Assembly (NCBI GenBank): GCA_028281925.1
Contig: JANQIX010000026.1
Location: 1 to 64,000, forward strand
Origin: Alphaproteobacteria bacterium
GTDB lineage: Bacteria; Pseudomonadota; Alphaproteobacteria; DSM-16000; Inquilinaceae
Direction of reading: 5' to 3'
DNA: 64,000 nt
Below are positions 1 to 64,000 of the stretch, in pieces; position 1 is the stretch's first letter, and each line of letters opens with the position of its first letter. The translations under genes were made by a program, and so were the position numbers. Below the pieces are notes generated by a model, which saw nothing but the letters and a program-made list of their open reading frames with translations, did not search any database and had not been told where the DNA came from.

Positions 1-1
1 G

Positions 2-841
2 ATCACCGGCAGCGGCACGAACGGCCTCACCTTCGCCGACATCGCGTCGACGGAGACGACGGGCGTCTACAACAACTTCATCCGCGCCAACGAGGCCGAC
101 GGCGTGCGGTTCGAAGGCGACATCGCCGGACCGGTGGAGGTGTTCCAAAACTACATCGTCGAGAACGGCGGCGACGGCATCGAGGTGGCGGATACGGCCG
201 CCATCGACGGCGGCAGCCTGGCGGTCCAGGTGAACTTCCTGCCCGGGACCCCGTTCGCCTTCGGCAATGGCGGCTTCGGCTTCAACCTTACCGGCACCGG
301 CAGCCCGGACCTGGAAGGCAACTGGTGGGGCACGCCAGCGGTCGGGTTCGCTGCGGTGATCGACGGCGTCGACGGGGGCGACCTGCCGACGCTGATCACG
401 ATCGCGACGGGCGACGAAGATGCGAATGTCTCGCCGGCCTTTGGCAACACGGACTTCGAGATGTTCGCCTTCCAGCCGGCCGCAATCGCCGAACCGCTGA
501 CGAACCTGCTGCCCGAGCTGCTTCCGACGGATGTGGAAACGCTCTTGGACGAGATCCGGTCGGCTGAGAGCGAGCTCGACCGCCCGGGCGGGGCGTCGTT
601 CTTCTCCAACGAACTGGGCGCGCCGTTCCAGACCAACGTCTTCGCGGACAATTTCTCCATCGGCGAGGTGGGCGGCCCCGGCGGGCTGCAGCCGGCAGCC
701 GGCGGCGAGAGACAGGGCCCGGTCAATCTCGGCGATCTGGAGCCGGCGGCCGGCCCCGGCAGCCAGCAGGCCCAGGCCGAGGACACCTGCGTGGAGACCT
801 ATTTCGCCGACTTCTGGAACGTCGACAGCGCCTGCCAGTAG
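2..841 (+). CDS. Right-handed beta-helix (pectate-lyase-fold) protein, C-terminal part
   Basis: The reading frame is open from the window edge, so the start lies outside. Short N/G/D-rich turns such as NNFIRANEADGV and ENGGDGIEVA, and a GNWWGTP motif, are typical of parallel beta-helix repeat proteins. The last 120 residues leave the repeat pattern and are rich in Pro, Gly and Ala. Two cysteines lie close to the end (DTCVET and DSACQ). Such folds occur in secreted carbohydrate-active enzymes and surface adhesins, but no catalytic signature is visible in this part. It is probably exported or at the cell surface, which is inference since no signal peptide can be seen. Confidence 0.7.
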   Translation: MTGSGTNGLTFADIASTETTGVYNNFIRANEADGVRFEGDIAGPVEVFQNYIVENGGDGIEVADTAAIDGGSLAVQVNFLPGTPFAFGNGGFGFNLTGTGSPDLEGNWWGTPAVGFAAVIDGVDGGDLPTLITIATGDEDANVSPAFGNTDFEMFAFQPAAIAEPLTNLLPELLPTDVETLLDEIRSAESELDRPGGASFFSNELGAPFQTNVFADNFSIGEVGGPGGLQPAAGGERQGPVNLGDLEPAAGPGSQQAQAEDTCVETYFADFWNVDSACQ

Positions 842-1007
842 GTCGGCTTGAGGCCACACCGAGAGCCGGCACTCCCCTTGCGATAGACAGCCGGGACGCC
901 ATGGCGCGCCGATCGCAAGGGGCCACCCCACTCTCGCCCCAAGGACCGGTCACCGAGCCTGAGGAGCGGAGAAGCCGCGCAACACTGGAGAACCTAAGGA
1001 GACTGCG

Positions 1008-1331
1008 GTGAATGAATACGACCTAACGGATCAGGAGTGGTCGGCAATCCAGCCGGTGCTTCCCAACAAGCCGCGCGGGGTGCCGCGCGTCGACGACCGC
1101 AAGGTTCTGAACGGCATCTTCTTCATCTTGCGCAGCGGCACGGCCTGGCGGAACCTGCCAAAGGAATATGGCCCGTACACCACCTGCTATAACCGCTACG
1201 TCCGGTGGCGCAGGGCTGGCATCTGGGCCCGGATCATGGCAGCGATCGCAGAGGATGGCGACGAGGGCGCAGCGGGCGGTCGACCACGGGCCGGCGAGGC
1301 TGAGCGTCCGCGTGCCGGAGACCTGGTATAG
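1008..1331 (+). pseudogene. IS5-family transposase, 5-prime fragment
   Basis: The start MNEYDLTDQEWSAIQPVLP, followed by RSGTAWRNLPKEYGPYTTCYNRYVRW, is the N-terminal DUF4096 region of IS5-type transposases. An AAGGAG ribosome site precedes the ATG. Similarity stops near position 1255 after the IWARIMAAIAE region, and the rest of the frame is unrelated. The DDE catalytic domain is therefore missing. The broken end abuts a methylase remnant on the other strand, so this is a rearrangement scar and not a working insertion sequence. Confidence 0.8.
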
Positions 1332-1403
1332 CCTACCTCATAGTCACCGCCCCCTTTGCGGCGACGCCGTTGCGGCGCTTCGTCGCCTGACCGGTCATCG
1401 CGA

Positions 1404-2006
1404 TCACCGTTCATGCCACCCGATCCACTTCCGTTCCGCCGGTCGTCCGCCTCTCTTCGGCATCCTCGAAGCGCTCGCCCGTCGCACCGGCGTCGCATAC
1501 TTGCCGGTGAAGATCGCCCAGCGCCTGACGATGGTGTCACAGTATGCCAGGTCGTATTCGCGCAGTCGGGCGCAACGGCCAACCCGCTCGGCCGCAATGA
1601 TTGTCGTCCCTAAGCCGCCAATGAGGTCGAGAACGATGTCACCGCGCTTGGAGCAGTCGCGAATGGCGTCAGCGACCAGTTCGACCGGCTTGACCGTGGG
1701 ATGCATGGCCAACTCAGCACCTCTGGTCGTGCCGAAGCTGTTGGTATGCGGACCGCTGCCGATCTTGAACACGAAGACGAGCTCGTGCTTGGAGCAGTAG
1801 AAGGTTCCGATGCCGCCGTTGCTCTTGTTCGACACACAGAGGTTCTTGAGATCCGAAAAAACCCGCCTGCCCGCTGCCAGCAACTCGCTCATGTGCCGCC
1901 AGTCCAAGCAAACGAATGCGATTGCGCCATCCCCGCATGACTCGGCGGCAGTGCCAAGCGCCTGAAAACCCTGCGCGGTCTTACCGTGTTCGAGTGCTTC
2001 TCTCAA
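1404..2006 (-). pseudogene. DNA-modification methylase (N4/N6 type), degraded C-terminal half
   Basis: The translation contains FVCLDWRHM, NLCVSNKSNGGIGTFY, KHELVFVFK, MHPTVKPVELVADAI and IVRRWAIFTG. These are the ordered landmarks of the ParB-associated DNA methylases carried by phages and integrative elements. The upstream part with the DPPY catalytic motif is absent. About 20 residues seem deleted between the NSFGTT stretch and MHPTVKP. The usual D-PFGGSGTT SAM-binding motif reads DLIGGLGTT. It is most likely inactive and is evidence of an old mobile element. Confidence 0.7.
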
Positions 2007-2321
2007 GAATTGGCTTCAGAGCCGCATCGCTTCACGCACCATCCAGACCATCTCATCCCGGGACCAAACAGTCGGATGATCCCACGTTGAGCGGTCGGGA
2101 CAGCTGAAAGCGACGGGCGCCATCCCTGAGATTCCAGGATGCGAATCATAATCATTCGCGCTCGATAGCGCCAGTCGTTCCCCTCCCGCGACGTCCGGGT
2201 GGTGTCAGTTTGAGGCGTCCGATGTGTGACGCGCGATGTCCGCGGTCAAGGCGAACGGTCCCAGCGACCCTCTATGCGCTGTGATCGCGGTTGACAGAGA
2301 TCGCTGACCGGTGCTGATGTG
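2007..2321. other. Intergenic stretch without a recognisable gene
   Basis: This gap lies between the methylase remnant and the TPP riboswitch. No coding frame with family resemblance or a convincing ribosome site was seen on either strand. It probably carries the promoter of the riboswitch transcript, but no clear -35/-10 pair was recognised. Confidence 0.4.
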
Positions 2322-2411
2322 CGGGCAGCCGGGGTGTCCTGCGTCCGCCTATGCAGGGCTGAGATTACACCCGTCGAACCTGATCTGGGTCACGCCAGCG
2401 AAGGGAAGCCA
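2322..2411 (+). promoter_or_regulatory. TPP riboswitch (THI element)
   Basis: The conserved THI-box core is present in order: GGGGTG, then a variable stem (GTCCTGCG against TGCAGG), GGCTGAGATTACACCC, GAACCTGATCTGGGT and ACGCCAGCGAAGGGAAGCC. These match the pyrimidine-sensing and pyrophosphate-sensing helices of thiamine pyrophosphate aptamers. The 3-prime end carries GAAGGGAAG, which can serve as the ribosome site of the small ORF starting at 2416. Ligand binding would therefore be expected to hide the site and block translation, as in other Gram-negative THI elements (inference). It controls the symporter gene downstream. Confidence 0.95.
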
Positions 2412-2415
2412 TCGC

Positions 2416-2493
2416 ATGACCAGCCTTATGCGGCCTATCGGCCGCTCCTGCCGCCTCCGCCACGCCGCCACCGACGCCGACGCCCGCGTCTGA
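2416..2493 (+). CDS. 25-residue leader ORF coupled to the symporter
   Basis: A short frame (MTSLMRPIGRSCRLRH...) starts 5 to 9 bases after the purine-rich GAAGGGAAG at the riboswitch 3-prime end. It stops at a TGA whose last A is the first base of the symporter ATG (TGATG). The symporter ATG at 2493 has no convincing ribosome site of its own. The simplest reading is that the riboswitch gates translation of this leader and the symporter is translated by coupling. The peptide has no recognisable family. It may instead be a chance frame. Confidence 0.5.
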   Translation: MTSLMRPIGRSCRLRHAATDADARV

Positions 2494-4031
2494 TGGAAGC
2501 GCTCGCCAGCGCCCCGGTCCTCGTGACCGTGGCGGCGACGTCGGCCGCGTTCCTCGCGCTCGGCATCGCCATCGCCCGTCGGCATGGCGCCGCTCGTCTG
2601 ACAGCGGACGACTTCGTCACAGCCCGTGGCCAGATCGGCGCATCGACCGCCGCTGCTACCGTCCTCGCGTCGATGCTTGGCGGCTGGATCCTCTTCAGCC
2701 CGGCGGAATCCGCCGCCGTCGGCGGCATTGCCACGGTTGCCGGCTATGCGCTGGGGACCGCAGCGCCTCTCTTTGCCTATGCCCTGGTCGGCCGGCGCAT
2801 GCGCACGGTGATGCCGAATGGGCACGGGTTGACCGAGTTTGCCCACCGTCGCTATGGCGGTGTCATGTACGCCGTCACGCTGGGCGTGATGCTGGCGGTG
2901 CTGCTGATCTTCCTGACCGCGGGCTTGAGTGCGGTCGCGCAGATCGTCGGCACGCTGACCGGCACGCCGAGCCCGCTCGCCGCGGCGATCGTACTGGCCG
3001 CAGCACTGGGCTACACGCTTCTGTCGGGCTTGCGTGGCTCGATCCTGACGGACGCCGTGCAGATCGCCATCGTGCTGCCGCTGCTGGCCGCGCTCGTGGT
3101 CGTCGGCTTCCGGGAGGCCGGCGGGTTGGATGCGGTATCGGACGGGCTCGCGGCAGCAGCGCCGCACCTGCTCGACTGGACATACGGTCCCGGCGTCGAG
3201 ACGGGGATCGCGCTGGTCCTAGCCATCCTGCTGGCGGAGATCTTCAACCAGAGCTACTGGCAGCGCGTCTACGCGGCCAAGAGCGCCGGCGCCGTGGTGC
3301 GCGGGTTCCTGGTGGGTGCGCTGGTCGTGTTGCCGGTGATCGCGGTCATGGGCCTGTTCGGCCTTACGGCCGTCGCGCTCGGCCGGGCGGAGGACGCGCC
3401 GGTCGCCGCCTTCCTGCTGGTGCGCGAGGCGTTGCCGGAGGGCTTTGCCATCTTGGTCGTCGTTCTGGGCGTCGCGCTTGTCATCAGCTCGCTGGACAGT
3501 CTCTTGTCCGCCCTGTCGAGCCTGCTAGTGGTCGAACTGCCGCGGGCGCTGCCGGCGCTGAAGGAGAACCGGCGGTCGCTGGTGCTGGCGCGGGCCGGCA
3601 TGGTCGCCCTCGCAATCGGGCCAATGATCGGCGCAGCCCAGGGCTACAGCATCTTCTATCTGCTGCTGTTGGCCGACCTGATCTGTGCGGCGGCGGCCTT
3701 TCCGGTGTTCTTCGGCCTGTGGGCCCGGCGCTGGTCCGGCGGCCAGGCGGCACTGGCCTTCACCTGCGGGCTGGTCGCGGGCGGCCTGGTGTTCATCACG
3801 CCGAGCTTCGGCCCGGCCGGCCTGCTCTATCAACTGACCGGCGCCGACTGGGCGGAGGCGAGCCTCTTGAAGGCGTTCCTGATCGCGACCTTCGTGCCCA
3901 TCGCCGTCGGCCTGACGCTGCATGCCAGAGCCACTGTCGCGTTCGACTTCGCGCAGCTGCGCAAAGGGACGGATGCTAACCAGAGACACGGCCAAGAGGG
4001 AGGCGGCGCGGCCTTTCGCGGCAGTCCTTAG
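2493..4031 (+). CDS. Sodium:solute symporter, putative thiamine or thiamine-precursor transporter
   Basis: A 512-residue integral membrane protein with about 12 to 13 hydrophobic segments. It has the sodium:solute symporter layout, for example DDFVTARGQIGASTAAATVLASMLGGWILFSPAE near the N-terminus and SSLDSLLSALSS in the later helices. The frame is open upstream to 2319, inside the aptamer, so the ATG at 2493 is chosen; it overlaps the leader ORF stop. The upstream TPP riboswitch indicates import of thiamine or a biosynthetic precursor. THI-regulated members of this superfamily have been predicted as thiamine-related transporters, but the exact substrate cannot be read from the sequence. Confidence 0.85.
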   Translation: MEALASAPVLVTVAATSAAFLALGIAIARRHGAARLTADDFVTARGQIGASTAAATVLASMLGGWILFSPAESAAVGGIATVAGYALGTAAPLFAYALVGRRMRTVMPNGHGLTEFAHRRYGGVMYAVTLGVMLAVLLIFLTAGLSAVAQIVGTLTGTPSPLAAAIVLAAALGYTLLSGLRGSILTDAVQIAIVLPLLAALVVVGFREAGGLDAVSDGLAAAAPHLLDWTYGPGVETGIALVLAILLAEIFNQSYWQRVYAAKSAGAVVRGFLVGALVVLPVIAVMGLFGLTAVALGRAEDAPVAAFLLVREALPEGFAILVVVLGVALVISSLDSLLSALSSLLVVELPRALPALKENRRSLVLARAGMVALAIGPMIGAAQGYSIFYLLLLADLICAAAAFPVFFGLWARRWSGGQAALAFTCGLVAGGLVFITPSFGPAGLLYQLTGADWAEASLLKAFLIATFVPIAVGLTLHARATVAFDFAQLRKGTDANQRHGQEGGGAAFRGSP

Positions 4032-4165
4032 CACGGGTCAAGCGGGTTGACGGGCCTCGTCGCCGGCCCGTCGTCGCCCGCAGCCCCGCTACGCACTTCG
4101 ATTGGCTCCCGGCGGACCGAACGCCTGGCCGCGACGCAGACCGTGGCGGGTATGATGAATTTGGG

Positions 4166-4510
4166 CTAGCCATCATCCTCGATGAAGGCGGCGAAAGCAC
4201 TCGAGTCATCCGGATGCCAATGGCTAAGCACCGGGCGGTTTTCGATGGTATCGCCCATGGCCCAAGCCATGCGCTTTTCGTCAAGTGCGCGGGGCACCTC
4301 GTTGTCGGGGCAGAGGATGAAGAAATCGCGGCGGTTCACACTTTCGATGAAGAAATCGGCAGTCTGCTCTGCCGTCCCGGCGGCGGGCGGTTTTTCGCAA
4401 AGACCTATCATGCCGGTGAGAACGAAGACTGGGATCAGCAGGTGGGCTGTGATCCTGCAGCCCTCGGTATCGGGAAATTCATGGGCGAGCGCTTCGGGTT
4501 CATGCCGTAT
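4166..4510 (-). pseudogene. Short-chain dehydrogenase, C-terminal remnant
   Basis: The minus strand encodes EALAHEFPDTEGCRITAHLL, then TGMIGLCEKPPAAGTAEQT, FILCPDN, RALDEKRMAWAMGD and ENRPVLSHWHPD. These follow the C-terminal third of a common SDR subfamily in order. An in-frame ATG exists at 4411, but homologous sequence continues upstream to about 4510 and then appears frameshifted (a SLRTLAN-like piece lies in another frame). The Rossmann motif and the YxxxK active site are missing, so the remnant cannot be active. Confidence 0.75.
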
Positions 4511-4739
4511 CGATTGGCCAGCGTCCTCAGGCTCTCTTGACTATCTTGTATTGCTCGACGGACTGCCTCTGTCGTCCTGGCGCAGCCGTAAAGTAGCTGC
4601 CCCTAACTCATCCTTCCATTTTCGAAATAGGAATGCACCATCAAAATCCGGGAGCAAACACCTAGTCTGTCGCCGAGTGGTCGGACCGAGACGGATGCGC
4701 TACCGACGACACAGAGATGACTATGCGGGCTAGAACGAG

Positions 4740-4997
4740 ATGAACAAGATGATGACCCTGGAGAGCTACGAGCCTTGGAAGCACTGCATCACGCAGTTGT
4801 GCGGCCTTCCGCTCACTGGACCCCACATTGAGAAGAGGCTCACCGCGTTGGGCGATCCGACGAACGGTCCGACGCAGAAGCTCGTGGCGATGCGGGGTGA
4901 GCAATACCGTCTGCGCGTCATCGGCTGGTTTGCGCAGGCGCAGCAGGAGAAGGCTGGAACGAAGACCGGTTCTGCACCGTTAGGACGAGCGAGCTGA
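4740..4997 (+). CDS. Hypothetical protein, 85 residues
   Basis: The frame begins MNKMMTLESYEPWKHCITQLCG and contains no recognised domain. It looks like a soluble mixed alpha protein. Its TGA shares one base with the ATG of the next small ORF (TGATG), suggesting translational coupling and supporting both as real genes. The codon pattern is ordinary for the window. The function is unknown. It belongs to a three-ORF plus-strand cluster between an SDR remnant and a strong hairpin. Confidence 0.5.
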   Translation: MNKMMTLESYEPWKHCITQLCGLPLTGPHIEKRLTALGDPTNGPTQKLVAMRGEQYRLRVIGWFAQAQQEKAGTKTGSAPLGRAS

Positions 4998-5209
4998 TGC
5001 CAGCCTTCGATCCCACCAACATTCCAGTCATCGTCAATGCCATCGAGCAGGTACTTGGCGCCGGGCATCCGATCGCGCTGACGGTTCAAGCGGCGGCAAC
5101 CGACCCTGACTTGATGCGGGAGGCATGGAACGCCATCGAGTCCCTCCCGACAGACCAGCGTCGCGCCATTGCTGGCATCCTGGCCAGCACCATGATGCCT
5201 GGTCTTTGA
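4997..5209 (+). CDS. Hypothetical protein, 70 residues
   Basis: The product (MPAFDPTNIPVIVNAIEQVL...) looks like a compact all-alpha protein ending in STMMPGL. The start overlaps the preceding stop. The next ORF starts about 20 bases downstream in a different frame. No family was recognised. Coupled spacing on both sides is the main evidence that it is translated. Confidence 0.5.
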   Translation: MPAFDPTNIPVIVNAIEQVLGAGHPIALTVQAAATDPDLMREAWNAIESLPTDQRRAIAGILASTMMPGL

Positions 5210-5228
5210 TGGCAGCGACGAGGTTCTG

Positions 5229-5474
5229 GTGCCGCTATTCGACGAGGAACAGATACGCGGCCCGGTGGGCGATCAGGCCTCCGCTGATTACGAACTCGAT
5301 CTGCGCGGCGTGTCTCAGGCGCACGCTCGCATCGCCGTCGAGCGGATGTTCGAACGCCGACGCTTCGCTGAGGCTACGACCGTAGTGGTCCGCATCGATC
5401 CGGCAACGCCGACAAGCGGTAAACACTGCTTCTGCCGGTCGGCAGGCAACTATTGGAACCCCACCGCCGAGTGA
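5229..5474 (+). CDS. Hypothetical protein, about 81 residues
   Basis: A GTG at 5229 is the first usual start in this frame; the frame stays open back to about 5196. The segment YELDLRGVSQAHARIAVERM resembles the start of Smr-like or other small alpha/beta domains, but the match is too weak to assign. The C-terminal part has HCFCRSAGNYW with two close cysteines. It ends about 35 bases before a long GC-rich hairpin, consistent with the end of a transcription unit. Function unknown. Confidence 0.4.
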   Translation: MPLFDEEQIRGPVGDQASADYELDLRGVSQAHARIAVERMFERRRFAEATTVVVRIDPATPTSGKHCFCRSAGNYWNPTAE

Positions 5475-5508
5475 AACATGTCTCTGAAGAAGATCGGAAA
5501 TCTCAACG

Positions 5509-5548
5509 TTGCCGGGGCCCCGATTCGCGCCGATCGGGGCCCCGGCAA
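5509..5548. terminator. Strong GC-rich hairpin, possible two-way terminator
   Basis: A perfect 16-bp stem (TTGCCGGGGCCCCGAT and its complement) encloses an 8-base loop. It lies between the plus-strand small ORFs and the convergent cyclase gene. No T-run follows, so rho-independent termination is not certain. Confidence 0.5.
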
Positions 5549-5607
5549 TCGCACCAATCAGCGTCTCGATTAACGTGAACCGACTGGATGCACCACGAGG
5601 TGGCCCA

Positions 5608-6429
5608 TCAGACCAGCGCAATCAGTCGGCACGGTCCGCCTGTCCCGCCCCGGTGCTTTGGCGCGCCGACCACAAGGGTCGCTCCCGCAGCAGGAAGCTG
5701 GTCGAGGTTTGCCATGTTCTCCACGGCCCATCTGTTTGCTGGCAGCCAAGTGTAGTGTGTCACGAAATCGGCTGACGGACCGTAGTCGATAGACAGCGTG
5801 TCAACGCCAATGCCAGCCACCTCGGCCTCCTCCAGAAGCATCGTCGCGGCCTCATGATGGAATCCGGGAAAGTGCATCTTCCCTTCATCATCGGCGTTTC
5901 GGAACCCTGGCGTGCCCAGCCGCTGTTGCCAGCCGGCATTCTGGGCAACACAGGCGCCCGCCGGGATCGGCCCATGTTCGGCAATCCAAGCAAGCAGGTC
6001 GTCGGGCGTGACCTGCGCATCCGGATCGGCATCCGCCTTCTCACGGATATCGACAATGATGAGCGGACAGACCAGCGACTCTACGGCAACCTCATCAATT
6101 GACGTGCCGCCGTCGGTAAAATGCAACGGGGCATCGATGTGGGTCCCCGTATGCTCGTTCACACGAAGGGTCTTAAGGTTGAAGGCGTGTTCGGCATAGG
6201 TGAACACATCTTCATCGAAAAACTGCTGCTCGCCGAAATAGGTCGGGAAATCATAGGTTAGCGTGTAGGTCAAATCGATTACCCGGCTGGCCGGTTGAGC
6301 AAGAACGGGCCTTGGCGCCGCGACTGTTGACGCCACAATCGCGGCACCAGCTGCCGCCGAGCCCCGAAACAGATTGCGACGGCTGAGCGCCTTACCCTTC
6401 ACGTACGCCATGATAACTGGATGGCACAT
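5608..6429 (-). CDS. Tat-exported cyclase-family protein (kynurenine formamidase-like)
   Basis: A 273-residue protein of the cyclase / arylformamidase superfamily. The metal-binding signature HTGTHIDAPLHF is intact. GFHHEAATMLL and an acidic CD-type active-site region follow. The N-terminus has a twin-arginine signal (SRRNLFRG, then a hydrophobic AAAGAAIVAST stretch), so it is probably exported folded. The ATG at 6429 is preceded by GGGAG at good spacing; a second ATG lies six codons later. Family members hydrolyse amides or cyclic esters, but the substrate cannot be deduced. It stands alone, with no co-directional neighbour. Confidence 0.85.
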   Translation of the reverse strand: MCHPVIMAYVKGKALSRRNLFRGSAAAGAAIVASTVAAPRPVLAQPASRVIDLTYTLTYDFPTYFGEQQFFDEDVFTYAEHAFNLKTLRVNEHTGTHIDAPLHFTDGGTSIDEVAVESLVCPLIIVDIREKADADPDAQVTPDDLLAWIAEHGPIPAGACVAQNAGWQQRLGTPGFRNADDEGKMHFPGFHHEAATMLLEEAEVAGIGVDTLSIDYGPSADFVTHYTWLPANRWAVENMANLDQLPAAGATLVVGAPKHRGGTGGPCRLIALV

Positions 6430-7056
6430 GTCGTATCTCCCTGTCGTCTGGGTCTTGGTGTTTCAAGACATCCTGGCGCGTTGCCGGTTTCGTCACCGGG
6501 TTCCTTCATGCATTGAACGAGATTGGCCATGTGGCGCGCCTCGATGACCGCGATGATTGCCCAGTTGCCGTAAGGGCGCAACCAGCGGAGCATTGGGGTG
6601 ACGGGAACGCCCTGAGGGCACTCCAGGCGCTGTCGGCGGAAACGTTAGACCGCCGTGTCGGTGCAGCCGACTCATGCTCGCACAGGTACGAAGCTGGGTC
6701 AGTCACGCCCATGGGACCCACACCCCAAGAGTCGCGTCGACGCTGAAGCGGTATCAGTTGGAGCCGGGGCGGCCAGCGGCAATGGAGGGCTAGATGACCA
6801 AGTTCAACGCTGGGAGCCCAGTTAACGGGCTGCCCGTTCGTGGGGATCTGGCTCTAGTCCGACCGGTTGCTAGCGAGAGAGCCATGTATCTTGGCGGTCA
6901 ACGCTTTCTGGTCTTGCCAATCCGCAAGAGTTCCCTGCTCTTTCCCTGCCTGTCAGCGAAGGCGGCGGAGACGGGGTCGCCGGAGACTTCCGCCGCCACC
7001 AAATCCGGCACATCTGTATCCTCGGTGTACTGGCCTTCGCGGTTGATCGTTTACCC
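6430..7056. other. Intergenic region without a supported gene
   Basis: About 630 bases separate the cyclase gene from the fixX downstream hairpin. Short frames exist on both strands, but none has a recognisable family or a good ribosome site. A stretch near 6680-6720 (AGCTGGGTCAGTCACGCCCA) vaguely recalls the dispersed repeat described near 11.7 and 56 kb, too weakly to call. Confidence 0.4.
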
Positions 7057-7117
7057 GTGAAGGGGATGCTGCCCCAAGGCTGGGGCAAACGACAGCGACC
7101 GCTGATTGCCCCTTCAC
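7057..7117 (-). terminator. Hairpin structure at the end of fixX
   Basis: Outer arms GTGAAGGGG (7057-7065) and CCCCTTCAC (7109-7117) are exact complements. An inner GCCCCA / TGGGGC hairpin lies between them. The structure overlaps the fixX stop codon and probably ends or stabilises the iscA-nifW-fixABCX transcript. Confidence 0.5.
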
Positions 7118-7401
7118 CCGAACTTGTACAGCACCCCGAAGCCGCCGCGCGGGTATTCCCACTCGATCTCGTCACCGAAAGCGGACGCGACGATGCGGCA
7201 GGTGCCGCATTCGAAACAACCGTCGAGCGAGCTGGCAAGCCTGCCGTCGTCCTGCAGGGCCCAGCAGCCGGCCGGGCAGAGCGTGAGCAGCTTCTTCAGG
7301 CCCTCCGACACGTTGTCCGGGTCCGTCAGGCGGATATGCGGGCGGCCCTCGTCGACGTTGTAGCGGTTCTGATAGAGCTTCTGCTCGATCTTCGTGCTCA
7401 T
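7114..7401 (-). CDS. fixX: FixX ferredoxin-like protein
   Basis: A 95-residue ferredoxin-like protein of the FixABCX electron-bifurcating complex. The C-terminal half holds the cysteine pattern CPAGC, then CFECGTCR, which ligates a 4Fe-4S cluster. The start ATG overlaps the fixC stop (ATGA), and this decides the start although the frame is open further upstream. FixX passes electrons from the FixC flavin/quinone site. It is the last gene of the fix operon. Confidence 0.95.
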
Positions 7402-8696
7402 CGAAAAGCCCTCCGGATCTTGTAGGCATCGCCGAACAGGCCCATCAGCGAGCGGCCGCGGCGGAAGTTGCGGAAGATGCTGCGTTCCTTGGTGCGCTTG
7501 TCGACACCGTCCACGCGGAACCATGTGTCCGCCGCCTGGCTCAGCAGCTCCGGATAGGCGGTGACAAACTGCTTGTTCCCGTGCAGCACCTGCGGCAGGT
7601 CACGGTACTTCCTCAAGTCCTTCAGCACATAGCTGGCCTCCAGCCGCTTGCGGTAGCCGGCCAAGTTGGCCGCCGTCATGGGGCGGCCTTCGCGCTTCAG
7701 CTCTGCGATGGTCTCGCCCGCCAGCTGGCCCGTGGTCATCGCCATGTTGGAGCCTTCGCGGTGAAGCGAGTTGACGAACTGCCCGGCATCGCCGGCGACG
7801 ATCCAGCCGTTGCCGCAGACCTGCGGCACCGCCCTGTACCCCCCTTCCGGGATCAGATGGGCGGCATATTCCTTCAGCTCGCCGCCGGCCAGAAGGGGTC
7901 GCACGGACGGATGCGCCTTGAACCGCTCCAACAGGTCGTAGGGCGAGACGTCGGACGCCGCGAAATCGGAGACGATGCAGCCGATCCCTACCGATACGCT
8001 CTCACCATTGGTGTAGAGGAAGGCGGTGCCGAGCATGCCGCCGGTGATGGTGCCGGCGGCTTCGATCACCACGCCTTCGTCGCCCTGGATGTTGAAGCGC
8101 TGGTCGATGACGTCGCGGGGCAGATAGTGCGTCTCTTTCACCGCGAGTGCGACCTGATCGGGCTTGAGCTCGTCGCGCAGGCCGGCCTTCTGCGACACCA
8201 GCGCATTGACGCCGTCGGCCAGCACAACCACGTCGGCATAGACCTCGCCGCCGGCGCGGTCGGTGGTCACGCCCACCACCCGGCGGCCGTCGCGGATCAG
8301 GCCGGTGACCGTGGTCTCGCAGATCACCAGCGCCCCGGCTTCCCTAACCTTGGACGAGAACCACTTGTCGAACTGGGCGCGGATGATGGTGTAGCGGTTC
8401 GGCCGCTCCTCATTGAAACCGTCGGAGCGGTAGTGCGTGCCGACATGGGAGGTCTCCGTCAGCATCCATACCCGCTGTTCGACGATGTGGCGTTCCAGCG
8501 GCGCCTCGTCGCGGAAGTCGGGGACCAGGGCCTCCAGCGCGTTGGAATAGAGGATGGCGCCCTGCACGTTCTTCGAGCCCGGGTACTCGCCGCGTTCCAG
8601 CTGCAGCACGCTCAGGCCTGCACGCGCCAGCGTCAGCGCGGCGGAATTGCCGGCCGGCCCCGCCCCGACCACGATCGCATCGAATGTTTCCGGCAT
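7398..8696 (-). CDS. fixC: FixC electron-transfer flavoprotein-quinone oxidoreductase
   Basis: A 432-residue flavoprotein. The N-terminal FAD-binding motif [19 protein letters not shown] is followed by [18 protein letters not shown], characteristic of the ETF-quinone oxidoreductase/FixC family. [19 protein letters not shown] near residue 310 is the second FAD contact. In the FixABCX complex it receives electrons bifurcated from NADH by FixAB and reduces quinone, while FixX or ferredoxin receives the low-potential electron for nitrogenase. The gene lies 25 bases after fixB and overlaps fixX by 4 bases. Confidence 0.95.
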
Positions 8697-8721
8697 GGGC
8701 GCGGTGTCTCCTTGAGGGCTG

Positions 8722-9807
8722 TCAGGCCGCGCCCTTCAGCGCGGTCAGGCGGGTGCGGAAGGCATTGGTCAGCGCGGGCAAGATCTGCAGCGCATCGCCG
8801 ATGATGCCGTAGGTGGCGAACTCGAAGATCGGGGCCTTGGGGTCGGTGTTGATGGCCAGGATCATGTCAGCACCCTCGGTGCCGACACGGTGCTGCACGG
8901 CGCCGGAGATGCCGGCGGCGATGTAGAGCTTGGGCCTTATCGTCTTGCCGGTCTGGCCGATCTGGCGGTCGGCCGGGATCCAGCCCTTCTGCACCAGCGG
9001 GCGCGAGCCGCCGTATTCGGCGCCCAGCACCTCCGCCAACTCGACCACCAGCCGGAAGTTCTCCGGCGAGCCGAGGCCCAGCCCTCCGGCGACGACGATG
9101 TCGGCATAAGCGAGCCGCGGCTTGTCGTCGTCGCGGTCCAGCACGTAGTCCAGCACCTTGGTGACGATGTCGTCTTCGGCCAGGTCCAGCGGGTGGTCGA
9201 CGATCTTCGGCGCGGCATCGTCACGGCGCTTGGGCATGGCCATGACGCGGGGGCGCACGGTCGCCATCTGCGGGCGGAAGTTCAGCGTGTGGATCGTGCA
9301 CAGCAGGCTGCCGCCGAAGGTTGGGCGGGTCGACGCCATGCTGCGCGTCTCCATATCGATGGCCAGCTCCGTGCAGTCGGCGGTCAGGCCCGTGGCCAGT
9401 GTCGTCGCCACGCTGCCGGCGAGATCGCGGCCTAAGGTCGTCGCGCCCAGCAGCAGAATTTCCGGCTTGTGGGCCTCGACCAGCGCGGTCAGGCCCTGGG
9501 TGAAGGGCTGGGTGCGATAGTCGGCCAGCACCGGGTCGGCGATGCGGTAGACCAGATCCGCGCCATGGGCGCCCGCCTCGGTGCAGACATCGTCCAGCCA
9601 GGGTTCCGGCGGCCCCATAACCACGGCGGCCAGGTCAACACCCAATTCGTCGGCTAACTTCCTGCCCTCGCCCAACAGCTCCCACGACACTGTGTGGGCG
9701 TGGCCGCGCTCGGCCTCCACCACCACCCAGACGCCGCGATAGGCTTTCAGGTGTTCGGGCAAGGGCTTGCCGCGGGCGGGCGAAGGGCGGGCGGGGGGTT
9801 GGCTCAT
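8722..9807 (-). CDS. fixB: FixB electron-transfer flavoprotein alpha subunit
   Basis: A 361-residue ETF alpha-type protein. The N-terminal domain starts [22 protein letters not shown]. The C-terminal FAD domain has the family landmarks [44 protein letters not shown] and [12 protein letters not shown]-like ([12 protein letters not shown]). The frame is open 42 codons further upstream, but the ATG at 9807 matches the family start and lies 16 bases after the fixA stop. It pairs with FixA. Confidence 0.95.
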
Positions 9808-9823
9808 TGGGCTTCGTCTCCCC

Positions 9824-10675
9824 TCAGGCACCCGACGCGAAGGCGCGCAGGTCGTCGTGCAGGTCGGGATCGGCGGCGAACAGCGTGTCGATAGCGGCGT
9901 CGGCGATTTCCCCCGGCGCCAGGCCGGCCACATCGATCATCTTCGCCGCCTCGGTGCGCGGCTGCGGCGCGAACACCTTCTTCACCACCGTCGGCGATCC
10001 GCGCAGGCCGCATTTCTGCACGTCGTCGATGCCGGCCTTGGCCGCGTTCCAGACCTCGATTTCGGCGCGCGCGGCGCGGAACATGTCGTCCATGCCGGCA
10101 AAGCGAATGCTGTTGGTGCCCTCCAGCATGGTGATCAGGCAGGGCAGGCCGGTTTTGAGCACCTGCACCCCGCCTTCGGCCCGCCGCCGCACCACGATCT
10201 CGCGCGCGTCCAGGTCCAGGCGGTCGATCCGCTCAACATAGGTCAGCTGATGCAGCGCCAGCCGCTTGGCGATGCCGGGGCCGACCTGGGCCGTGTCGCC
10301 ATCGATGGTCTGCTTGCCGGTGAAGACGATATCGACCGGCGCCTGCTCCGCCAGCCTGGCGATGCCCGCCGACAGGGCGAATGAGGTCGCCAGCGTGTCC
10401 GCACCGGCGAAGAACCGGTCGGTCAGCAGCACCGCGCGGTCCGCGCCATAGGCCAGCGCCTTGCGCAGCGAGGTGTCGGCCATGGCCGGCCCCATGGTGA
10501 TCACCGTCACCTGCCCGCCGAAACGGTCGCGCAGCAACAACGCCTCTTCCAGCGCGAACAGGTCATAGGGGTTGATGATCGTCGGCACGCCCTGCCGCAT
10601 GATCGTGTTGGTGACCGGATGCACGCGGATCTGCGCGCTGTCGGGCACCTGCTTGATGCAGACGACGATGTGCAT
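9824..10675 (-). CDS. fixA: FixA electron-transfer flavoprotein beta subunit
   Basis: A 283-residue protein beginning [18 protein letters not shown], the standard FixA/ETF-beta start. [21 protein letters not shown] and [19 protein letters not shown] are the nucleotide-binding landmarks. The ATG at 10675 is preceded by GAGG at 8 bases and lies 4 bases after the nifW stop. An open frame upstream overlaps nifW and is not used. It forms the bifurcating flavoprotein with FixB. Confidence 0.95.
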
Positions 10676-10679
10676 GGCG

Positions 10680-11036
10680 TCAGCCTCGGGCGACGGGCAG
10701 CCGGCGCGGCCCGCCGGCGATGGTGTCGATGGGCACAAAGGTCCGGCCCGGCGCGGCACTGTCGGCCTTCGCGCGGCGGAACACCGCGAAAACCTTCTCC
10801 GTCCGCGCGTCCGAGCGCGTGAAATCGGCATAGGCCTGCGCCAGCACCGCGGCGAAGCGCGCGGCCAGTGCCGCGTCGTCCAGATCCGCGGCCTCGCCAG
10901 CCAGCAGGTCATGCGCGCGCTGCAGGATGTGCAGTCGGTTCACATCGACGACCCGCTGGTCGTATGGAATGGCGAAGCGCTCCAGGAACGCCTCTGCCGT
11001 CTCCAGCCCCGCCAGCTCTTCGCGCAAGTCCGTCAT
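10680..11036 (-). CDS. nifW: NifW nitrogenase-stabilizing/protective protein
   Basis: A 118-residue NifW. The diagnostic core is ETAEAFLERFAIPYD, then VVDVNRLHILQRAHDLL. NifW interacts with the MoFe protein and helps protect it from oxygen or completes its maturation. The start overlaps the stop of the iscA-like gene (ATGA), and fixA follows after 4 bases, so it is in the middle of a tightly packed operon. Confidence 0.93.
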   Translation of the reverse strand: MTDLREELAGLETAEAFLERFAIPYDQRVVDVNRLHILQRAHDLLAGEAADLDDAALAARFAAVLAQAYADFTRSDARTEKVFAVFRRAKADSAAPGRTFVPIDTIAGGPRRLPVARG

Positions 11037-11377
11037 TCCGCGTCCCCGCTCCAGGCCGCGTTGAACGATTTCGAGCAGCTGCAGACACTGGCGACATTGG
11101 GGTTGTCGAAAACGAAGCCGGAGCTTTCCAACCCCTCGACATAATCGATCTGCGTGCCGTGGATGATCGGCAGGCTGTGGGGGTCGACGAACACCTTGAC
11201 CGCCCCGGCCTCATAGACCTCGTCACCGTCCATGGCGGCGCTCTCCAGCCCCAGCAGGTACTGAAGCCCGGCGCAGCCGCCCGGTTCCACCATGATCCGC
11301 AGCCCGCAGGTCCCCTCTGCCGCATTCCCGATCAGCCGCTCGATCATCCGCACGGCCGTGTCGGTCAGTGCCACCAT
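11033..11377 (-). CDS. IscA/HesB-type Fe-S cluster assembly protein of the nif region
   Basis: A 114-residue A-type carrier protein. EPGGCAGLQYLLGLE and the C-terminal VCSCSKSF provide the three conserved cysteines (C...C-S-C) of the HesB/IscA family. The ATG at 11377 has GGAGG five bases upstream, better than the GTG at 11389. It probably delivers Fe-S clusters to nitrogenase proteins; this may be relevant because nifU and nifS are not in the window. A sigma-54 promoter lies 46 bases upstream, and it is the first gene of the iscA-nifW-fixABCX operon. Confidence 0.9.
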   Translation of the reverse strand: MVALTDTAVRMIERLIGNAAEGTCGLRIMVEPGGCAGLQYLLGLESAAMDGDEVYEAGAVKVFVDPHSLPIIHGTQIDYVEGLESSGFVFDNPNVASVCSCSKSFNAAWSGDAE

Positions 11378-11422
11378 GCTTGCCTCCACTCCCCGGTTGG
11401 GTCCGTTAGGTGAGAGGCCAAA

Positions 11423-11437
11423 GCAACTGGCGTGCCA
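11423..11437 (-). promoter_or_regulatory. Sigma-54 promoter of the iscA-nifW-fixABCX operon
   Basis: The minus strand reads TGGCACGCCAGTTGC, an exact match to TGGCAC-N5-TTGC. Transcription would start about 12 bases downstream, leaving a leader of roughly 34 bases before the ATG at 11377. Confidence 0.9.
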
Positions 11438-11510
11438 AGGGATAAGGGGTTGATATCCAGAGGATTTTCGAGGTAGCGCGGTTGAAGGCTTTCGGACAGT
11501 CCGTCCCGAT

Positions 11511-11526
11511 TGTCAGGTTTGCGACG
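11511..11526 (-). promoter_or_regulatory. Imperfect NifA upstream activator site
   Basis: The plus strand reads TGT-N10-ACG, one base off the TGT-N10-ACA consensus. It lies about 100 to 115 bases upstream of the inferred transcription start, the usual distance. No better site was found in this gap. Confidence 0.4.
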
Positions 11527-11690
11527 TCGTCAGAGGCCACCCGGTGGTGTTAAGCGATCTGAGTCCACGTTGGGACGCTCTATAGGGCCAACGCGCACGT
11601 GGGCGCTGGGGCGCTTTGCGTCAGGTTCGTAGACACCCATCGGCGGCAGGCGCCGCAGGGACGACACTGTCGCCTTCCAGCCCTGTGCAG

Positions 11691-11778
11691 CCGGTTGCGG
11701 TCGTGTGGACACGCTTCCTGGAGGCCGGCGGCTGACGAGCCAGCTACGGTCAGTCACCGCTCTGCGGCTCTCGGTCCC
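11691..11778. repeat. Dispersed intergenic repeat, copy 1
   Basis: Shares the core AGCTRCGGTCAGTY...YGCGGCTY..GRCCC and a GGTTGCGGT...GGCGGC upstream half with copies at 55866-55955 and 56298-56402. It lies in a 568-base gap that, apart from the promoter of the fix operon, has no recognisable gene. Confidence 0.6.
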
Positions 11779-11957
11779 TTATGGGCCGCTTGGCCCAACC
11801 CGCTTTGATCGGCTGCGTCCCCTCGACGGCGGCGCTTCCGCATGCCAAGGCTCATGTTCAGTATTGACCAAAGAGACCAATGGGGCCGACACAGCGACAC
11901 GCATCGAGGGGACGATGACAGCGGATTTCTCTGTTTCTGCCTTTGTGTTATGAAACT

Positions 11958-12806
11958 CTAACTAGAATCGCCCGGCCGTCGATCAACTGATTGCCGTATT
12001 GTCCGTGAGAGGTCTCTCATAGCAGTTCGTGAGATTCGCTCAGCCTGAGCAGTTTCCTGCTGAGCTCTAAGTCGTCTTCGGCGCAGGTCGGTAGATTTGT
12101 CCTCCAACCCCAATGTCAACTCAACTGCACTTATTGCCTGTGTTATAATGCCTACGACGAGTCGCGTGCTAAATCCCGCCAAGAATGGCAAAAGTAGCAT
12201 ACTTTTTTCACCTTCACCGAGACCTTGACCCTGCAAAAAAGCGAAATAGCATAGCCATCCTACGATAGCTCCGATGACCAATCTTAGAGAGTTTGTAAAC
12301 ATGTCTTGACTGCTGAATGCTTTCTCTGACAGCACACCAATGAGATTAAAAAATATGTATACCAGCGCCCCAAGAGTTCCAAGGCAAGCCGTCAGAAAAG
12401 ATTCTAATGCGAATGTTGCCGTAGTCGAATCCGGTGGCAGTGCTGACAATACTGAACGAGCAACTACCGCCAGAATAAGCATTATTATTCCAAATATCGC
12501 GATTATCCACAGGAACTTGTTTTGTATTCCAAGATATTTACTCTTATCCAATCCGATTGTTTCTATGGTCGTCGGGTAAGTGATCTCAGTGACGTCGCGA
12601 ATGCAGCGATCCAATGTGTAGCCGCGGGATGCAGCACTCGATATATCACCTGAAACCAAGTGATTTATGTCCTCAAGCACTTCATCACTTAAATCAAGAT
12701 TGCTCGACAATGCATAATCCTTAAGGCGGACAAGGGCTTCAACACGCGTCCAGAAGAGCTCGTCGGTGCCCCTTACTTCTCGTTCTCCAGACATGCCGCT
12801 CCCCAA
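11958..12806 (-). CDS. Hypothetical membrane protein of AT-rich, probably foreign origin
   Basis: A 282-residue protein with a soluble acidic N-terminal 95 residues, then about four membrane segments: LWIIAIFGIIMLILAVVA, LESFLTACLGTLGALVYIFF, LVIGAIVGWLCYFAFL and a shorter one near LLPFLAGFSTRLVVGII. A charged C-terminal tail with a likely coiled coil (RRRRLRAQQETAQAERISR) follows. No family was recognised. Base composition is clearly more AT-rich than the surrounding nif genes, pointing to horizontal acquisition. Its neighbour is an IS3 element. Such four-helix proteins with cytosolic tails occur among cargo genes of islands, but no function can be assigned. Confidence 0.7.
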   Translation of the reverse strand: MGSGMSGEREVRGTDELFWTRVEALVRLKDYALSSNLDLSDEVLEDINHLVSGDISSAASRGYTLDRCIRDVTEITYPTTIETIGLDKSKYLGIQNKFLWIIAIFGIIMLILAVVARSVLSALPPDSTTATFALESFLTACLGTLGALVYIFFNLIGVLSEKAFSSQDMFTNSLRLVIGAIVGWLCYFAFLQGQGLGEGEKSMLLLPFLAGFSTRLVVGIITQAISAVELTLGLEDKSTDLRRRRLRAQQETAQAERISRTAMRDLSRTIRQSVDRRPGDSS

Positions 12807-12972
12807 GCGATCTCGCTCAGATACTATAGCGAGTATTCATCGCCCTACGATAGCATCAAAGACATTTATGAGTCGAGCGCACTTCTCTTGATTCCCAATT
12901 CCTGAATTGCGCTGTTGGGCGTGAGGTGAGACCGTTCTTTGGATCGCCCGACGGTGGAGTTTCCGGGCGTCG

Positions 12973-13776
12973 TCACGTCAGCGTGCCGGTATTGCTGCCG
13001 AGATTCATGAGGGCGATCGGGAACTTGTACCCGATGGCGCCGTGGGGTCGATCCTCATTGTAGTATCTACGCCAAGCCTCCATCTTTTGCCGCGCGTCGG
13101 CAAGGCTCAGGAACCAGTGCGCGTCGAGGCACTCGGCCCGGAACCGTCCGTTGAACGCTTCGATGAAGGCGTTGTCGGTCGGCTTGCCGGGCCGAGAGAA
13201 GTCGAGTTCGACATCATGTTTGTAGGCCCACAGATCCAGGTCGCGGGAGACGAACTCCGAGCCCTGGTCGACCCGGATCGTTTTGGGTGCGCCGATCTGA
13301 GCGCAGACCTGGTCGAGCGTTGCCACCACGTCCTCGCCCCGATAGCTGAAGCGTGGATCGAGGACAGGCGCGAAGCGTGAGAAGATATCGACGATGGTCA
13401 GCACACGCAGACGCCGGCCGGTGGCGAGTTGGTCGTGGACGAAGTCCATGGCCCAAGTCTCGTTGGCCCCACTGGCGGGTCTGCGATCCTCGCGCAGCTT
13501 CGCTTTGACCCGTCGTTTTAGCCTCTTGTTGCGCAGCTGAAGACCCAGTTCCGTGTAGATCCTTCGGGTCTTCTTCTGATTGATCAGCCAATCCTCCCGA
13601 CGCAGAAGGACATGGACGCGGCGATAGCCATAGCGCACCCGTGTCTCGCAGGTCTCACGGATCCGCGCTTCGAGTGTGGCCTGCTCGGGTCGGCGGTAGC
13701 GGTAGTGGTAGCTCGACGTATCCAACTGGATCACCCCGCAGGCGCGCCGGATGGACACTCCCCACGTCGACCGCAT
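12973..13776 (-). CDS. IS3-family transposase OrfB (DDE integrase core)
   Basis: A 267-residue product with the HTH_21 region (YGYRRVHVLLRRED) and an rve-type integrase core: WAMDFVHDQ (first D), TIVDIFSRF (second D region), RVDQGSEF and NAFIEAFNGRFRAECL (E). Upstream of the ATG at 13776 the frame continues as KALRPARKRTLVDE, overlapping orfA, so the natural product is an OrfAB fusion made by -1 frameshifting. The catalytic part looks intact. It could act in trans on related elements. Confidence 0.9.
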   Translation of the reverse strand: MRSTWGVSIRRACGVIQLDTSSYHYRYRRPEQATLEARIRETCETRVRYGYRRVHVLLRREDWLINQKKTRRIYTELGLQLRNKRLKRRVKAKLREDRRPASGANETWAMDFVHDQLATGRRLRVLTIVDIFSRFAPVLDPRFSYRGEDVVATLDQVCAQIGAPKTIRVDQGSEFVSRDLDLWAYKHDVELDFSRPGKPTDNAFIEAFNGRFRAECLDAHWFLSLADARQKMEAWRRYYNEDRPHGAIGYKFPIALMNLGSNTGTLT

Positions 13777-13808
13777 CTCGTCGACAAGCGTCCGCTTACG
13801 AGCAGGCC

Positions 13809-14006
13809 TTAGAGCTTTCGCTTGATGACATCCTGCAGCATCTCCTTGTCGAGGCTGAGATCCGCAACGATCCGCTTCAGCCGCTCATTCTCCTCCTCGA
13901 GCTGCTTGAGCCGCCGCATCTCGGTCGGCAGCAGGCCCGCATACTTCTTCTTCCAGTTGAAGTAGGTCGCCTGGCTGATCCCGGACTTGCGGCAAATCTC
14001 AGCCAC
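13809..14006 (-). pseudogene. IS3-family OrfA, N-terminally truncated
   Basis: The retained part reads AEICRKSGISQATYFNWKKK followed by a leucine-zipper stretch (RRLKQLEEENERLKRIVADL) and ends DVIKRKL. Complete OrfA proteins have another 20 or so N-terminal residues (a TEEQI...LKEAE-type helix), which are replaced here by a nifQ-derived segment. The first usable start in frame is the GTG at 14006. Confidence 0.8.
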
Positions 14007-14012
14007 CGGGAC

Positions 14013-14133
14013 GCCAGCGCCCCCTCGCTGCGGTGATCGATCAACAGGGCGCGCAGATCCGGCTCCTCCGGTGTCGGCGGGGTGTTGCGACGGGACGTCC
14101 GCCAGCGGCCCCAGACCCCGCTGGAACCACCGG
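14013..14133 (-). pseudogene. nifQ fragment fused to the IS3 element
   Basis: Bases 14013-14133 align with the intact nifQ at about 15535-15660. Shared blocks are CCCTCGCTGCGGTG, GGGCGCGCAG, TCCGGCTCCTCCGG and TGTCGGCGGGG. The minus strand still encodes EEPDLRALLIDHRSEGA against EEPDLRALLLDHRSEGA in NifQ. A deletion of about 8 bases breaks the frame just upstream. The cysteine domain is absent. This is a diverged partial second copy, not a recent duplication. Confidence 0.8.
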
Positions 14134-14442
14134 CTAGCCGCGGACGCTTGTGAACACGGACAGCGCGCTTGCGTCCGGCGTGCTGATGCAGCGGTCGAGG
14201 ATGGTATCTGTCGCTTCGGTCAAGGCCGGCCCGTCGAACAGGATCTCGCCGTTCTGGCCGCTTACGAAGCCATGCAGGAAGATCAGGGCAAAGTCCCTCT
14301 CCTCGCCCCCCATGGTCAGGATCTCCCGGCAGCTGATCTCGTCGATGTTGAGCCGTATCACCTCGGCTTGGGCGTATGCGACGGACGGTCCAGCCAGTGC
14401 CAGTGCGAGCGACAGGGCCATGGTCGACAGTAGGATGCGCAT
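14134..14442 (-). CDS. HdeA/HdeB-family periplasmic protein
   Basis: A 102-residue protein with a cleavable signal peptide (MRILLSTMALSLALALAGPSV, AYAQA). The mature part, ISCREILTMGGEERDFALIF, then LHGFVSG and a second cysteine at ILDRCIS, follows the HdeA acid-stress chaperone pattern with its single disulfide. The ATG at 14442 is chosen because it begins the signal peptide and has GGAG upstream; the frame is open 18 codons earlier. It probably acts in the periplasm under acid or envelope stress. It directly abuts the nifQ fragment. Confidence 0.75.
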   Translation of the reverse strand: MRILLSTMALSLALALAGPSVAYAQAEVIRLNIDEISCREILTMGGEERDFALIFLHGFVSGQNGEILFDGPALTEATDTILDRCISTPDASALSVFTSVRG

Positions 14443-14558
14443 GTCATCGTGCTCCGATCGGGAACTCTGCGGCTGCCGGTATACTCTCGCCCGCATGTTT
14501 CAAACCCAATGACCGGCGCGGGACCGTGCCGACCTCTGGGGGCATGAGTGATGCGTGG

Positions 14559-14987
14559 CTAGTAGCGGACATATCCGCTCATGCAATCCCGGAACGCCTG
14601 GTTGTACGTAACGCCGCGCTGGATGCCGCGCGTGGCCCCGCCGGTAACGGCACCGATGGCCGCACCGCGGCCCGCACCTCTGCCGCCATCCACGATGGCG
14701 CCGATGGCTGCCCCGCCGGCAGCGCCTCGCAAGGCCCCGCCGATCGCCCCGCCGCGGGAATGCCGCCACGAGACGCTTTGGGCATAGGATTCGCAATAAG
14801 CCGTCGAGTAGTTCGGACGGGGCGAATAATATGACGCCGACGGGTAATGTGAGGGCGACCCGGAATATGCTGTGGACGGATAGTACCCCTGGTTATAAGG
14901 CGCCCTGGGTGCTGCAGGCACGCATGCAAATATAAAGCAGGACAGCAACAGAGTGATCCATGGAGTCGATCGCATAATCATTCTCAC
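14559..14987 (-). CDS. Glycine-zipper outer-membrane lipoprotein
   Basis: A 142-residue protein. A GTG start at 14987 has AGGGT about 9 bases upstream; ATG codons follow at 14981 and 14975. The hydrophobic N-terminus ends in a lipobox-like FACV. A Tyr/Ser/Pro-rich linker precedes a glycine-zipper region (GGAIGGALRGAAGGAAIGAI, then GAAIGAVTGGATRG) and a C-terminal YNQAFRDCMSGYVRY typical of this lipoprotein group. It is probably anchored in the outer membrane. No link with nitrogen fixation is evident. The promoter region on its 5-prime side (15000-15110) is AT-rich. Confidence 0.7.
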   Translation of the reverse strand: MRMIMRSTPWITLLLSCFIFACVPAAPRAPYNQGYYPSTAYSGSPSHYPSASYYSPRPNYSTAYCESYAQSVSWRHSRGGAIGGALRGAAGGAAIGAIVDGGRGAGRGAAIGAVTGGATRGIQRGVTYNQAFRDCMSGYVRY

Positions 14988-15247
14988 GATTCATCACCCT
15001 GCATCGCATGTCATAGAATTTGCTCAAATTTATTATAATTTATTATGCGAAATAGAATACGATATACAGACGCAACTTTCCAGAAGAATCCCACCTACTG
15101 GATGCGGCTGACTGACGTCAGTCAGCAGTAGACGGCGATTGGATCGTGGATCCCGCGGATCGAGCGCCACTGCACGCGCGGACCGGTAGTTCACTCGATG
15201 TGTTTCCGGCTTCTTTCAGAGCGCTCGCTTCGGCCCCTCTGCCCCCA

Positions 15248-15829
15248 TTACCGCCATGCCACCGCATCCCCCGTCTCCGGCCCGAAGCAGTGGGCCTTGT
15301 CGACGCAGACATCGCAATTGGGGGCGCGGCAGACCAGCAGACCGTCCTGTTCACAGAGTTTGCGGTAGAAGAACTTCTTCCACTTCATGTCGTTGACGTT
15401 CTGGGCCGCCAGTGGGCGGAAATGGCGGTGCAGCAGGCGGTTCAGCTCTGAGCGGTCGCGCAGGCCCATGTCCTGCCACAAGTGGTTGGCGCGACAGGAA
15501 CGGCGGGCGACGATGGCGGCGAGCGCCGTTTCCGCCGGCGCGCCCTCGCTGCGGTGGTCGAGCAGGAGGGCGCGCAGGTCCGGCTCCTCCGGCGCGTCGG
15601 TGTCGGCGGGGGCGTCCGGCGGGACGTTGGCCAGCAGCGCCACGCCTCGTGGGAAATGGGCGGCGAAGACCACGACCAGGTCTTCGATGGCCAGGCCCAG
15701 GGCGGCCGTCAGCGGCGTTGGAGCCTCGGTCAGTCCGATGGCGACGGCGCAGGCGAAGACGTGGCGGTCGAAGGGGTCGCCAGCGCCGGCCTCCATCAGC
15801 CGGCCATAGGCGGACGCCTCCCCGGCCAT
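15248..15829 (-). CDS. nifQ: NifQ, molybdenum donor for FeMo-co synthesis
   Basis: A 193-residue NifQ. The C-terminal cysteine motif C-X4-C-X2-C-X5-C is present as VCRAPNCDVCVDKAHCFG, and the preceding LWQDMGLRDRSELNRLLHRHF is family-typical. NifQ carries a Mo-Fe-S cluster and supplies molybdenum to NifEN/NifH. It is the last gene of the nifHDKENX series and follows fdxB by 4 bases. A broken partial copy lies 1.1 kb further on. Confidence 0.93.
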   Translation of the reverse strand: MAGEASAYGRLMEAGAGDPFDRHVFACAVAIGLTEAPTPLTAALGLAIEDLVVVFAAHFPRGVALLANVPPDAPADTDAPEEPDLRALLLDHRSEGAPAETALAAIVARRSCRANHLWQDMGLRDRSELNRLLHRHFRPLAAQNVNDMKWKKFFYRKLCEQDGLLVCRAPNCDVCVDKAHCFGPETGDAVAWR

Positions 15830-15833
15830 GTCC

Positions 15834-16136
15834 CTAGGCCGCCATCGCTTCGGCGGCGGTCACATGCGTCATGGCGCCAGAGCCACAGACGCGCGCGCAG
15901 GCGTTACAGCCGATGCACGCACCCTTAGCGGCGACGGTCATGACCATGCGCTCGGCGTCGTCGTCGTCCGGCTCGATCAGCTCGCCGTCTTCGTCGACGC
16001 CCATCATCGCCAGCACGCCACGGTCGCAGACCTTGAAGCAGCGACCGCAGCCGATGCAGGTTTCCATGGCGATGGCGTCGAGATAGAGCGGCACCCACGG
16101 GGTGCCGTCGCGGGTCAGGTGCATACCGTCAGGCAT
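15834..16136 (-). CDS. fdxB: Nif-specific ferredoxin III
   Basis: A 100-residue ferredoxin with two 4Fe-4S motifs, CIGCGRCFKVCDRG and CIGCNACARVCGSG. They are separated by a 30-residue acidic insert (DEDGELIEPDDDDAE) characteristic of FdxB. It is a likely electron carrier for cofactor maturation or nitrogenase, and NifQ-Fdx pairs are known partners. The 241-base gap to the DUF269 gene holds a palindromic repeat pair. Confidence 0.92.
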   Translation of the reverse strand: MPDGMHLTRDGTPWVPLYLDAIAMETCIGCGRCFKVCDRGVLAMMGVDEDGELIEPDDDDAERMVMTVAAKGACIGCNACARVCGSGAMTHVTAAEAMAA

Positions 16137-16233
16137 GGCGGGGTCCCTCCTTCGGGACTGCGGGTTTCGGGTATGGGCGTTGGTCTATGGTTTGGCCGGA
16201 TCACTCCTTTGACGCGCCCGCGAACCGTCCCGG

Positions 16234-16331
16234 GAGATCCTCGCCTTCGCGAGGATGACGGCTTGGTTGTCGGGTTTGCCGGTTGGTATCTCCCCACAAG
16301 TCTCGTCGTCCCCGCGAAGGCGGGGACCTCC
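16234..16331. repeat. Paired REP-like palindromes (copy 1)
   Basis: Two inverted copies of a palindromic unit (GAGATCCTCGCCTTCGCGAG and CCCCGCGAAGGCGGGGACCT) face each other 42 bases apart between the DUF269 gene and fdxB. The same arrangement recurs at 24395-24481 and 29385-29469. On transcripts each unit folds as a hairpin. Confidence 0.8.
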
Positions 16332-16377
16332 CTGGACAGTGTGTGATCTTTCAAGACATCCTCGAACTTGTCGGCCA

Positions 16378-16878
16378 TCACGCCCTGGCAGCTTCTGGAA
16401 ACCGGCCGATCATCTCGGCCCCTTCGGCGACCAGGGTTGCGCCCTCGGCGGCCAGTGCCTCGAAGCTCTCGAAGCCGAAGCGGTGGACGTCACGCAGTGT
16501 CCGGCTGACCGCCACCAGGCGCCCGGCCAGGATCACGGCGGGGCCGAAGCCCTCCGTGGAGATGCGCATCAGCGGCATCGCCTCTGCGCCGGTCTCTTGC
16601 TGCAAGGTCATGGCGACGGCGCTGTAGAACACGTCCAGCCGCCAGCGCACCTTGGGGTCGGGATCGCCCAGGATGGGGATCTTGCGGCGCTGTTCGCGGG
16701 TGACGACGAACGGGGCGAGGATCGCGGCATCGGGCCGCTTCTCCCACACCCCGAAGGTGTCGTGCGCCCGCATAAGCCGCACCAGCGCGCGGACAAACGG
16801 CGTGTCGGGCACGGGATCGGCCGACAGCGCCTCTTCTGCCGCCGCCGCGGCGGCCCGTGCGGCCGGAGCGGCGGTCAC
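16378..16878 (-). CDS. NifX-associated nitrogen fixation protein (DUF269)
   Basis: A 166-residue protein. After an Ala-rich N-terminus it contains PFVRALVRLMRAHDTFGVWE, DPKVRWRLDVFYSAVAMTLQ and GFGPAVILAGRLVAVSRTLRDVHRFGF, the hallmark segments of the small protein that follows nifX in most proteobacterial diazotrophs. It is thought to aid FeMo-co handling. Its start overlaps the nifX stop (ATGA). Confidence 0.92.
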   Translation of the reverse strand: MTAAPAARAAAAAAEEALSADPVPDTPFVRALVRLMRAHDTFGVWEKRPDAAILAPFVVTREQRRKIPILGDPDPKVRWRLDVFYSAVAMTLQQETGAEAMPLMRISTEGFGPAVILAGRLVAVSRTLRDVHRFGFESFEALAAEGATLVAEGAEMIGRFPEAARA

Positions 16879-17390
16879 GCCACATCCTCCTCTTCCTCCA
16901 GGAAGGCGAGGCGGCGGCCACCGTCCATGCTCATGGCCTTGCGCAGCCAGGGGGGCGGGGATCCGGCAAGCAGCGTCTGCATGCGCTGCAGCACGGCGTC
17001 GATCGGCTCCGGCCCCTTCAGCTTCACGGGGTGGATCTTGCGGGCCACCACCTTGGCCGCCGCCGGGCCGCCGATGGCCAGCAGGAACAGGATCGCGCAG
17101 CCTTCCAACGCATCGGCGCGCGGGGTGATGCGGTCTTCGTCGGGCTCGGCATGCTCGCCGTCCTCGCCGCTGGTGCGGTCGAAGCCGATGGCCTCGACGA
17201 AGCGGCTGCCCTCGGCCGCCACCTCGTAGACCGCGAAGTTGCGCGCGCCGGCGAAATGGGCGTCCACCGTCTTCAGGTCGTGGGTTGCGAACGCGATCTT
17301 CATGTGTCCCCCCTTCGCCGCACCCCCGACGGGGCCGTCGGAGGCACGGTCGTCAATCAACCGCAAGCGGCGCTTCGGCGATGCCGTCAT
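16875..17390 (-). CDS. nifX: NifX, FeMo-co precursor carrier
   Basis: A 171-residue NifX. The start at 17390 (MTASPKRRLRLIDD) is chosen because the RRLRL segment is conserved in NifX and GGAGAG lies 5 bases upstream. This makes the gene overlap the 3-prime end of nifN by 38 bases. The alternative ATG at 17303 would begin directly at MKIAFATHDLKTVDAHFAGA. The dinitrogenase-cofactor-binding domain follows (FAVYEV, EGCAILFLLAIGGPAAAKVV). NifX carries NifB-co or VK-cluster between NifB, NifEN and apo-NifDK. Confidence 0.9.
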   Translation of the reverse strand: MTASPKRRLRLIDDRASDGPVGGAAKGGHMKIAFATHDLKTVDAHFAGARNFAVYEVAAEGSRFVEAIGFDRTSGEDGEHAEPDEDRITPRADALEGCAILFLLAIGGPAAAKVVARKIHPVKLKGPEPIDAVLQRMQTLLAGSPPPWLRKAMSMDGGRRLAFLEEEEDVA

Positions 17391-18723
17391 GGGCCCTCTC
17401 CATGCTGCCGTGGCCCGGGCTCTCATGCCCCTCATGGCCTTCGATCAGGATGTTGCCGATCCGGAAGATCAGGTCGCGCGTGCCGCGATAGCCGATGGTC
17501 ACGCGGGCCGCCGCCCCCAACCGGTCGAACACCGGAAAGCCGACGCGGTAGAGCGGAACGCCCAAGTGCTCTGCCGCCAGGCGGCCGTGGCTATGGGCGA
17601 CGATCAGGTCCGTGCCCGCGCCCGCCCGTTCCAGGTCGTCCAGGTCGCCGATGACGACGCTGTCAGCCGGCACGCGCTCCAGCGCCGAGCTGGCCGTCGT
17701 CGAAACCGCGGCCTGCAGGGTGCAGCCCATGTCGGCCAGGAAGCCGCCCAGGCTCAGCAGCAGGTCGGCATCGGCGGCGATCGCGACGTTTCGGCCGGCG
17801 AAGTAGAAATGCCCGTCCAGCATGGCGTCGACCAGCCGGCTGCGCTGGCGGCGAAGGTTCGCCGGCACCGGCCGGCCGCTGATCTCCGACAAGGCGGCGA
17901 TGAAGGCGTCGACCGGCCGCAACCCGACCAGCCGGTCGAAGACGCGGACCGGCACGCCTGCACGGCGTTCCAGCAGCTCTGCCGCGGGGCGCATCTGCTC
18001 GCCAATGGCCAGCGTGACGGCCGATGCGCCCATGCGGGGAATGTCGTCGACTTCCGTACCGCCCAGCGTGGTCGGCACATATTGCCGCGGCACATGCCCG
18101 TCCAGCGAGCCGGAGAGGTCCGGCAGCACGATGGGCTCAAGCCCGAAGGCAGCGACGATGTCGCGCAGCTCTTCCACATCGCCCGGCGTCAGATGGCTGC
18201 CGGGCAGAACGTTCACCTGGAGCGGCGACGGATCCGGCCGCCCCTCCGGCACCATCTCGGCGATCACCGCTTCGACGGCCGTGGCCCAGCCTTCCTGCAG
18301 CCCGCCGGCATAGTCCGGCGTGGAGGCGAGCACGACGGCCATGTCGGACCACTCGGGATGGCGCTCGCGCATTAGCCGCAGGTCGCCGAACGCGTCCTCG
18401 CCGCGCGTTTCGGTCAGCGCGGTGGAACAGAGGCCGATCAGCCGCGGTGCCGCGCGCTGGCGGATGTTGCTAATCGCCTCCTCGACATTCTCAGCACCGC
18501 CGAGGATGGTGCTCAGCTCCCCCATGGCGGTCGTCTGCAGCGGAATGGCCTCGCGGAAGTGGCGCACCATCAGCACGAGCGCAAAGGCGGTGCAGCCCTG
18601 GCTGCCGTGGAAAAGCGGCAGGCAGCGGTCGATGCCGAGAAAGGCCATGGCGCCGCCCAGGGGCGCGCTGGAGCGGGCCGGGTTTGTGGTGGCCGCCTTT
18701 CCGTTTCCGATGATGGCGGTCAT
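17353..18723 (-). CDS. nifN: NifN, FeMo-co scaffold beta subunit
   Basis: A 456-residue NifK-like scaffold protein. DRCLPLFHGSQGCTAF, the conserved HFREAIPLQTTAM and GLCSTALTETRGED are NifN landmarks. With NifE it forms the tetramer on which NifB-co matures to FeMo-co. The ATG at 18723 overlaps the nifE stop (ATGA); the same frame is open far upstream through nifE, but only as a shadow. The C-terminus is extended and His/Glu-rich (EGHEGHESPGHG), possibly metal-binding. Its 3-prime end overlaps nifX. Confidence 0.95.
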   Translation of the reverse strand: MTAIIGNGKAATTNPARSSAPLGGAMAFLGIDRCLPLFHGSQGCTAFALVLMVRHFREAIPLQTTAMGELSTILGGAENVEEAISNIRQRAAPRLIGLCSTALTETRGEDAFGDLRLMRERHPEWSDMAVVLASTPDYAGGLQEGWATAVEAVIAEMVPEGRPDPSPLQVNVLPGSHLTPGDVEELRDIVAAFGLEPIVLPDLSGSLDGHVPRQYVPTTLGGTEVDDIPRMGASAVTLAIGEQMRPAAELLERRAGVPVRVFDRLVGLRPVDAFIAALSEISGRPVPANLRRQRSRLVDAMLDGHFYFAGRNVAIAADADLLLSLGGFLADMGCTLQAAVSTTASSALERVPADSVVIGDLDDLERAGAGTDLIVAHSHGRLAAEHLGVPLYRVGFPVFDRLGAAARVTIGYRGTRDLIFRIGNILIEGHEGHESPGHGSMERAHDGIAEAPLAVD

Positions 18724-20114
18724 GGCGCCGCCTCCGCGCCTTCCCAGGGCGCAGGCGCACGCACCTGCGCCCAGATGGGGTGATGCAGCGCGCTGTCGAT
18801 CTGCTGTGCCAGGTTGGCCATGCCGACATAGCCGGCATAGGCGTGGTGGCGTTCCTGGTTGACGTCGACCCACGGGGTCTTGGTCTTCAGCGCCGTGAAC
18901 TGGGTGCGCCCGCCGGACAGCAGGATGTCGGCCTCGCCGCTGGTCAGGCGTCGCCACAGCTCCTTCGCCGGGATCTGGCCGAACATCTCCGCATCTTCGC
19001 CCATCAGGTCTCGGATGCGGTCCTTGTCGTCTTCGGTGGATTTGCGCACCGAGGTGCCGACCACGGTCATGCCCAGCTCTTGCAGGGCGGAAATCATCGA
19101 CCACGACTTGACCCCGCCGGTGTAGAGCAGCACGCGCTTGCCGGCGAGGCGGGGCAGATACGGCTCCAGCCGGTCCCAGGCCTTGGCCTCTTCTTCGGCG
19201 ATCAGATCCTGCGTGAGGCCGATCAGCGAGGGCGGGGCACCCTGCCGGACCAGCAGCTCGGCCATGCGCGTGAGCGCCGACGACGTCTCGCCGATGCCGT
19301 GGAAGGAGCCTTCGAAATAGGGGATGCCATAGTCCTGCTGCAGGCTGCGCGCCATCGCCACCATGGCCTGCGAGCACACGACCATGGTCGCCCGGGCGCG
19401 GTGCGCCGTCGCCACCTCGCGGTAGCGGGCATCGCCGCTGATCGACGCGAGCACGCGGATGCCCAGCCGCTTCAACAGCGGCGTGACCTGCCAGAGCTCG
19501 CCCGACACGTTGTAGTCGCCGATGATGTTGATATCGCGCGGGGTCCGCCAGTCCGGCTCCACCGTACCGATCACGTGCTTCAGAAGTGCTTCGCCGGCTA
19601 ACCGGTTGCCGAGGTTCTTGGACCCGGCAAAGCCCGGCGCGTTCACGGGGATGACCGGCGTGCCCAGCCGTTCCGCTGCCGCGGCGCATACCGCCTCCAC
19701 ATCGTCGCCGATCAGCGCCGGCACGCAGGTGGTGTAGACGAACACGGCCGGCGGCGCGTGGCGCTGCACGATCTCTTTGATGGCGCGGTAGAGCCTGCGC
19801 TCGCCGCCCTGGATGATGTCCATCTCGCCGAGATCGGTGGTGAACCCGGTGCGGTAGAGCGTCGGCCCGCTCGACTGCGAATTGCGGCTATCCCAGCTAT
19901 TGCCTTCACAGGCGATCGGGCCGTGCACCAGATGAGCCGCGTCGGTGATCGGCTGCAGCGCGATCTTCGAGCCGTCGAAGGCGCAGCCGCCGGCCGCCGC
20001 ACCGGGGACCAAGGAGCGCGGTGAGCACCCCTTCGCCCGCTGATGCTCCGGCTTCGACTGGTTGATGGCGCAGCCGGGCTGTTGGAACATGGCCGCACGC
20101 GTCTGTCTGCCCAT
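18720..20114 (-). CDS. nifE: NifE, FeMo-co scaffold alpha subunit
   Basis: A 464-residue NifD-like protein. PGAAAGGCAFDGSKIALQPI, HGPIACEGNSWDSR and YTTCVPALIGDDVEAV carry the cysteines that bind the NifEN O-cluster. GDYNVSGELWQVTPLLKRLG is family-typical. The N-terminus (MGRQTRAAMFQQPGC) is a little shorter than usual. The gene lies 45 bases after nifK and is coupled to nifN. Confidence 0.95.
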   Translation of the reverse strand: MGRQTRAAMFQQPGCAINQSKPEHQRAKGCSPRSLVPGAAAGGCAFDGSKIALQPITDAAHLVHGPIACEGNSWDSRNSQSSGPTLYRTGFTTDLGEMDIIQGGERRLYRAIKEIVQRHAPPAVFVYTTCVPALIGDDVEAVCAAAAERLGTPVIPVNAPGFAGSKNLGNRLAGEALLKHVIGTVEPDWRTPRDINIIGDYNVSGELWQVTPLLKRLGIRVLASISGDARYREVATAHRARATMVVCSQAMVAMARSLQQDYGIPYFEGSFHGIGETSSALTRMAELLVRQGAPPSLIGLTQDLIAEEEAKAWDRLEPYLPRLAGKRVLLYTGGVKSWSMISALQELGMTVVGTSVRKSTEDDKDRIRDLMGEDAEMFGQIPAKELWRRLTSGEADILLSGGRTQFTALKTKTPWVDVNQERHHAYAGYVGMANLAQQIDSALHHPIWAQVRAPAPWEGAEAAP

Positions 20115-20159
20115 GGGCGAGGTTCCCGATCTTCTGGTTAGCCTGCTAATGAACTGCCA

Positions 20160-21698
20160 TCAGCGCGTCAGGTCGAAGCTGATGTCGGTGACGCCGGCCT
20201 CGCCAGTGGCCTCATCCAGGCGGTCCAGGATCTTGTCGAGGATCGTCACCAGAACGCGCAGGCCGCCCTCATAGCCCCAGGTCGGGAACCGGTGGTGGTG
20301 GTGCCGGTCGAAGATGGGGAAGGCGAGGCGGATCAGGGGCGTGCCGGTATCGCGCTCCAGATACTTGCCGTAGCTGCTGCCGATCAGGAAATCGACCGGT
20401 TCGGTGCAGAGCAGCGAGCGCAGGTGCCACAGGTCCTTGCCGGGCCAGACTTGGCCTCCTTGGCCGTAGGGGCTCGCCTCCAGCATCTTGCCCATCTGCT
20501 TGGCCCAGGGCTTTGTGCCGTTGGTGGCCAGCACATGCTTGGGCTCGGCCCCCAGCTCCATCAGGAAGCGGCTGATGCCCATGCAGAAATCCGGATCACC
20601 GAAGACCGCGAAGGTCTTGCCGTGGATCAGGCTCATGCTGTCGGTCATGGCGTCGACCAGCCGGCCGCGCTCGCGCTGCAGGCCGTCGGGGATCGACTTG
20701 CCGGTCAGTTCCGCCACCGCCATCAGGAAGTCGTCCGTGGCGCCGACGCCCATGGGATAGTTGAAGGCCGCGGTGTCGTGGCCCTTGTCCTTCGCCAGAG
20801 CGAGAGTCTTCTTGGTGCAGAATTCCTGCATCGACACCGTCGCCTTGGCGTTCAGTGCCGCCTTCGTCGCATCCAGCGTCGTGCCGCCGTCATACATGCG
20901 AAACCGGCCGTCGCTAGGGGTGTCGTAGACGTCGGACTGGTCGGGCAGCACGGTGCAGTCGACCCCCATCAGGTCAAGCATGCGGCGGAGTTCACGAATG
21001 TTGCCGACGCAGAAGCCGTCGAACCCCGGCACGATGTTGATGGCGTCGCCCGCCTGACGCTCGCCGTTCTGCCAGAAATGGTTCAGGATGCCGGCCAGCA
21101 TGTTGTCGTAGCCGTTGACGTGGCTGCCCTGGAACGCCGGCGTGTGGGCGAAGGGCACGTCGAAGCCCTCGGGCACGGAGCCCTTGTCGCGCGCCTGGCT
21201 GATGAAGGCGTGCAGATCGTCGCCGATCACCTCGGCCATGCAAGTGGTCGACACGGCGATCATCTTCGGGCCGTAGAGCGCGTGCGCATTGGCCAGCCCG
21301 TCGATCATGTTGTTGAGGCCGCCGAACACCGCTGCGTCTTCGGTCATCGACGACGACACGGCCGAAGACGGCTCCTTGAAATGGCGCGACAGGTGCGAGC
21401 GGTAATAGGCCACGCAGCCTTGCGAGCCGTGCACGAAGGGCAGTGTGCCTTCGAAGCCCTGGGCGCAGAACACCGCACCCAGCGGCTGGCAGGCCTTGGC
21501 CGGATTGATGGACAGCGACTTCCGCTCGAAATTCTTCTCACGGTAGTCCCAGCCGCGCGTCCAGTCGTCCGTCTCGCGCACCGCCTGGTCGGTGTGGCCG
21601 CATTCGAACTGCTCACGCTTGGCGCGCAGCATCTCCCGGTATTCGGGCTCGTGGAAGAGATCGGCGTGATCCTTCACCGTGTCCGCAGTCTGGGGCAT
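20160..21698 (-). CDS. nifK: NifK, nitrogenase MoFe protein beta chain
   Basis: A 512-residue beta subunit. P-cluster cysteines appear in [15 protein letters not shown] / [14 protein letters not shown] and [13 protein letters not shown]. The C-terminal [21 protein letters not shown] is conserved. The start [20 protein letters not shown] at 21698 is favoured: GGGAG lies 8 bases upstream, while the ATG three codons earlier (21707) touches that same sequence. It forms the alpha2-beta2 MoFe protein with NifD. Confidence 0.96.
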
Positions 21699-21766
21699 GT
21701 CGGTCATCTCCCGGCCGCGCGGGATCGCCGGCGGCCGCTCAGAATTCAGGGATCGTCGGGGCGGCG

Positions 21767-23215
21767 TCAGGCCGCCCAGGGTGCCTTGAACATCCCCCAC
21801 ACCGGGCTGTTCACGGCCATGTCCATGTCGCGGGCGAAGACGGCGAACCCGTCATAGCCGTGATAGGGGCCCGAATAGTCCCAGGAATGGACCTGGCGGA
21901 ACGGCACGCCCATCTTCTGGATCGGGTACTTTTCCTTGATGCCGGAGCCGACCAGATCGGGGCGGATGCCCTCTACGAACTTCTCCAGCTCGTAGGACGT
22001 GACATCGTCGAAGATCAGCGTGCCGTCTTTCACGTATGAGGCCGTGCGCTGGTAGTCGTCCTTGTGCGCGAACTCATAGCCGGCACCAACGATCTTCATG
22101 CCCAGGTCTTCGTAGGCGTTGACCATGTGGCGCGGGCGCAGGCCGCCGACATAGAGCATCACCGTCTTGCCTTCCAGGCGCGGCCGGTAACGCTCCATGA
22201 CGGCATTGGCCAGCGGGCGATACTTCTCGATCACCCGTTCCGCCCCCTCCTTGATCGTGTCGTCGAAGAAGTCGGCGATGGCGCGCAGCGACATCTCGAT
22301 CCGCGACGGGCCGAAGAAGTTGAACTCCGTCCATGGGGTTCCGTACTTCTCCTCCATGTGCCGGGCGATGTAGTTCATCGACCGATAGCAGTGGATCAGG
22401 TTGAGCTTGGCCTTGGGCGCGCGCTCCAGCTCGGCCAGCGTGCTGTCGCCGGTCCATTGCGCGATCACGCGCAGGCCCATTTCTTCCAAGAGCTTGCGGG
22501 ACGACCAGGCATCGCCGCCGATGTTGTAATCGCCGATCACGACCACGTCGTAGGGCGTCGACTGGAAGTCGCCGTGCTCGTCCTCCCGCGCGAACACCCA
22601 GTCACGGATCACATCGTTGGCGATGTGGTGGCCTAGCGACTGGGAGACACCGCGGAAGCCCTCGCAGCGCACCGGCACCACGGGCTTGCCGATCTCCGCC
22701 GCCTTCTCGCGCGCCACGGCCTCGATATCGTCGCCGATCAGGCCCACCGGGCATTCGGACTGGACGCTGATGCCCTTGGCCAGCGGGAACAGCGCTTCGA
22801 TCTCGTCGATGATCTGGCGCAGCTTCTTGTCGCCGCCGAAGACGATGTCGCGTTCCTGATAGTCCGACGTGAATTGCATCGTGCCGAAGCTGTCGATGCC
22901 GGTGGTGCCGGTGTAGTAGTTGCGCCGCTGCGCCCAGGAATACTGGCCGCAGCCGACCGGCCCGTGGGAGATATGGGCCATGTCCTTCACCGGCCCCCAG
23001 ACCACGCCCTTGGAGCCTGCGTAGGCGCAGCCGCGGATGGTCATGACGCCGGGCAGCGACTTGACGTTCGACTTCACGCCGCAGTCGCTGGTGCCGTCAT
23101 CGGCGACGTTCAGGTGCTTGCGCCGCCGCTTGGCCGCCTTGTCGGGATAGGCCGACAGGACGTCTTCGATCAGCTGTTCGTGCAGGTCCCGGTCATTTGT
23201 GTAGTCGAGGCTCAT
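21767..23215 (-). CDS. nifD: NifD, nitrogenase MoFe protein alpha chain
   Basis: A 482-residue alpha subunit. P-cluster ligands occur in [30 protein letters not shown] and [15 protein letters not shown]. The FeMo-co ligands are the cysteine in [12 protein letters not shown] and the histidine in [18 protein letters not shown]. In that last motif a Val stands before the His where many NifD proteins have Met. This identifies a molybdenum enzyme rather than a VnfD or AnfD. It lies 38 bases downstream of nifH. Confidence 0.97.
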
Positions 23216-23253
23216 GGGGGCCGGCCCTCCTTCTCGGGGCGAACGGTGGACGA

Positions 23254-24549
<1,296 letters not shown>

Positions 24550-24603
24550 TCACGTGGAACGGATCTTGCTGATTCCGAACCAGGGTCTGTCGGCATTCAA
24601 AAG

Positions 24604-24846
24604 TCCCTCCCCCTTGATGGGGGAGGGTCAGGGTGGGGGTGATGGCGCCGCACTGCCTCAGCAATCGTCACTCGGACATCCTGCGGGTTCGCCAAAACGG
24701 AATTGGGTATCTGCTGTACGGCCGTCTCGAGGTGCCGGTGCGTTCGAGCCCATGCAAATGGGGCCGTCGACGGGATATCCCTACATCTGCCCTTGCCAGC
24801 GGCCCGATCACCCCCACCCAACCCTCCCCCATCGAGGGGGAGGGCT
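24604..24846. repeat. Second inverted repeat pair upstream of draT
   Basis: TCCCTCCCCCTTGATGGGGG with GTCAGGGTGGGGGTGAT (24604-24643) recurs inverted as GATCACCCCCACCC followed by CCTCCCCCATCGAGGGGGAG (24806-24846). Each arm is itself a hairpin. The 160 bases between them show no gene. No draT promoter could be recognised in this stretch. Confidence 0.7.
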
Positions 24847-24914
24847 TCACGAGGGTTGTGGCTGTGAATGTCGACCGACCCTAGACACCTTCGAAACCAA
24901 GCGAACGCCCATCC

Positions 24915-25721
24915 GTGATCAGCGCAGCGACCGGCCAGTGGCAACTGGGCCACAGCACCAATCTCGTCGGCATTCCGACATCCGTGCTGGCCGATGCCGC
25001 GTTTAACGACGACGCCCGTCCACTGCACATCGCCGGCGTCCGCCAGATGCACCACGCACTGTTCGACAGGCTGGAGGACCCCGACGCGAAGGGCCACTGG
25101 TCGGAGATCTTCGAGGACCACATGGCCGAGTGGTTCGGCCTGCCCCAGGCCGGCACCAAGACGCCACGGCGCTATCACGCCAGCTATCTGCGCCTGTTGC
25201 GCGGCTGGGCGTTCGACAACAACGCGCGCGAGGGTGCGGTGCTGAAGGGCTGGGTGGAAAGCCGCTTCGGCCTCTACCCCACCTTTCACCGCGAGCCGAT
25301 CGGGCGCGTCGGCTCGCCCGCCTGGGCGCAGTATGTGGAAGACAAAATGGCATCCCGGTTCTATTCCGCCGCCGTGATGGCCCAGCTCGACCTGTTGTAC
25401 GAGTTCGCCCAATGGGTGCTGGCCCAGGCCGATCCGCCGCACCGGCAGGTGACGCTCTATCGCGGTGTCAACGACTTCGCCGAACACCAGGTGGTCCACC
25501 GCGTCGACAAGCGCCGGGTGATCCTCAGGCTGAACAACCTGGTTTCGTTCACCGCGCACCGCGACATGGCGAGCTGGTTCGGCGACCACATACTGGAAAC
25601 CGCTGTGCCGCTGGCCAAGATTCTGTTCTTCAACGAATTGCTGCCGCGCCACGCCCTGAAGGGCGAAGGCGAGGTGCTGGTGATCGGGGGGGATTACAGC
25701 GTCCAGGCCGCGTATTGGTGA
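24915..25721 (+). CDS. draT: DraT, NAD-dinitrogen-reductase ADP-ribosyltransferase
   Basis: A 268-residue enzyme that inactivates NifH by transferring ADP-ribose from NAD to one arginine when ammonium or darkness/energy stress is sensed. TNLVGIPTSVLADAAFN at the N-terminus, KTPRRYHASYLRLLRGWAFD and QVTLYRGVNDFAEH are DraT landmarks. The GTG at 24915 is the only ordinary start after an in-frame TAG. No good ribosome site is visible. It is divergent from nifH and its stop overlaps a possible GTG start of draG. Confidence 0.95.
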   Translation: MISAATGQWQLGHSTNLVGIPTSVLADAAFNDDARPLHIAGVRQMHHALFDRLEDPDAKGHWSEIFEDHMAEWFGLPQAGTKTPRRYHASYLRLLRGWAFDNNAREGAVLKGWVESRFGLYPTFHREPIGRVGSPAWAQYVEDKMASRFYSAAVMAQLDLLYEFAQWVLAQADPPHRQVTLYRGVNDFAEHQVVHRVDKRRVILRLNNLVSFTAHRDMASWFGDHILETAVPLAKILFFNELLPRHALKGEGEVLVIGGDYSVQAAYW

Positions 25722-25741
25722 GCGATAAGAAGGCCTTGGGC

Positions 25742-26656
25742 ATGACCGATCCGGCCCTGAACGATCCGGCCGTCGCAGACCGCGCGCTCGGCGCCTATCT
25801 GGGCTTTGCCGTCGGCGACGCGCTGGGCGCGACGGTGGAGTTCATGACGCGCGGCGAGATCGCGGAGCGCTACGGCATCCACTGCCGCATGATCGGCGGC
25901 GGCTGGCTGCGCCTGCGCCCCGGCCAGGTGACGGACGATACCGAGATGTCCCTGTGCGTCGGCCGCGCCATCCTGGCGGCCGGCGGGTGGGATCTGCGCG
26001 CGGTGTGCGACCAGTTCGCCCACTGGATGCGGGGTGTGCCGATCGATGTCGGCAACACCTGCCGCCGCGGCATCCGCCGCTACATCCTGGACGGTACGAC
26101 GGAGGCGCTGCCCAACGACGGCGATGCCGGCAATGGTGCTGCCATGCGCAACCTGCCTGTGGCACTCGCCACCCTCCACGACCCCGCAGCGTTCGAGGCG
26201 TGGACGCTCGAGCAGTGCCGCATCACCCACCACCACCCGCTGTCGGACGGTGCTGCGCTCGGCCTCGGTCGCATGGTGCAGGCGCTGATCCGCGGCGGCG
26301 GCGTGCCCGCGGCAAGGCGCGAGGCCCAGCAGATGGTCGAGCGGCACCCCTCGTTCCGCTTCGACCGCTACCGCGGCCAATGCTCGGCCTACATCGTCGA
26401 CACCGTGCGCACAGTGCTGCACTGCTATTTCCTGACCGACAGCGTGCGCGCTTGCATCACCGAGACCGTCAACCTGGGCGGCGACGCCGACACCGCCGGC
26501 GCCCTGGCCGGCATGTTGGCCGGCGCGACCTACGGCGCGAAGTCGATCCCGCGGGCCTGGGTGGGGCGCCTGGACCGGGAAGTGCGGGAGGAGATCAAGC
26601 AGCAGGGCGCAGGATTGTTGGAAGTAGTTGGGCGGTCTTGGGGTGGTGAGGCGTGA
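25742..26656 (+). CDS. draG: DraG, ADP-ribosyl-[dinitrogen reductase] hydrolase
   Basis: A 304-residue hydrolase that removes ADP-ribose from NifH and reactivates nitrogenase. The dinuclear-manganese motifs are complete: GFAVGDALGATVEFM, VTDDTEMSLCVGRA and NLGGDADTAGALAG. The ATG at 25742 has AAGAAGG 8 bases upstream. A GTG at 25718, overlapping the draT TGA, is an alternative that would couple translation. The frame is open further upstream within draT only as a shadow. The C-terminus is about standard length. Confidence 0.95.
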   Translation: MTDPALNDPAVADRALGAYLGFAVGDALGATVEFMTRGEIAERYGIHCRMIGGGWLRLRPGQVTDDTEMSLCVGRAILAAGGWDLRAVCDQFAHWMRGVPIDVGNTCRRGIRRYILDGTTEALPNDGDAGNGAAMRNLPVALATLHDPAAFEAWTLEQCRITHHHPLSDGAALGLGRMVQALIRGGGVPAARREAQQMVERHPSFRFDRYRGQCSAYIVDTVRTVLHCYFLTDSVRACITETVNLGGDADTAGALAGMLAGATYGAKSIPRAWVGRLDREVREEIKQQGAGLLEVVGRSWGGEA

Positions 26657-26810
26657 ATTGGCCGGACCTCGGACGTGGTAACTGGTGGTCGAATCCGGGC
26701 TCACACATCAATCCATTGCCGTTCACGGCTGCGAGACGCTCATTCGAACCATGGCGGCGCAGGATTGCCGGGAGCTGGCAACATCGGCCGGATGTCGGTG
26801 GATTGACTCT

Positions 26811-26829
26811 GGTGCGACCAGGTCGCACC
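26811..26829 (+). promoter_or_regulatory. Palindromic operator upstream of parD
   Basis: Perfect palindrome GGTGCGACC-A-GGTCGCACC ending 19 bases before the parD ATG. It is the probable binding site of the ParD or ParDE autorepressor. Confidence 0.7.
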
Positions 26830-26848
26830 ATCGTTTCGGAGGCAGGGC

Positions 26849-27124
26849 ATGACCGTCAAATCGTCGATATCGCTGACAGACCAGCAGGACGCCTTTGCCC
26901 GCGAACTGGTGCGGCAGGGGCGCTATTCCAGCGTCAGCGCCGTTGTTCAGCAGGGGCTCGATCTGCTGCGCCAGCAGACTGAGGCTCAGGAGGCGGAGAC
27001 GCAGGCGCTCAGTGCCCTCGTGTCACAGCGTCGGGCCGGTGCTTTCATGCCAGCCGAGCAGATGCAGGACCGGGTCGCGAGCATGCTCGACCGCAAGCGG
27101 CGAGAGCATGACGTGGCGGACTGA
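26849..27124 (+). CDS. parD: ParD-family antitoxin
   Basis: A 91-residue ribbon-helix-helix antitoxin. VKSSISLTDQQDAFARELVR is the DNA-binding RHH part, and RYSSVSAVVQQGLDLLRQQ is family-typical. The C-terminal half (QRRAGAFMPAEQMQDRVASML) should wrap the toxin. AGGC/GGAGG-type purines lie just upstream of the ATG. The 3-prime end overlaps parE by 17 bases. It stabilises its locus by neutralising ParE. Confidence 0.9.
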   Translation: MTVKSSISLTDQQDAFARELVRQGRYSSVSAVVQQGLDLLRQQTEAQEAETQALSALVSQRRAGAFMPAEQMQDRVASMLDRKRREHDVAD

Positions 27125-27467
27125 GTTCGCGGCGGATGCGGAGCGGGACTTCGAGCTGATTTTCGACCATCTTCTCGATGCCTACCAAAGCTTCGGCGAA
27201 GCGCCCGCCGATGCATTCGAGAAGGCCGCAGACAGGGTGGAGCGCATTCGCAGGGCCGCCGAGACGATTGCCCAAGCGCCCTATCGCGGGACGCTGCACG
27301 ACGACATTGCTTCAGCCTTGCGGCATGTGACGATCGACCGGGCGATCTTCTGGTTCGACGTGCACGAAGACGTCAAGACAGTGCGCATCCTTGCCGTGTT
27401 CTTCGGCGGACAGGATCATGTCAGGCACATGCTTCGCCGTTTGCTCGATCCGTCCGGGTCGGAATGA
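27108..27467 (+). CDS. parE: ParE-family toxin (RelE/ParE superfamily)
   Basis: A 119-residue toxin beginning MTWRTEFAADAERDFELIFD. FEKAADRVERIRRAAETIAQAPYRGTLHDD and RAIFWFDVHEDVKTVRILAVFFGGQDH match the RelE/ParE fold, the last segment being the usual C-terminal strand pair. ParE toxins typically inhibit DNA gyrase. The ATG at 27108 inside parD is the natural overlapping start. Both genes look intact. Confidence 0.9.
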   Translation: MTWRTEFAADAERDFELIFDHLLDAYQSFGEAPADAFEKAADRVERIRRAAETIAQAPYRGTLHDDIASALRHVTIDRAIFWFDVHEDVKTVRILAVFFGGQDHVRHMLRRLLDPSGSE

Positions 27468-27531
27468 CAAACCAACCCGAATTCACTGGGGATCATTGCC
27501 ACATCTGGATGCCAAGAATTCCGCTCCCGCC

Positions 27532-27656
27532 TCACTCCCCAGTGCTGAGGCGCCGGGCGTTGTCGGTGATGGGCGGGCGGGTGTCGGCGGCCATTTCGGG
27601 CATCTCCAGGCGCCAGCCGTTGGAGAGGTCGGCCCAACCGCCCCAGCGGTCGTCTT
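27532..27656 (-). pseudogene. nifT 3-prime fragment
   Basis: The minus strand encodes WGGWADLSNGWRLEMPEMAA and then DTRPPITDNARRLSTGE before a stop. This is the C-terminal 40 residues of the intact NifT encoded at 28867-29079, with only a few changes. The N-terminal 30 residues are absent; the sequence diverges beyond about 27656. No start codon with a ribosome site precedes it. Confidence 0.85.
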
Positions 27657-27739
27657 CGGCGCACGGGATCGCGCCGGGCATATGCGCCGCCGCCCCTTCA
27701 GCCTTCGCGAGGGGCGGCCTGCGGCCGGTGCGGTCGGTC

Positions 27740-27982
27740 CTAGTACCAGAAATCCTGCTGGTCGGCGATCACCATCAGAACCGGCAGCGGGTCGGCGTCG
27801 GCGGCGGGCTCACGCGCGGATGGGACTTCCACGTATTCGGCGAGATCGACTCCCCCGATGGAGGTCATCTGCTCTTCGAACGCGGTGGTGTCTGCGCTGG
27901 TCGCGCCTTCGATCTCGACCCGGAAATTATAGTTGCCGATCGGGTCGCCGAAATCGGTCTCGAATCTCCGTTTATCGGGCAT
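27740..27982 (-). CDS. Small hypothetical protein, faint phage-tail-tube resemblance
   Basis: An 80-residue acidic protein. The ATG at 27982 has a strong GGAGG 8 bases upstream, which decides the start although the frame is open to 28138. The segment FGDPIGNYNFRVEIEG recalls the N-terminus of gp19-like phage tail-tube proteins (DP-x-NFRVEI-G), and FEEQMTSIGGVDLAEYVEV sits where those have their FSEVSGL region. The protein is much shorter than that family and ends IADQQDFWY. It is either a distinct small protein or a remnant; function unknown. Confidence 0.6.
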   Translation of the reverse strand: MPDKRRFETDFGDPIGNYNFRVEIEGATSADTTAFEEQMTSIGGVDLAEYVEVPSAREPAADADPLPVLMVIADQQDFWY

Positions 27983-28359
27983 GTCGGTGTCCTCCGTCAG
28001 GGGCGTAATGGCTGCAACCTTCGCGCCGTCCCCGTGACCGCCTGGCCCTTCGGTGCCCTTGGCTGCCTTGGCCTGGAAAGGGTGTCGGACAGAGCACGTG
28101 TCGCCCGGCCCACCCTTGCCTTGATGCACCGCACGCACCGTTAGCGACGTGGGCGACGCCGGTCAGTGACGGGGGTCACCGCATCAGGACGGACCCGGCG
28201 AAGGCGGCGGCTCGGCAGGATGTCACTGTGCCGGTCCAGCCACAGTGCGTTGAGATCCGCAGACAACCCGTGCGATGTGATGCCAGCGGCGGTGCCGTTC
28301 CGTGGCACGGAGATCTGAGGCCAGCCAAATCCATGACTCAGAAAGGACGGATCCCACCG
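27983..28359. other. Intergenic region between divergent small genes
   Basis: This 377-base gap separates the minus-strand 80-residue gene from the plus-strand nuclease-like gene. No further gene, tRNA or sigma-54 site was found. It presumably holds both promoters, but none was recognised with confidence. Confidence 0.4.
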
Positions 28360-28788
28360 ATGGTTCGAACGATGGCAATGGCAGCACTCGCCGGGGCATT
28401 TGCTGCTTCGGCCCATGCCGAAACGCTGGAAGGGCCGGTGACGCGCATCATAGATGGCAACAATATCGTCGTAGCGGACGTCGTGATCCGCCTGGACGGT
28501 CTTGCAGCACCGGAGGCCCATGAGCATCGCGGAGATGATGCGATGGACACCATGGAGAGGATCGTCGCGGATTCCGGCGGCATCTTGCGTTGTGAGCTGT
28601 CCGGCGAGACACTGTGGGAGCGTCACATCGCCATCTGCTTCAATCAGTTCGGAGAGGACATCGCCGCGCTGATGATCGAGCGCGGCTATGCGCGCGACTG
28701 CCCGCGGTATAGCGGCGGGCGATACGAACTCAATGAGAATGCGGCGAGCCGTTCCCTGCCCATGCCCCCGTACTGTGAGCCGCAATAG
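28360..28788 (+). CDS. Exported staphylococcal-nuclease-like protein, probably inactive
   Basis: A 142-residue protein with a signal peptide (MVRTMAMAALAGAFAASAHA). The mature part follows the SNase fold: VTRIIDGNNIVVADVVIRLDGLAAPE and then RCELSGETLWERHIAICF and RGYARDCPRYSGGRY. Of the usual active-site residues the Arg (IRL) and Glu (APE) remain. The calcium-binding aspartates in IDGDT and GIDAPE are Asn and Ala here, so nuclease activity is doubtful. The ATG at 28360 begins the signal peptide; in-frame ATGs exist upstream at 28333 and 28228. It is convergent with nifT. Confidence 0.75.
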   Translation: MVRTMAMAALAGAFAASAHAETLEGPVTRIIDGNNIVVADVVIRLDGLAAPEAHEHRGDDAMDTMERIVADSGGILRCELSGETLWERHIAICFNQFGEDIAALMIERGYARDCPRYSGGRYELNENAASRSLPMPPYCEPQ

Positions 28789-28866
28789 CGTCAGGGGTGA
28801 GCCATTCTCTCCGGACGATTTCCTGCGGCGGCGCCTCTGCCGCGGAACGGGTCAGGATGTTCCCGG

Positions 28867-29079
28867 TCACTCACCCGTGCTGAGGCGGCGCGCGTTGACG
28901 GTGATCGGCAGGCGGGTGTCGGGGGCCATTTCGGGCATCTCCAGGCGCCAGCCGTTGGAGAGGTCGGCCCAGCCGCCCCAGAGGCCGGGCTTCTCCATGG
29001 CCACGATCGGCTCCTCAAGGTCCTTCTTGGCGACATAGGCCGAGAGCTCGTTGCCGGATTTCCGGATCATCACCCGCAT
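28867..29079 (-). CDS. nifT: NifT/FixU protein
   Basis: A 70-residue NifT. MRVMIRKSGNELSAYVAKKDLEE and the C-terminal LSNGWRLEMPEM identify it. The role is unresolved; it usually sits with nifB or nifK and is not strictly required for fixation. It starts immediately after the nifZ stop with no gap. A degraded partial copy lies 1.2 kb away at 27532. Confidence 0.93.
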   Translation of the reverse strand: MRVMIRKSGNELSAYVAKKDLEEPIVAMEKPGLWGGWADLSNGWRLEMPEMAPDTRLPITVNARRLSTGE

Positions 29080-29343
29080 TCAGTCCTCCATCAGCTCAAG
29101 CTCGTGCGCGCGCATGCCGACAATGCGGGCACGTTCGAAGAAGTCGACGGCATAGATGCGGTGGCGCTGCAGGAATTCGCCCAGGCCGCGCACATAGCCG
29201 ATCTCGCCGGCCTCGATCAGCACCTCGCCGGTGGCTGAGCCCATGACGCTACCGTCGCTGCGCACGGCGACGCGGGCCCGCACCTTCTGCCCCGGCTCGA
29301 ACAGTGGGGGTGTGTCGGTCTCCAGGGACTCAGAGTCGATCAT
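29080..29343 (-). CDS. nifZ: NifZ protein
   Basis: An 87-residue NifZ. LFEPGQKVRARVAVRSDGSV, ATGEVLIEAGEIGYVRGLGEFLQRHRIYAVDFFE match the family core with the VR-DG and GYV motifs. NifZ helps build the second P-cluster of the MoFe protein. It is shorter than versions with a C-terminal tail. It lies between fdxN and nifT in the nifB operon. Confidence 0.93.
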   Translation of the reverse strand: MIDSESLETDTPPLFEPGQKVRARVAVRSDGSVMGSATGEVLIEAGEIGYVRGLGEFLQRHRIYAVDFFERARIVGMRAHELELMED

Positions 29344-29384
29344 TCGCTCGCCCTCGCGTCCATCCGCGGGCGCCCCGGTCCGAT

Positions 29385-29469
29385 GAGGTCCCCGCCTTCG
29401 CGGGGACGACGGTTTGGTGTGTTCACCGCTCTATCCGATGTCGTCATCCCCGCGAAGGCGGGGATCTCC
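29385..29469. repeat. Paired REP-like palindromes (copy 3)
   Basis: GAGGTCCCCGCCTTCGCGGG and the inverted CATCCCCGCGAAGGCGGGGA face each other 29 bases apart in the fdxN-nifZ gap. They match the pairs at 16234 and 24395 and may limit expression of nifZT relative to nifB. Confidence 0.8.
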
Positions 29470-29504
29470 GTGGGTCAGGGCGCGGCCCCCGCCGCCAGCG
29501 CCGT

Positions 29505-29696
29505 TCACGCGGGCAGCACACAGTCGGTGGGGCACACCGTCACGCATTGCGGGGCGTCGAAATGGCCCTCGCATTCGGTGCATTTGGCGGCGTTGATGAT
29601 GTAGCTCTCGCCCTTCATGCGGATGGCGCCGTTGGGGCATTCGAACTCGCAAGAGCCGCAGACGCTGCACTGTCCGGTATCAATCCTGTAGGCCAT
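29505..29696 (-). CDS. fdxN: 2[4Fe-4S] ferredoxin downstream of nifB
   Basis: A 63-residue ferredoxin with [16 protein letters not shown] and [18 protein letters not shown]. The C-X2-C-X8-C-X3-C second motif is of the Chromatium/FdxN type. Proteins in this position donate electrons to NifB or to nitrogenase. It lies 33 bases after nifB. The gap to nifZ carries the palindrome pair. Confidence 0.92.
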
Positions 29697-29729
29697 GGTC
29701 GTGGTTGCTTTCTGCTGTTTCGGTTGGTT

Positions 29730-31226
29730 TCAGGCGGTCAGGCGCCCGGTCCCGGTGCCCGCCGCGACGTCGCGGAAATAGGCGGCGACGGCGGTTTCGA
29801 TGTAGTCCCCCGGGTACTCGGCCGTCTTGATGCCCGCCGCCTCCAGCCGTTGCCGGGGGCGGTTGCCGATCTTCGAGCACAAGACGGCGGCGACGCCCTC
29901 CAGCGCCGCCACGATCCCGTCGAGCGCATCGTGGTCGCCGTGGCCGTCCTTGCAGTAATGGGTGCCCGGGCGGCGGTGCCCCACCAGGCGCACGCCGGAC
30001 CGGTCGACCTCGTAGACCGGGAACTGCGCGGCCTCGCCGAAATGCAGGTTGATGCGCCCGCCGCCCTCGGTGCAGACGGCCACGAGCATCCGTTGCTCCC
30101 CCGTCGCTGCGGCCGCCAGGGCGTCGGCCGCTTCGGCCGCCCGGCGGCGGTCGGCGCGCTCCCGCGCCACCACCTCGCGATAGACGTCGCGCTTGGCCTG
30201 GTCCTCCGGGGCGAGCGCTGCGGCCTCGCCATCCGGGATCCGGTCCATGGCGAACTCCGCGCTGCGGTCCGACCCCAGCATGCCGACGGCGTCGGCGCGG
30301 CACTGTTGGCAGTGGCGCATCAGCGATGCCCCGCCCGCCAATTCGTCCTGCAGAGCCTTCAGCTCCTGCGCGGTCGGACCGCGCCGGCCGGTCAGGCCGT
30401 AGTGGGTGCCGTGGGCGGGGTCTGAAATCAGCGGCATGACGTTGTGCAGGAAGACGCCGCGCCGCTTCACCTCCGCGTTCACCGCCTTCAGGTGCCGGTC
30501 GTTGATGCCGGGGATCAAGACGGAGTTGACCTTGACCAGCACACCGGCCGCCACCAACAGATCGAGCCCGAGAAGCTGGCGGTCGCGCAGGATCGTCGCC
30601 CCCTCAACCCCCGTGATGCGGCGGCCTCCGAAAGAAATCCAGGGATAGATCTGCGCCCCGATCTCAGGGTCGATGGCGTTGATCGTGATGGTGACGTGGC
30701 TGATGCCCAGCGCCACGATCCGGCTCACATGGTCCGGCAGCGCCAGCCCGTTGGTGGACAGGCACAGCTTCACGTCGGGCAGCACATGCGCGACGCGCTC
30801 ACAGGTCGCGAAGGTCTTCTCAGGATTGGCCAGCGCGTCGCCCGGCCCGGCGATGCCGACGACGGAGAGTTGCGGCACCTGGGCGGCGACGGCCATCACC
30901 TTGCGCACCGCCTGGTCGGGCGTCAGGCGTTCGGCAACGACACCCGGACGGCTCTCATTGGAGCAGTCGTATTTGCGATTGCAGTAGTGGCACTGGATGT
31001 TGCACGCGGGCGCCACGCCAACATGCATGCGGGCAAAAAAGTGATGGGCCTCGGCATTGTAGCAGGGGTGGTCCTTCACCCGCTCCCACACCTCCGGCGC
31101 GATGTCCTCGCCAGCACCTTTGGCACCGCACGCCGTGGCGCAGGCTTGGCGGGCCGGTGTGCCGCCGGCTTCGCGCCGCGGCCCGGCGGTGGCAATCGAC
31201 TGGAAGGGAACGATCGTCCGCTGCAT
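29730..31226 (-). CDS. nifB: NifB, radical SAM FeMo-co core synthase
   Basis: A 498-residue enzyme that fuses two 4Fe-4S clusters and inserts carbide to make NifB-co. The radical-SAM motif is CNIQCHYCNRKYDC, followed by family landmarks GIAGPGDALANPEKTF and HCQQCRADAVGMLG. A C-terminal NifX-like cofactor-binding domain follows (MLVAVCTEGGGRINLHFGEA ...). The ATG at 31226 has GGGAG 6 bases upstream; a TTG at 31265 is an unlikely alternative. Its own sigma-54 promoter and two NifA sites lie in the gap to nifA. fdxN, nifZ and nifT follow. Confidence 0.96.
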   Translation of the reverse strand: MQRTIVPFQSIATAGPRREAGGTPARQACATACGAKGAGEDIAPEVWERVKDHPCYNAEAHHFFARMHVGVAPACNIQCHYCNRKYDCSNESRPGVVAERLTPDQAVRKVMAVAAQVPQLSVVGIAGPGDALANPEKTFATCERVAHVLPDVKLCLSTNGLALPDHVSRIVALGISHVTITINAIDPEIGAQIYPWISFGGRRITGVEGATILRDRQLLGLDLLVAAGVLVKVNSVLIPGINDRHLKAVNAEVKRRGVFLHNVMPLISDPAHGTHYGLTGRRGPTAQELKALQDELAGGASLMRHCQQCRADAVGMLGSDRSAEFAMDRIPDGEAAALAPEDQAKRDVYREVVARERADRRRAAEAADALAAAATGEQRMLVAVCTEGGGRINLHFGEAAQFPVYEVDRSGVRLVGHRRPGTHYCKDGHGDHDALDGIVAALEGVAAVLCSKIGNRPRQRLEAAGIKTAEYPGDYIETAVAAYFRDVAAGTGTGRLTA

Positions 31227-31275
31227 GCCCTGCTCCCGACGGGGCGCGCGATCCGCGCCCTTCAAGAGGACATCA

Positions 31276-31290
31276 GCAAGCGCTATGCCA
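31276..31290 (-). promoter_or_regulatory. Sigma-54 promoter of nifB
   Basis: The minus strand reads TGGCATAGCGCTTGC, matching TGGCAY-N5-TTGC. Transcription would start near 31264, about 38 bases before the nifB ATG. Confidence 0.85.
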
Positions 31291-31347
31291 CATGGTTAAG
31301 GCATTGATTACCAAGGAACCCGGCGGCTTGCCGGCGAGCCAACCCTG

Positions 31348-31363
31348 TGTTGGTGTTGCGACA
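31348..31363 (-). promoter_or_regulatory. NifA upstream activator site, nifB proximal
   Basis: Exact TGT-N10-ACA (TGTTGGTGTTGCGACA on the plus strand), about 85 to 100 bases upstream of the inferred start. Confidence 0.85.
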
Positions 31364-31366
31364 CAC

Positions 31367-31382
31367 TGTCGGACACGTGACA
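31367..31382 (-). promoter_or_regulatory. NifA upstream activator site, nifB distal
   Basis: Exact TGT-N10-ACA (TGTCGGACACGTGACA on the plus strand), offset by 19 bases from the proximal site. Here the two sites are about two helical turns apart, compared with three at nifH. Confidence 0.85.
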
Positions 31383-31402
31383 TCGACGACGCGCCGCAAG
31401 GC

Positions 31403-33067
31403 TCAAAGCCGCTTGATCTCGATATTGTATTTGCGCAGCGCATAGCCGACCTGGCGCGGGGTCATGCCCAACAGGCGGGCGGCCTTCGCCTGAACCCAGC
31501 CGGACTTCTCCATCACACGGACCAACCTGTCGCGCGGAGGCAGCGCAGACAGATCGCTCAGGTCGTCGAGCCCGAAGCCGTCGGCGGCAGCGCCTGTGCC
31601 CGACCCATTACCCGGCATGCCGAAATCGGCATTTGCCGGCGGCGGTCGCGCCGGCTCCGCCGCGGCTGGAAGGCCGGGGTCGGAGGGCAGAAGCAGCGTG
31701 CAGGGGCAGCGGTTAGTCTGGCAGGGCAGGTTGATGTCGTCGATCACCTCGCCGACGGTCATCGTTGCAACGCGGCTGACGCAGTTTTCCAGCTCACGCA
31801 CATTGCCGGGGAAGCTGCAGGATTTCAGCACGCGAAGCGCATGGTCGGAGAACTGCAGCGCCCGGCCATTCTCCTCGTTGAAGGCGTCGAGGAAATGCTG
31901 GGCCAACAGCGGGATGTCCTCCCGCCGCTCGCGCAGGGCCGGCAGGAACACCGGGATCACGTTGATGCGGTAATAGAGATCTGCGCGGAAGCTGCCGCGG
32001 GCGACCGCCTCTTCCAGGTTGCGGTTGGTGGCGCAGACCAGGCGCACATCGACCCGGATGGTCTTGTTGCCGCCGACGCGCTCGAACTCCCGCTCTTGCA
32101 ACACGCGCAACAGCTTGGCCTGGAAGGCGGGCGTGATGTCGCCGATCTCGTCGAGGAAAAGCGTACCGCGGTCGGCCATCTCGAAACGGCCTTTGCGGTC
32201 TTGCGTGGCGCCGGTGAAGGCGCCCTTCTCATGCCCGAACAGCTCGGATTCCAAGAGGGTTTCCGGCAGAGCCGCACAGTTGACCTTGACGAAGGGCCCC
32301 TGGGCCCGCGGGCTCAAGGCATGGACGGCACGGGCGACCAGCTCTTTGCCCGTACCGCTCTCGCCGCGCAGCATGACGGTGGACTTAGTCGGCGCCACCA
32401 GATGCACCTGGGCATAGACCTCCTGCATCGGCTGGCTCGTGCCGATGACGCTCTTGATCTGGCGCGCGTCGGCCTTTGCGCGGGGCGCTGGGCGCCGGAC
32501 GGTCGCAGTACCGGGCGGGCGCACTTCACGCTCCGGGGCCATGGACTGATGCAGCTTCACCGTCTGGGCGATCAGATTGGCCACCATGGTCAGGAAGCGG
32601 ACATCGTCGCTGAAGCGGATGGCCGTCTCCTCCCCCCAGACGCGGGCGATGGCCAGCACGCCGAAGGGCTTGCCGAAGGTGCGGATGGGGACGCCGATGA
32701 ACGAGACGCGCTCGTCCTCCAGCACGTTGGAGGCGCCGAGATAGCCGGCCAGCGACGGCATCTCGGCGACGTCTTCCGCCACCATCGGCATCTCGCCGGA
32801 GAGGATGTGGGCACCGACTTCGCCGGGAAGGTTGGCGGCGCCTGCATTCATATCACGCACCGACATGCCGGCGGCCGCCACCACGTGCAGCTGGCTGTCG
32901 TCGCCCGTCAGCGCCACGACGCCGCGCCGCATCTCCATATAGCAGGACAGAAGGTTCAGGACGGCCCGCAGCGTCGCCTCGAGATTTGCCGAGGCCGTCA
33001 GCATCTTGCTGATCTCGTAGAGGCTGACCAGGGACAGCGCGTTGGCCTGGCGTTGAGTCGGCATCAT
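31403..33067 (-). CDS. nifA: NifA, sigma-54-dependent activator of nif genes
   Basis: A 554-residue enhancer-binding protein. An N-terminal GAF domain (about residues 20-170) is followed by an AAA+ domain with GESGTGKE Walker A, the sigma-54 contact loop GAFTGAT and FLDEIGD Walker B. A C-terminal Fis-type HTH ([20 protein letters not shown]) ends the protein. The AAA+ end and linker carry C-X11-C-X19-C-X4-C (SCSFPG...ENC...LPCQTNRC), the signature of oxygen-sensitive NifA. The ATG at 33067 has GGAGG 9 bases upstream. It should activate the nifH, nifB and iscA-nifW-fix promoters. Confidence 0.96.
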
Positions 33068-33220
33068 GGGCCGGCCCTCCGGTGCGGGGCGCCGTGCCAT
33101 CCGAGCGGCATCGCAACAGCGGGAGCCAACCTCATGCCCGAGGCCTCCGCAGCTAGGGGTTCAGTGAACCCTTCCAGAGCGCTTCCAGATCCGACATTTC
33201 GTGCTTGAACGTTTTGTTAA

Positions 33221-33235
33221 GCAAACCGCATGCCA
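33221..33235 (-). promoter_or_regulatory. Sigma-54-type promoter upstream of nifA
   Basis: The minus strand reads TGGCATGCGGTTTGC, matching TGGCAY-N5-TTGC. It would give a leader of about 140 bases before the nifA ATG. No TGT-N10-ACA site was found in the following 200 bases, so the activator may be NtrC or NifA acting without a strong enhancer. Confidence 0.7.
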
Positions 33236-33513
33236 AAGGCGGCAAGGGCTGATCTTCCACAAATCAACGACTTACGAAGAAGCTCAAGAGTTTAGTTCGC
33301 AATATAAGTGATCATTCCCTATGCATTGCACGAATTCTAACCAGCCGCGACTTGCTCCGCGTTGCTTCCGCGAACACGGTCGGAGCGTCGGGGTCTACCA
33401 CCCATGCCAAGGTCCCGCTTGTGCTGGCCGAGGGGTGATCACAGCCTATGTCAGGATGGTATTGTCAACGCGTGACTAGGCAGAGACTGTGCCGGCAGGG
33501 AGGGTCGAACCCG

Positions 33514-34107
33514 ATGAAGAAGATGCCCCAGTGGCTGGCTGGCGCTGCAATCGCTGCCTGCATGGGTCTCGCCGGCACCGCGGCCGCAGCACCGGAGCAT
33601 TACCGGATCGATCCGGCGCATGCGGCCATCGCGTTCATGGTCGATCACATCGGCTATGCCGCCGTTTTGGGCATGTTTCGCGACGTCGAAGGATCGTTCA
33701 CCTTCGATCCGGAGAGCCTCCGGCTCAGTGAGCTGTCGGTTACCATCGACGCCGCCAGCGTGTTCACCAATCACGATCGGCGGGACGACCATCTTCGCGG
33801 CGGCGATTTCCTGGATACCGGGGCACACCCGCTGATCACCTTCGTCGGCACCTCGTCAGAGCCGTTGGACGACCGCACCGGTCGGGTAACGGGCGACCTG
33901 ACCGTCCGCGGGGTTTCGGTGCCGGTGACACTCGACGTGGAGTGGAACAAGAGCGGCGCCTACCCGTTCGGGGATAACTACGTGATCGGTGTCTCCGCCC
34001 GCGCGACAGTACAGCGCAGCCAGTTCGGGATGACCTATGCGGTGGAGAACGGCTGGGTCGGGGATGAGGTCGAGGTCATCATCGAGATCGAGGCTATTCG
34101 GCAGTAG
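33514..34107 (+). CDS. YceI-family periplasmic protein
   Basis: A 197-residue protein with a signal peptide (KKMPQWLAGAAIAACMGLAG, ending TAAAA). The YceI lipocalin-like barrel follows: YRIDPAHAAIAFMVDHIGYA, then FDPESLRLSELSVTIDAASV, TNHDRRDDHLRGGDFLD and GDLTVRGVSVPVTLDVE. Members bind polyisoprenoid or other hydrophobic ligands in the periplasm. The ATG at 33514 has GGGAGGG 9 bases upstream. It stands alone, divergent from nifA. Confidence 0.88.
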   Translation: MKKMPQWLAGAAIAACMGLAGTAAAAPEHYRIDPAHAAIAFMVDHIGYAAVLGMFRDVEGSFTFDPESLRLSELSVTIDAASVFTNHDRRDDHLRGGDFLDTGAHPLITFVGTSSEPLDDRTGRVTGDLTVRGVSVPVTLDVEWNKSGAYPFGDNYVIGVSARATVQRSQFGMTYAVENGWVGDEVEVIIEIEAIRQ

Positions 34108-34309
34108 TCCTGCATGAGCCCCTCACGCGACAAGCGCCTGAACCGGCACTGGGCGTTGGGACATCAAACACCGACCGAGTTCACAGCCGCGACCGAACCA
34201 GCACTTGAGCCTCTCACAGCCTCGACGCCGGCGCTTGGCACGTCAGCCACACCGAAGTTTTCCAGCTACGCGCGGCCCTAATCCAGGGGGAAGGTGACAT
34301 TGACGGCTC

Positions 34310-35662
34310 TCAATCTGGGCCGAGACAGTCTTGCTCAATCGCGAGGTAGAGGTTGTTTCGGACGGGTGCCGCACCCCGTTCGAGCTCTTGATCGATGAGT
34401 ACCTGCATGTCCTGATGTACAGACTCCGTCAATGTGTTGCTTGGTCTCAAAGGATCGGAATAGAGCTCTCCAACAAGCGCATGTGCATGTTGCTCGATTA
34501 AGCGAAATCGAGGTGTTTCTTGATATTCACTTGTTGTCTCATAGCCGATTAACGATACCCATTCGTAAGTGCCGGCCGGCCACTCGGAAAGTCGTCTCAA
34601 ACTTGAGTACGGTGAGTGATCAGGCTGCGCAATTACGGTCTCGGGGCTGGTGTTGCTGATCGGTATGCCGAGCATCGAGGTCATGCAATTGTCGATGATG
34701 CGCGCCATTTGAAGTTCGTAGGTGTCGCGGAGCGCCTGCCTGCAGGCAGGCGCATCGTCACGGGCCTCGGCTCGACCGGTTCTGTATCGAATATGACCAA
34801 AGAATCCGCGTGGATTCCCGAGAATTGGGCCGGCGGGAGAGTGACCTGACAAGCGAGAAAACGGCGCATGCATGTGGATTCGACGACCATCCCGTGCACC
34901 AAAACTGTAGAGGAACCAGTCTCGGCCAATCTCTTGCTGGAAAGTGAACGCGGAATATGCGGCGAAGCATGTCGCCCCCTGCATAATATTTTGAGAGCTG
35001 TAAGTTGTTGCAAAGCCCCAAGGCAAGAACGCGTCAGTAATCAGGAAATTGAACCCAAGCCTCTCGTTCATAGTTCTGTAGCAGGGAATGCTGGTGAGGT
35101 CTTCTTCACGATCGGTCAGAAAAACCTCGATACACATGTCGAAAGACTCAGGATCAGATTGCAGGATGGGCTCTGCAGTGATTGAGAGGCCCGTCAACTC
35201 TGAGAAATTGGCAACCCGATCGCGCAGAAGTGCCTCTACGTCCACTTCCGCTATCACATCGAATGCGGGTTCCCAGTACGCTCCCAGACCCCGCGGCTCA
35301 GAAGCCCTCAGATGCCGACGCAACGCCGCGTAGTCGCCGATCAGCAAGTAGCCGAACCGTATCTCCCGATCCTGGGGCCAATGCCGCACCGTCGGGATGG
35401 ATGGAGCAATCTCGGCGCTCGATATCTCCCGGTCGGCATCCGCCATCGCTGTCCCATGCGGCAAGATGAGCGTGCTCGCTAGAACCGCACATGCTGACGC
35501 GAGAATACGTTGGATGAGCACTCGGCGAGCACCGAGGTCGGCAGTGTCCCATTGCCGGCGGCCTGTCGGGATTGCTCCTGCGCTCCTGGCGGCCCGCCCT
35601 CCCCGATCGCGGCATCGGACATATCGCAGCAGACGGTCAGGTAGTTGTGCGATTTTCGTCAT
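34310..35662 (-). CDS. Hypothetical exported protein, about 450 residues
   Basis: An internal hydrophobic stretch at residues 49-72 (RILASACAVLASTLILPHGT, then AMADADR) looks like a signal peptide, so the true start may be later than 35662, for example near the VLIQR segment. The mature protein contains FGYLLIGDYAALRRHL, VEALLRDRVANFSELTGLSI, DMCIEVFL and several cysteines that could pair. The layout of a periplasmic domain followed by a second domain with repeated acidic/aromatic stretches matches no family I recognise. It lies between YceI and a LacI gene without close neighbours. Confidence 0.65.
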   Translation of the reverse strand: MTKIAQLPDRLLRYVRCRDRGGRAARSAGAIPTGRRQWDTADLGARRVLIQRILASACAVLASTLILPHGTAMADADREISSAEIAPSIPTVRHWPQDREIRFGYLLIGDYAALRRHLRASEPRGLGAYWEPAFDVIAEVDVEALLRDRVANFSELTGLSITAEPILQSDPESFDMCIEVFLTDREEDLTSIPCYRTMNERLGFNFLITDAFLPWGFATTYSSQNIMQGATCFAAYSAFTFQQEIGRDWFLYSFGARDGRRIHMHAPFSRLSGHSPAGPILGNPRGFFGHIRYRTGRAEARDDAPACRQALRDTYELQMARIIDNCMTSMLGIPISNTSPETVIAQPDHSPYSSLRRLSEWPAGTYEWVSLIGYETTSEYQETPRFRLIEQHAHALVGELYSDPLRPSNTLTESVHQDMQVLIDQELERGAAPVRNNLYLAIEQDCLGPD

Positions 35663-35950
35663 GTCACCGCACTCCGGTTATGGCAGGGCGTTGCACGCGT
35701 CTGACCGAGAAATTCACACGGAATACTTGTGACTTCGTGAACGAATACGCGAACCAAGTTGGCCTGGAGGCTCAAGACCTGCGCGAGAAAACTCGGACTT
35801 AGCGCGCCAACATGACAGGCATATCGCGGGGATCGAGCAGCATCCCTTGCAGAAGAACTCGCCGGCGCGACGACCACCGACGGCAACTGCCTCTCCTCAC
35901 CAGCCCCAGTCACCGTCCGTCAACGCCCGGGTCCGCATTCGGCCTGAGCG

Positions 35951-36964
35951 CTAATGCGGCTCGCCCGCCTGGCGGGTGGAGCCCCGCAGGATCAGGCGGC
36001 AGGCGATCAGCGTCGTTTCCGGAACGATGTCGTCTTCGGCGACCATGGCCAGCGCGACCTCGGTGATCCGGTCGAGCATGCGGTTGAACGGCAGATGGAC
36101 GCTGGTCAGGTCGTAGCCGCGCCAGGCCGCCATCGGGATGTTGTCCATGCCGATCACGCCGACATCGTCGGGGACGCGCCGGCCGTGGCCGCTCATGCCG
36201 TCGATCAGGCCGAGTGCGGTCAGGTCGTTGGCGCACAGCACGGCATCGGGGGGGGCCGGCATCGCGATCAGGCGGTCGGCTGCATCGAGCCCCGCCTGGT
36301 AGGTGTAGTCGCCCGGCAGTTCGGCGATGGCCGAGAGCCCTTCATCCCGCAGGCCCTGGCGGAACCCGGCGGTGCGTGCCTCATTGGTCCAGGCGCCGGC
36401 GGTGCCCTCGACGATCGCGATGCGCCGGTACCCGCAGTCCGCAAGGTGATGGGCGGCCAGGCGCCCGCCCTGCTCCACATCCGCGCAGACCGACACGGCA
36501 TCGCTGCCGTATTCGACGCGGTTGAGAAGCGCCACCTTCAGGCCCGCGCGGCGGCAGGCCGCAATCATGCCCCTGCTGACGGACAGAGACGTCAGGATCG
36601 CGCAGCCAACCTGGTATTGTTGCAAGGTCGGAATGATCGACTCGATGGGTTGATCCGGGCGCAGGCGCACCGTGATGGCGATCAGGCCGGCGGCCTGCAG
36701 CCGCTCCGTCATTTCTTCCAGGAGGATGGCGTGGAACGGGTTGGTCAGGCCGCCGATGACGATGCCGACAATGCGGCTGCGCTGCGAGATCAGGGCCTGG
36801 GCGATGGCGTTGGGCCGATAGCCCAGGGCGTCCGCCGCCTCCAGGATCCGGGTCCGTGTTTCCGATGCGACGAAGGCGCCAGGCGTAAATGCCCGGTTCA
36901 CGGTGGACCGTGACACGCCAAGCGTGTTGGCAACATCAAGAGCCGTCACTCGCTGCCTTGCCAA
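35951..36964 (-). CDS. LacI-family regulator of the DctPQM operon
   Basis: A 337-residue repressor. The HTH is TALDVANTLGVSRSTVNRAF, followed by LGYRPNAIAQALISQRSRIVG (hinge) and a periplasmic-binding-protein-like sensor domain with GVIGMDNIPMAAWRGYDLTSV. No ATG is available; a TTG at 36964 has GAGGG about 10 bases upstream and is preferred to a TTG at 37036 that lacks a ribosome site. It is divergent from the TRAP operon, and two palindromes with a CG centre lie between them. It probably represses the operon until its substrate binds. Confidence 0.85.
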   Translation of the reverse strand: MARQRVTALDVANTLGVSRSTVNRAFTPGAFVASETRTRILEAADALGYRPNAIAQALISQRSRIVGIVIGGLTNPFHAILLEEMTERLQAAGLIAITVRLRPDQPIESIIPTLQQYQVGCAILTSLSVSRGMIAACRRAGLKVALLNRVEYGSDAVSVCADVEQGGRLAAHHLADCGYRRIAIVEGTAGAWTNEARTAGFRQGLRDEGLSAIAELPGDYTYQAGLDAADRLIAMPAPPDAVLCANDLTALGLIDGMSGHGRRVPDDVGVIGMDNIPMAAWRGYDLTSVHLPFNRMLDRITEVALAMVAEDDIVPETTLIACRLILRGSTRQAGEPH

Positions 36965-37047
36965 GCCGTCTTTTCCCTCGTTTCGCCGGCCGGGTGACGA
37001 GGATTGCGACCGATCCGTCCCCTGACAAGCAGCCAAGCACCAGAGTT

Positions 37048-37061
37048 TGCGCTCGTGCGCA
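37048..37061. promoter_or_regulatory. LacI-type operator, regulator side
   Basis: TGCGCTCGTGCGCA, a 14-bp near-palindrome with a CG centre, lies just upstream of the lacI-type gene. It has the same layout as the site at 37125. Confidence 0.6.
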
Positions 37062-37124
37062 GGATTCTGTCCACAAGAAACATTGAAGGCTGTTGACAGA
37101 TCAATATATCAGGGCATAGCGTTC

Positions 37125-37138
37125 TGCACACGAGTGCA
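37125..37138. promoter_or_regulatory. LacI-type operator, TRAP side
   Basis: TGCACACGAGTGCA, a 14-bp palindrome with a CG centre, lies 48 bases before the dctP ATG. Two sites 77 bases apart would allow looping by a LacI-type dimer of dimers. Confidence 0.65.
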
Positions 37139-37185
37139 ATCGCAGCACATCAGAACGATTATTTCCAAGATTGGGGGGAACAACC

Positions 37186-38205
37186 ATGCGCGCATCCGTT
37201 GGCACCATGCGTGCCGCACTCTTGGGCACCACCGCTTTGGTTCTGACCACGGCCCCTGCCCTGGCCGATACGGTCGAATGGGACCTGGCCCTGTTCGGCA
37301 GCCCCGCTTTCCGCGTCGCCGGTGAGGCGCTGGCGTCTTACGTGAACGAAAACAGCGGCGGCTCGTTCACCATCGAGGTCCATGCCGGCACGCTATCGCC
37401 GGCCCGCGAGGTGCTCGACAACCTGTCGATCGGCGCCTTCCAGCTGGGCTATGTGGTGTCGTCCTATCACCCGGCCCGCAACCCGGTGGTCTCCGTGCTC
37501 GATCTGCCCTTCCTGCCGATCGAGACGATGGAGCAGCGTGTTCAGGTGGCTGAAGCGCTGTTCGATCACGAGGCTGCTGTTGAAGAATTCGGCCGCTGGA
37601 ACACCGTCCCGGTCATGGCCGTGGTCCAGCCCAACTATGAAGTCATGGGCAATGGCGCCATTCCGGACAGCCTGGACGCCTTCGACGGCATGCGCATGAA
37701 GGCGACCAGCGGCATCGGCAACGCCTTAGGCCATTTCGGAGCCGTAACGGTCTCGCTGACCGGGGCGGAGCAGTACAACGCGCTGCAGACCGGCGTGATC
37801 GACGCCGTGGCGGCGACGCCGTCGGCCCATGGCGGCTGGAACCTCTATGAGATCTCCGAGTGGTACACGGTGGGCATGGATGCCGGCACGGCCCATGTCT
37901 CGCTGGCGGCCAACCGCGATGCCTATCAGTCGCTGTCGGACGAGCATCGCGCGCTGCTGGACGAGGCGGTGGAACATGCCTATGCGATGACCATCCAGGC
38001 CCAGTCGGAGGCGGCGGACACCTATCTGCCGCTGTTGGAGGAACATGGCCTGCAGCGGGTCGAAGTGCCGCAGGAGATGCTGGATCGCCTGCGGGAAGAG
38101 GCCGCCCGTCCGGTCTGGGATGCCTATGTCGCGGAGCTGGAGTCGAACGATCTTCCCGGACAGGAGATCCTGGACTTCGTCCTGAATTTCGAAGCCACCA
38201 ACTGA
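37186..38205 (+). CDS. TRAP transporter substrate-binding protein (DctP family)
   Basis: A 339-residue periplasmic receptor with a signal peptide (MRASVGTMRAALLGTTALVL, cleavage after ALA). PAREVLDNLSIGAFQLGYV, VMGNGAIPDSLDAFDGMRMK (with the substrate-carboxylate-binding arginine in GMRMKAT) and QYNALQTGVIDAVAATPSA are DctP landmarks. The ATG at 37186 has GGGGGG 7 bases upstream. The ligand is probably an organic acid, since TRAP receptors bind carboxylates through that arginine. It is the first gene of a DctPQM operon. Confidence 0.92.
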   Translation: MRASVGTMRAALLGTTALVLTTAPALADTVEWDLALFGSPAFRVAGEALASYVNENSGGSFTIEVHAGTLSPAREVLDNLSIGAFQLGYVVSSYHPARNPVVSVLDLPFLPIETMEQRVQVAEALFDHEAAVEEFGRWNTVPVMAVVQPNYEVMGNGAIPDSLDAFDGMRMKATSGIGNALGHFGAVTVSLTGAEQYNALQTGVIDAVAATPSAHGGWNLYEISEWYTVGMDAGTAHVSLAANRDAYQSLSDEHRALLDEAVEHAYAMTIQAQSEAADTYLPLLEEHGLQRVEVPQEMLDRLREEAARPVWDAYVAELESNDLPGQEILDFVLNFEATN

Positions 38206-38221
38206 CGGCCTGGCAGCCTCA

Positions 38222-38275
38222 GCAGGGCGGAGCAGGCGCCCCGCCCTGCCCCCTCGCGCGCCGCCTCGCGGCGCG
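38222..38275 (+). terminator. Tandem hairpins between dctP and dctQ
   Basis: A perfect 9-bp stem GCAGGGCGG / CCGCCCTGC (38222-38249) is followed by a 7-bp stem CGCGCCG / CGGCGCG (38257-38275). No T-run follows. Such structures probably stabilise or partly terminate the transcript so that the receptor exceeds the permease subunits. Confidence 0.5.
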
Positions 38276-38293
38276 GTGCGGGAACACGATCCG

Positions 38294-38881
38294 ATGACCA
38301 CAGCATCGCCCAAGGCAGACGGTGCAGCCCCCATGCTGCGCGCTGCCGACTCCGCTCTCGGCCGCGTCGAATGGCTGACCGCCTGGATCGGCGGGGTCAC
38401 CATCTTCGCGCTCATGATCATGATCGCAGCCGAGGTGATCCTGCGCCGGGTCTTCGAAGCGCCGATCCGCGGCCAGGTCGACGTTACCGAACTGACGATG
38501 GTGAGCTTCGGCGTCCTGTGCGTGTCCTACTGCTATCGCCACGCCGGGCATATCCGTATGGACCTGCTGCTGAAGGTCCTGCGCGGTCGTGGGCGGTGGA
38601 TCGCCGAGGTCGTGGTGACATTGATCGCCTTTGCCGTGGTCACGGTGCTGCTGCCCGGCGCGTGGTCGCATTTCGAGCGGGCGTTCGAATTCGGCGACAG
38701 CACCATCGGCATCAGCCTGCCGACCTGGCCATCGAAGCTGGCGGTCGCGGTCGGTCTGGGCATCCTGTGGCTTCGGCTGCTGCTGGCCTTCTGGGTCTAC
38801 GGCCGCCTCGTCATCGATCCCGCGGCCGCGCCCGTCGCGGTGCCCGTGCCGCCAGATCCCCGCGAAGACATGGACGCGTGA
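38294..38881 (+). CDS. TRAP transporter small permease (DctQ family)
   Basis: A 195-residue membrane protein with four helices. It includes ADSALGRVEWLTAWIGGVTI, RRVFEAPIRGQVDVTELTMV and YCYRHAGHIRMDLLLKVL, the conserved DctQ core with the GH-IR-D segment. The ATG at 38294 is preferred to the upstream GTG at 38276. It forms the membrane complex with the DctM subunit encoded 3 bases downstream. Confidence 0.9.
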   Translation: MTTASPKADGAAPMLRAADSALGRVEWLTAWIGGVTIFALMIMIAAEVILRRVFEAPIRGQVDVTELTMVSFGVLCVSYCYRHAGHIRMDLLLKVLRGRGRWIAEVVVTLIAFAVVTVLLPGAWSHFERAFEFGDSTIGISLPTWPSKLAVAVGLGILWLRLLLAFWVYGRLVIDPAAAPVAVPVPPDPREDMDA

Positions 38882-38884
38882 GCC

Positions 38885-40186
38885 ATGGACCCGGTGACCC
38901 TTGGCGCGCTCGGCTTCGTCTTCCTGATCCTCTTGATCCTGCTGGGCGTGCACATCGCCTTTGCAACCGCCATGACAGGGTTCCTGGGCATCGCGATCCT
39001 GCGCGACCCAACCGTCGCGGCGAATATCAGCGGCATCATCCCCCATTCCACGGCGTCGAACTATCTGTTCAGCGTGCTGCCGATGTTCATCCTGATCGGC
39101 TTCTTCGCCCATGCCAGCGGCATGGTCACCGGTGCCTATCGCGCGGCCCGGGCCTGGATGGGGTGGATGCCGGGGGGACTTGCCATCGCCACAGTCTTCG
39201 CCGCCGCGGGATTCGGTGCCGTCTCCGGCGCCAGCCAGGCAACCGCCGCCGTGTTCGCCCGCGTGGCTATCCCGGAGCTGTTGCGGCTCAAATACAACCC
39301 CGCATTGTCGGCCGCGGCCGTCGCGGCCAGCGGCACGCTCGCCTCGCTGATCCCGCCCAGTGCGGCCCTGGTGGTCTACGGCGCGATCGTCGACCAGTCG
39401 ATCGGCCGGCTGCTGCTCGCCGGTTTCATTCCGGGCGTGTTCTCCGCCGCCGTCTACGGCGTGTTCCTGTTCTTCCGCTTCGCCATGCGGCCGGAGCTCG
39501 GGGCACCGATCCGCCATGTCGGTTGGGCCGAACGGGCCGCCAGCATGGGCGGCGTCGCGCCCATCCTGATGGTCATGGGCATGATCCTCGGCGGCATGAG
39601 CACAGGCTGGACCACGCCGACGGAGGCCGGCGCCTTTGGCGCCTTCATCGTCTTCGCCTATGCGCTGATCCGGCGGAAGCTGTCGTGGACTGGCCTCAAC
39701 ACCTCGTTGATGGAAACGGCCAAGCTCACGGTCATGATCTTCACGACCTTCTGGGGCGTTTTCATCTTCGCCCGGTTTCTGGCCTTCAGCGGCCTGCCGA
39801 CCGAGGTGGCGCAATGGATCGTCGGCCTGCCCCTGCCGCCCACGGCCGTTCTGGTCGTCATCCTATTGGTCTACGCCTTTCTCGGCATGTTCATGAGCGC
39901 ATCGGGCATGATGCTGCTCACCCTGCCGGTGATCTTCCCTGCCATTGTCGAGCTGGGGATCGACCCGATCCTGTTCGGCATTCTGGTGGTCAAGATGATC
40001 GAGATCGGGCTGGTGACACCGCCGGTGGGCTTGAACGTCTATGTCGTCGGCGGCATCCGCCCGGACATTCCCGTCCATGCCATCTTCCGCGCGGCCTGGC
40101 CGTTCGTGGTGATGGATGTCCTCACCGTCGGGCTGTTGATCGCCTTCCCCGGCATCGTGCTGTTCCTGCCCAACCTGCTCATGTGA
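38885..40186 (+). CDS. TRAP transporter large permease (DctM family)
   Basis: A 433-residue protein with about 12 membrane segments. LPMFILIGFFAHASGM, GFGAVSGASQATAAVFARVAIP, ASGTLASLIPPSAALVVYGAI and GLVTPPVGLNVYVVGGI are the hallmark DctM stretches. It carries sodium-coupled uptake of the ligand delivered by the DctP receptor. Confidence 0.93.
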   Translation: MDPVTLGALGFVFLILLILLGVHIAFATAMTGFLGIAILRDPTVAANISGIIPHSTASNYLFSVLPMFILIGFFAHASGMVTGAYRAARAWMGWMPGGLAIATVFAAAGFGAVSGASQATAAVFARVAIPELLRLKYNPALSAAAVAASGTLASLIPPSAALVVYGAIVDQSIGRLLLAGFIPGVFSAAVYGVFLFFRFAMRPELGAPIRHVGWAERAASMGGVAPILMVMGMILGGMSTGWTTPTEAGAFGAFIVFAYALIRRKLSWTGLNTSLMETAKLTVMIFTTFWGVFIFARFLAFSGLPTEVAQWIVGLPLPPTAVLVVILLVYAFLGMFMSASGMMLLTLPVIFPAIVELGIDPILFGILVVKMIEIGLVTPPVGLNVYVVGGIRPDIPVHAIFRAAWPFVVMDVLTVGLLIAFPGIVLFLPNLLM

Positions 40187-40197
40187 GATCCCTGGAT

Positions 40198-41088
40198 ATG
40201 ACTCTGGAAATCCGCGACGAACGCCTGTTGGACCTGATTGCCGAGGATGCCGAGCTGGAGCGGCTGGCGACCGGCTTCGGCTTCACCGAAGGCCCGATCT
40301 GGCATCCGACGGAGCACACGCTGATCTTCTCCGACATTCAGGAAAGCCGGCAGTATCGCTGGACCGGCACCGACGGGGTCAGCCTGTTCCGCACGCCCAG
40401 CAACCAGGCCAACGGCAACGCGTTCGACCGTCAGGGCCGCGTAGTCACCTGCGAGCATGCGTCGTCACAGGTCGTCCGCCACGAACATGGCGGCAAGCTG
40501 GTGCGCCCAATCGCAACCCACTGGGAAGGCCGGCAGCTCAACAGTCCCAACGACATCGTCGTCGACGGCCGCGGGCGCATCTGGTTCACCGACCCCAGCT
40601 TCGGCCGGATCCGGGAGGATCTCGGCATCTTGCGCGAGCAGGAATTGGGCTTCAAAGGTGTCTTTCGCCTTGACCCGGACGGAACCCTGGCGCTGGTTGC
40701 CGATGATTTCCAACAGCCCAACGGTCTGTGCTTCGACCGCGAAGAGGGCCGCCTGTTCGTCAATGACAGCTGGGGACCGACGATCCGCGTGTTCGACGTG
40801 GCGGCCGACGGCGCACTCTCCGGCGGCGCCGTTTGGGCCACCATAGGCGGCCAAGGCGAGGGCGTGCCCGACGGCATGAAGATCGATGCCGCGGGCAATC
40901 TCTACTGCAACGGCCCTGGCGGCGTGCATGTGCTGACGTCTGATGCCATCTGTCTTGGCGTGATCCGGACGCCGGAGAAGTCGACCAACTTCACGTTCGC
41001 CGGGCCCGGTCTCCGCGACCTGGTGATCACCGCCTCGACCTCCGTCTACCGCATCGAAACGAAGACCGTCGGGCTGCCGGCGTTCTGA
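40198..41088 (+). CDS. SMP-30/gluconolactonase-family lactonase
   Basis: A 296-residue six-bladed beta-propeller hydrolase. The metal-site motifs are FTEGPIWHPTEHTLIFSDI (Glu), NSPNDIVVDGRGRIWFTDPSFG (Asn, Asp region) and VNDSWGP. It likely opens a sugar lactone in the pathway for the compound imported by the adjacent TRAP system. The ATG at 40198 begins 11 bases after the dctM-type stop; the frame is open far upstream through the permease genes only as a shadow. Confidence 0.88.
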   Translation: MTLEIRDERLLDLIAEDAELERLATGFGFTEGPIWHPTEHTLIFSDIQESRQYRWTGTDGVSLFRTPSNQANGNAFDRQGRVVTCEHASSQVVRHEHGGKLVRPIATHWEGRQLNSPNDIVVDGRGRIWFTDPSFGRIREDLGILREQELGFKGVFRLDPDGTLALVADDFQQPNGLCFDREEGRLFVNDSWGPTIRVFDVAADGALSGGAVWATIGGQGEGVPDGMKIDAAGNLYCNGPGGVHVLTSDAICLGVIRTPEKSTNFTFAGPGLRDLVITASTSVYRIETKTVGLPAF

Positions 41089-41100
41089 GGAGAGTGACCC

Positions 41101-41598
41101 ATGACCGAGACGGACATCCCGCCGTCCATTGACAACCCCGACCGCCCTACCCTGATCCGGCCACAGCTGACCGGGGTCAACGAACGGTCCGGCCTGACGC
41201 GGATGCAGGTCCGCGGCCTGACGACCGCGACGGACGAGCCGGTGGAAAAGGGCGGCACCGACAGCGCGCCGACGCCGCTGGAAACGGCGCTGGCGGCCCT
41301 GGTGGGTTGCGAAGGTGTAATCATCAAAGGCGTGGCCCAGGCAATCGGCTTCGCCTACGACCGCGCCGAGTTCCGATGTGAAGGTGTCTCAGACCTGCGC
41401 GGCGCGCGCGGCGTCCGGGGCGTGCGGCCGCATTTCCAGTCGGTCGACCTGTCGATCACTCTGACGACGGATGAGCCGGAGGACCGCGTCGCCAAACTGG
41501 TCCGCAATGTGGAGCAGCGTTGCCCCGTGATGAACCTCTTCAAGGCCGCGGGCGTCGACATGATCGTGCACTGGACCACCCGCCCGACCGGGCGATGA
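41101..41598 (+). CDS. OsmC-family protein
   Basis: A 165-residue protein. The two peroxidatic-type cysteines are in ALVGCEGVIIKGVAQ and EQRCPVMNLFKAAGVD. OsmC/Ohr relatives reduce organic hydroperoxides, although many genome-annotated OsmC proteins have unknown substrates. GGAGAG lies 6 bases before the ATG, and it follows the lactonase by 12 bases, so it is probably the last gene of the TRAP operon. Confidence 0.85.
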   Translation: MTETDIPPSIDNPDRPTLIRPQLTGVNERSGLTRMQVRGLTTATDEPVEKGGTDSAPTPLETALAALVGCEGVIIKGVAQAIGFAYDRAEFRCEGVSDLRGARGVRGVRPHFQSVDLSITLTTDEPEDRVAKLVRNVEQRCPVMNLFKAAGVDMIVHWTTRPTGR

Positions 41599-41607
41599 TG
41601 GGCCGCC

Positions 41608-42375
41608 CTAGTCGGCGGTCCAGCCGCCGTCGACCATGATCGCCGTACCGGTGACGAGCGCTCCGGCGTCGGAGGCCAGATAGGTCACGGCACCCATGAT
41701 GTCCGACACCTCGCCGACGCGGCCCAGCTTGATCTTTTCCGTCAGCCAGCGGACACGGTCGGGGTTGTCGAAAGTCACCTGGGTCAACGACGTGCGGATG
41801 AAGGTCGGGCACACCGTGTTGACGCGGATGCCGTGCGGCCCCCATTCGATCGCCATCGCCTTGGTGAAGCCTTCCACGGCGAATTTCGAGGCGCAGTAGA
41901 CGGCGCGGTCGATGCCGCCCACATGGCCCATCTGGCTTGAGATGGTGATCAGCGACCCCGGCTTGCCGGCGGCGATCAGCCCCTTGGCGACAGCGCGCGT
42001 GAGGAAGTAGGCGCCGCGAACATTGATGCCCATCACGGCATCGAAGTCCGCCGACACCGTCTCCAGCGCAGGGCCATGGCGGGCCGACCCGGCACTGTTG
42101 ACCAGCACATCGAACGGCCCGTGGTCCGCAACGGCCTGCTGTGTCGCGTCAATGTCCGCAACGTCCAGCACCAGGGCTTCGGCGGCATGGCCGCGGCTTC
42201 GAAAGGCATCCACGACCTCAGCCAAGGCGGCCTCGCCGCGGGCGGCCAGAACCACGCGGGCACCGGCATCGGCCAGCGCCACGGCGCAGCCGAGCCCGAT
42301 ACCCGAAGACGCGCCCGCGACCAGAGCGACTTTCCCGTCAAGCCGGAAGCTGGGTGACTGCGGCAAGTCGATCAC
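41608..42375 (-). CDS. SDR-family oxidoreductase
   Basis: A 255-residue short-chain dehydrogenase. The cofactor motif is VAGASSGIGLGCAVALADAG, the structural motif NSAGS, and the active site YCASKFAVEGFTKAM with Ser upstream in LITISSQMG. An Asp/Arg pair after the second strand (LAARGE) suggests possible NADP use. The GTG at 42375 has GGAGG 8 bases upstream, favoured over the GTG at 42390. It is convergent with the OsmC gene and follows the HisD-like gene. It likely oxidises a hydroxyl of the imported sugar acid or polyol (inference). Confidence 0.88.
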   Translation of the reverse strand: MIDLPQSPSFRLDGKVALVAGASSGIGLGCAVALADAGARVVLAARGEAALAEVVDAFRSRGHAAEALVLDVADIDATQQAVADHGPFDVLVNSAGSARHGPALETVSADFDAVMGINVRGAYFLTRAVAKGLIAAGKPGSLITISSQMGHVGGIDRAVYCASKFAVEGFTKAMAIEWGPHGIRVNTVCPTFIRTSLTQVTFDNPDRVRWLTEKIKLGRVGEVSDIMGAVTYLASDAGALVTGTAIMVDGGWTAD

Positions 42376-42446
42376 GCACTGGTCCTCCACAAGGGGGACA
42401 TCAGGCGGAAAGGCACGAGGCCGCCCGTCCGCCGGTCGCCCCGACC

Positions 42447-43754
42447 CTAGTCCGCCGCGGCGCCATAGGGAACATTGCGGCCGCCATAGCGGCGAACTCG
42501 GACATTCGCCTGCTCGGCATGGCCGACGAAGCCTTCCAGCATGCAGAGGCGTGAGCAGTATTCGCCGATCGTCGCCGCCGCTTGATCCGTCAGCACCTTC
42601 TGATAGCTGTGCGTCTTCAGGTACTTGCCGACCCAGAGACCGCCCGTATAGCGCCCGGCCTTCTTGGTCGGCAGGGTGTGGTTGGTGCCGATCACCTTGT
42701 CGCCGTTGGCGACATTGGTGCGCGGGCCCAGGAACAGGGCGCCGTAGCTGGTCATGTTTTCCAGGAACCAGTCGTCGCGGTCGGTCATCACCTGCACGTG
42801 TTCCGCGGCGATGTCGTTGGCGACCTGCAGCATCTCGTCATAGGTGTCGCAGACGATCACCTCGCCATAATCGCGCCAGCTCACCGAAGCGGTCTCGGCG
42901 GTCGGCAGGATCGCGAGCAGGCGATCCACCTCCGCCATGGTCTGTTCCGCGAGCCTGCGGGAGTTCGTGACCAGCACGGCCGGGGAGTCGTATCCATGCT
43001 CCGCTTGGCCTAACAGGTCGGTGGCGCACATCTCCGCGTCCACGGTCTCATCCGCGATCACCATGGTCTCGGTCGGGCCGGCCAGCAGGTCGATGCCGAT
43101 GCGGCCGAACAGCTGGCGCTTGGCCTCGGCGACATAGGCATTACCGGGACCGACGATCATATGCACCGGGTCGATGGTGGCCGTGCCGATGGCCATGGCG
43201 CCCACGCCCTGAATGCCGCCGAGCGCATAGATCTCATGGGCGCCGCCGAGATGCATGGCCGCAACGACAGCGGGGTTCGGCTCCCCCTTGAACGGCGGGG
43301 TGGCGGCGACGATGCGCGGCACGCCGGCGACCGAGGCCGTCAGCACCGACATATGGGCCGATGCGACCATCGGGAACTTGCCCGCGGGCACATAACAGCC
43401 GACGGACTGTACCGGGATGGTCTTGTGGCCGAGGATCACGCCGGGGATGGTTTCGATCTCCACATCCAGCATGGTGGAGCGCTGCGCCTCGGCGAATTTG
43501 CGGATCTGCGCCTGGGCAAAGCGGATATCCTCCATGTCCCGTTCGGACACGCGGGCCATCAGCGCCTCGATTTCCGATGGCGACAGGCGGAAGGTCTCCG
43601 GCGAATAGCCGTCGAACTTCTGGCTTAGCTCGCGCACCGCCGCATCGCCGCGCTCTTCGATGTCGCGCAAGGTGGTCTCGACGACGGCGCGGACCTTGGC
43701 GTCATCGGCCGCCCGATCGGCCTCGGGCTTGCCGCGTTTCAGATAGTGGATCAT
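42447..43754 (-). CDS. HisD-like NAD-dependent dehydrogenase of a catabolic cluster
   Basis: A 435-residue histidinol-dehydrogenase-family enzyme. Catalytic and zinc residues are kept: [11 protein letters not shown] (Gln, His), [10 protein letters not shown] (Glu-His), [15 protein letters not shown] (Asp, His) and [10 protein letters not shown] (His). A histidine operon is absent and the neighbours are TRAP transporter, SDR and aldolase genes. HisD homologues in such places, like HpsN acting on sulfopropanediol, serve catabolism rather than histidine synthesis. The substrate is open. Confidence 0.85.
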
Positions 43755-43803
43755 GGCGTCTTCGCTCCTTCCACGGTCGCATCATACAGGCCGGTCAGCC
43801 CAG

Positions 43804-45711
43804 CTATCGGTCCGTTCCCACCACGAGGCGGCGCGCCATCATGCGTCCGCCAAGCTCGAACACCGCGAACACCCCCAGGGCCGCCAGCGTCGTCGACCAC
43901 TCCGGCACCAGCGCCAGACCGGCGGGCAGAAGCCAGAGCGGCGCGGAGTATGGTCCCATCCCCAGCACGGAGCGGCCCGACAACAGGCTCGCCGCGGAAA
44001 GACAGAACAGCACACCGGTCAGCGCGGCCAGCACGATCTCTTCAATGCCACCCTGGGCCAGCATGCCTGGATAGATCAGGAAAAGCATCGGCAGGACATA
44101 GACCGTCGCGGCCAGCCGCACGGCCTGGCCGGCCACCTCCACCCAAGGCGCCTTCGCGATGGCCGCAGCCACAAACACCCCGACGCAGACCGGCGGCGTG
44201 ATCACCGACAGCGTGGCGTAGTAGAGCACGAAGAAGTGCACCACCAGCGGCTCAAGCCCCTGCTGGATCAGGGCCGGTGCGAATACGGCGGCCACCAGCA
44301 CATAAGCAGCAGAGGTCGGCAGGCCCATGCCGGCGATCAGGCACACCACGGCCATGATCGCGGCCACGGCAAAGATCTCACCGCCGGCCCCCTGCAGGAT
44401 CATGGTCGTGGCAGCCACGCCGAAGCCCGTGAGGTTCAAGACGCCGACGAAGACCTGGGCCGCGACCAGCAGCACGCCCACCGTGACCACGCCCCGCCCG
44501 CCATCGACCAGCGACCGCCAGAGGATCTGGGCCGCGCCGCGCCAGCCTCGGCCAGTGATCAACTGCACCGCGATGCTGGTGCCCATCATGCCGATCATGC
44601 CGTAGCAGGCGGTGAGCGCGATCGACCGCCCCTGCACGATGCCCAGCGCCAGGCCCAGGATCGCAGCAATGATCGGCGCCATGCGATGCCAGTTCAGCGC
44701 TTGGCGCCAATCCGGCAGCTCTTCGGCATCCACCTGGCCCAAGCTCCTGCGCTTGGCGACATGGTGCACGGTCATCAGAACGCTGAGATAGAAGAGGAAG
44801 GCCGGCAGCACGGCGGCCAGCGCGATCTCCCAATAGTTGATGTTCACAAGCTCGGCCATCACGAAGGCGGCCGTGCCCATGATCGGGGGCGCCAGCTGGC
44901 CGCCGGTCGAGGCCACGGCTTCGACCGCGCCGGCGAAGCTGTTGGGGTATCTGAGCCGCTTCATCAGCGGGATGGTGAAGTTGCCCGTGGTCGCCACGTT
45001 CGCCACGGTCGACCCGTTGATCGACCCGAACAAACCGGAGGCGATCGTCGCGATCTTGGCAGCCCCGCCGGTCGCCTTGCCGCCGGCCCGCGCCGACAGA
45101 TCATAGAAGGTCTGTCCAGCGCCAGTGTGCAGCAGCATGGCCCCGAACAGGACGAAGGCGGCCAGCGTGGTCGATGCGACGTTGACCAGCAGCCCCCACA
45201 GGCCACGGTCCGACAGATAGACCACCTCCGTCAGATAGCCGATATCGAAGCCGCGATGGCCGAAATCGCCGGGAATCCAGTGGCCCAGCAGCGCATAGGC
45301 CAGCGACAGTAGCACGATGCACGGAAACAGCAGGCTCTTGGTGACCCGGCGCGACAGCTCCAGCACGATCAGCACCGCCGCCCCGCCCAGCGCCATTTCG
45401 TGCGGCTGGGCCCAGGGCAGCTCGGTCATGATGCGATTGAAGTTGACGACGATGTAGACGCAAGCCGCGACCAGCACGGCGGCCATCACGACGTCTAACG
45501 CCAGACCCAACGGGCGCCATCGCTTCCCGGCGCCGAGCGGGAACATGACGAAGCCCAGAACGCCGATGACCGAAACGAAGATCGATCGCTGGATCAGGGA
45601 CTCAAAGGCCCCGAAAAAGGACGTGTAGAGGACGAAGAGGCCAAGCCCGCCGGCCAGGATCAGGGCGAGACGATCTCTGAGCGTCTTCGGTGTCTCGGTG
45701 GCGTCGGTCAC
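43804..45711 (-). CDS. TRAP transporter fused permease (TAXI type)
   Basis: A 635-residue protein with about 17 to 18 membrane segments, which is DctQ-like and DctM-like parts fused in one chain, as in TAXI-TRAP systems. Landmarks include GGKATGGAAKIATIASGLFGSING, TTGNFTIPLMKR and ASTGGQLAPPIMGTAAFVMAEL. The GTG at 45711 has AGGAGG 7 bases upstream; a GTG at 45735 is the alternative. It partners the TAXI receptor encoded just upstream, with a hairpin in the gap. Confidence 0.92.
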   Translation of the reverse strand: MTDATETPKTLRDRLALILAGGLGLFVLYTSFFGAFESLIQRSIFVSVIGVLGFVMFPLGAGKRWRPLGLALDVVMAAVLVAACVYIVVNFNRIMTELPWAQPHEMALGGAAVLIVLELSRRVTKSLLFPCIVLLSLAYALLGHWIPGDFGHRGFDIGYLTEVVYLSDRGLWGLLVNVASTTLAAFVLFGAMLLHTGAGQTFYDLSARAGGKATGGAAKIATIASGLFGSINGSTVANVATTGNFTIPLMKRLRYPNSFAGAVEAVASTGGQLAPPIMGTAAFVMAELVNINYWEIALAAVLPAFLFYLSVLMTVHHVAKRRSLGQVDAEELPDWRQALNWHRMAPIIAAILGLALGIVQGRSIALTACYGMIGMMGTSIAVQLITGRGWRGAAQILWRSLVDGGRGVVTVGVLLVAAQVFVGVLNLTGFGVAATTMILQGAGGEIFAVAAIMAVVCLIAGMGLPTSAAYVLVAAVFAPALIQQGLEPLVVHFFVLYYATLSVITPPVCVGVFVAAAIAKAPWVEVAGQAVRLAATVYVLPMLFLIYPGMLAQGGIEEIVLAALTGVLFCLSAASLLSGRSVLGMGPYSAPLWLLPAGLALVPEWSTTLAALGVFAVFELGGRMMARRLVVGTDR

Positions 45712-45792
45712 GGGAGCCACCTCCTGCACGAGCACGCATCGGCACGAGGGCGACGCGGCAGATTCAAGAAAAGAGAGGGACGGCGCCCCTGA

Positions 45793-45832
45793 GCCGCCGT
45801 CCCCGTGGTGCTAAACCGCTAGCGGGGGCGGC
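45793..45832 (-). terminator. Hairpin between TAXI receptor and permease genes
   Basis: GCCGCC-GT-CCCCG (45793-45805) can pair with CGGGGGCGGC (45823-45832) with a small bulge. No T-run is present. It probably tunes receptor/permease ratio. Confidence 0.4.
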
Positions 45833-46798
45833 CTAGCGAAGGCGGTCGGGAACGGTGTAACCGGCTTCCTCGTAATAGCGGATGGCACCGGGATGGAGCG
45901 GCGTCGTGGCGTAGTCCAGCGTCAGCTGGATCAGGTCGTTGTCGCCGATCGCCGGGAAGCCGGCCTGCTGGGCTTCCATGTCCTCCATCACCGCGCGGGT
46001 GATGTCATAGGCCGTCTGCTCGTCCATGTCGGGGCGTGCGGACACGGCGATCATGAAGCCCCAGGTCTGATAGGGACCGGTGTTCTCCATCTCCCCGCCC
46101 GGCATATCGACCAGAGAGAGCTCCGGCAGGTTCTCTTCGATCAGGGCGCGCTGTTCGTCGCTGATGCCCAGCACCTGGACAGGGGTGAAGGTCGCGATAT
46201 CGGTGGTCAGCGCGTCGAAGGCAGTCCCGACGGCGGACTTGATGAAACCGATTGCACGCCCGTCCTTGATGGCATCGGCCAGCTCGCCATTGGTGCCGCG
46301 CACCCAATCCGGCTCGATGCCGAACAGGCTCATGACCTGCAGCGACGTATCCTCGGTCGAAGATCCGCGCTGTCCGGGGCCGAAGGCCTCACCCGCCAGT
46401 TCGGAAATGTCGGTAATGCCCGAGTCCCGGCGCACGATCACGTTCTGGGGCGCCAGAGAATAGGCCCAGAGCAGCCGGGATTCGACCGCCTCCCCCTCGA
46501 ACGACTTCACGCCGTAATAGGCGTGATAGAGGGTGGACGTGGTGACCAGTCCGATATCGAGTTGCCCTCGTTCCATGCGGCGCAAGTTGTCGACGGTCGC
46601 ACCGGTTTCCACGACGGAAGCCTGATACCCTTCCAGCTCCGAAACGATGTTCGCAAGTGCTGCGAAGTAGGCGTAGTGCGCGGACTGGGCGTTGGTGGCG
46701 CCGAAGGCAAGCCGGGTCTGCGCATCGGCGGTGCCGCTGGCAAACACGGGCAGCGCGATGGCTGCAACGGCGGCAAGACGATAGCTGGATTTGAGCAT
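45833..46798 (-). CDS. TAXI-family TRAP solute receptor
   Basis: A 321-residue periplasmic receptor with a signal peptide (MLKSSYRLAAVAAIALPVFA, cleaved near ADA). LAFGATNAQSAHYAYFAALA, VETGATVDNLRRMERGQLDIGLV and RGSSTEDTSLQVMSLFGI are typical TAXI segments. The ATG at 46798 has GGGAGGT 10 bases upstream; the open frame continues upstream to 47005 without support. TAXI receptors bind glutamate-like or other organic acids. It is divergent from a LacI regulator with an operator-like palindrome in between. Confidence 0.9.
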   Translation of the reverse strand: MLKSSYRLAAVAAIALPVFASGTADAQTRLAFGATNAQSAHYAYFAALANIVSELEGYQASVVETGATVDNLRRMERGQLDIGLVTTSTLYHAYYGVKSFEGEAVESRLLWAYSLAPQNVIVRRDSGITDISELAGEAFGPGQRGSSTEDTSLQVMSLFGIEPDWVRGTNGELADAIKDGRAIGFIKSAVGTAFDALTTDIATFTPVQVLGISDEQRALIEENLPELSLVDMPGGEMENTGPYQTWGFMIAVSARPDMDEQTAYDITRAVMEDMEAQQAGFPAIGDNDLIQLTLDYATTPLHPGAIRYYEEAGYTVPDRLR

Positions 46799-46879
46799 GG
46801 ATCGGGTGACCTCCCTCGGTTTGCTTGGCCGTCGGCTGGGCACAAGGGAGCGCGCCCGGGTCCGACTTTGATGCGATAT

Positions 46880-46893
46880 TGCAATCGTTTGCA
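46880..46893. promoter_or_regulatory. LacI-type operator upstream of the TAXI-TRAP genes
   Basis: TGCAATCGTTTGCA, a 14-bp near-palindrome with a CG centre, lies 82 bases before the receptor ATG. Confidence 0.6.
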
Positions 46894-47099
46894 TTTGAGT
46901 CAAGCAAGAATCCCGAAAGAGGCGAAATTCCATTGGTGCAAACGCCCTGACATGATCCTGCGCTGCCCGGAAGGGCAATGGCTCAATCGACCGCAATTCA
47001 TTCATGTAATTGAATTTTTATTCGATCGCGGCACCCGCTGGGCAGAACGGGCATGCGTCAGCCATTAGGCGCCGAGGCAAAGAACGGCGACAGGGAGAT

Positions 47100-47113
47100 G
47101 ACGATCGTTTGCA
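47100..47113. promoter_or_regulatory. Second LacI-type half-site upstream of the regulator
   Basis: Repeats the 11-mer ATCGTTTGCAT of the site at 46880 exactly, but the left half is not symmetrical. It lies about 100 bases before the lacI-type start. Confidence 0.45.
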
Positions 47114-47213
47114 TCCAAATTCAAGAATGGGCACTCTGCAGCCCATCCCGCGGGAGCTGTGAAGCCGACACCCAACGGCTCGCCGCCCAGCCCCGCCGAT
47201 CCCGGGAGCCGAC

Positions 47214-48269
47214 GTGCCCACTGACTTCAAGCGCAAAGTGCCCCGCAAGCCCAAGATCGAGCGCTTCACCGCCGCCGATGTGGCCCGCGCAGCCGGCGTC
47301 TCGATCAGCGCGGTCTCCCGTGCCTTCACGCCGAATGCGAGCATCGCCAAGGCGACGAAGGCACGCGTTCTCAGTGCCGCGGACCGCCTGGGCTATCACC
47401 CCAACCCCTTGGCGCGGGGCCTGATCACGCAGCGATCCGGCATGGTCGCCCTGCTGATGACCGAGGTGACCAATCCGTTCTATCCGACGGTGCTCGAGAC
47501 CTTCGCGCGCGCGCTGTCCGACCGCGGCAAGCAGGTGATGCTGTTCACGCCGGCGGAGGATGAGCCGCTGGAATCGCTCTTGCCGCAGGCGATCAGCTAT
47601 GGCGTCGAAGGCGTGGTGATCACGTCGGCGACACTCAGTTCGAAGATGCAGGCGGCCTGTGCCAACGCACCGGTCCCGGTCGTCCTGTTCAACCGCACGC
47701 TCGACTGCGGCGAAGTCAGTGCCGTGTGTTGCGATAACGAGGCCGGCGGCCGCGCCATCGCCCAGTTCTTCGCCCAGCGCGGGCGCCGGCGCCCGGCCTT
47801 CGTCGCCGGCCTGCCCGGCGCGTCGACCAGCCTGCATCGTGAACGCGGTTTCATCGCGGGCGTCCTTGAAGCATCCCTGCCCGCCCCGATCCGTGTCGAA
47901 GGCCAGTTCACCTTCGATGGCGGCATGCAGGCCGCGGCAGAGCTGCTGGCAATGGACCAGCCTCCCGACGCCATCTTCGCGGCCAACGACATCATGGCAC
48001 TGGGGGTGCTCGACGGCATTCGCCGCGTGGGTGGCCTGGGTGTGCCCGACGACATCTGGGTCGTGGGCTTCGACGACATCGCGGCAGCGGCCTGGCCCAG
48101 TTTCGATCTGACAACGTTCCGCCAGCCGATCAACCGCATGATCGCGGAAACCTTGCGCCTGCTCGACTCCGCCGAGACCGGTGCGACGGCCCTGCCCAGC
48201 ACCGTTCTGGTGCCGGGACGGCTGATCGAGCGCGGATCGACGGGCGCCCCCCTTCCCCTAACGCCATGA
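47214..48269 (+). CDS. LacI-family regulator of the TAXI-TRAP/aldolase locus
   Basis: A 351-residue repressor. HTH: FTAADVARAAGVSISAVSRAF; hinge and sensor: LGYHPNPLARGLITQRSGMV, then IFAANDIMALGVLDGI and VVGFDDIAAAAWPSFDLTTF. The GTG at 47214 has GGGAG 5 bases upstream. It is co-transcribed with the aldolase gene (ATGA overlap) and divergent from the TAXI genes. Its HTH and hinge resemble those of the LacI gene at 36 kb, which hints at related operators. Confidence 0.9.
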   Translation: MPTDFKRKVPRKPKIERFTAADVARAAGVSISAVSRAFTPNASIAKATKARVLSAADRLGYHPNPLARGLITQRSGMVALLMTEVTNPFYPTVLETFARALSDRGKQVMLFTPAEDEPLESLLPQAISYGVEGVVITSATLSSKMQAACANAPVPVVLFNRTLDCGEVSAVCCDNEAGGRAIAQFFAQRGRRRPAFVAGLPGASTSLHRERGFIAGVLEASLPAPIRVEGQFTFDGGMQAAAELLAMDQPPDAIFAANDIMALGVLDGIRRVGGLGVPDDIWVVGFDDIAAAAWPSFDLTTFRQPINRMIAETLRLLDSAETGATALPSTVLVPGRLIERGSTGAPLPLTP

Positions 48270-49054
48270 AGGATCAACACGGTATGGACCGCATCGCCAG
48301 TTTCCGCCAACGCCTGCGCCGGCGCGACCGTATCGTCGGCACGTTCTTCAAGACGCCGTCTTCGATGCTGGCTGAGATCCTGAGCGGAACTTCGCTGGAT
48401 ACGGTGTGCATCGACGCCGAACACGCCCCGTTCGACCGCTTGGCCATCGACCAGTGCGTGGCGGTCTTCCGGCTGCACGACATGCCGCACCTGGTGCGTG
48501 TGCCCTCCCCTCAGCCGGACACCATCCTGTCGGCGCTGGACAGCGGCGCCACCGGAGTTGTCGTGCCCCATATCCGCAGTGCCGCCGAGGCCGAAGCCGT
48601 GGCCAAAGCCGCTCATTTCGGGCCCGGCGGGCGCGGCTATGCGGGATCGACCCGGGCAGCGGAGTTTGGTGGACGGTCCATCGCGGCACACCGCCAGGAC
48701 AGCGCCGCGACGACTGTTGTGATCGCGATGCTGGAGGATAAGGAGGTGCTGGATGCGGTCGACGAGATCATGGCAGTCGACGGCGTCGATGCCTTCTTCC
48801 TTGGCCGCATCGACCTGACCGTGGCACTCGGTGCCACCTCGCCGGACGCGCCGGAGGTGGTGGAGGCCGTCGACCTGATCGTCGCAAAAGCGCGCGAGGC
48901 AGGGCGCACCATCGGCATGTTCACCCCGACGCCGGCCGAGGCGGTCCAGTGGGAGGCGAAGGGCGCCAGCTTCTTCCTGCTGGGCTCGGAGCACGCCTTC
49001 ATCAAGGCCGGCGCCAATGCGCTGGTGAGCGCGTTTCAAGGCGCATCCGCCTAG
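48266..49054 (+). CDS. HpcH/HpaI-family class II aldolase
   Basis: A 262-residue aldolase. GTFFKTPSSMLAEIL, TVCIDAEHAPFDRLAID (metal Glu), VRVPSPQPDTILSALDSGATGVVVPHI and GPGGRGYAGSTRA are the active-site landmarks of 2-keto-3-deoxy sugar-acid aldolases. It would split the keto-deoxy intermediate into pyruvate and an aldehyde. It starts inside the lacI stop (ATGA); a second ATG at 48284 is possible. Together with the lactonase, SDR and HisD-like genes it suggests a sugar-acid pathway (inference). Confidence 0.88.
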   Translation: MKDQHGMDRIASFRQRLRRRDRIVGTFFKTPSSMLAEILSGTSLDTVCIDAEHAPFDRLAIDQCVAVFRLHDMPHLVRVPSPQPDTILSALDSGATGVVVPHIRSAAEAEAVAKAAHFGPGGRGYAGSTRAAEFGGRSIAAHRQDSAATTVVIAMLEDKEVLDAVDEIMAVDGVDAFFLGRIDLTVALGATSPDAPEVVEAVDLIVAKAREAGRTIGMFTPTPAEAVQWEAKGASFFLLGSEHAFIKAGANALVSAFQGASA

Positions 49055-49416
49055 ACCAGTGCCGATGCCCACCGGGCGCTCTAGTGACATTTGACGGCCG
49101 GGCGCTTTAGACACCCGCACGCATTGCCGCCCCTTTCGTGCGCCGGCGTCGGCATCAGGCCGCCTGAGATGCTTGCTTAGGGATCGTAAGCAGATTATCG
49201 TTGTGTACGAATTGTATACGGACGACTGCCCATGGCCTTGAGGGCGTTTGTTCCCCACCTGCCACGCCGCATCTCCCATGCCCGGTCACCCTGCCGCCTT
49301 GCGGTCAACGGATCTTCTGGGCGTTTCGATCGCAGCGGCAGTGTCCATGCGCGCTACGCGTGGTGGGCCCAAGTCACCCCCTTAACCCACAACACAATGC
49401 CAAAGGGAGGCGTTCA
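49055..49416. other. Intergenic region upstream of the binding-protein gene
   Basis: A gap of 362 bases. Apart from the operator-like site at 49201-49220 no gene or RNA feature was recognised. The frame of the binding protein extends upstream through part of it, but the signal peptide begins at 49417. Confidence 0.4.
49201..49220. promoter_or_regulatory. GntR-type operator, site 1
   Basis: TTGTGTACGAATTGTATACG. It matches the site at 52026-52045 in 19 of 20 bases. The GTATAC / GTGTAC halves are of the kind bound by FCD-domain GntR regulators. Confidence 0.75.
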
Positions 49417-51096
49417 ATGAACCGAGACATTCATCCCGCAATCCCCAAGCTGAAGCGGCAGCTTTCCGAAGGACGGCTGGATCGCCGCGAGTTTTTGCGA
49501 ACTTCGACCCTTCTGGGACTGTCCGCGACGGCGGCATACGCCTTCGTCGGCAAGGTCACGGGACAGCCGTTCGTGCAGCCCGCCCGCGCACAGGCGGCGC
49601 CCGGTGGCACTTTGCGTATCGCCATGCGGGTAAAGGAAGTGGCGACGCCGCACACCTTTGCCTGGGCGGAGCAGAGCAACATCACCCGTCAGGTCTGCCA
49701 GTACCTGTCGCGAACCGGCCACGACAACGTTACCCGGCCACACCTCTTGGACCGGTGGGAGGCCAGTGACGATCTGCGGACCTGGACCTTGCATCTGCGC
49801 CAGGGTGTCAAATGGCACAACGGCCGCGATTTTGTGGCGGACGACGTCATCTGGAATTTCGAGCATGTCCTGGATGCCGAGACCGGATCTTCGGTAATCG
49901 GGCTGATGCAGGGATACATGCTTGAGGAATTCGAGACCGGCGAGACGGACGACGACGGCAACCCGGTGATGTCGACGCGGCTGTGGGACGCCAATGCGAT
50001 CGAGAAGGTGGACGACTTCACGGTCCGCCTGAACGCCAAGGTGCCGCAGCTGGCGGTGCCGGAGCACCTGTTCCACTACCCGTTCCCGATCCTGGACCCG
50101 GAGGAAGGCGGCAATTTCGGCGCCGGCTCCAACGGCACGGGGCCGTTCGAACTGGTCGAGCACCAGGTGGGCGTGAAGTCCGTCTTCAGGGCACGCAGCG
50201 ACTATTGGGGTGACGGCCCCCTTCTTGAGGAACTGCAGTTCATCGACCTGGGCGACGACGCTTCGGCCACCATCGGGGCGATGGCGTCCCAGCAGGTGGA
50301 CGGCATGTATATCGCCGACGTCACCCAGTTGGACGCGCTGCAGGCCTTCCCGCATCTGACGATGTACGAGGTGACCACGGCCGAGACGGCAGTGGTGCGC
50401 GGCAAGGTCACGGAGCCGCCTTTCGACGACCCGCGGGTGCGCATGGCGCTGAAGCTCGCCGTCGATCCGCAGAAGACGCTCGATCTGGCGCTGCGCGGCC
50501 GCGGCGTGCCGGCGGAGCACCATCATGTCTGCCCGGTTCACCCAGAGTATGCCGAACTGCCCGCCCTTGAGCGCGACGTGGAACGGGCCAAGAGCCTGTT
50601 GGCCGAGGCCGGATTCCCGGATGGGCTGGAGCTGAACATCGCCTGCCCGACCGACCCGTCGTGGCAGGTCTCCGCCGTGCAAGCCATGGTGGAGCAGTGG
50701 CGCGAGGCCAACATCCAGGTCAACATGGACGTCATGCCCGGCGCCCAATTCTGGGATGTCTGGGACAAGGTGCCGTTCGGCTATACCATCTGGTACCATC
50801 GCCCGCTCGGCGTCATGGCGCTGGGGCTCGCCTACCGGTCCGGCGTTCCGTGGAACGAGTCGAGCTATTCGAACCCCGAGTTCGACCGGCTGCTGACCGA
50901 GGCGGAAGGCATCCTGGATGTCGACCAGCGCCGCGAGGTGATGGCCCAGATCGAAGCGCTGTTCCAGGAAGACGGCCCGATCACGCAGCCCTTCTGGCGC
51001 TCCATCTTCACCTTCTACGATAGTCGGGTGCAAGGCTTTGCGATGCATCCCACCAACTACATCTTCGGTGAGGAGCTGAGTATCGAAGCGGCCTGA
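49417..51096 (+). CDS. Orphan ABC-type peptide/nickel-family substrate-binding protein
   Basis: A 559-residue family-5 solute receptor. A twin-arginine signal (DRREFLRTSTLLGLSATAAY) precedes the binding domains; WTLHLRQGVKWHNGRDFVADDV is the family signature. The ATG at 49417 has GGGAGG 6 bases upstream. Family members bind oligopeptides, nickel, or other small compounds. No permease or ATPase genes follow, so it must work with a transporter encoded elsewhere or act as a sensor. An operator identical in type to the one before the dapA-like gene lies upstream. Confidence 0.88.
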   Translation: MNRDIHPAIPKLKRQLSEGRLDRREFLRTSTLLGLSATAAYAFVGKVTGQPFVQPARAQAAPGGTLRIAMRVKEVATPHTFAWAEQSNITRQVCQYLSRTGHDNVTRPHLLDRWEASDDLRTWTLHLRQGVKWHNGRDFVADDVIWNFEHVLDAETGSSVIGLMQGYMLEEFETGETDDDGNPVMSTRLWDANAIEKVDDFTVRLNAKVPQLAVPEHLFHYPFPILDPEEGGNFGAGSNGTGPFELVEHQVGVKSVFRARSDYWGDGPLLEELQFIDLGDDASATIGAMASQQVDGMYIADVTQLDALQAFPHLTMYEVTTAETAVVRGKVTEPPFDDPRVRMALKLAVDPQKTLDLALRGRGVPAEHHHVCPVHPEYAELPALERDVERAKSLLAEAGFPDGLELNIACPTDPSWQVSAVQAMVEQWREANIQVNMDVMPGAQFWDVWDKVPFGYTIWYHRPLGVMALGLAYRSGVPWNESSYSNPEFDRLLTEAEGILDVDQRREVMAQIEALFQEDGPITQPFWRSIFTFYDSRVQGFAMHPTNYIFGEELSIEAA

Positions 51097-51281
51097 CCGT
51101 CTCCGGACCTTACGGGTGCATGGCCGGCCGGATGGACCGGGCCGGCCACGCGCCTCTTCGCCCCCGTCTTGCAGCGCCCTGGTGATCGCCGGTAGACAGG
51201 CCGGCGCGCCACCCGGTCGCCCTGTCATGGCCGGAGGCGCGGTGCGGGCGCAGGCCCATAAGCGGAACCGGGCACGAGAGC

Positions 51282-51968
51282 ATGGCGAGTAACAGCAAGG
51301 ACCGGCTCTATGCCGATCTGAAGCGCAAGATTCTGACCCTGGACCTGGAACCGGGCACCAGTCTCGATGAGACGAGGCTGAGCGCCGAATACGGCATCTC
51401 CCGCACTCCGCTGCGCGACGTGTTCAGACAGCTGGCCGGCGAAGGCTACATTGAGATCCGCGACAATCGCGGCACCTTCGTCTCGCCCATGAACCACAAG
51501 ACCATGCGGGACTTCTTCCTGACCGCACCGCTGATCTATGCATCCGTGGCGCGGCTGGCGGCGCAGAACGCCCGGCCGGAGCAGATCGCCCGGCTGCGTG
51601 AGGTCCAGCAGTCCTTTCGCCAGGCGGTCGAGACCGACAGTGTGGAGGACATGATCTTCTGGAATGACGGCTTCCACTTCACCATCGGCGAGATGGCCGA
51701 CAACCAGTTCCTGATGCCCAGCCTGCAGCGCCTGCTGATCGACCATGCGCGGATCGGCCAGACCTTCTGGCGGGCCCACAACGACGACATGGCCGACCGC
51801 ATCCGGCAGGCGGCCGACCAGCACGACCGGTTCATCGCGCTGATCGAGGCTCGGGACGAAGCCGGCGTCGTCGCCCTGACGCTGGAGCACTGGTCGCTGT
51901 CCCGCGACCATATGGAGCTGTTCGTGCGCCCCGACCCGCTGCCGATCAGTCTGGACGAGTCCGCCTGA
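51282..51968 (+). CDS. GntR-family (FCD domain) regulator
   Basis: A 228-residue regulator. The winged helix is LYADLKRKILTLDLEPGTSLDE and EYGISRTPLRDVFRQLAGEGYIEI. The C-terminal all-alpha FCD domain retains metal-ligand positions (NDGFHFTIGEMADN, ADQHDRFIALIEA). It lies between the receptor gene and the dapA-like gene, each preceded by the same operator-like sequence, so it is the natural candidate regulator of both. Confidence 0.9.
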   Translation: MASNSKDRLYADLKRKILTLDLEPGTSLDETRLSAEYGISRTPLRDVFRQLAGEGYIEIRDNRGTFVSPMNHKTMRDFFLTAPLIYASVARLAAQNARPEQIARLREVQQSFRQAVETDSVEDMIFWNDGFHFTIGEMADNQFLMPSLQRLLIDHARIGQTFWRAHNDDMADRIRQAADQHDRFIALIEARDEAGVVALTLEHWSLSRDHMELFVRPDPLPISLDESA

Positions 51969-52025
51969 CTGCCGGTTCCGGTCACGTCACGCCGCAGCGC
52001 TTGCGCCGAATACGCACCGGCAGTA

Positions 52026-52045
52026 TTGTGTACGAAATGTATACG
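52026..52045. promoter_or_regulatory. GntR-type operator, site 2
   Basis: TTGTGTACGAAATGTATACG lies just before the dapA-like ATG at 52055. A repressor here would block translation initiation or transcription directly. It differs from site 1 at one base. Confidence 0.75.
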
Positions 52046-52054
52046 AGATCTGCC

Positions 52055-52963
52055 ATGCGCTTCGAGGGCATCTATACGCCCGTCGTCACCCCCCATTCTG
52101 ACGACCATTCCATTGACCGGGACAGGTTCGCCGAAGTCATCGAGCATCTGATCGCTGCCGACATTCATGGCGTGATCGTCGCCGGGACGACCGGCGAGTA
52201 TTACGCCCAGACGGCTGAGGAACGCCTGGCGCTGATGCGCCTCGCCAAGGACGTCATCAAGGACAGGCTGCCCCTGATCGTCGGCACCGGGGCGACGCGC
52301 ACCGAAGACTCCATCGGCTTTGCCGAAGCGGCCAAAGCGGCGGGCGCCGACGCGCTGCTGGTCACCACCCCGCCCTACGCCCAGCCGACGGGGCGGGAGA
52401 ATGCGCTGCACGCACTGGCCATCGACCGCGCGGCCAATCTGCCGATCATGCTCTACAACTATCCGGGCCGCATGGCCGCGGCCATGGACGAGGACTACCT
52501 CGACCGCATCGGCCGCAGCCCCAACTTCTGTGCGATCAAAGAGAGCTCAGGCGACATCAACCGCGTCCACCTGCTGGCGCGGGACTATCCGCATATCCAG
52601 CTCTCTTGCGGAATGGACGACCAGGCGCTGGAGTTCTTCGCCTGGGGCGCGCGGAGCTGGGTATGCGCCGGGTCCAACTTCGCGGCCGACGCGCATATCG
52701 CGCTCTGGCGCGCCTGCGCCGTGAACGGCGATTTCGCCAAGGGCCGGCGCATCATGTCGGCCATGCTGCCGCTCATGCGCGTCCTGGAACAGGGCGGCAA
52801 GTTCGTTCAGTGCATCAAGCATGGGCTGGCCTTGCGCGGCCTTCCGGTTGGCCCGCCGCGCCGGCCGCTGCAGCCGCTCAACAAGGAAGAGAAGCGCGCG
52901 CTTGCCGAAACCGTGAAGGTGATGGACGCGGCCATTGCGAAGATCGAGGCGGAGGCTGAGTGA
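52055..52963 (+). CDS. DapA-family lyase/deaminase
   Basis: A 302-residue class I aldolase-fold protein. GTTGEYYAQTAEERLAL, YNYPGRM (Tyr) and CAIKESSGDINRV (Schiff-base Lys) mark the dihydrodipicolinate synthase superfamily. The ATG at 52055 starts the barrel; the ATG at 52037 lies inside the operator. In an operon with an aldehyde dehydrogenase and an FAD amine/amino-acid oxidase it is more likely a catabolic lyase or a pyrroline-hydroxycarboxylate deaminase than a lysine-synthesis enzyme (inference). The stop overlaps the next ATG. Confidence 0.85.
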   Translation: MRFEGIYTPVVTPHSDDHSIDRDRFAEVIEHLIAADIHGVIVAGTTGEYYAQTAEERLALMRLAKDVIKDRLPLIVGTGATRTEDSIGFAEAAKAAGADALLVTTPPYAQPTGRENALHALAIDRAANLPIMLYNYPGRMAAAMDEDYLDRIGRSPNFCAIKESSGDINRVHLLARDYPHIQLSCGMDDQALEFFAWGARSWVCAGSNFAADAHIALWRACAVNGDFAKGRRIMSAMLPLMRVLEQGGKFVQCIKHGLALRGLPVGPPRRPLQPLNKEEKRALAETVKVMDAAIAKIEAEAE

Positions 52964-54471
52964 TGTCGGATCTGCTGACGCGGGAGGAATACGCCGCCAT
53001 CGCCGACGGGCTGACACCGCCCCGAACCGCGTTCATCGACGGCGCCTTTCGCGCAGCCCAGTCGGGCGACACCTTCGCCACCGTTAATCCGGCAACCGGG
53101 GCAACGCTGGCGGAGGTCGCCGCCTGTGACGGTGACGATGTCGACTTCGCCGTCGCCAAGGCGCGGGAGGCATTCGAAGACGGTCGCTGGTCGCGCCGGC
53201 ATCCGGCCGAGCGCAAACAGATCCTGATCCATCTGGCCAAGCTGATCGAGCGCAACCGGCACGAACTGGCGGTCATGGAAAGCCTGGATTCCGGCAAGCC
53301 GATCCGGGACTGCGTGACGATCGATGTGCCCGAGACCATCAACACGCTGAAATGGCACGCCGAAGCGGTCGACAAGATCTATGACCAGACGGCCCCGGTG
53401 GGCGAAGACGCGATCGCCATGATCGTGCGCGAACCGATCGGCGTTGTGGGCCTGGTGCTGCCCTGGAACTTCCCTTTGCTGATGCTCGCCTGGAAGATCG
53501 GCCCGGCATTGGCGGCCGGCAACTCGGTGGTGGTCAAGCCGGCCGAACAGACCTCGCTGACGGCTTTGCGGGTGGCCGAGCTGGCCGCGGTGGCGGGCAT
53601 CCCCCGGGGCGTGTTCAATGTCGTCACCGGCGATGGCCCGAGCGTCGGCGAGCCGCTGGGGCGCCACCCGGACGTCGATATGGTCTCGTTCACCGGGTCG
53701 ACGGAGACGGGCCGGCGGTTCCTGCACTATGCGGCGGACAGCAACCTGAAGAAGGTCTCGCTGGAATGCGGTGGCAAGAACCCGGCCCTGGTGCTGGAGG
53801 ATGCCGAGGACCTGGACCTTGTCGCCGAGCACGTCGTCAACGCGGCCTTCTGGAACATGGGCGAGAACTGTTCGGCCAATTCCCGGTTGATCGTGCACCA
53901 GACCGTCAAGGCGCCGCTGATGGAGCGCGTGCTGGCGCGCATCCGTGACTGGCGCACGGGCGATCCGCTGGACCCCGCCAATCATCTTGGCGCGCTGGTG
54001 GATGGCGAGCACTTCGCCAAGGTCTGCGGATATCTGGAGACGGGCCGGGCTACGGCATCTCTGGTGGTCGGCGGCGAGGGCAAGGACGGTTACGTCCCAC
54101 CCACCGTCTTCGACGACGTCAAGCCGGCCGACCCGCTGGGCCGGGAAGAGGTGTTCGGCCCCGTGCTCTCGGTGATCACCGTCGCCTCCACCGAAGAGGC
54201 GATTGCCGTCGCCAACGACACGCCGTATGGCCTCGCAGCCTCCGTCTTCTCGGCAAACGGCAAGCAGGCGCTGAGGGCAGCGCGCGCCATCCGCGCCGGC
54301 ACCGTTACCGTCAACTGTTATGGCGAAGGCGACATCACCACGCCTTTCGGCGGCTACAAGCAATCCGGCTTCTGGGGGCGCGACAACTCCGTGCACGCCC
54401 ATGACCAGTACACGGAAATGAAGACGATCTGGGTCGACCTCGCCGACCGCGCGGGGGAGGCCGTGGATTGA
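52963..54471 (+). CDS. NAD(P)-dependent aldehyde dehydrogenase
   Basis: A 502-residue ALDH. LPWNFPLLMLAWKIGPALAAGN, FTGSTETGRRFL, LECGGKNPALVLEDA (general-base Glu) and NMGENCSANSRL (catalytic Cys) are all intact. It starts at an ATG overlapping the dapA-like stop (TGATG) and its own stop overlaps the TTG start of the FAD enzyme. It probably oxidises a semialdehyde made by its neighbours. Confidence 0.92.
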   Translation: MSDLLTREEYAAIADGLTPPRTAFIDGAFRAAQSGDTFATVNPATGATLAEVAACDGDDVDFAVAKAREAFEDGRWSRRHPAERKQILIHLAKLIERNRHELAVMESLDSGKPIRDCVTIDVPETINTLKWHAEAVDKIYDQTAPVGEDAIAMIVREPIGVVGLVLPWNFPLLMLAWKIGPALAAGNSVVVKPAEQTSLTALRVAELAAVAGIPRGVFNVVTGDGPSVGEPLGRHPDVDMVSFTGSTETGRRFLHYAADSNLKKVSLECGGKNPALVLEDAEDLDLVAEHVVNAAFWNMGENCSANSRLIVHQTVKAPLMERVLARIRDWRTGDPLDPANHLGALVDGEHFAKVCGYLETGRATASLVVGGEGKDGYVPPTVFDDVKPADPLGREEVFGPVLSVITVASTEEAIAVANDTPYGLAASVFSANGKQALRAARAIRAGTVTVNCYGEGDITTPFGGYKQSGFWGRDNSVHAHDQYTEMKTIWVDLADRAGEAVD

Positions 54472-55802
54472 CGAAGGTCGCGCGGCTGCCCAAGGACCCG
54501 GGTCCGACAGGCTGGGCCGCCATCCTTGAGCCGCCGCCGCCCGCGCGCCGGCTGGACGAAGACACGACGGCCGACTGGCTGATCATCGGCGCGGGATTCG
54601 CCGGTCTGGCGGCGGCGCGGCGGCTGACCCAACTGCGCGGATCGGACCGGATCGTGCTGCTGGAGGCCTCACGCGTTGGGCTGGGCCCGGCCGGGCGCAA
54701 TTCCGGCTTCATGGTCGATCTGCCGCACAATCTGAACTCCGACGACTATGGCGGGTCGCTGGACGACGACCGGACCCAGATCGCGCAGAACCGCAGCGCC
54801 ATCGAGTTCGCTGCCGAATCCGCCGAAGAATACGCCCTGCCCCGTGAGGCGTTCGATCCGCGCGGCAAGATCAACGCGGCGGCGACCGACAAGGGCCTTG
54901 GCCACAACGCAGCCTATGCCCGCCATCTCGACGCGCTGGGCGAACGGCACGAGACGCTGGACGAAGCGGCGATGCGGGCGCTGACGGGCACGGCCTATTA
55001 CAAGGGCGGGCTCTTCACGCCGGGTGCTGCGATCCTGCAGCCGGCCATGTTCGTGCGCGGCGTGGCCGCCGGCCTCGCGGCCAAGGTTGCGATCCATGAG
55101 GAAAGCCCGGTCACGGAACTGCAGCGCACGGGGGCCGACTGGCGGGCGGTGACGCCGGTCGGTGCCGTGACCGCGCCGCGGGTCATCCTAGCCGTCAACG
55201 GGCATGCCGAGAGCTTCGGCTATTTCGCCCGGCGGCTGATGCACGTCTTCACCTATGCGTCGATGACCCGTGCGCTGAAGCCGGAGGAGGTCGCAGCACT
55301 GGGCGGCGCGCCGGCCTGGGGTGTCACCCCGTCCGACCCCATGGGCTCAAGCGTGCGGCGCGTCTCCGGCACCGGCGGCGACCGCATCGTGGTGCGCAAC
55401 CGCTTCACCTACGATCCGGGCATGGAGGTGTCCGAACAGCGGCTGGGCGATGTCGCCCGGACGCACGATGCCAGCTTCGCGGCACGGTTCCCGATGCTGA
55501 GCGGGGTCGCGATGGAATACCGCTGGGGCGGGCGGCTGTGCCTGTCCTGGAACGGCGTGCCGGCCTTCGGCGAGGTCGAAGACGGCCTCTTCGCCGCCTG
55601 CTGCCAGAACGGACTGGGCACCACCAAGGGCACACTGGCCGGCATATGCGCGGCCGACCTCGCGGCACAGGGCAACACGCCCCATGTGGCGGAGCTGCAA
55701 GCCGCCGCCGAACCCCGCCGCCTGCCACCGGAACCGCTGGCCTGGATTGGCGCCAACGCGACCATGCGCTGGAAGGAATGGCGCGCCGGCCGCGAGCTGT
55801 AG
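54468..55802 (+). CDS. FAD-dependent oxidoreductase (DAO/PuuB-like)
   Basis: A 444-residue flavoenzyme. TADWLIIGAGFAGLAAARRL is the FAD-binding Rossmann motif, and GLGPAGRNSGFMVDLPH is typical of the DAO superfamily. The end reads CQNGLGTTKGTLAGICAADLA and then WIGANATMRWKEWRAGREL. The TTG start at 54468 is supported by GGGGGAGG 7 bases upstream and by overlap with the ALDH stop. It oxidises an amine or imino acid. A broken 3-prime copy of this gene occurs at 62634. Confidence 0.9.
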   Translation: MTKVARLPKDPGPTGWAAILEPPPPARRLDEDTTADWLIIGAGFAGLAAARRLTQLRGSDRIVLLEASRVGLGPAGRNSGFMVDLPHNLNSDDYGGSLDDDRTQIAQNRSAIEFAAESAEEYALPREAFDPRGKINAAATDKGLGHNAAYARHLDALGERHETLDEAAMRALTGTAYYKGGLFTPGAAILQPAMFVRGVAAGLAAKVAIHEESPVTELQRTGADWRAVTPVGAVTAPRVILAVNGHAESFGYFARRLMHVFTYASMTRALKPEEVAALGGAPAWGVTPSDPMGSSVRRVSGTGGDRIVVRNRFTYDPGMEVSEQRLGDVARTHDASFAARFPMLSGVAMEYRWGGRLCLSWNGVPAFGEVEDGLFAACCQNGLGTTKGTLAGICAADLAAQGNTPHVAELQAAAEPRRLPPEPLAWIGANATMRWKEWRAGREL

Positions 55803-55865
55803 GCCCGCAGTGATGTCCAGACTTGTCTGCAAATTGGCGGTCAGAGCTGCTGGTGACCCGCTGCA

Positions 55866-55955
55866 GTCGGTTGCGGTTCCGTGGGCACGGTCCCAGCACA
55901 TCGGCGGCCGTCCATCCAGCTGCGGTCAGTTGCTGTTTCGCGGCTTGAGACCCTT
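55866..55955. repeat. Dispersed intergenic repeat, copy 2
   Basis: Contains GGTTGCGGTTCCGTGG, ATCGGCGGCCGTCC and the core AGCTGCGGTCAGTTGC...CGCGGCTTGAGACCC. Related to copies at 11691 and 56298. Confidence 0.6.
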
Positions 55956-56079
55956 TGACGAAGAGAGAATATGACGACGGTCGGCCGCGACACCATGTCG
56001 GCGGCGCCGACAGTGCCATCGTCTCGACATGCGTCTTCCACCGCGCCTACGGTCGCTGTCGGGGGCCGGGAGGAAGACG

Positions 56080-56271
56080 ATGTGCATCGATCTCTACGGC
56101 AAGGCCGTCCTGACCGTCATCGCCGCATGCCTGCTCTGGAACGTCGCCGCCGACCTGATGGTGGCGCGAAGGGCGACCGCGCAGCTGCAGCCGGACGTGG
56201 TCGACGTCCGGATCGTCGGCCATGCCCTCGCGACGGACGACGCCGTTCCTGTCGCGGTCACCAGCTACTGA
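56080..56271 (+). CDS. Small membrane-anchored hypothetical protein
   Basis: A 63-residue protein beginning MCIDLYGKAVLTVIAACLLW, a single N-terminal membrane anchor, followed by a short periplasmic tail (DVVDVRIVGHALATDD). The ATG at 56080 has GGGAGGAAG upstream and is preferred to the open frame back to 56029. The layout resembles small conserved proteins seen in related alphaproteobacteria; function unknown. It sits between two dispersed repeats. Confidence 0.6.
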   Translation: MCIDLYGKAVLTVIAACLLWNVAADLMVARRATAQLQPDVVDVRIVGHALATDDAVPVAVTSY

Positions 56272-56297
56272 CGGATCCAGCATCCAAGTTGTTCGTG

Positions 56298-56402
56298 CCG
56301 TTGTCGCTTTCCGGCCCGTTGGGGACGGTTGGGCATCCTTCGCACCGACTGGCGGCTGCCCCCTCAGCTGCGGTCAGTCGGCGTTCCGCGGCTCGTGACC
56401 CG
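56298..56402. repeat. Dispersed intergenic repeat, copy 3
   Basis: Carries CCGTTGTCGCTTTCCGG, ACTGGCGGCTGCCC and the core AGCTGCGGTCAGTCGGCGTT followed by CCGCGGCTCGTGACCC. The remaining bases up to the next gene at 56583 show nothing recognisable. Confidence 0.6.
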
Positions 56403-56582
56403 AAGCCGCCAAATAGCTTGACCCCCGGGGATGACTCGCATCTGACCCATCCAGGCGACGTCTCTTGTCCGTTGTACGGTCCATCTCACCCTCGAGACTT
56501 GCTGGATCAGAAGTTGGCTATTGTGTTCCTTTAGTAAACTTGATCTCAAATATATGCAATTTTGTAGGTAGGAGTCAGTACG

Positions 56583-59084
56583 CTATTTTGAATTGAGCTT
56601 TTCAATTCTTTGTATTGCCCTTTCCGCTGCGGAAACTATTTTCGGACTAGGTTCACGAGCAATAACTTGAAATAAATACGGCAGAGCCTCAGTATTTCCG
56701 ATACGACCCAATGCTACGGCGGCTGCTCGCTGCAGGTCTTCTGAGTAGTAGCGATGTAAGTAACCTCTCCGTAGTCCGCGCCATTTGAGGGCATCCGCAA
56801 TAATGGGAATCGCTCTATTGTCTCCCAGGATGCCTAAAGAACTAATAATCGACGATTTGTGCTTCACAGAAGAAGAACGCTGAAGAATCGAGACAATCTC
56901 CTCAAACGCTTTCGTTGCTCCTAGATTGGAAAGCGCCCTCACAGCGTGGATGCGGAAATTGTCTGGGTTGGCCGGATCCAATGTCTTGATCAGTGAATCA
57001 ATCGCCTCTTTTCCTCCAATTTGAACCATTCGCTCAACTATCGCCAACTTCCTGTGTCGTTTTATTGAGCTCTCCGACATTTCTTGGCTCAATCTCTCTA
57101 GCTCCGGCTCAACAAAGTCCGTTGTGATTTCGTCTAACTGGATTTTTAGGTGTCCCCTCATTCTGTATACTGGCACAAGCCGCTCATGGGGCCACAAATA
57201 GGCTGCGGCTCGGCCGTTCCGCTCCCATTCTTGGGCGGCGAGTCGTACCTGACGGAGTAAACGTAGTTCATCTTTGGTGTCTTCGATCCAAATCTGCAGC
57301 CTTGTCCAACTTCGAAAAAGTGCTTCGTGGGCGACCTCGATATATGCTGCGTCTTCGTCTCCACGACTCCTTACCAGCAACCGAGCCTCGGTCATCCGTT
57401 CGATAAAGCGTCTTGCCGCGTCAGTACTTTCCGCCCTAAGTGCTGGCTCCCTACGGCGAGTAGCTGTTCCCCGATCATCAACTTCTACAAGTTCACGGAA
57501 CACGATTGGTAATGCAGATTGTGCCTCTTCGTCAAGTTCACCAAATATTGTTTCTGAACGTTTTCCAATGGCTCCTTGAACACCTCCAAGTTCTTCATAT
57601 TTTCCATGCGACAACACGATATTTCCTTGGCAAGCGTGAAAGAGTTCGTCCAAGGTGTAAGCCATCAAGGCGAGCGAACCTGGCTCGGAGCCAGTATCGT
57701 CCAGAATCCGTTGGATCAAGCCTTCCTCGAAGCTCAACCCGGCTCTTCGGGCCGGCCGTGCGAGCATGTCGTGAAGGTCAACGATGCGCGGCACCGTGAC
57801 TGGGAATGTGCCTCGCTCAAGAAGCTGAGACATCTCTGGAATGTGGAGGCACTCACCATAGAAATCACCACGCAGTGTAACAACTACACGAGCCACCTCA
57901 ACTTGAGAGACGTCAGCAAGCATCTTAATAAATGGCACGCGATATGCTTGCCTAATTGTGGAAAATACTTCTTCAAACTGGTCAATGAACAGCAGGATTA
58001 GAGAAACAGTGGATTCCGAGTCTTGTAGCTCACGAAAAATGTTTGTAAGAGTTTCCGGGCTTTTCTCAAGATCTCTCGCTAGATTCCTGCGCGTGAACTT
58101 TGGTACGTCTTTGAGCAATGCTGCGGCCAGCGCCGCAAATGGATTGCCTGCTCCGAGTAGGTCTGGCGATGTTGTTACGGTGAGGATGCCACCAATCTTC
58201 GATGTTGAGAGCAGCCGCGGGATCAGGCCTGCAGCGACCAATGAAGACTTACCACTTCCGCTCGCGCCGACCACCGCAGTGAAATCGTTCTCTCGAACGC
58301 GAGCCACTAGGAGGTCCGTTTCCCGTCCACGGCCGAAAAAGATAGGCACATCCTTGATTCCAAATGCTCGTAGTCCAGGGAAGGGCGACCCTGTCCACTC
58401 CTCACTTGCAGTGGCAGTAACAGAATACTCCTTGGCGAACTTACTCTTTAGAGAGGTGCAATTCTCAAATACTTGTTCGCTTTTATCGTTCTGTTCATCT
58501 TCTTGAAGTAACTGTTTAATTATAAATCGCAAATTACTTTCCAACATTACTCTATAATCATCTGGTTTTGTAAAAATTTTATAGCCTCCAGTCAGCTCTC
58601 CTGTCTCAGGATCCTTGAATTCTCTGAAGAATTCTCTGAGTCTCTCGAATTGTGATCGCTTCTCATCGAGGTCTGGATCATCTAGCTTGAGAGCAGGGAC
58701 GTCGTCACGCTTGTAGACAAGGACGCGTGGCCGACCATTCTGACGATTCCCCCGCATAGCGTCGCAGAATTCATAATGCGTTCCCGACAGGAAGTACTTC
58801 CCATCAATACTGACGGGCGTACCCATTCTCGTCCAGAAAACCGAAAGGAAGATGTCGCAGTCTGACGGTAATGGCAGGCCGCGTCGGATGGCTTCCTGTG
58901 GTATAAGGTTGGCTTCCATAGGAGGACCACCTATGACGTCCCAAGCGACGGCTTCAAGTGTAAGTTTGCCACGGAAGAAGACGTCGTAAGGCAGATCTCC
59001 TACCGTCTTGAGTGCGATGGATCGCTCGTCAGCAACATCGCCAGGCGAAGCAATGAAAACGCGTAGGTGCTTTGAGTAACTCAT
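56583..59084 (-). CDS. DUF4062 / STAND NTPase / HEAT-repeat protein, candidate antiphage sensor
   Basis: An 833-residue protein with three parts. Residues 1-170: RVFIASPGDVADER, then DIFLSVFWTRMGTP and SGTHYEFCDAM, the DUF4062 (TIR-like) fold. Residues 230-640: a STAND-type ATPase introduced by PFPGLRAFGIKDVPIFFGRGRE, with Walker A VVGASGSGKSSLVAAG and Walker B LILLFIDQFEEVFS. Residues 690-833: HEAT repeats (RIHAVRALSNLGATKAFEEI, AAVALGRIGNTEALPYLF). Composition is markedly AT-rich and the gene is flanked by repeats and an IS1182 element. Proteins with effector-STAND-repeat layout serve in antiviral abortive defence; that role here is inference. Confidence 0.82.
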   Translation of the reverse strand: MSYSKHLRVFIASPGDVADERSIALKTVGDLPYDVFFRGKLTLEAVAWDVIGGPPMEANLIPQEAIRRGLPLPSDCDIFLSVFWTRMGTPVSIDGKYFLSGTHYEFCDAMRGNRQNGRPRVLVYKRDDVPALKLDDPDLDEKRSQFERLREFFREFKDPETGELTGGYKIFTKPDDYRVMLESNLRFIIKQLLQEDEQNDKSEQVFENCTSLKSKFAKEYSVTATASEEWTGSPFPGLRAFGIKDVPIFFGRGRETDLLVARVRENDFTAVVGASGSGKSSLVAAGLIPRLLSTSKIGGILTVTTSPDLLGAGNPFAALAAALLKDVPKFTRRNLARDLEKSPETLTNIFRELQDSESTVSLILLFIDQFEEVFSTIRQAYRVPFIKMLADVSQVEVARVVVTLRGDFYGECLHIPEMSQLLERGTFPVTVPRIVDLHDMLARPARRAGLSFEEGLIQRILDDTGSEPGSLALMAYTLDELFHACQGNIVLSHGKYEELGGVQGAIGKRSETIFGELDEEAQSALPIVFRELVEVDDRGTATRRREPALRAESTDAARRFIERMTEARLLVRSRGDEDAAYIEVAHEALFRSWTRLQIWIEDTKDELRLLRQVRLAAQEWERNGRAAAYLWPHERLVPVYRMRGHLKIQLDEITTDFVEPELERLSQEMSESSIKRHRKLAIVERMVQIGGKEAIDSLIKTLDPANPDNFRIHAVRALSNLGATKAFEEIVSILQRSSSVKHKSSIISSLGILGDNRAIPIIADALKWRGLRRGYLHRYYSEDLQRAAAVALGRIGNTEALPYLFQVIAREPSPKIVSAAERAIQRIEKLNSK

Positions 59085-59284
59085 GGGCGAACCGCATTAT
59101 CTCTGTCAGATGATTCTAATCTTGCCCTGCGCCGCGGTCTTCTTGGCCAGTAATTGCCCACCCAATGATTGTCGGCAAGGTTGATGGTGCCTCAGCGGTT
59201 ATTGGGACGCAACCAGAAAAGCATCTGCGCAACGGTTGTGCCCCTAGTATGTCGATCCGCAAAGGCGACCGGCAGTAATTGGCA

Positions 59285-60863
59285 GATTTTGTTGATTTAG
59301 TCGCCGTGCCAGCCTTCGAGGGCTCTAGTGCCGCCGAGGAGCGGCCGTGACGCCAGGTTGATCGCCGTCGATTGGGCGGTTTCAGGGAACGTTTGGCTGG
59401 GTCGCGGACCCTTTCGGTTTTCAGGCTGGCATCGTCGACATGGCGGGCGGTGGTCTGAGTTTCGCGAGCTTGCGGAGGTTCTGGGCGGTGGCGGCGAGTA
59501 GGAACTCGTCGTGGGCGCCGCCGGGTCCGCGCAGGCGGAGCCGGCCGAGCCGGAGAATGCGCTTCAGGTGCGCAAACAGCATCTCGACCTTCTTCCGGTT
59601 CCGCCGGGCGGTGGCATAGGCCTCGGTCTTGGCGATCTCTCTGGCCATGTCGCGGGCGCCTTCGTGGACCGAACGGGTCACCTTGCGTTGCGGTGTCTTG
59701 GGGCAGCACCGCTGCTTCAGCGAACAGGGGCCGCAGGCGTATGTGTTGGCGAAGTAGCGCAGGGTGCCATCAGCCGATACATGGCCGGTCGTCGAAAGCG
59801 CCTTGCCCGCGGGGCAGACATACACATCGCGACCGTGGTCGTAGGTGAAGTCGTTGCGGGAGAAGGTGCCATCGTCCCGCTCCGACTTGTCGATGACCGG
59901 GATATGCGGCTCGATGCCCTGGTCCTCGACCAGCCAGCCGAGCATCTCGGCCGCGCCATAGGCGGTGTCGCCGGCGAGGCGTGCAGGATAGAGCCCGAAG
60001 CGGTCCATCGCCCGATCGATCATGGTCCGTGCCGCGCCGACTTCGGCCTGGCGGATGGCCCGGCTCGCCTCGACATCGACGATGACGGCGTGGTCGGTGT
60101 CGATCAGGTAGTTCGTGGCGTAGGCGAAGAAGGCCGGCCCGCGCAGCGCGCCGGTCCACTGGGCTGCGGGATCGGAGGGCGACACGAACTTCGGCTTGAC
60201 CGGGCTGGCGGCGCCGAAGGCGGCGTCATCCAGGGTCGCCAGATACTCCTGCACGGCCCGCCGGGCATCGGCCGGGATCGCCGCGGGATCCCATTCCTGG
60301 CCCGGCACCGAACGCTGCTTGTTGGCATCCGCCTGGATCAGGCTGGCATCGACCGCGAAGTCCTCGCCGCCGACCAGCCCCTCGGCCATGCAGCGCCGGA
60401 CCACGGTCTCGAACACGCGCCGTAGCGCATCGCTCTGGCGGAAGCGGCCGTGGCGGTTGCGCGAGAACGTCGAGTGGTCGGGCACCCGGCCGTCGAGACC
60501 GAGACCACAGAACCAACGGTAGGCAAGGTTGAGGTGGACCTCCTCGCAGAGCCGCCGCTCGGAGCGGATGGCAAAGCAGTAGCCGACGATCAGCATCCGG
60601 ATCATCAGTTCGGGATCGACCGACGGTCGGCCAATCTGGCTGTAGAAGGGCCGCAGCTCCTCCCGCACATCCTTGAGATCGAGGAACCGGTCGATCCGAC
60701 GGAGCAGATGATCGGCGGGGATGTGGTCGTCGAGCCGGAAGTCGTAGAACAGACGCTCCGGCGCCGCCTGCCTGCCCATCATGCCCCGTCCTCCTCGACC
60801 TATCTGAGGAGAACGGAATCACGCGCGCCAGTGGCCCGCAACCCCGCTTAAATCAACAAAATC
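59285..60863. mobile_element. IS1182-family insertion sequence, apparently complete
   Basis: Perfect 15-bp terminal inverted repeats GATTTTGTTGATTTA (59285-59299) and TAAATCAACAAAATC (60849-60863) enclose one transposase gene. A 4-bp direct repeat GGCA flanks both ends (59281-59284 and 60864-60867), the expected target duplication. All parts look intact, so the insertion is probably recent. Confidence 0.9.
59421..60782 (-). CDS. IS1182-family transposase
   Basis: A 453-residue DDE transposase. The N-terminal domain begins RLFYDFRLDDHIPADHLLRR and contains GRPSVDPELMIRMLIVGYCF and DHSTFSRNRHGRF. Catalytic landmarks are FAVDASLIQADANK (D), RLAGDTAYGAAEML (D) and the late RNRKKVEMLFAHLKRI (E). 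A cysteine knuckle (CGPCSLKQRCC) precedes the last part. The length is full for the family. Tandem ATGs start the frame. Confidence 0.93.
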   Translation of the reverse strand: MMGRQAAPERLFYDFRLDDHIPADHLLRRIDRFLDLKDVREELRPFYSQIGRPSVDPELMIRMLIVGYCFAIRSERRLCEEVHLNLAYRWFCGLGLDGRVPDHSTFSRNRHGRFRQSDALRRVFETVVRRCMAEGLVGGEDFAVDASLIQADANKQRSVPGQEWDPAAIPADARRAVQEYLATLDDAAFGAASPVKPKFVSPSDPAAQWTGALRGPAFFAYATNYLIDTDHAVIVDVEASRAIRQAEVGAARTMIDRAMDRFGLYPARLAGDTAYGAAEMLGWLVEDQGIEPHIPVIDKSERDDGTFSRNDFTYDHGRDVYVCPAGKALSTTGHVSADGTLRYFANTYACGPCSLKQRCCPKTPQRKVTRSVHEGARDMAREIAKTEAYATARRNRKKVEMLFAHLKRILRLGRLRLRGPGGAHDEFLLAATAQNLRKLAKLRPPPAMSTMPA

Positions 60864-60893
60864 GGCACGAGGCAGTCGGTTCGACCGTTCAGA

Positions 60894-61082
60894 TTATGTC
60901 AGCTCCAACTCCTGAACCCACCGCTCGCGGGTTTCCAGCCCAGTCAACCGGAATGGAGGCAGACCGTTCGCAACCCGTTCCTCGGGATTGACTGCCTCGT
61001 GCCAACAGCAATCGCCGCCCTTGATCAGCCGCCCCTCAAGCTGGAAGACGAAGCGACGCAGATCGCGGCCGCGCGCGTTCAC
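60894..61082 (-). CDS. Small hypothetical protein in the hupE operon
   Basis: A 62-residue protein (NARGRDLRRFVFQLEGRLIK...WVQELELT). The GTG at 61082 overlaps the stop of the upstream membrane-protein gene (GTGA), and GGAGG lies 8 bases before it, which is strong evidence of translation. It contains GGDCCWHEAVNPEER with a Cys-Cys-Trp-His group that could bind metal. No family recognised. The IS1182 element inserted 27 bases after its stop. Confidence 0.65.
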   Translation of the reverse strand: MNARGRDLRRFVFQLEGRLIKGGDCCWHEAVNPEERVANGLPPFRLTGLETRERWVQELELT

Positions 61083-61849
61083 GGCATGTCCCTCCGGTCG
61101 GGCATGCCCGGCAGGGGGTCGGCGGGGGGGTGGTCGATGTCGGGGAACGCAGGGACGGGGAGCGGGACCGGCCCCGTGCGCTGCTCGGACTCCGCCGGCT
61201 CCGTTTCGGGCTCGGGCCGGGGCGCCAGCGACGCGCCGCCATAGAGCGCACCGATGGCGATCAGCCAACTGCCGAGGATGCGGCCGGCAACCGTGACCCA
61301 TGGCCGGCGGAAGGCCCGTCCGGTCAGGCCGATGCCGGCCGTGACCCAGAGGCCGAGCAGAGCACCGGTCCACCGGATCGTCGGGTCGTGGACGGTCGGA
61401 TCGGTCCGGTCGATGGCCAGCGCCAGTGCGGCACCGACGACGAGGGCCGCGACCGGCAGCAGCCAGGGGCGCAACTTGGCGCCGGGCGCCAGCGCAAGCC
61501 CGGCGGCGATGCTGCCGATCGGGCCGATACGGTAGCTGTGGATCGGCGCGTCCGGGATCATGGCCAGAAGCGAGAGGAGCTGGTCCTTCGCGGCAAACCC
61601 GGCGGCGATGCCCGCGGCGAACACCGCCAGCCCCGCGATCCACAGCCGCGGCCCGGCCAGCGCGAGGCCGACGCCCAGCCCGACCAGCGGCAGCAGGCGC
61701 TCCGGCGTCAGGGCCCTCGATGCCAGCCACCATTCGAGCTTGCCCTGGCCCACCCCCGGTACCGCCGTCAGCACCACGACGGCGGCAGCGCCCAGCAACA
61801 GGAGTGCCGGTCCGGCCCATGGTCGGCATTTCGCCAGCACTGGCTGCAC
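61079..61849 (-). CDS. Membrane protein next to HupE/UreJ
   Basis: A 256-residue protein with about seven hydrophobic helices (GPALLLLGAAAVVVLTAVPG, LLPLVGLGVGLALAGPRLWI, AGLALAPGAKLRPWLLPVAA and others) and a Pro/Glu-rich soluble C-terminal tail. HupE-linked membrane partners of this size occur widely and may be second subunits of a metal transporter, but no residue pattern proves it. The GTG at 61849 lies 4 bases after the HupE stop. Confidence 0.7.
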   Translation of the reverse strand: MQPVLAKCRPWAGPALLLLGAAAVVVLTAVPGVGQGKLEWWLASRALTPERLLPLVGLGVGLALAGPRLWIAGLAVFAAGIAAGFAAKDQLLSLLAMIPDAPIHSYRIGPIGSIAAGLALAPGAKLRPWLLPVAALVVGAALALAIDRTDPTVHDPTIRWTGALLGLWVTAGIGLTGRAFRRPWVTVAGRILGSWLIAIGALYGGASLAPRPEPETEPAESEQRTGPVPLPVPAFPDIDHPPADPLPGMPDRRDMP

Positions 61850-61853
61850 CGGG

Positions 61854-62552
61854 TCAGGTCACCAGGAAATAGACGCCGCCGAGCACGATCACCGCGCCGA
61901 GCCCGCGGGTCAGTCGACCGCCGAGCGGCCTGTTCAGCCCCAGCCCGACGCCGATGCCGACCACGTGGATCATGCCGGTCGCGACCACGAAGCCGATCGC
62001 GTAGTCCGCGGGATCGGCGGCGCGGGGCAGTTCCGTGCCATGCGCGTGGCCATGGAACACGGCAAAGATGCCGATCAGCAGCAGCGCGACCCATTCCGGC
62101 GCATGCCAGGCAAGCGCGATCGCCACCCCGAGTGCCACGACCGACAGCGCGATGCCGGTCTCGACGCCGGGGATCGGGATGCCCAGGATGCCGAGGAGGC
62201 CGCCGCCGACCATGATCAGCGGAAAGGCGACCGGCAGTGTCCACACCTGTCGCCCGCCCATCTGGGCGCCCCACAGGCCGACCGCGAACATCGCGAGGAA
62301 ATGATCGGGTCCGGTCAGCGGGTGCGCGAAACCGGTGCGAAAGCCGCTGGTGCTTCCCTGTACGACGTGCGCCTCGGCGATGTGCGGCACCAGCCAGAGC
62401 ACGACAGCCGTGCCCACGGCCAGCAGGGCGGACACCGCGATCCGCCTGTCCGGACAGCCGAGCCACAGGGATCGGCTGCACGATGCGCGGCCGGCGGCGC
62501 CGTCCGTCCGGCGCGTCGCAACCCCCGGGCCGGCGCGGCGCGGGCCGATCAT
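61854..62552 (-). CDS. HupE/UreJ-family protein, possible nickel/cobalt permease
   Basis: A 232-residue membrane protein. After a hydrophobic leader ending in AEAHV the conserved HupE core HPLTGPDHFLAMFAVGLWGAQ appears, then FAVFHGHAHGTELP with clustered histidines and GMIHVVGIGVGLGLNRP. These His/Asp motifs bind divalent metal in the family. The ATG at 62552 has GGAGG 4 bases upstream; the open frame continues back to 62810 without support. No hydrogenase or urease gene is nearby, so the metal could be nickel or cobalt for enzymes encoded elsewhere. Confidence 0.8.
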   Translation of the reverse strand: MIGPRRAGPGVATRRTDGAAGRASCSRSLWLGCPDRRIAVSALLAVGTAVVLWLVPHIAEAHVVQGSTSGFRTGFAHPLTGPDHFLAMFAVGLWGAQMGGRQVWTLPVAFPLIMVGGGLLGILGIPIPGVETGIALSVVALGVAIALAWHAPEWVALLLIGIFAVFHGHAHGTELPRAADPADYAIGFVVATGMIHVVGIGVGLGLNRPLGGRLTRGLGAVIVLGGVYFLVT

Positions 62553-62633
62553 GGAACCTCCAGGGCATGTCGACATGGTACGACCTTCGATCTTCGGCGG
62601 CCGGTCATCTTGCATGTTCCACCGGGCCGGTCC

Positions 62634-62779
62634 AGCGCGCCGGCCTCGCCGCGCAAGGCAACTGGCCCCACGTCCCGGAGCTACTGGCCGCCACGCCGCC
62701 GCGCCGGCTGCCCCCCGAACCCTTTGCATGGATCGGCGCCAACGCGACCATGCGTTGGCGGGCGGGGCGCGAGCAGTGA
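62634..62779 (+). pseudogene. 3-prime fragment of an FAD oxidoreductase gene
   Basis: The translation GLAAQGNWPHVPELLAATPP, then RRLPPEPFAWIGANATMRWR and AGREQ, matches the last 45 residues of the FAD enzyme at 54468-55802 with few changes. Sequence upstream of 62634 shows no further similarity, so the FAD domain is absent. It runs divergently from hupE and has no start or ribosome site. Confidence 0.85.
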
Positions 62780-62933
62780 GCTGACGACGTCGGTCGAACT
62801 GGCGGCACATCGGGCTTTGGGGAAACCGGCGGCCGCGCTACCCTTTACTTCCTAAGCACTCGGAGGGCGGCCAACGACCTCCTTCACTAGGCGAATGCGA
62901 CCCATCGCCTGGAATACGAGGGGAGACATTGCC

Positions 62934-63494
62934 ATGACGTTTGAAAGCCTCGATCTCGGTGACTTCAGTCAGGCCAACCTTGACCAGAAAGGCGATATGC
63001 TCGCCCAGTACCTCGACGAATTGATTGCAATTACTCTCAATCGGCCAGGCAAAGGCTATCACAATCACACAAAACGGGTCATGCTTCTGAATAACCGATA
63101 TAAGACATTTATGCAGCACATTTCAGATAGACAGAAACGTGTAGAGAAAATGCGGCGCGGCGCGATGTTGCTTGAGCTTTTGCATAAACGAGGCAGCCAG
63201 GCAAACAAGAACAAGCATCTTGTTAAACTCAAGCAGACGCACGCATGGATCGAAATGATGGATCCCACGAGCGTCGACGCAGAGATGGTCAGTGGCGCCG
63301 TCTCCGCCGCCGAGGCAAGAGAAGAGTTTACGATCGAAGAGGAAGTAACAAGGTTTGTGACGGCCGTACAAGAAGCGCTCGACCAGGTGATGATCGACGT
63401 CAATAATCTGAGCTATGAGCTCGGGATCGACAAGAAGACTCTGGATGAGTGGGTTAAAGACCCTGAGATCCAGAATAGCCCCTACAAGAATTAG
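62934..63494 (+). CDS. Hypothetical alpha-helical protein
   Basis: A 186-residue, hydrophilic, strongly charged protein (MTFESLDLGDFSQANLDQKG...). The middle, KRVMLLNNRYKTFMQHISDR to RGAMLLELLHKRGSQANKNK, looks helical and basic; the C-terminal half is acidic and helical (AREEFTIEEEVTRFVTAVQE). No family was recognised. The ATG at 62934 has GGGGAGA 7 bases upstream. Base composition is more AT-rich than its neighbours, suggesting a recent arrival. Confidence 0.65.
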   Translation: MTFESLDLGDFSQANLDQKGDMLAQYLDELIAITLNRPGKGYHNHTKRVMLLNNRYKTFMQHISDRQKRVEKMRRGAMLLELLHKRGSQANKNKHLVKLKQTHAWIEMMDPTSVDAEMVSGAVSAAEAREEFTIEEEVTRFVTAVQEALDQVMIDVNNLSYELGIDKKTLDEWVKDPEIQNSPYKN

Positions 63495-63574
63495 GATAGA
63501 CCTGGCAGAGCCGTCGCGCGGCGGCTCCGCCCCGCTTCTTCGATGCATAGCCGCGCGGTCCAAGACGTCCGCTG

Positions 63575-64000
63575 TCAGTACTCCTGGTTGAGCTCATCGA
63601 CCGCCGGGATCTCGCGTTCGCGTCGGGCGATGTAGGCGCGCAGTTCCTCATCCTTGGCCGGGTCGAGCGCCGGCTCCTCGTACTCCGACAGCAGCTGACG
63701 GGCGCGTTCCAGCGCGCGTTGGACCGTGTCTTTCGATCCGTCGGCCACCCACTGCTCGATCGCGCTGTCGTCGAACAGCTTGGGCATGAAGAAGGCGCGC
63801 TCGAAATTGGCCTGCGTGTGGGGGTGGCCCAAATAGTGGCCGCCGGGGCCGATATCGCGCACGGCCGCAACCGCTTCGTCGAAATCGTCCCAGCGGATGC
63901 CTTCGGCCATGCGATAGCCCATCTCGCACTGCTCGGCATCGACCATGAACTTGGCGACGGAGCAGTGCATGCCGGCTTCGTTCCAGCCCGCCGAATGCCA
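63575..64000 (-). CDS. Trimethylamine methyltransferase (MttB) family protein, C-terminal part
   Basis: The frame runs off the window end, so the start is unseen. The C-terminal 140 residues contain HSAGWNEAGMHCSVAKFMVD, RDIGPGGHYLGHPHTQANF and ERAFFMPKLFDD, then ADGSKDTVQRALERARQLL, a pattern shared by MttB-superfamily corrinoid-dependent methyltransferases, most of which in alphaproteobacteria are non-pyrrolysine enzymes acting on quaternary amines such as betaines. Whether a pyrrolysine codon exists cannot be seen here. Confidence 0.85.
   Translation of the reverse strand, partial: WHSAGWNEAGMHCSVAKFMVDAEQCEMGYRMAEGIRWDDFDEAVAAVRDIGPGGHYLGHPHTQANFERAFFMPKLFDDSAIEQWVADGSKDTVQRALERARQLLSEYEEPALDPAKDEELRAYIARREREIPAVDELNQEY

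Follow-up and report, generated by a model that had tools for sequence, protein, structure and literature searches.

Translation of the symporter gene at 2493..4031 (forward strand) is probably controlled by a TPP riboswitch through an intermediate: the riboswitch would gate a 25-codon leader ORF, and ribosomes completing that ORF would reinitiate at the TGATG in which its stop codon overlaps the start of the symporter gene. Coordinates refer to the window, the whole 64,000-nucleotide stretch of DNA that was analysed. On sequence and comparative evidence, we put the probability of this reading, a TPP-OFF translational riboswitch acting through a relay ORF by termination–reinitiation, at roughly two in three.

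An Rfam cmscan of the window returned a single RNA family, TPP (RF00059), at 2320-2424 on the forward strand, with an E-value of 2.8e-8, the full model (1-105) covered and a score, 56.0 bits, only just above the gathering threshold of 54.3. By sequence and structure match above that score, the element is a TPP riboswitch, with the aptamer at 2320..2413 and the model match continuing to 2424. The sequence-only reading had called it textbook-complete, which is right for P2, P4, P5 and the conserved cores, all of which are present, but overstated for an element whose modelled P1 has two mismatches and whose score barely exceeds the threshold. The claim that the 3′ end of the aptamer bears the sole good ribosome site was borne out: the Shine–Dalgarno sequence (SD) AAGGGAAG (2401..2408, forward strand), identical in three genomes and separated from the leader ATG at 2416 by a spacer of 7 nt, pairs with the anti-SD at −5.6 kcal/mol, which is only moderate strength, compared with 0.0 kcal/mol before the symporter ATG (standard 16S). 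Its location can be stated more precisely, as AGG (2402-2404) forms the 3′ strand of helix P4 in the aptamer, its partner in the ligand-bound state, from the pairs of the Rfam alignment, being CCU of the 5′ strand (2379..2381, forward strand). Because the AGG lies within P4, TPP binding itself would hide the SD, and constrained folding predicts that SD-core accessibility falls from 0.42-0.49 to 0.19-0.22. We predict that the aptamer would bind TPP and that expression would change as a result.

Also predicted was an extension of P1 (UGUGC 2318-2322 with GCAUG 2414-2418) that would clamp the leader AUG, but it shows no covariation and the longer helix is partly broken in the homologues, and we do not rely on it. 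Upstream of the aptamer, TTGACA (2291..2296, forward strand) is kept in the three homologous loci amid diverged surrounding DNA; no full sigma-70 match emerged from a scan with the promoter consensus, and the motif is thus a tentative −35 element. The upstream DNA of the window is not common to the homologous loci in the aligned region. Near the riboswitch it holds a remnant at 1008-1331 (forward strand) that corresponds to the N-terminal region of a transposase of the IS5 type (DUF4096), and at 1404-2006 (reverse strand) a short DNA methylase ORF, also a remnant, matching mainly the C-terminal part of its family.

The sequence 3′ of the aptamer, GCGAAGGGAAGCCATCGCATGACC..., contains the ATG at 2416, from which the frame stays open for 25 codons (MTSLMRPIGRSCRLRHAATDADARV; 2416..2493, forward strand). 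The TGA at 2491-2493 shares one nucleotide with the symporter ATG at 2493-2495, forming the TGATG (2491..2495, forward strand) that is the predicted termination–reinitiation site; start, length and overlap are exactly as first read from the DNA. The two ATGs lie 77 nt apart, and the leader served by the SD at 2401-2408 is in a different frame from the symporter. A TGATG or ATGA overlap at one locus is not very improbable by chance, the frame alone being right one time in three, and we consider the layout to be above chance because it is conserved in homologues, not because of the single overlap. The leader also contains a hairpin, GCGGCC-TATC-GGCCGC (2430..2445, forward strand), with a stem that is identical and a loop that varies in the homologues, and no T tract follows it. 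No intrinsic terminator was found in the window, and a terminator platform of the kind seen before thiV in Chloroflexi was rejected on that ground.

The symporter itself is a protein of 512 aa that matches the sodium:solute symporter family (Pfam SSF, PF00474; 6.4e-17) and, below its cut-off, TIGR00813. It is 31-34% identical to SAR11 homologues that themselves lie behind TPP aptamers, and SAR11 ThiV is a candidate HMP transporter (PMC11452348); we predict a ThiV-like protein for HMP/thiamine-precursor uptake and refer to the gene as thiV. Homologues align from the methionine at 2493, and no other ATG, GTG or TTG lies in the symporter frame between the aptamer SD and 2493, so the possibility that thiV starts elsewhere, at a codon served by a separate SD, was rejected for want of an in-frame candidate. 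Near thiV neither an anti-SD structure nor a terminator is visible; a conserved hairpin over the thiV start was likewise discarded, shuffled-sequence z-scores being near zero or positive at the thiV loci.

We propose that, at low TPP, the aptamer-embedded SD (AAGGG) would be free, a ribosome would initiate at ATG 2416, translate the 25 codons and terminate at the TGA at 2491-2493, and the terminating ribosome or its 30S subunit would reinitiate at the thiV ATG; reinitiation is proposed because the stop overlaps this ATG and the ATG has no SD. At high TPP, P4 would pair the AGG of the SD with CCU 2379-2381, leader initiation would stop and thiV translation would drop too, with a possible contribution from Rho-dependent loss of the untranslated message. 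The leader peptide would be dispensable, and start, open frame and stop/start overlap alone would matter. Leader translation, reinitiation and the part played by Rho are inferred steps.

The locus is also present in two genomes of the same family, G001 (L005/L027; 92-95% alike by different measures) and G004 (L006/L028; 88%), and no thiV homologues beyond these same three were found among 17 genomes of the family and order; the thiV loci were drawn in part from metagenome-assembled genomes. One record, L027 (JANQQD010000267.1), is labelled 'Anaerolineae bacterium' and bears the 92% thiV locus, the matching G001 being placed in the window's genus; either the label is wrong or the assembly is mixed. 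All three loci share the block AAGGGAAGCCATCGCATGAC without a single change, and SD, spacer, leader ATG, open frame and TGATG are all kept, with leaders of 23 codons in both homologues versus 25 here as the result of a single in-frame 6-nt indel. The thiV ATG, which had been described as lacking a ribosome site, has none in any of the three (duplex energy 0.0 in each), and the energy of the leader SD is likewise equal across them. The comparison of homologous loci thus favours the sequence-only reading: the same start codon is used, it has no SD of its own, and the leader start, open frame and TGATG are retained.

Most changes in leader codons alter the amino acid (for the distant pairs, 11 of 13-14 changed codons are nonsynonymous), and they show no third-position bias. 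A conserved regulatory leader peptide was rejected, since codons change freely in the thiV leaders and the thiX leaders described below keep no peptide either; with the peptide not conserved, a peptide-independent relay by termination–reinitiation fits best. Simulation gave a chance of about 0.09 of keeping the ATG, the open frame and the TGATG under the observed substitutions, and the three loci, close as they are (88-95% alike) and statistically weak by themselves, lend moderate support to a layout kept without a kept peptide.

The strongest evidence that relays of this layout may be functional comes from thiX. The locus L233 is the thiX of a thiXY-type operon (names assigned by sequence resemblance) in a different alphaproteobacterial family, in which we recovered 23 thiX loci; the TPP-bearing ones form two groups, and the 14 loci scanned have Rfam TPP scores of 59-69 bits. 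In the six genomes of the fused group (L269, L271, L273, L274, L278, L279), the aptamer-proximal start runs in frame into ThiX. The split group of ten loci, nine of them distinct (L264, L266-L268, L275, L280-L283), has a separate leader of 15-23 codons, and every one of the nine distinct leaders ends in an exact 4-nt ATGA overlap with thiX. Nucleotide divergence among these leaders reaches ~50%, with start, frame and overlap all kept but the peptide not; the simulated probability of retaining the layout by chance is 0.003-0.013 for the most distant pairs, values that are not independent because the pairs share ancestry. The SDs of the thiX genes are mostly weak (−0.7 to −4.3, with one of −5.8), compared with −10 to −11 for most of the leaders. 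On the comparative side, therefore, the claim of indirect control via the leader stands, as homologues keep the layout and an unrelated gene in another family has the same one. The sister thiX genomes with a split leader or a fused N-terminal extension (L264-L283) form a natural series for the study of reinitiation.

For a wider view, 162 TPP loci were gathered, nearly all from Alphaproteobacteria. In 62 of ~156 mostly alphaproteobacterial elements, the SD of the aptamer serves a long ORF with nothing in between, and most of the others use a separate gene SD. The earlier generalization, that THI elements of Gram-negative bacteria mostly control the first structural gene directly, is thus only partly right; most surveyed elements drive the gene either directly or through an SD of its own. 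Eighty loci have a hand-curated gene start farther downstream, and in this indirect set the gene nearly always has an SD-like motif of its own, the exceptions being eight (six independent), with L233 and the three thiV loci among them. In 10 of these 80 loci the leader overlaps the start of the gene, against 3.3 expected by frame, a count inflated by the thiV trio counted thrice, by TTG leaders and by genes with a strong SD of their own. A general enrichment of relays across Alphaproteobacteria was rejected because of this inflation and because the thiB case in L222 is not conserved: in the L222 family (30 genomes), which served as a negative control, thiB has a strong SD of its own and leaders come and go, and the thiB overlap, judged from these sequences, is accidental. 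We propose the relay for two clades only, thiV and thiX, and it is not universal among TPP elements.

Another TPP riboswitch in the same genome (L001; G000:C113:59987-60088) precedes a TAT-signal TRAP-type substrate-binding-protein-like gene, beside which, on the opposite strand, is a DctQ-type small permease-like gene (both families assigned by eye). Downstream come an anti-aptamer arm, CGCGACACCCTTC, and an SD-like stretch hidden in the hairpin CCTTCCAC...GTGGAAGG; the locus possibly encodes a TRAP vitamer transporter under TPP control, with a platform of the classical type.

Elsewhere thiV is arranged otherwise. Control is direct in SAR11 and G113, where the thiV ATG comes immediately after the aptamer SD; in Chloroflexi relatives (~42% identity), aptamer and thiV are separated by a hairpin and a further SD of the AGGAGG type; and in Alcaligenaceae relatives the spacer is ~140 nt and there is no leader. 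The differing layouts across taxa suggest that the relay is a clade-specific arrangement of thiV. In the Chloroflexi-labelled loci L029, L033, L034, L036 and L042, the hairpin between aptamer and thiV contains GGCCGCTCC, which the string GGCCGCTCCT in the window's leader hairpin region resembles, possibly by chance in GC-rich DNA. Two Alcaligenaceae loci have back-to-back TPP riboswitches upstream of thiV, at 2432-2533 (−) and 2746-2850 (+) in L030 and at 2404-2505 (−) and 2696-2800 (+) in L032, which suggests divergent pairs of TPP-regulated units.

The main rival to the relay is initiation at a distance, in which the aptamer SD would recruit the 30S subunit and thiV would start directly at ATG 2493, the leader being untranslated. 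Its closest alphaproteobacterial precedent is the SAM-II riboswitch of Sinorhizobium (S.) meliloti metA, where the SD is required and, even when AUG1 is mutated, initiation takes place 74 nt further on (PMC9373788). Both systems have an aptamer-linked SD, a nearby AUG that looks unused in metA, and a start some 75 nt further on (77 nt from ATG 2416 to ATG 2493 here). In metA, however, the dispensable AUG1 is in frame with AUG2, an intrinsic terminator lies between the AUGs and no overlapping leader stop is described, whereas the ATGs of the thiV locus are out of frame; moreover, initiation at a distance needs neither an open frame nor an exact overlap, both of which persist in the three thiV loci and in nine distinct thiX leaders that can otherwise vary freely in sequence. 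We consider it unlikely. Leader translation might instead act only by shielding the nascent RNA from Rho, with thiV initiating on its own SD-less ATG. The leader, if untranslated, would be C-rich and unprotected, an intrinsic terminator is absent, and a uORF-controlling Mbox of Mycobacterium (M.) tuberculosis is reported to use Rho (PMC12810186); but shielding does not require the exact overlap, and Rho was judged not to account for the effect at ppe2 (PMC11260477), and we find this account distinctly improbable. Least credible is that the short leader frame arose by accident in GC-rich DNA and thiV starts independently at its SD-less ATG, for although a few per cent of such leaders overlap by chance (3.3 expected in 80) and the thiB leaders of another family are accidental, this would leave the TPP aptamer without a visible expression platform, there being no terminator and no anti-SD structure near thiV, and the layout is kept in homologues and convergent in thiX.

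The termination–reinitiation relay may be part of something more general. We would give even odds that the peptide-independent relay ORF is a distinct, selected TPP expression platform in Alphaproteobacteria, which evolved separately before thiV and thiX, is evolutionarily interchangeable with an in-frame N-terminal fusion, and has the riboswitch owning the only good ribosome site of leader and first gene. If so, a TPP element can reach its gene by way of an upstream frame that is indispensable, and control would be misjudged both by calling the first ORF after a riboswitch 'the regulated gene' and by fusing a reporter straight to the distant start. The uORF relay, described until now in M. 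tuberculosis, would also gain a further class of riboswitch and a second phylum.

Riboswitch-to-uORF relays are already known as a kind, and our search, which covered the open-access literature, turned up none described for TPP elements of bacteria. The TPP system of SAR11 thiV (PMC11452348) likewise has the aptamer before a ThiV symporter and an aptamer-embedded AAAGGGA serving as SD, but there the ATG follows a few nucleotides past the SD, control is direct and the leader is absent. The Mbox of M. tuberculosis pe20 resembles our system in that the riboswitch directly controls a small upstream ORF, rv1805A (PMC12810186); it differs in being of the Mg2+ class, in its highly conserved uORF peptide and in the involvement of Rho, and the abstract describes no overlap relay. 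A close parallel is the B12 riboswitch of M. tuberculosis ppe2, a gene without an SD that overlaps uPPE2 at an AUGA; its expression requires translation of the uORF, and reinitiation has been demonstrated (PMC11260477). In both systems the switch controls, or here would control, initiation on a short, SD-bearing uORF, which in our case is out of frame with the main gene, and an SD-less main gene overlaps the uORF stop, with termination–reinitiation as the relay, shown by experiment for ppe2 and proposed from sequence here. They differ in that ppe2 has a cobalamin class IIb variant, belongs to the Actinobacteria and uses AUGA, whereas the alphaproteobacterial loci combine a TPP aptamer, an SD inside P4, and a TGATG (thiV) or ATGA (thiX) overlap.
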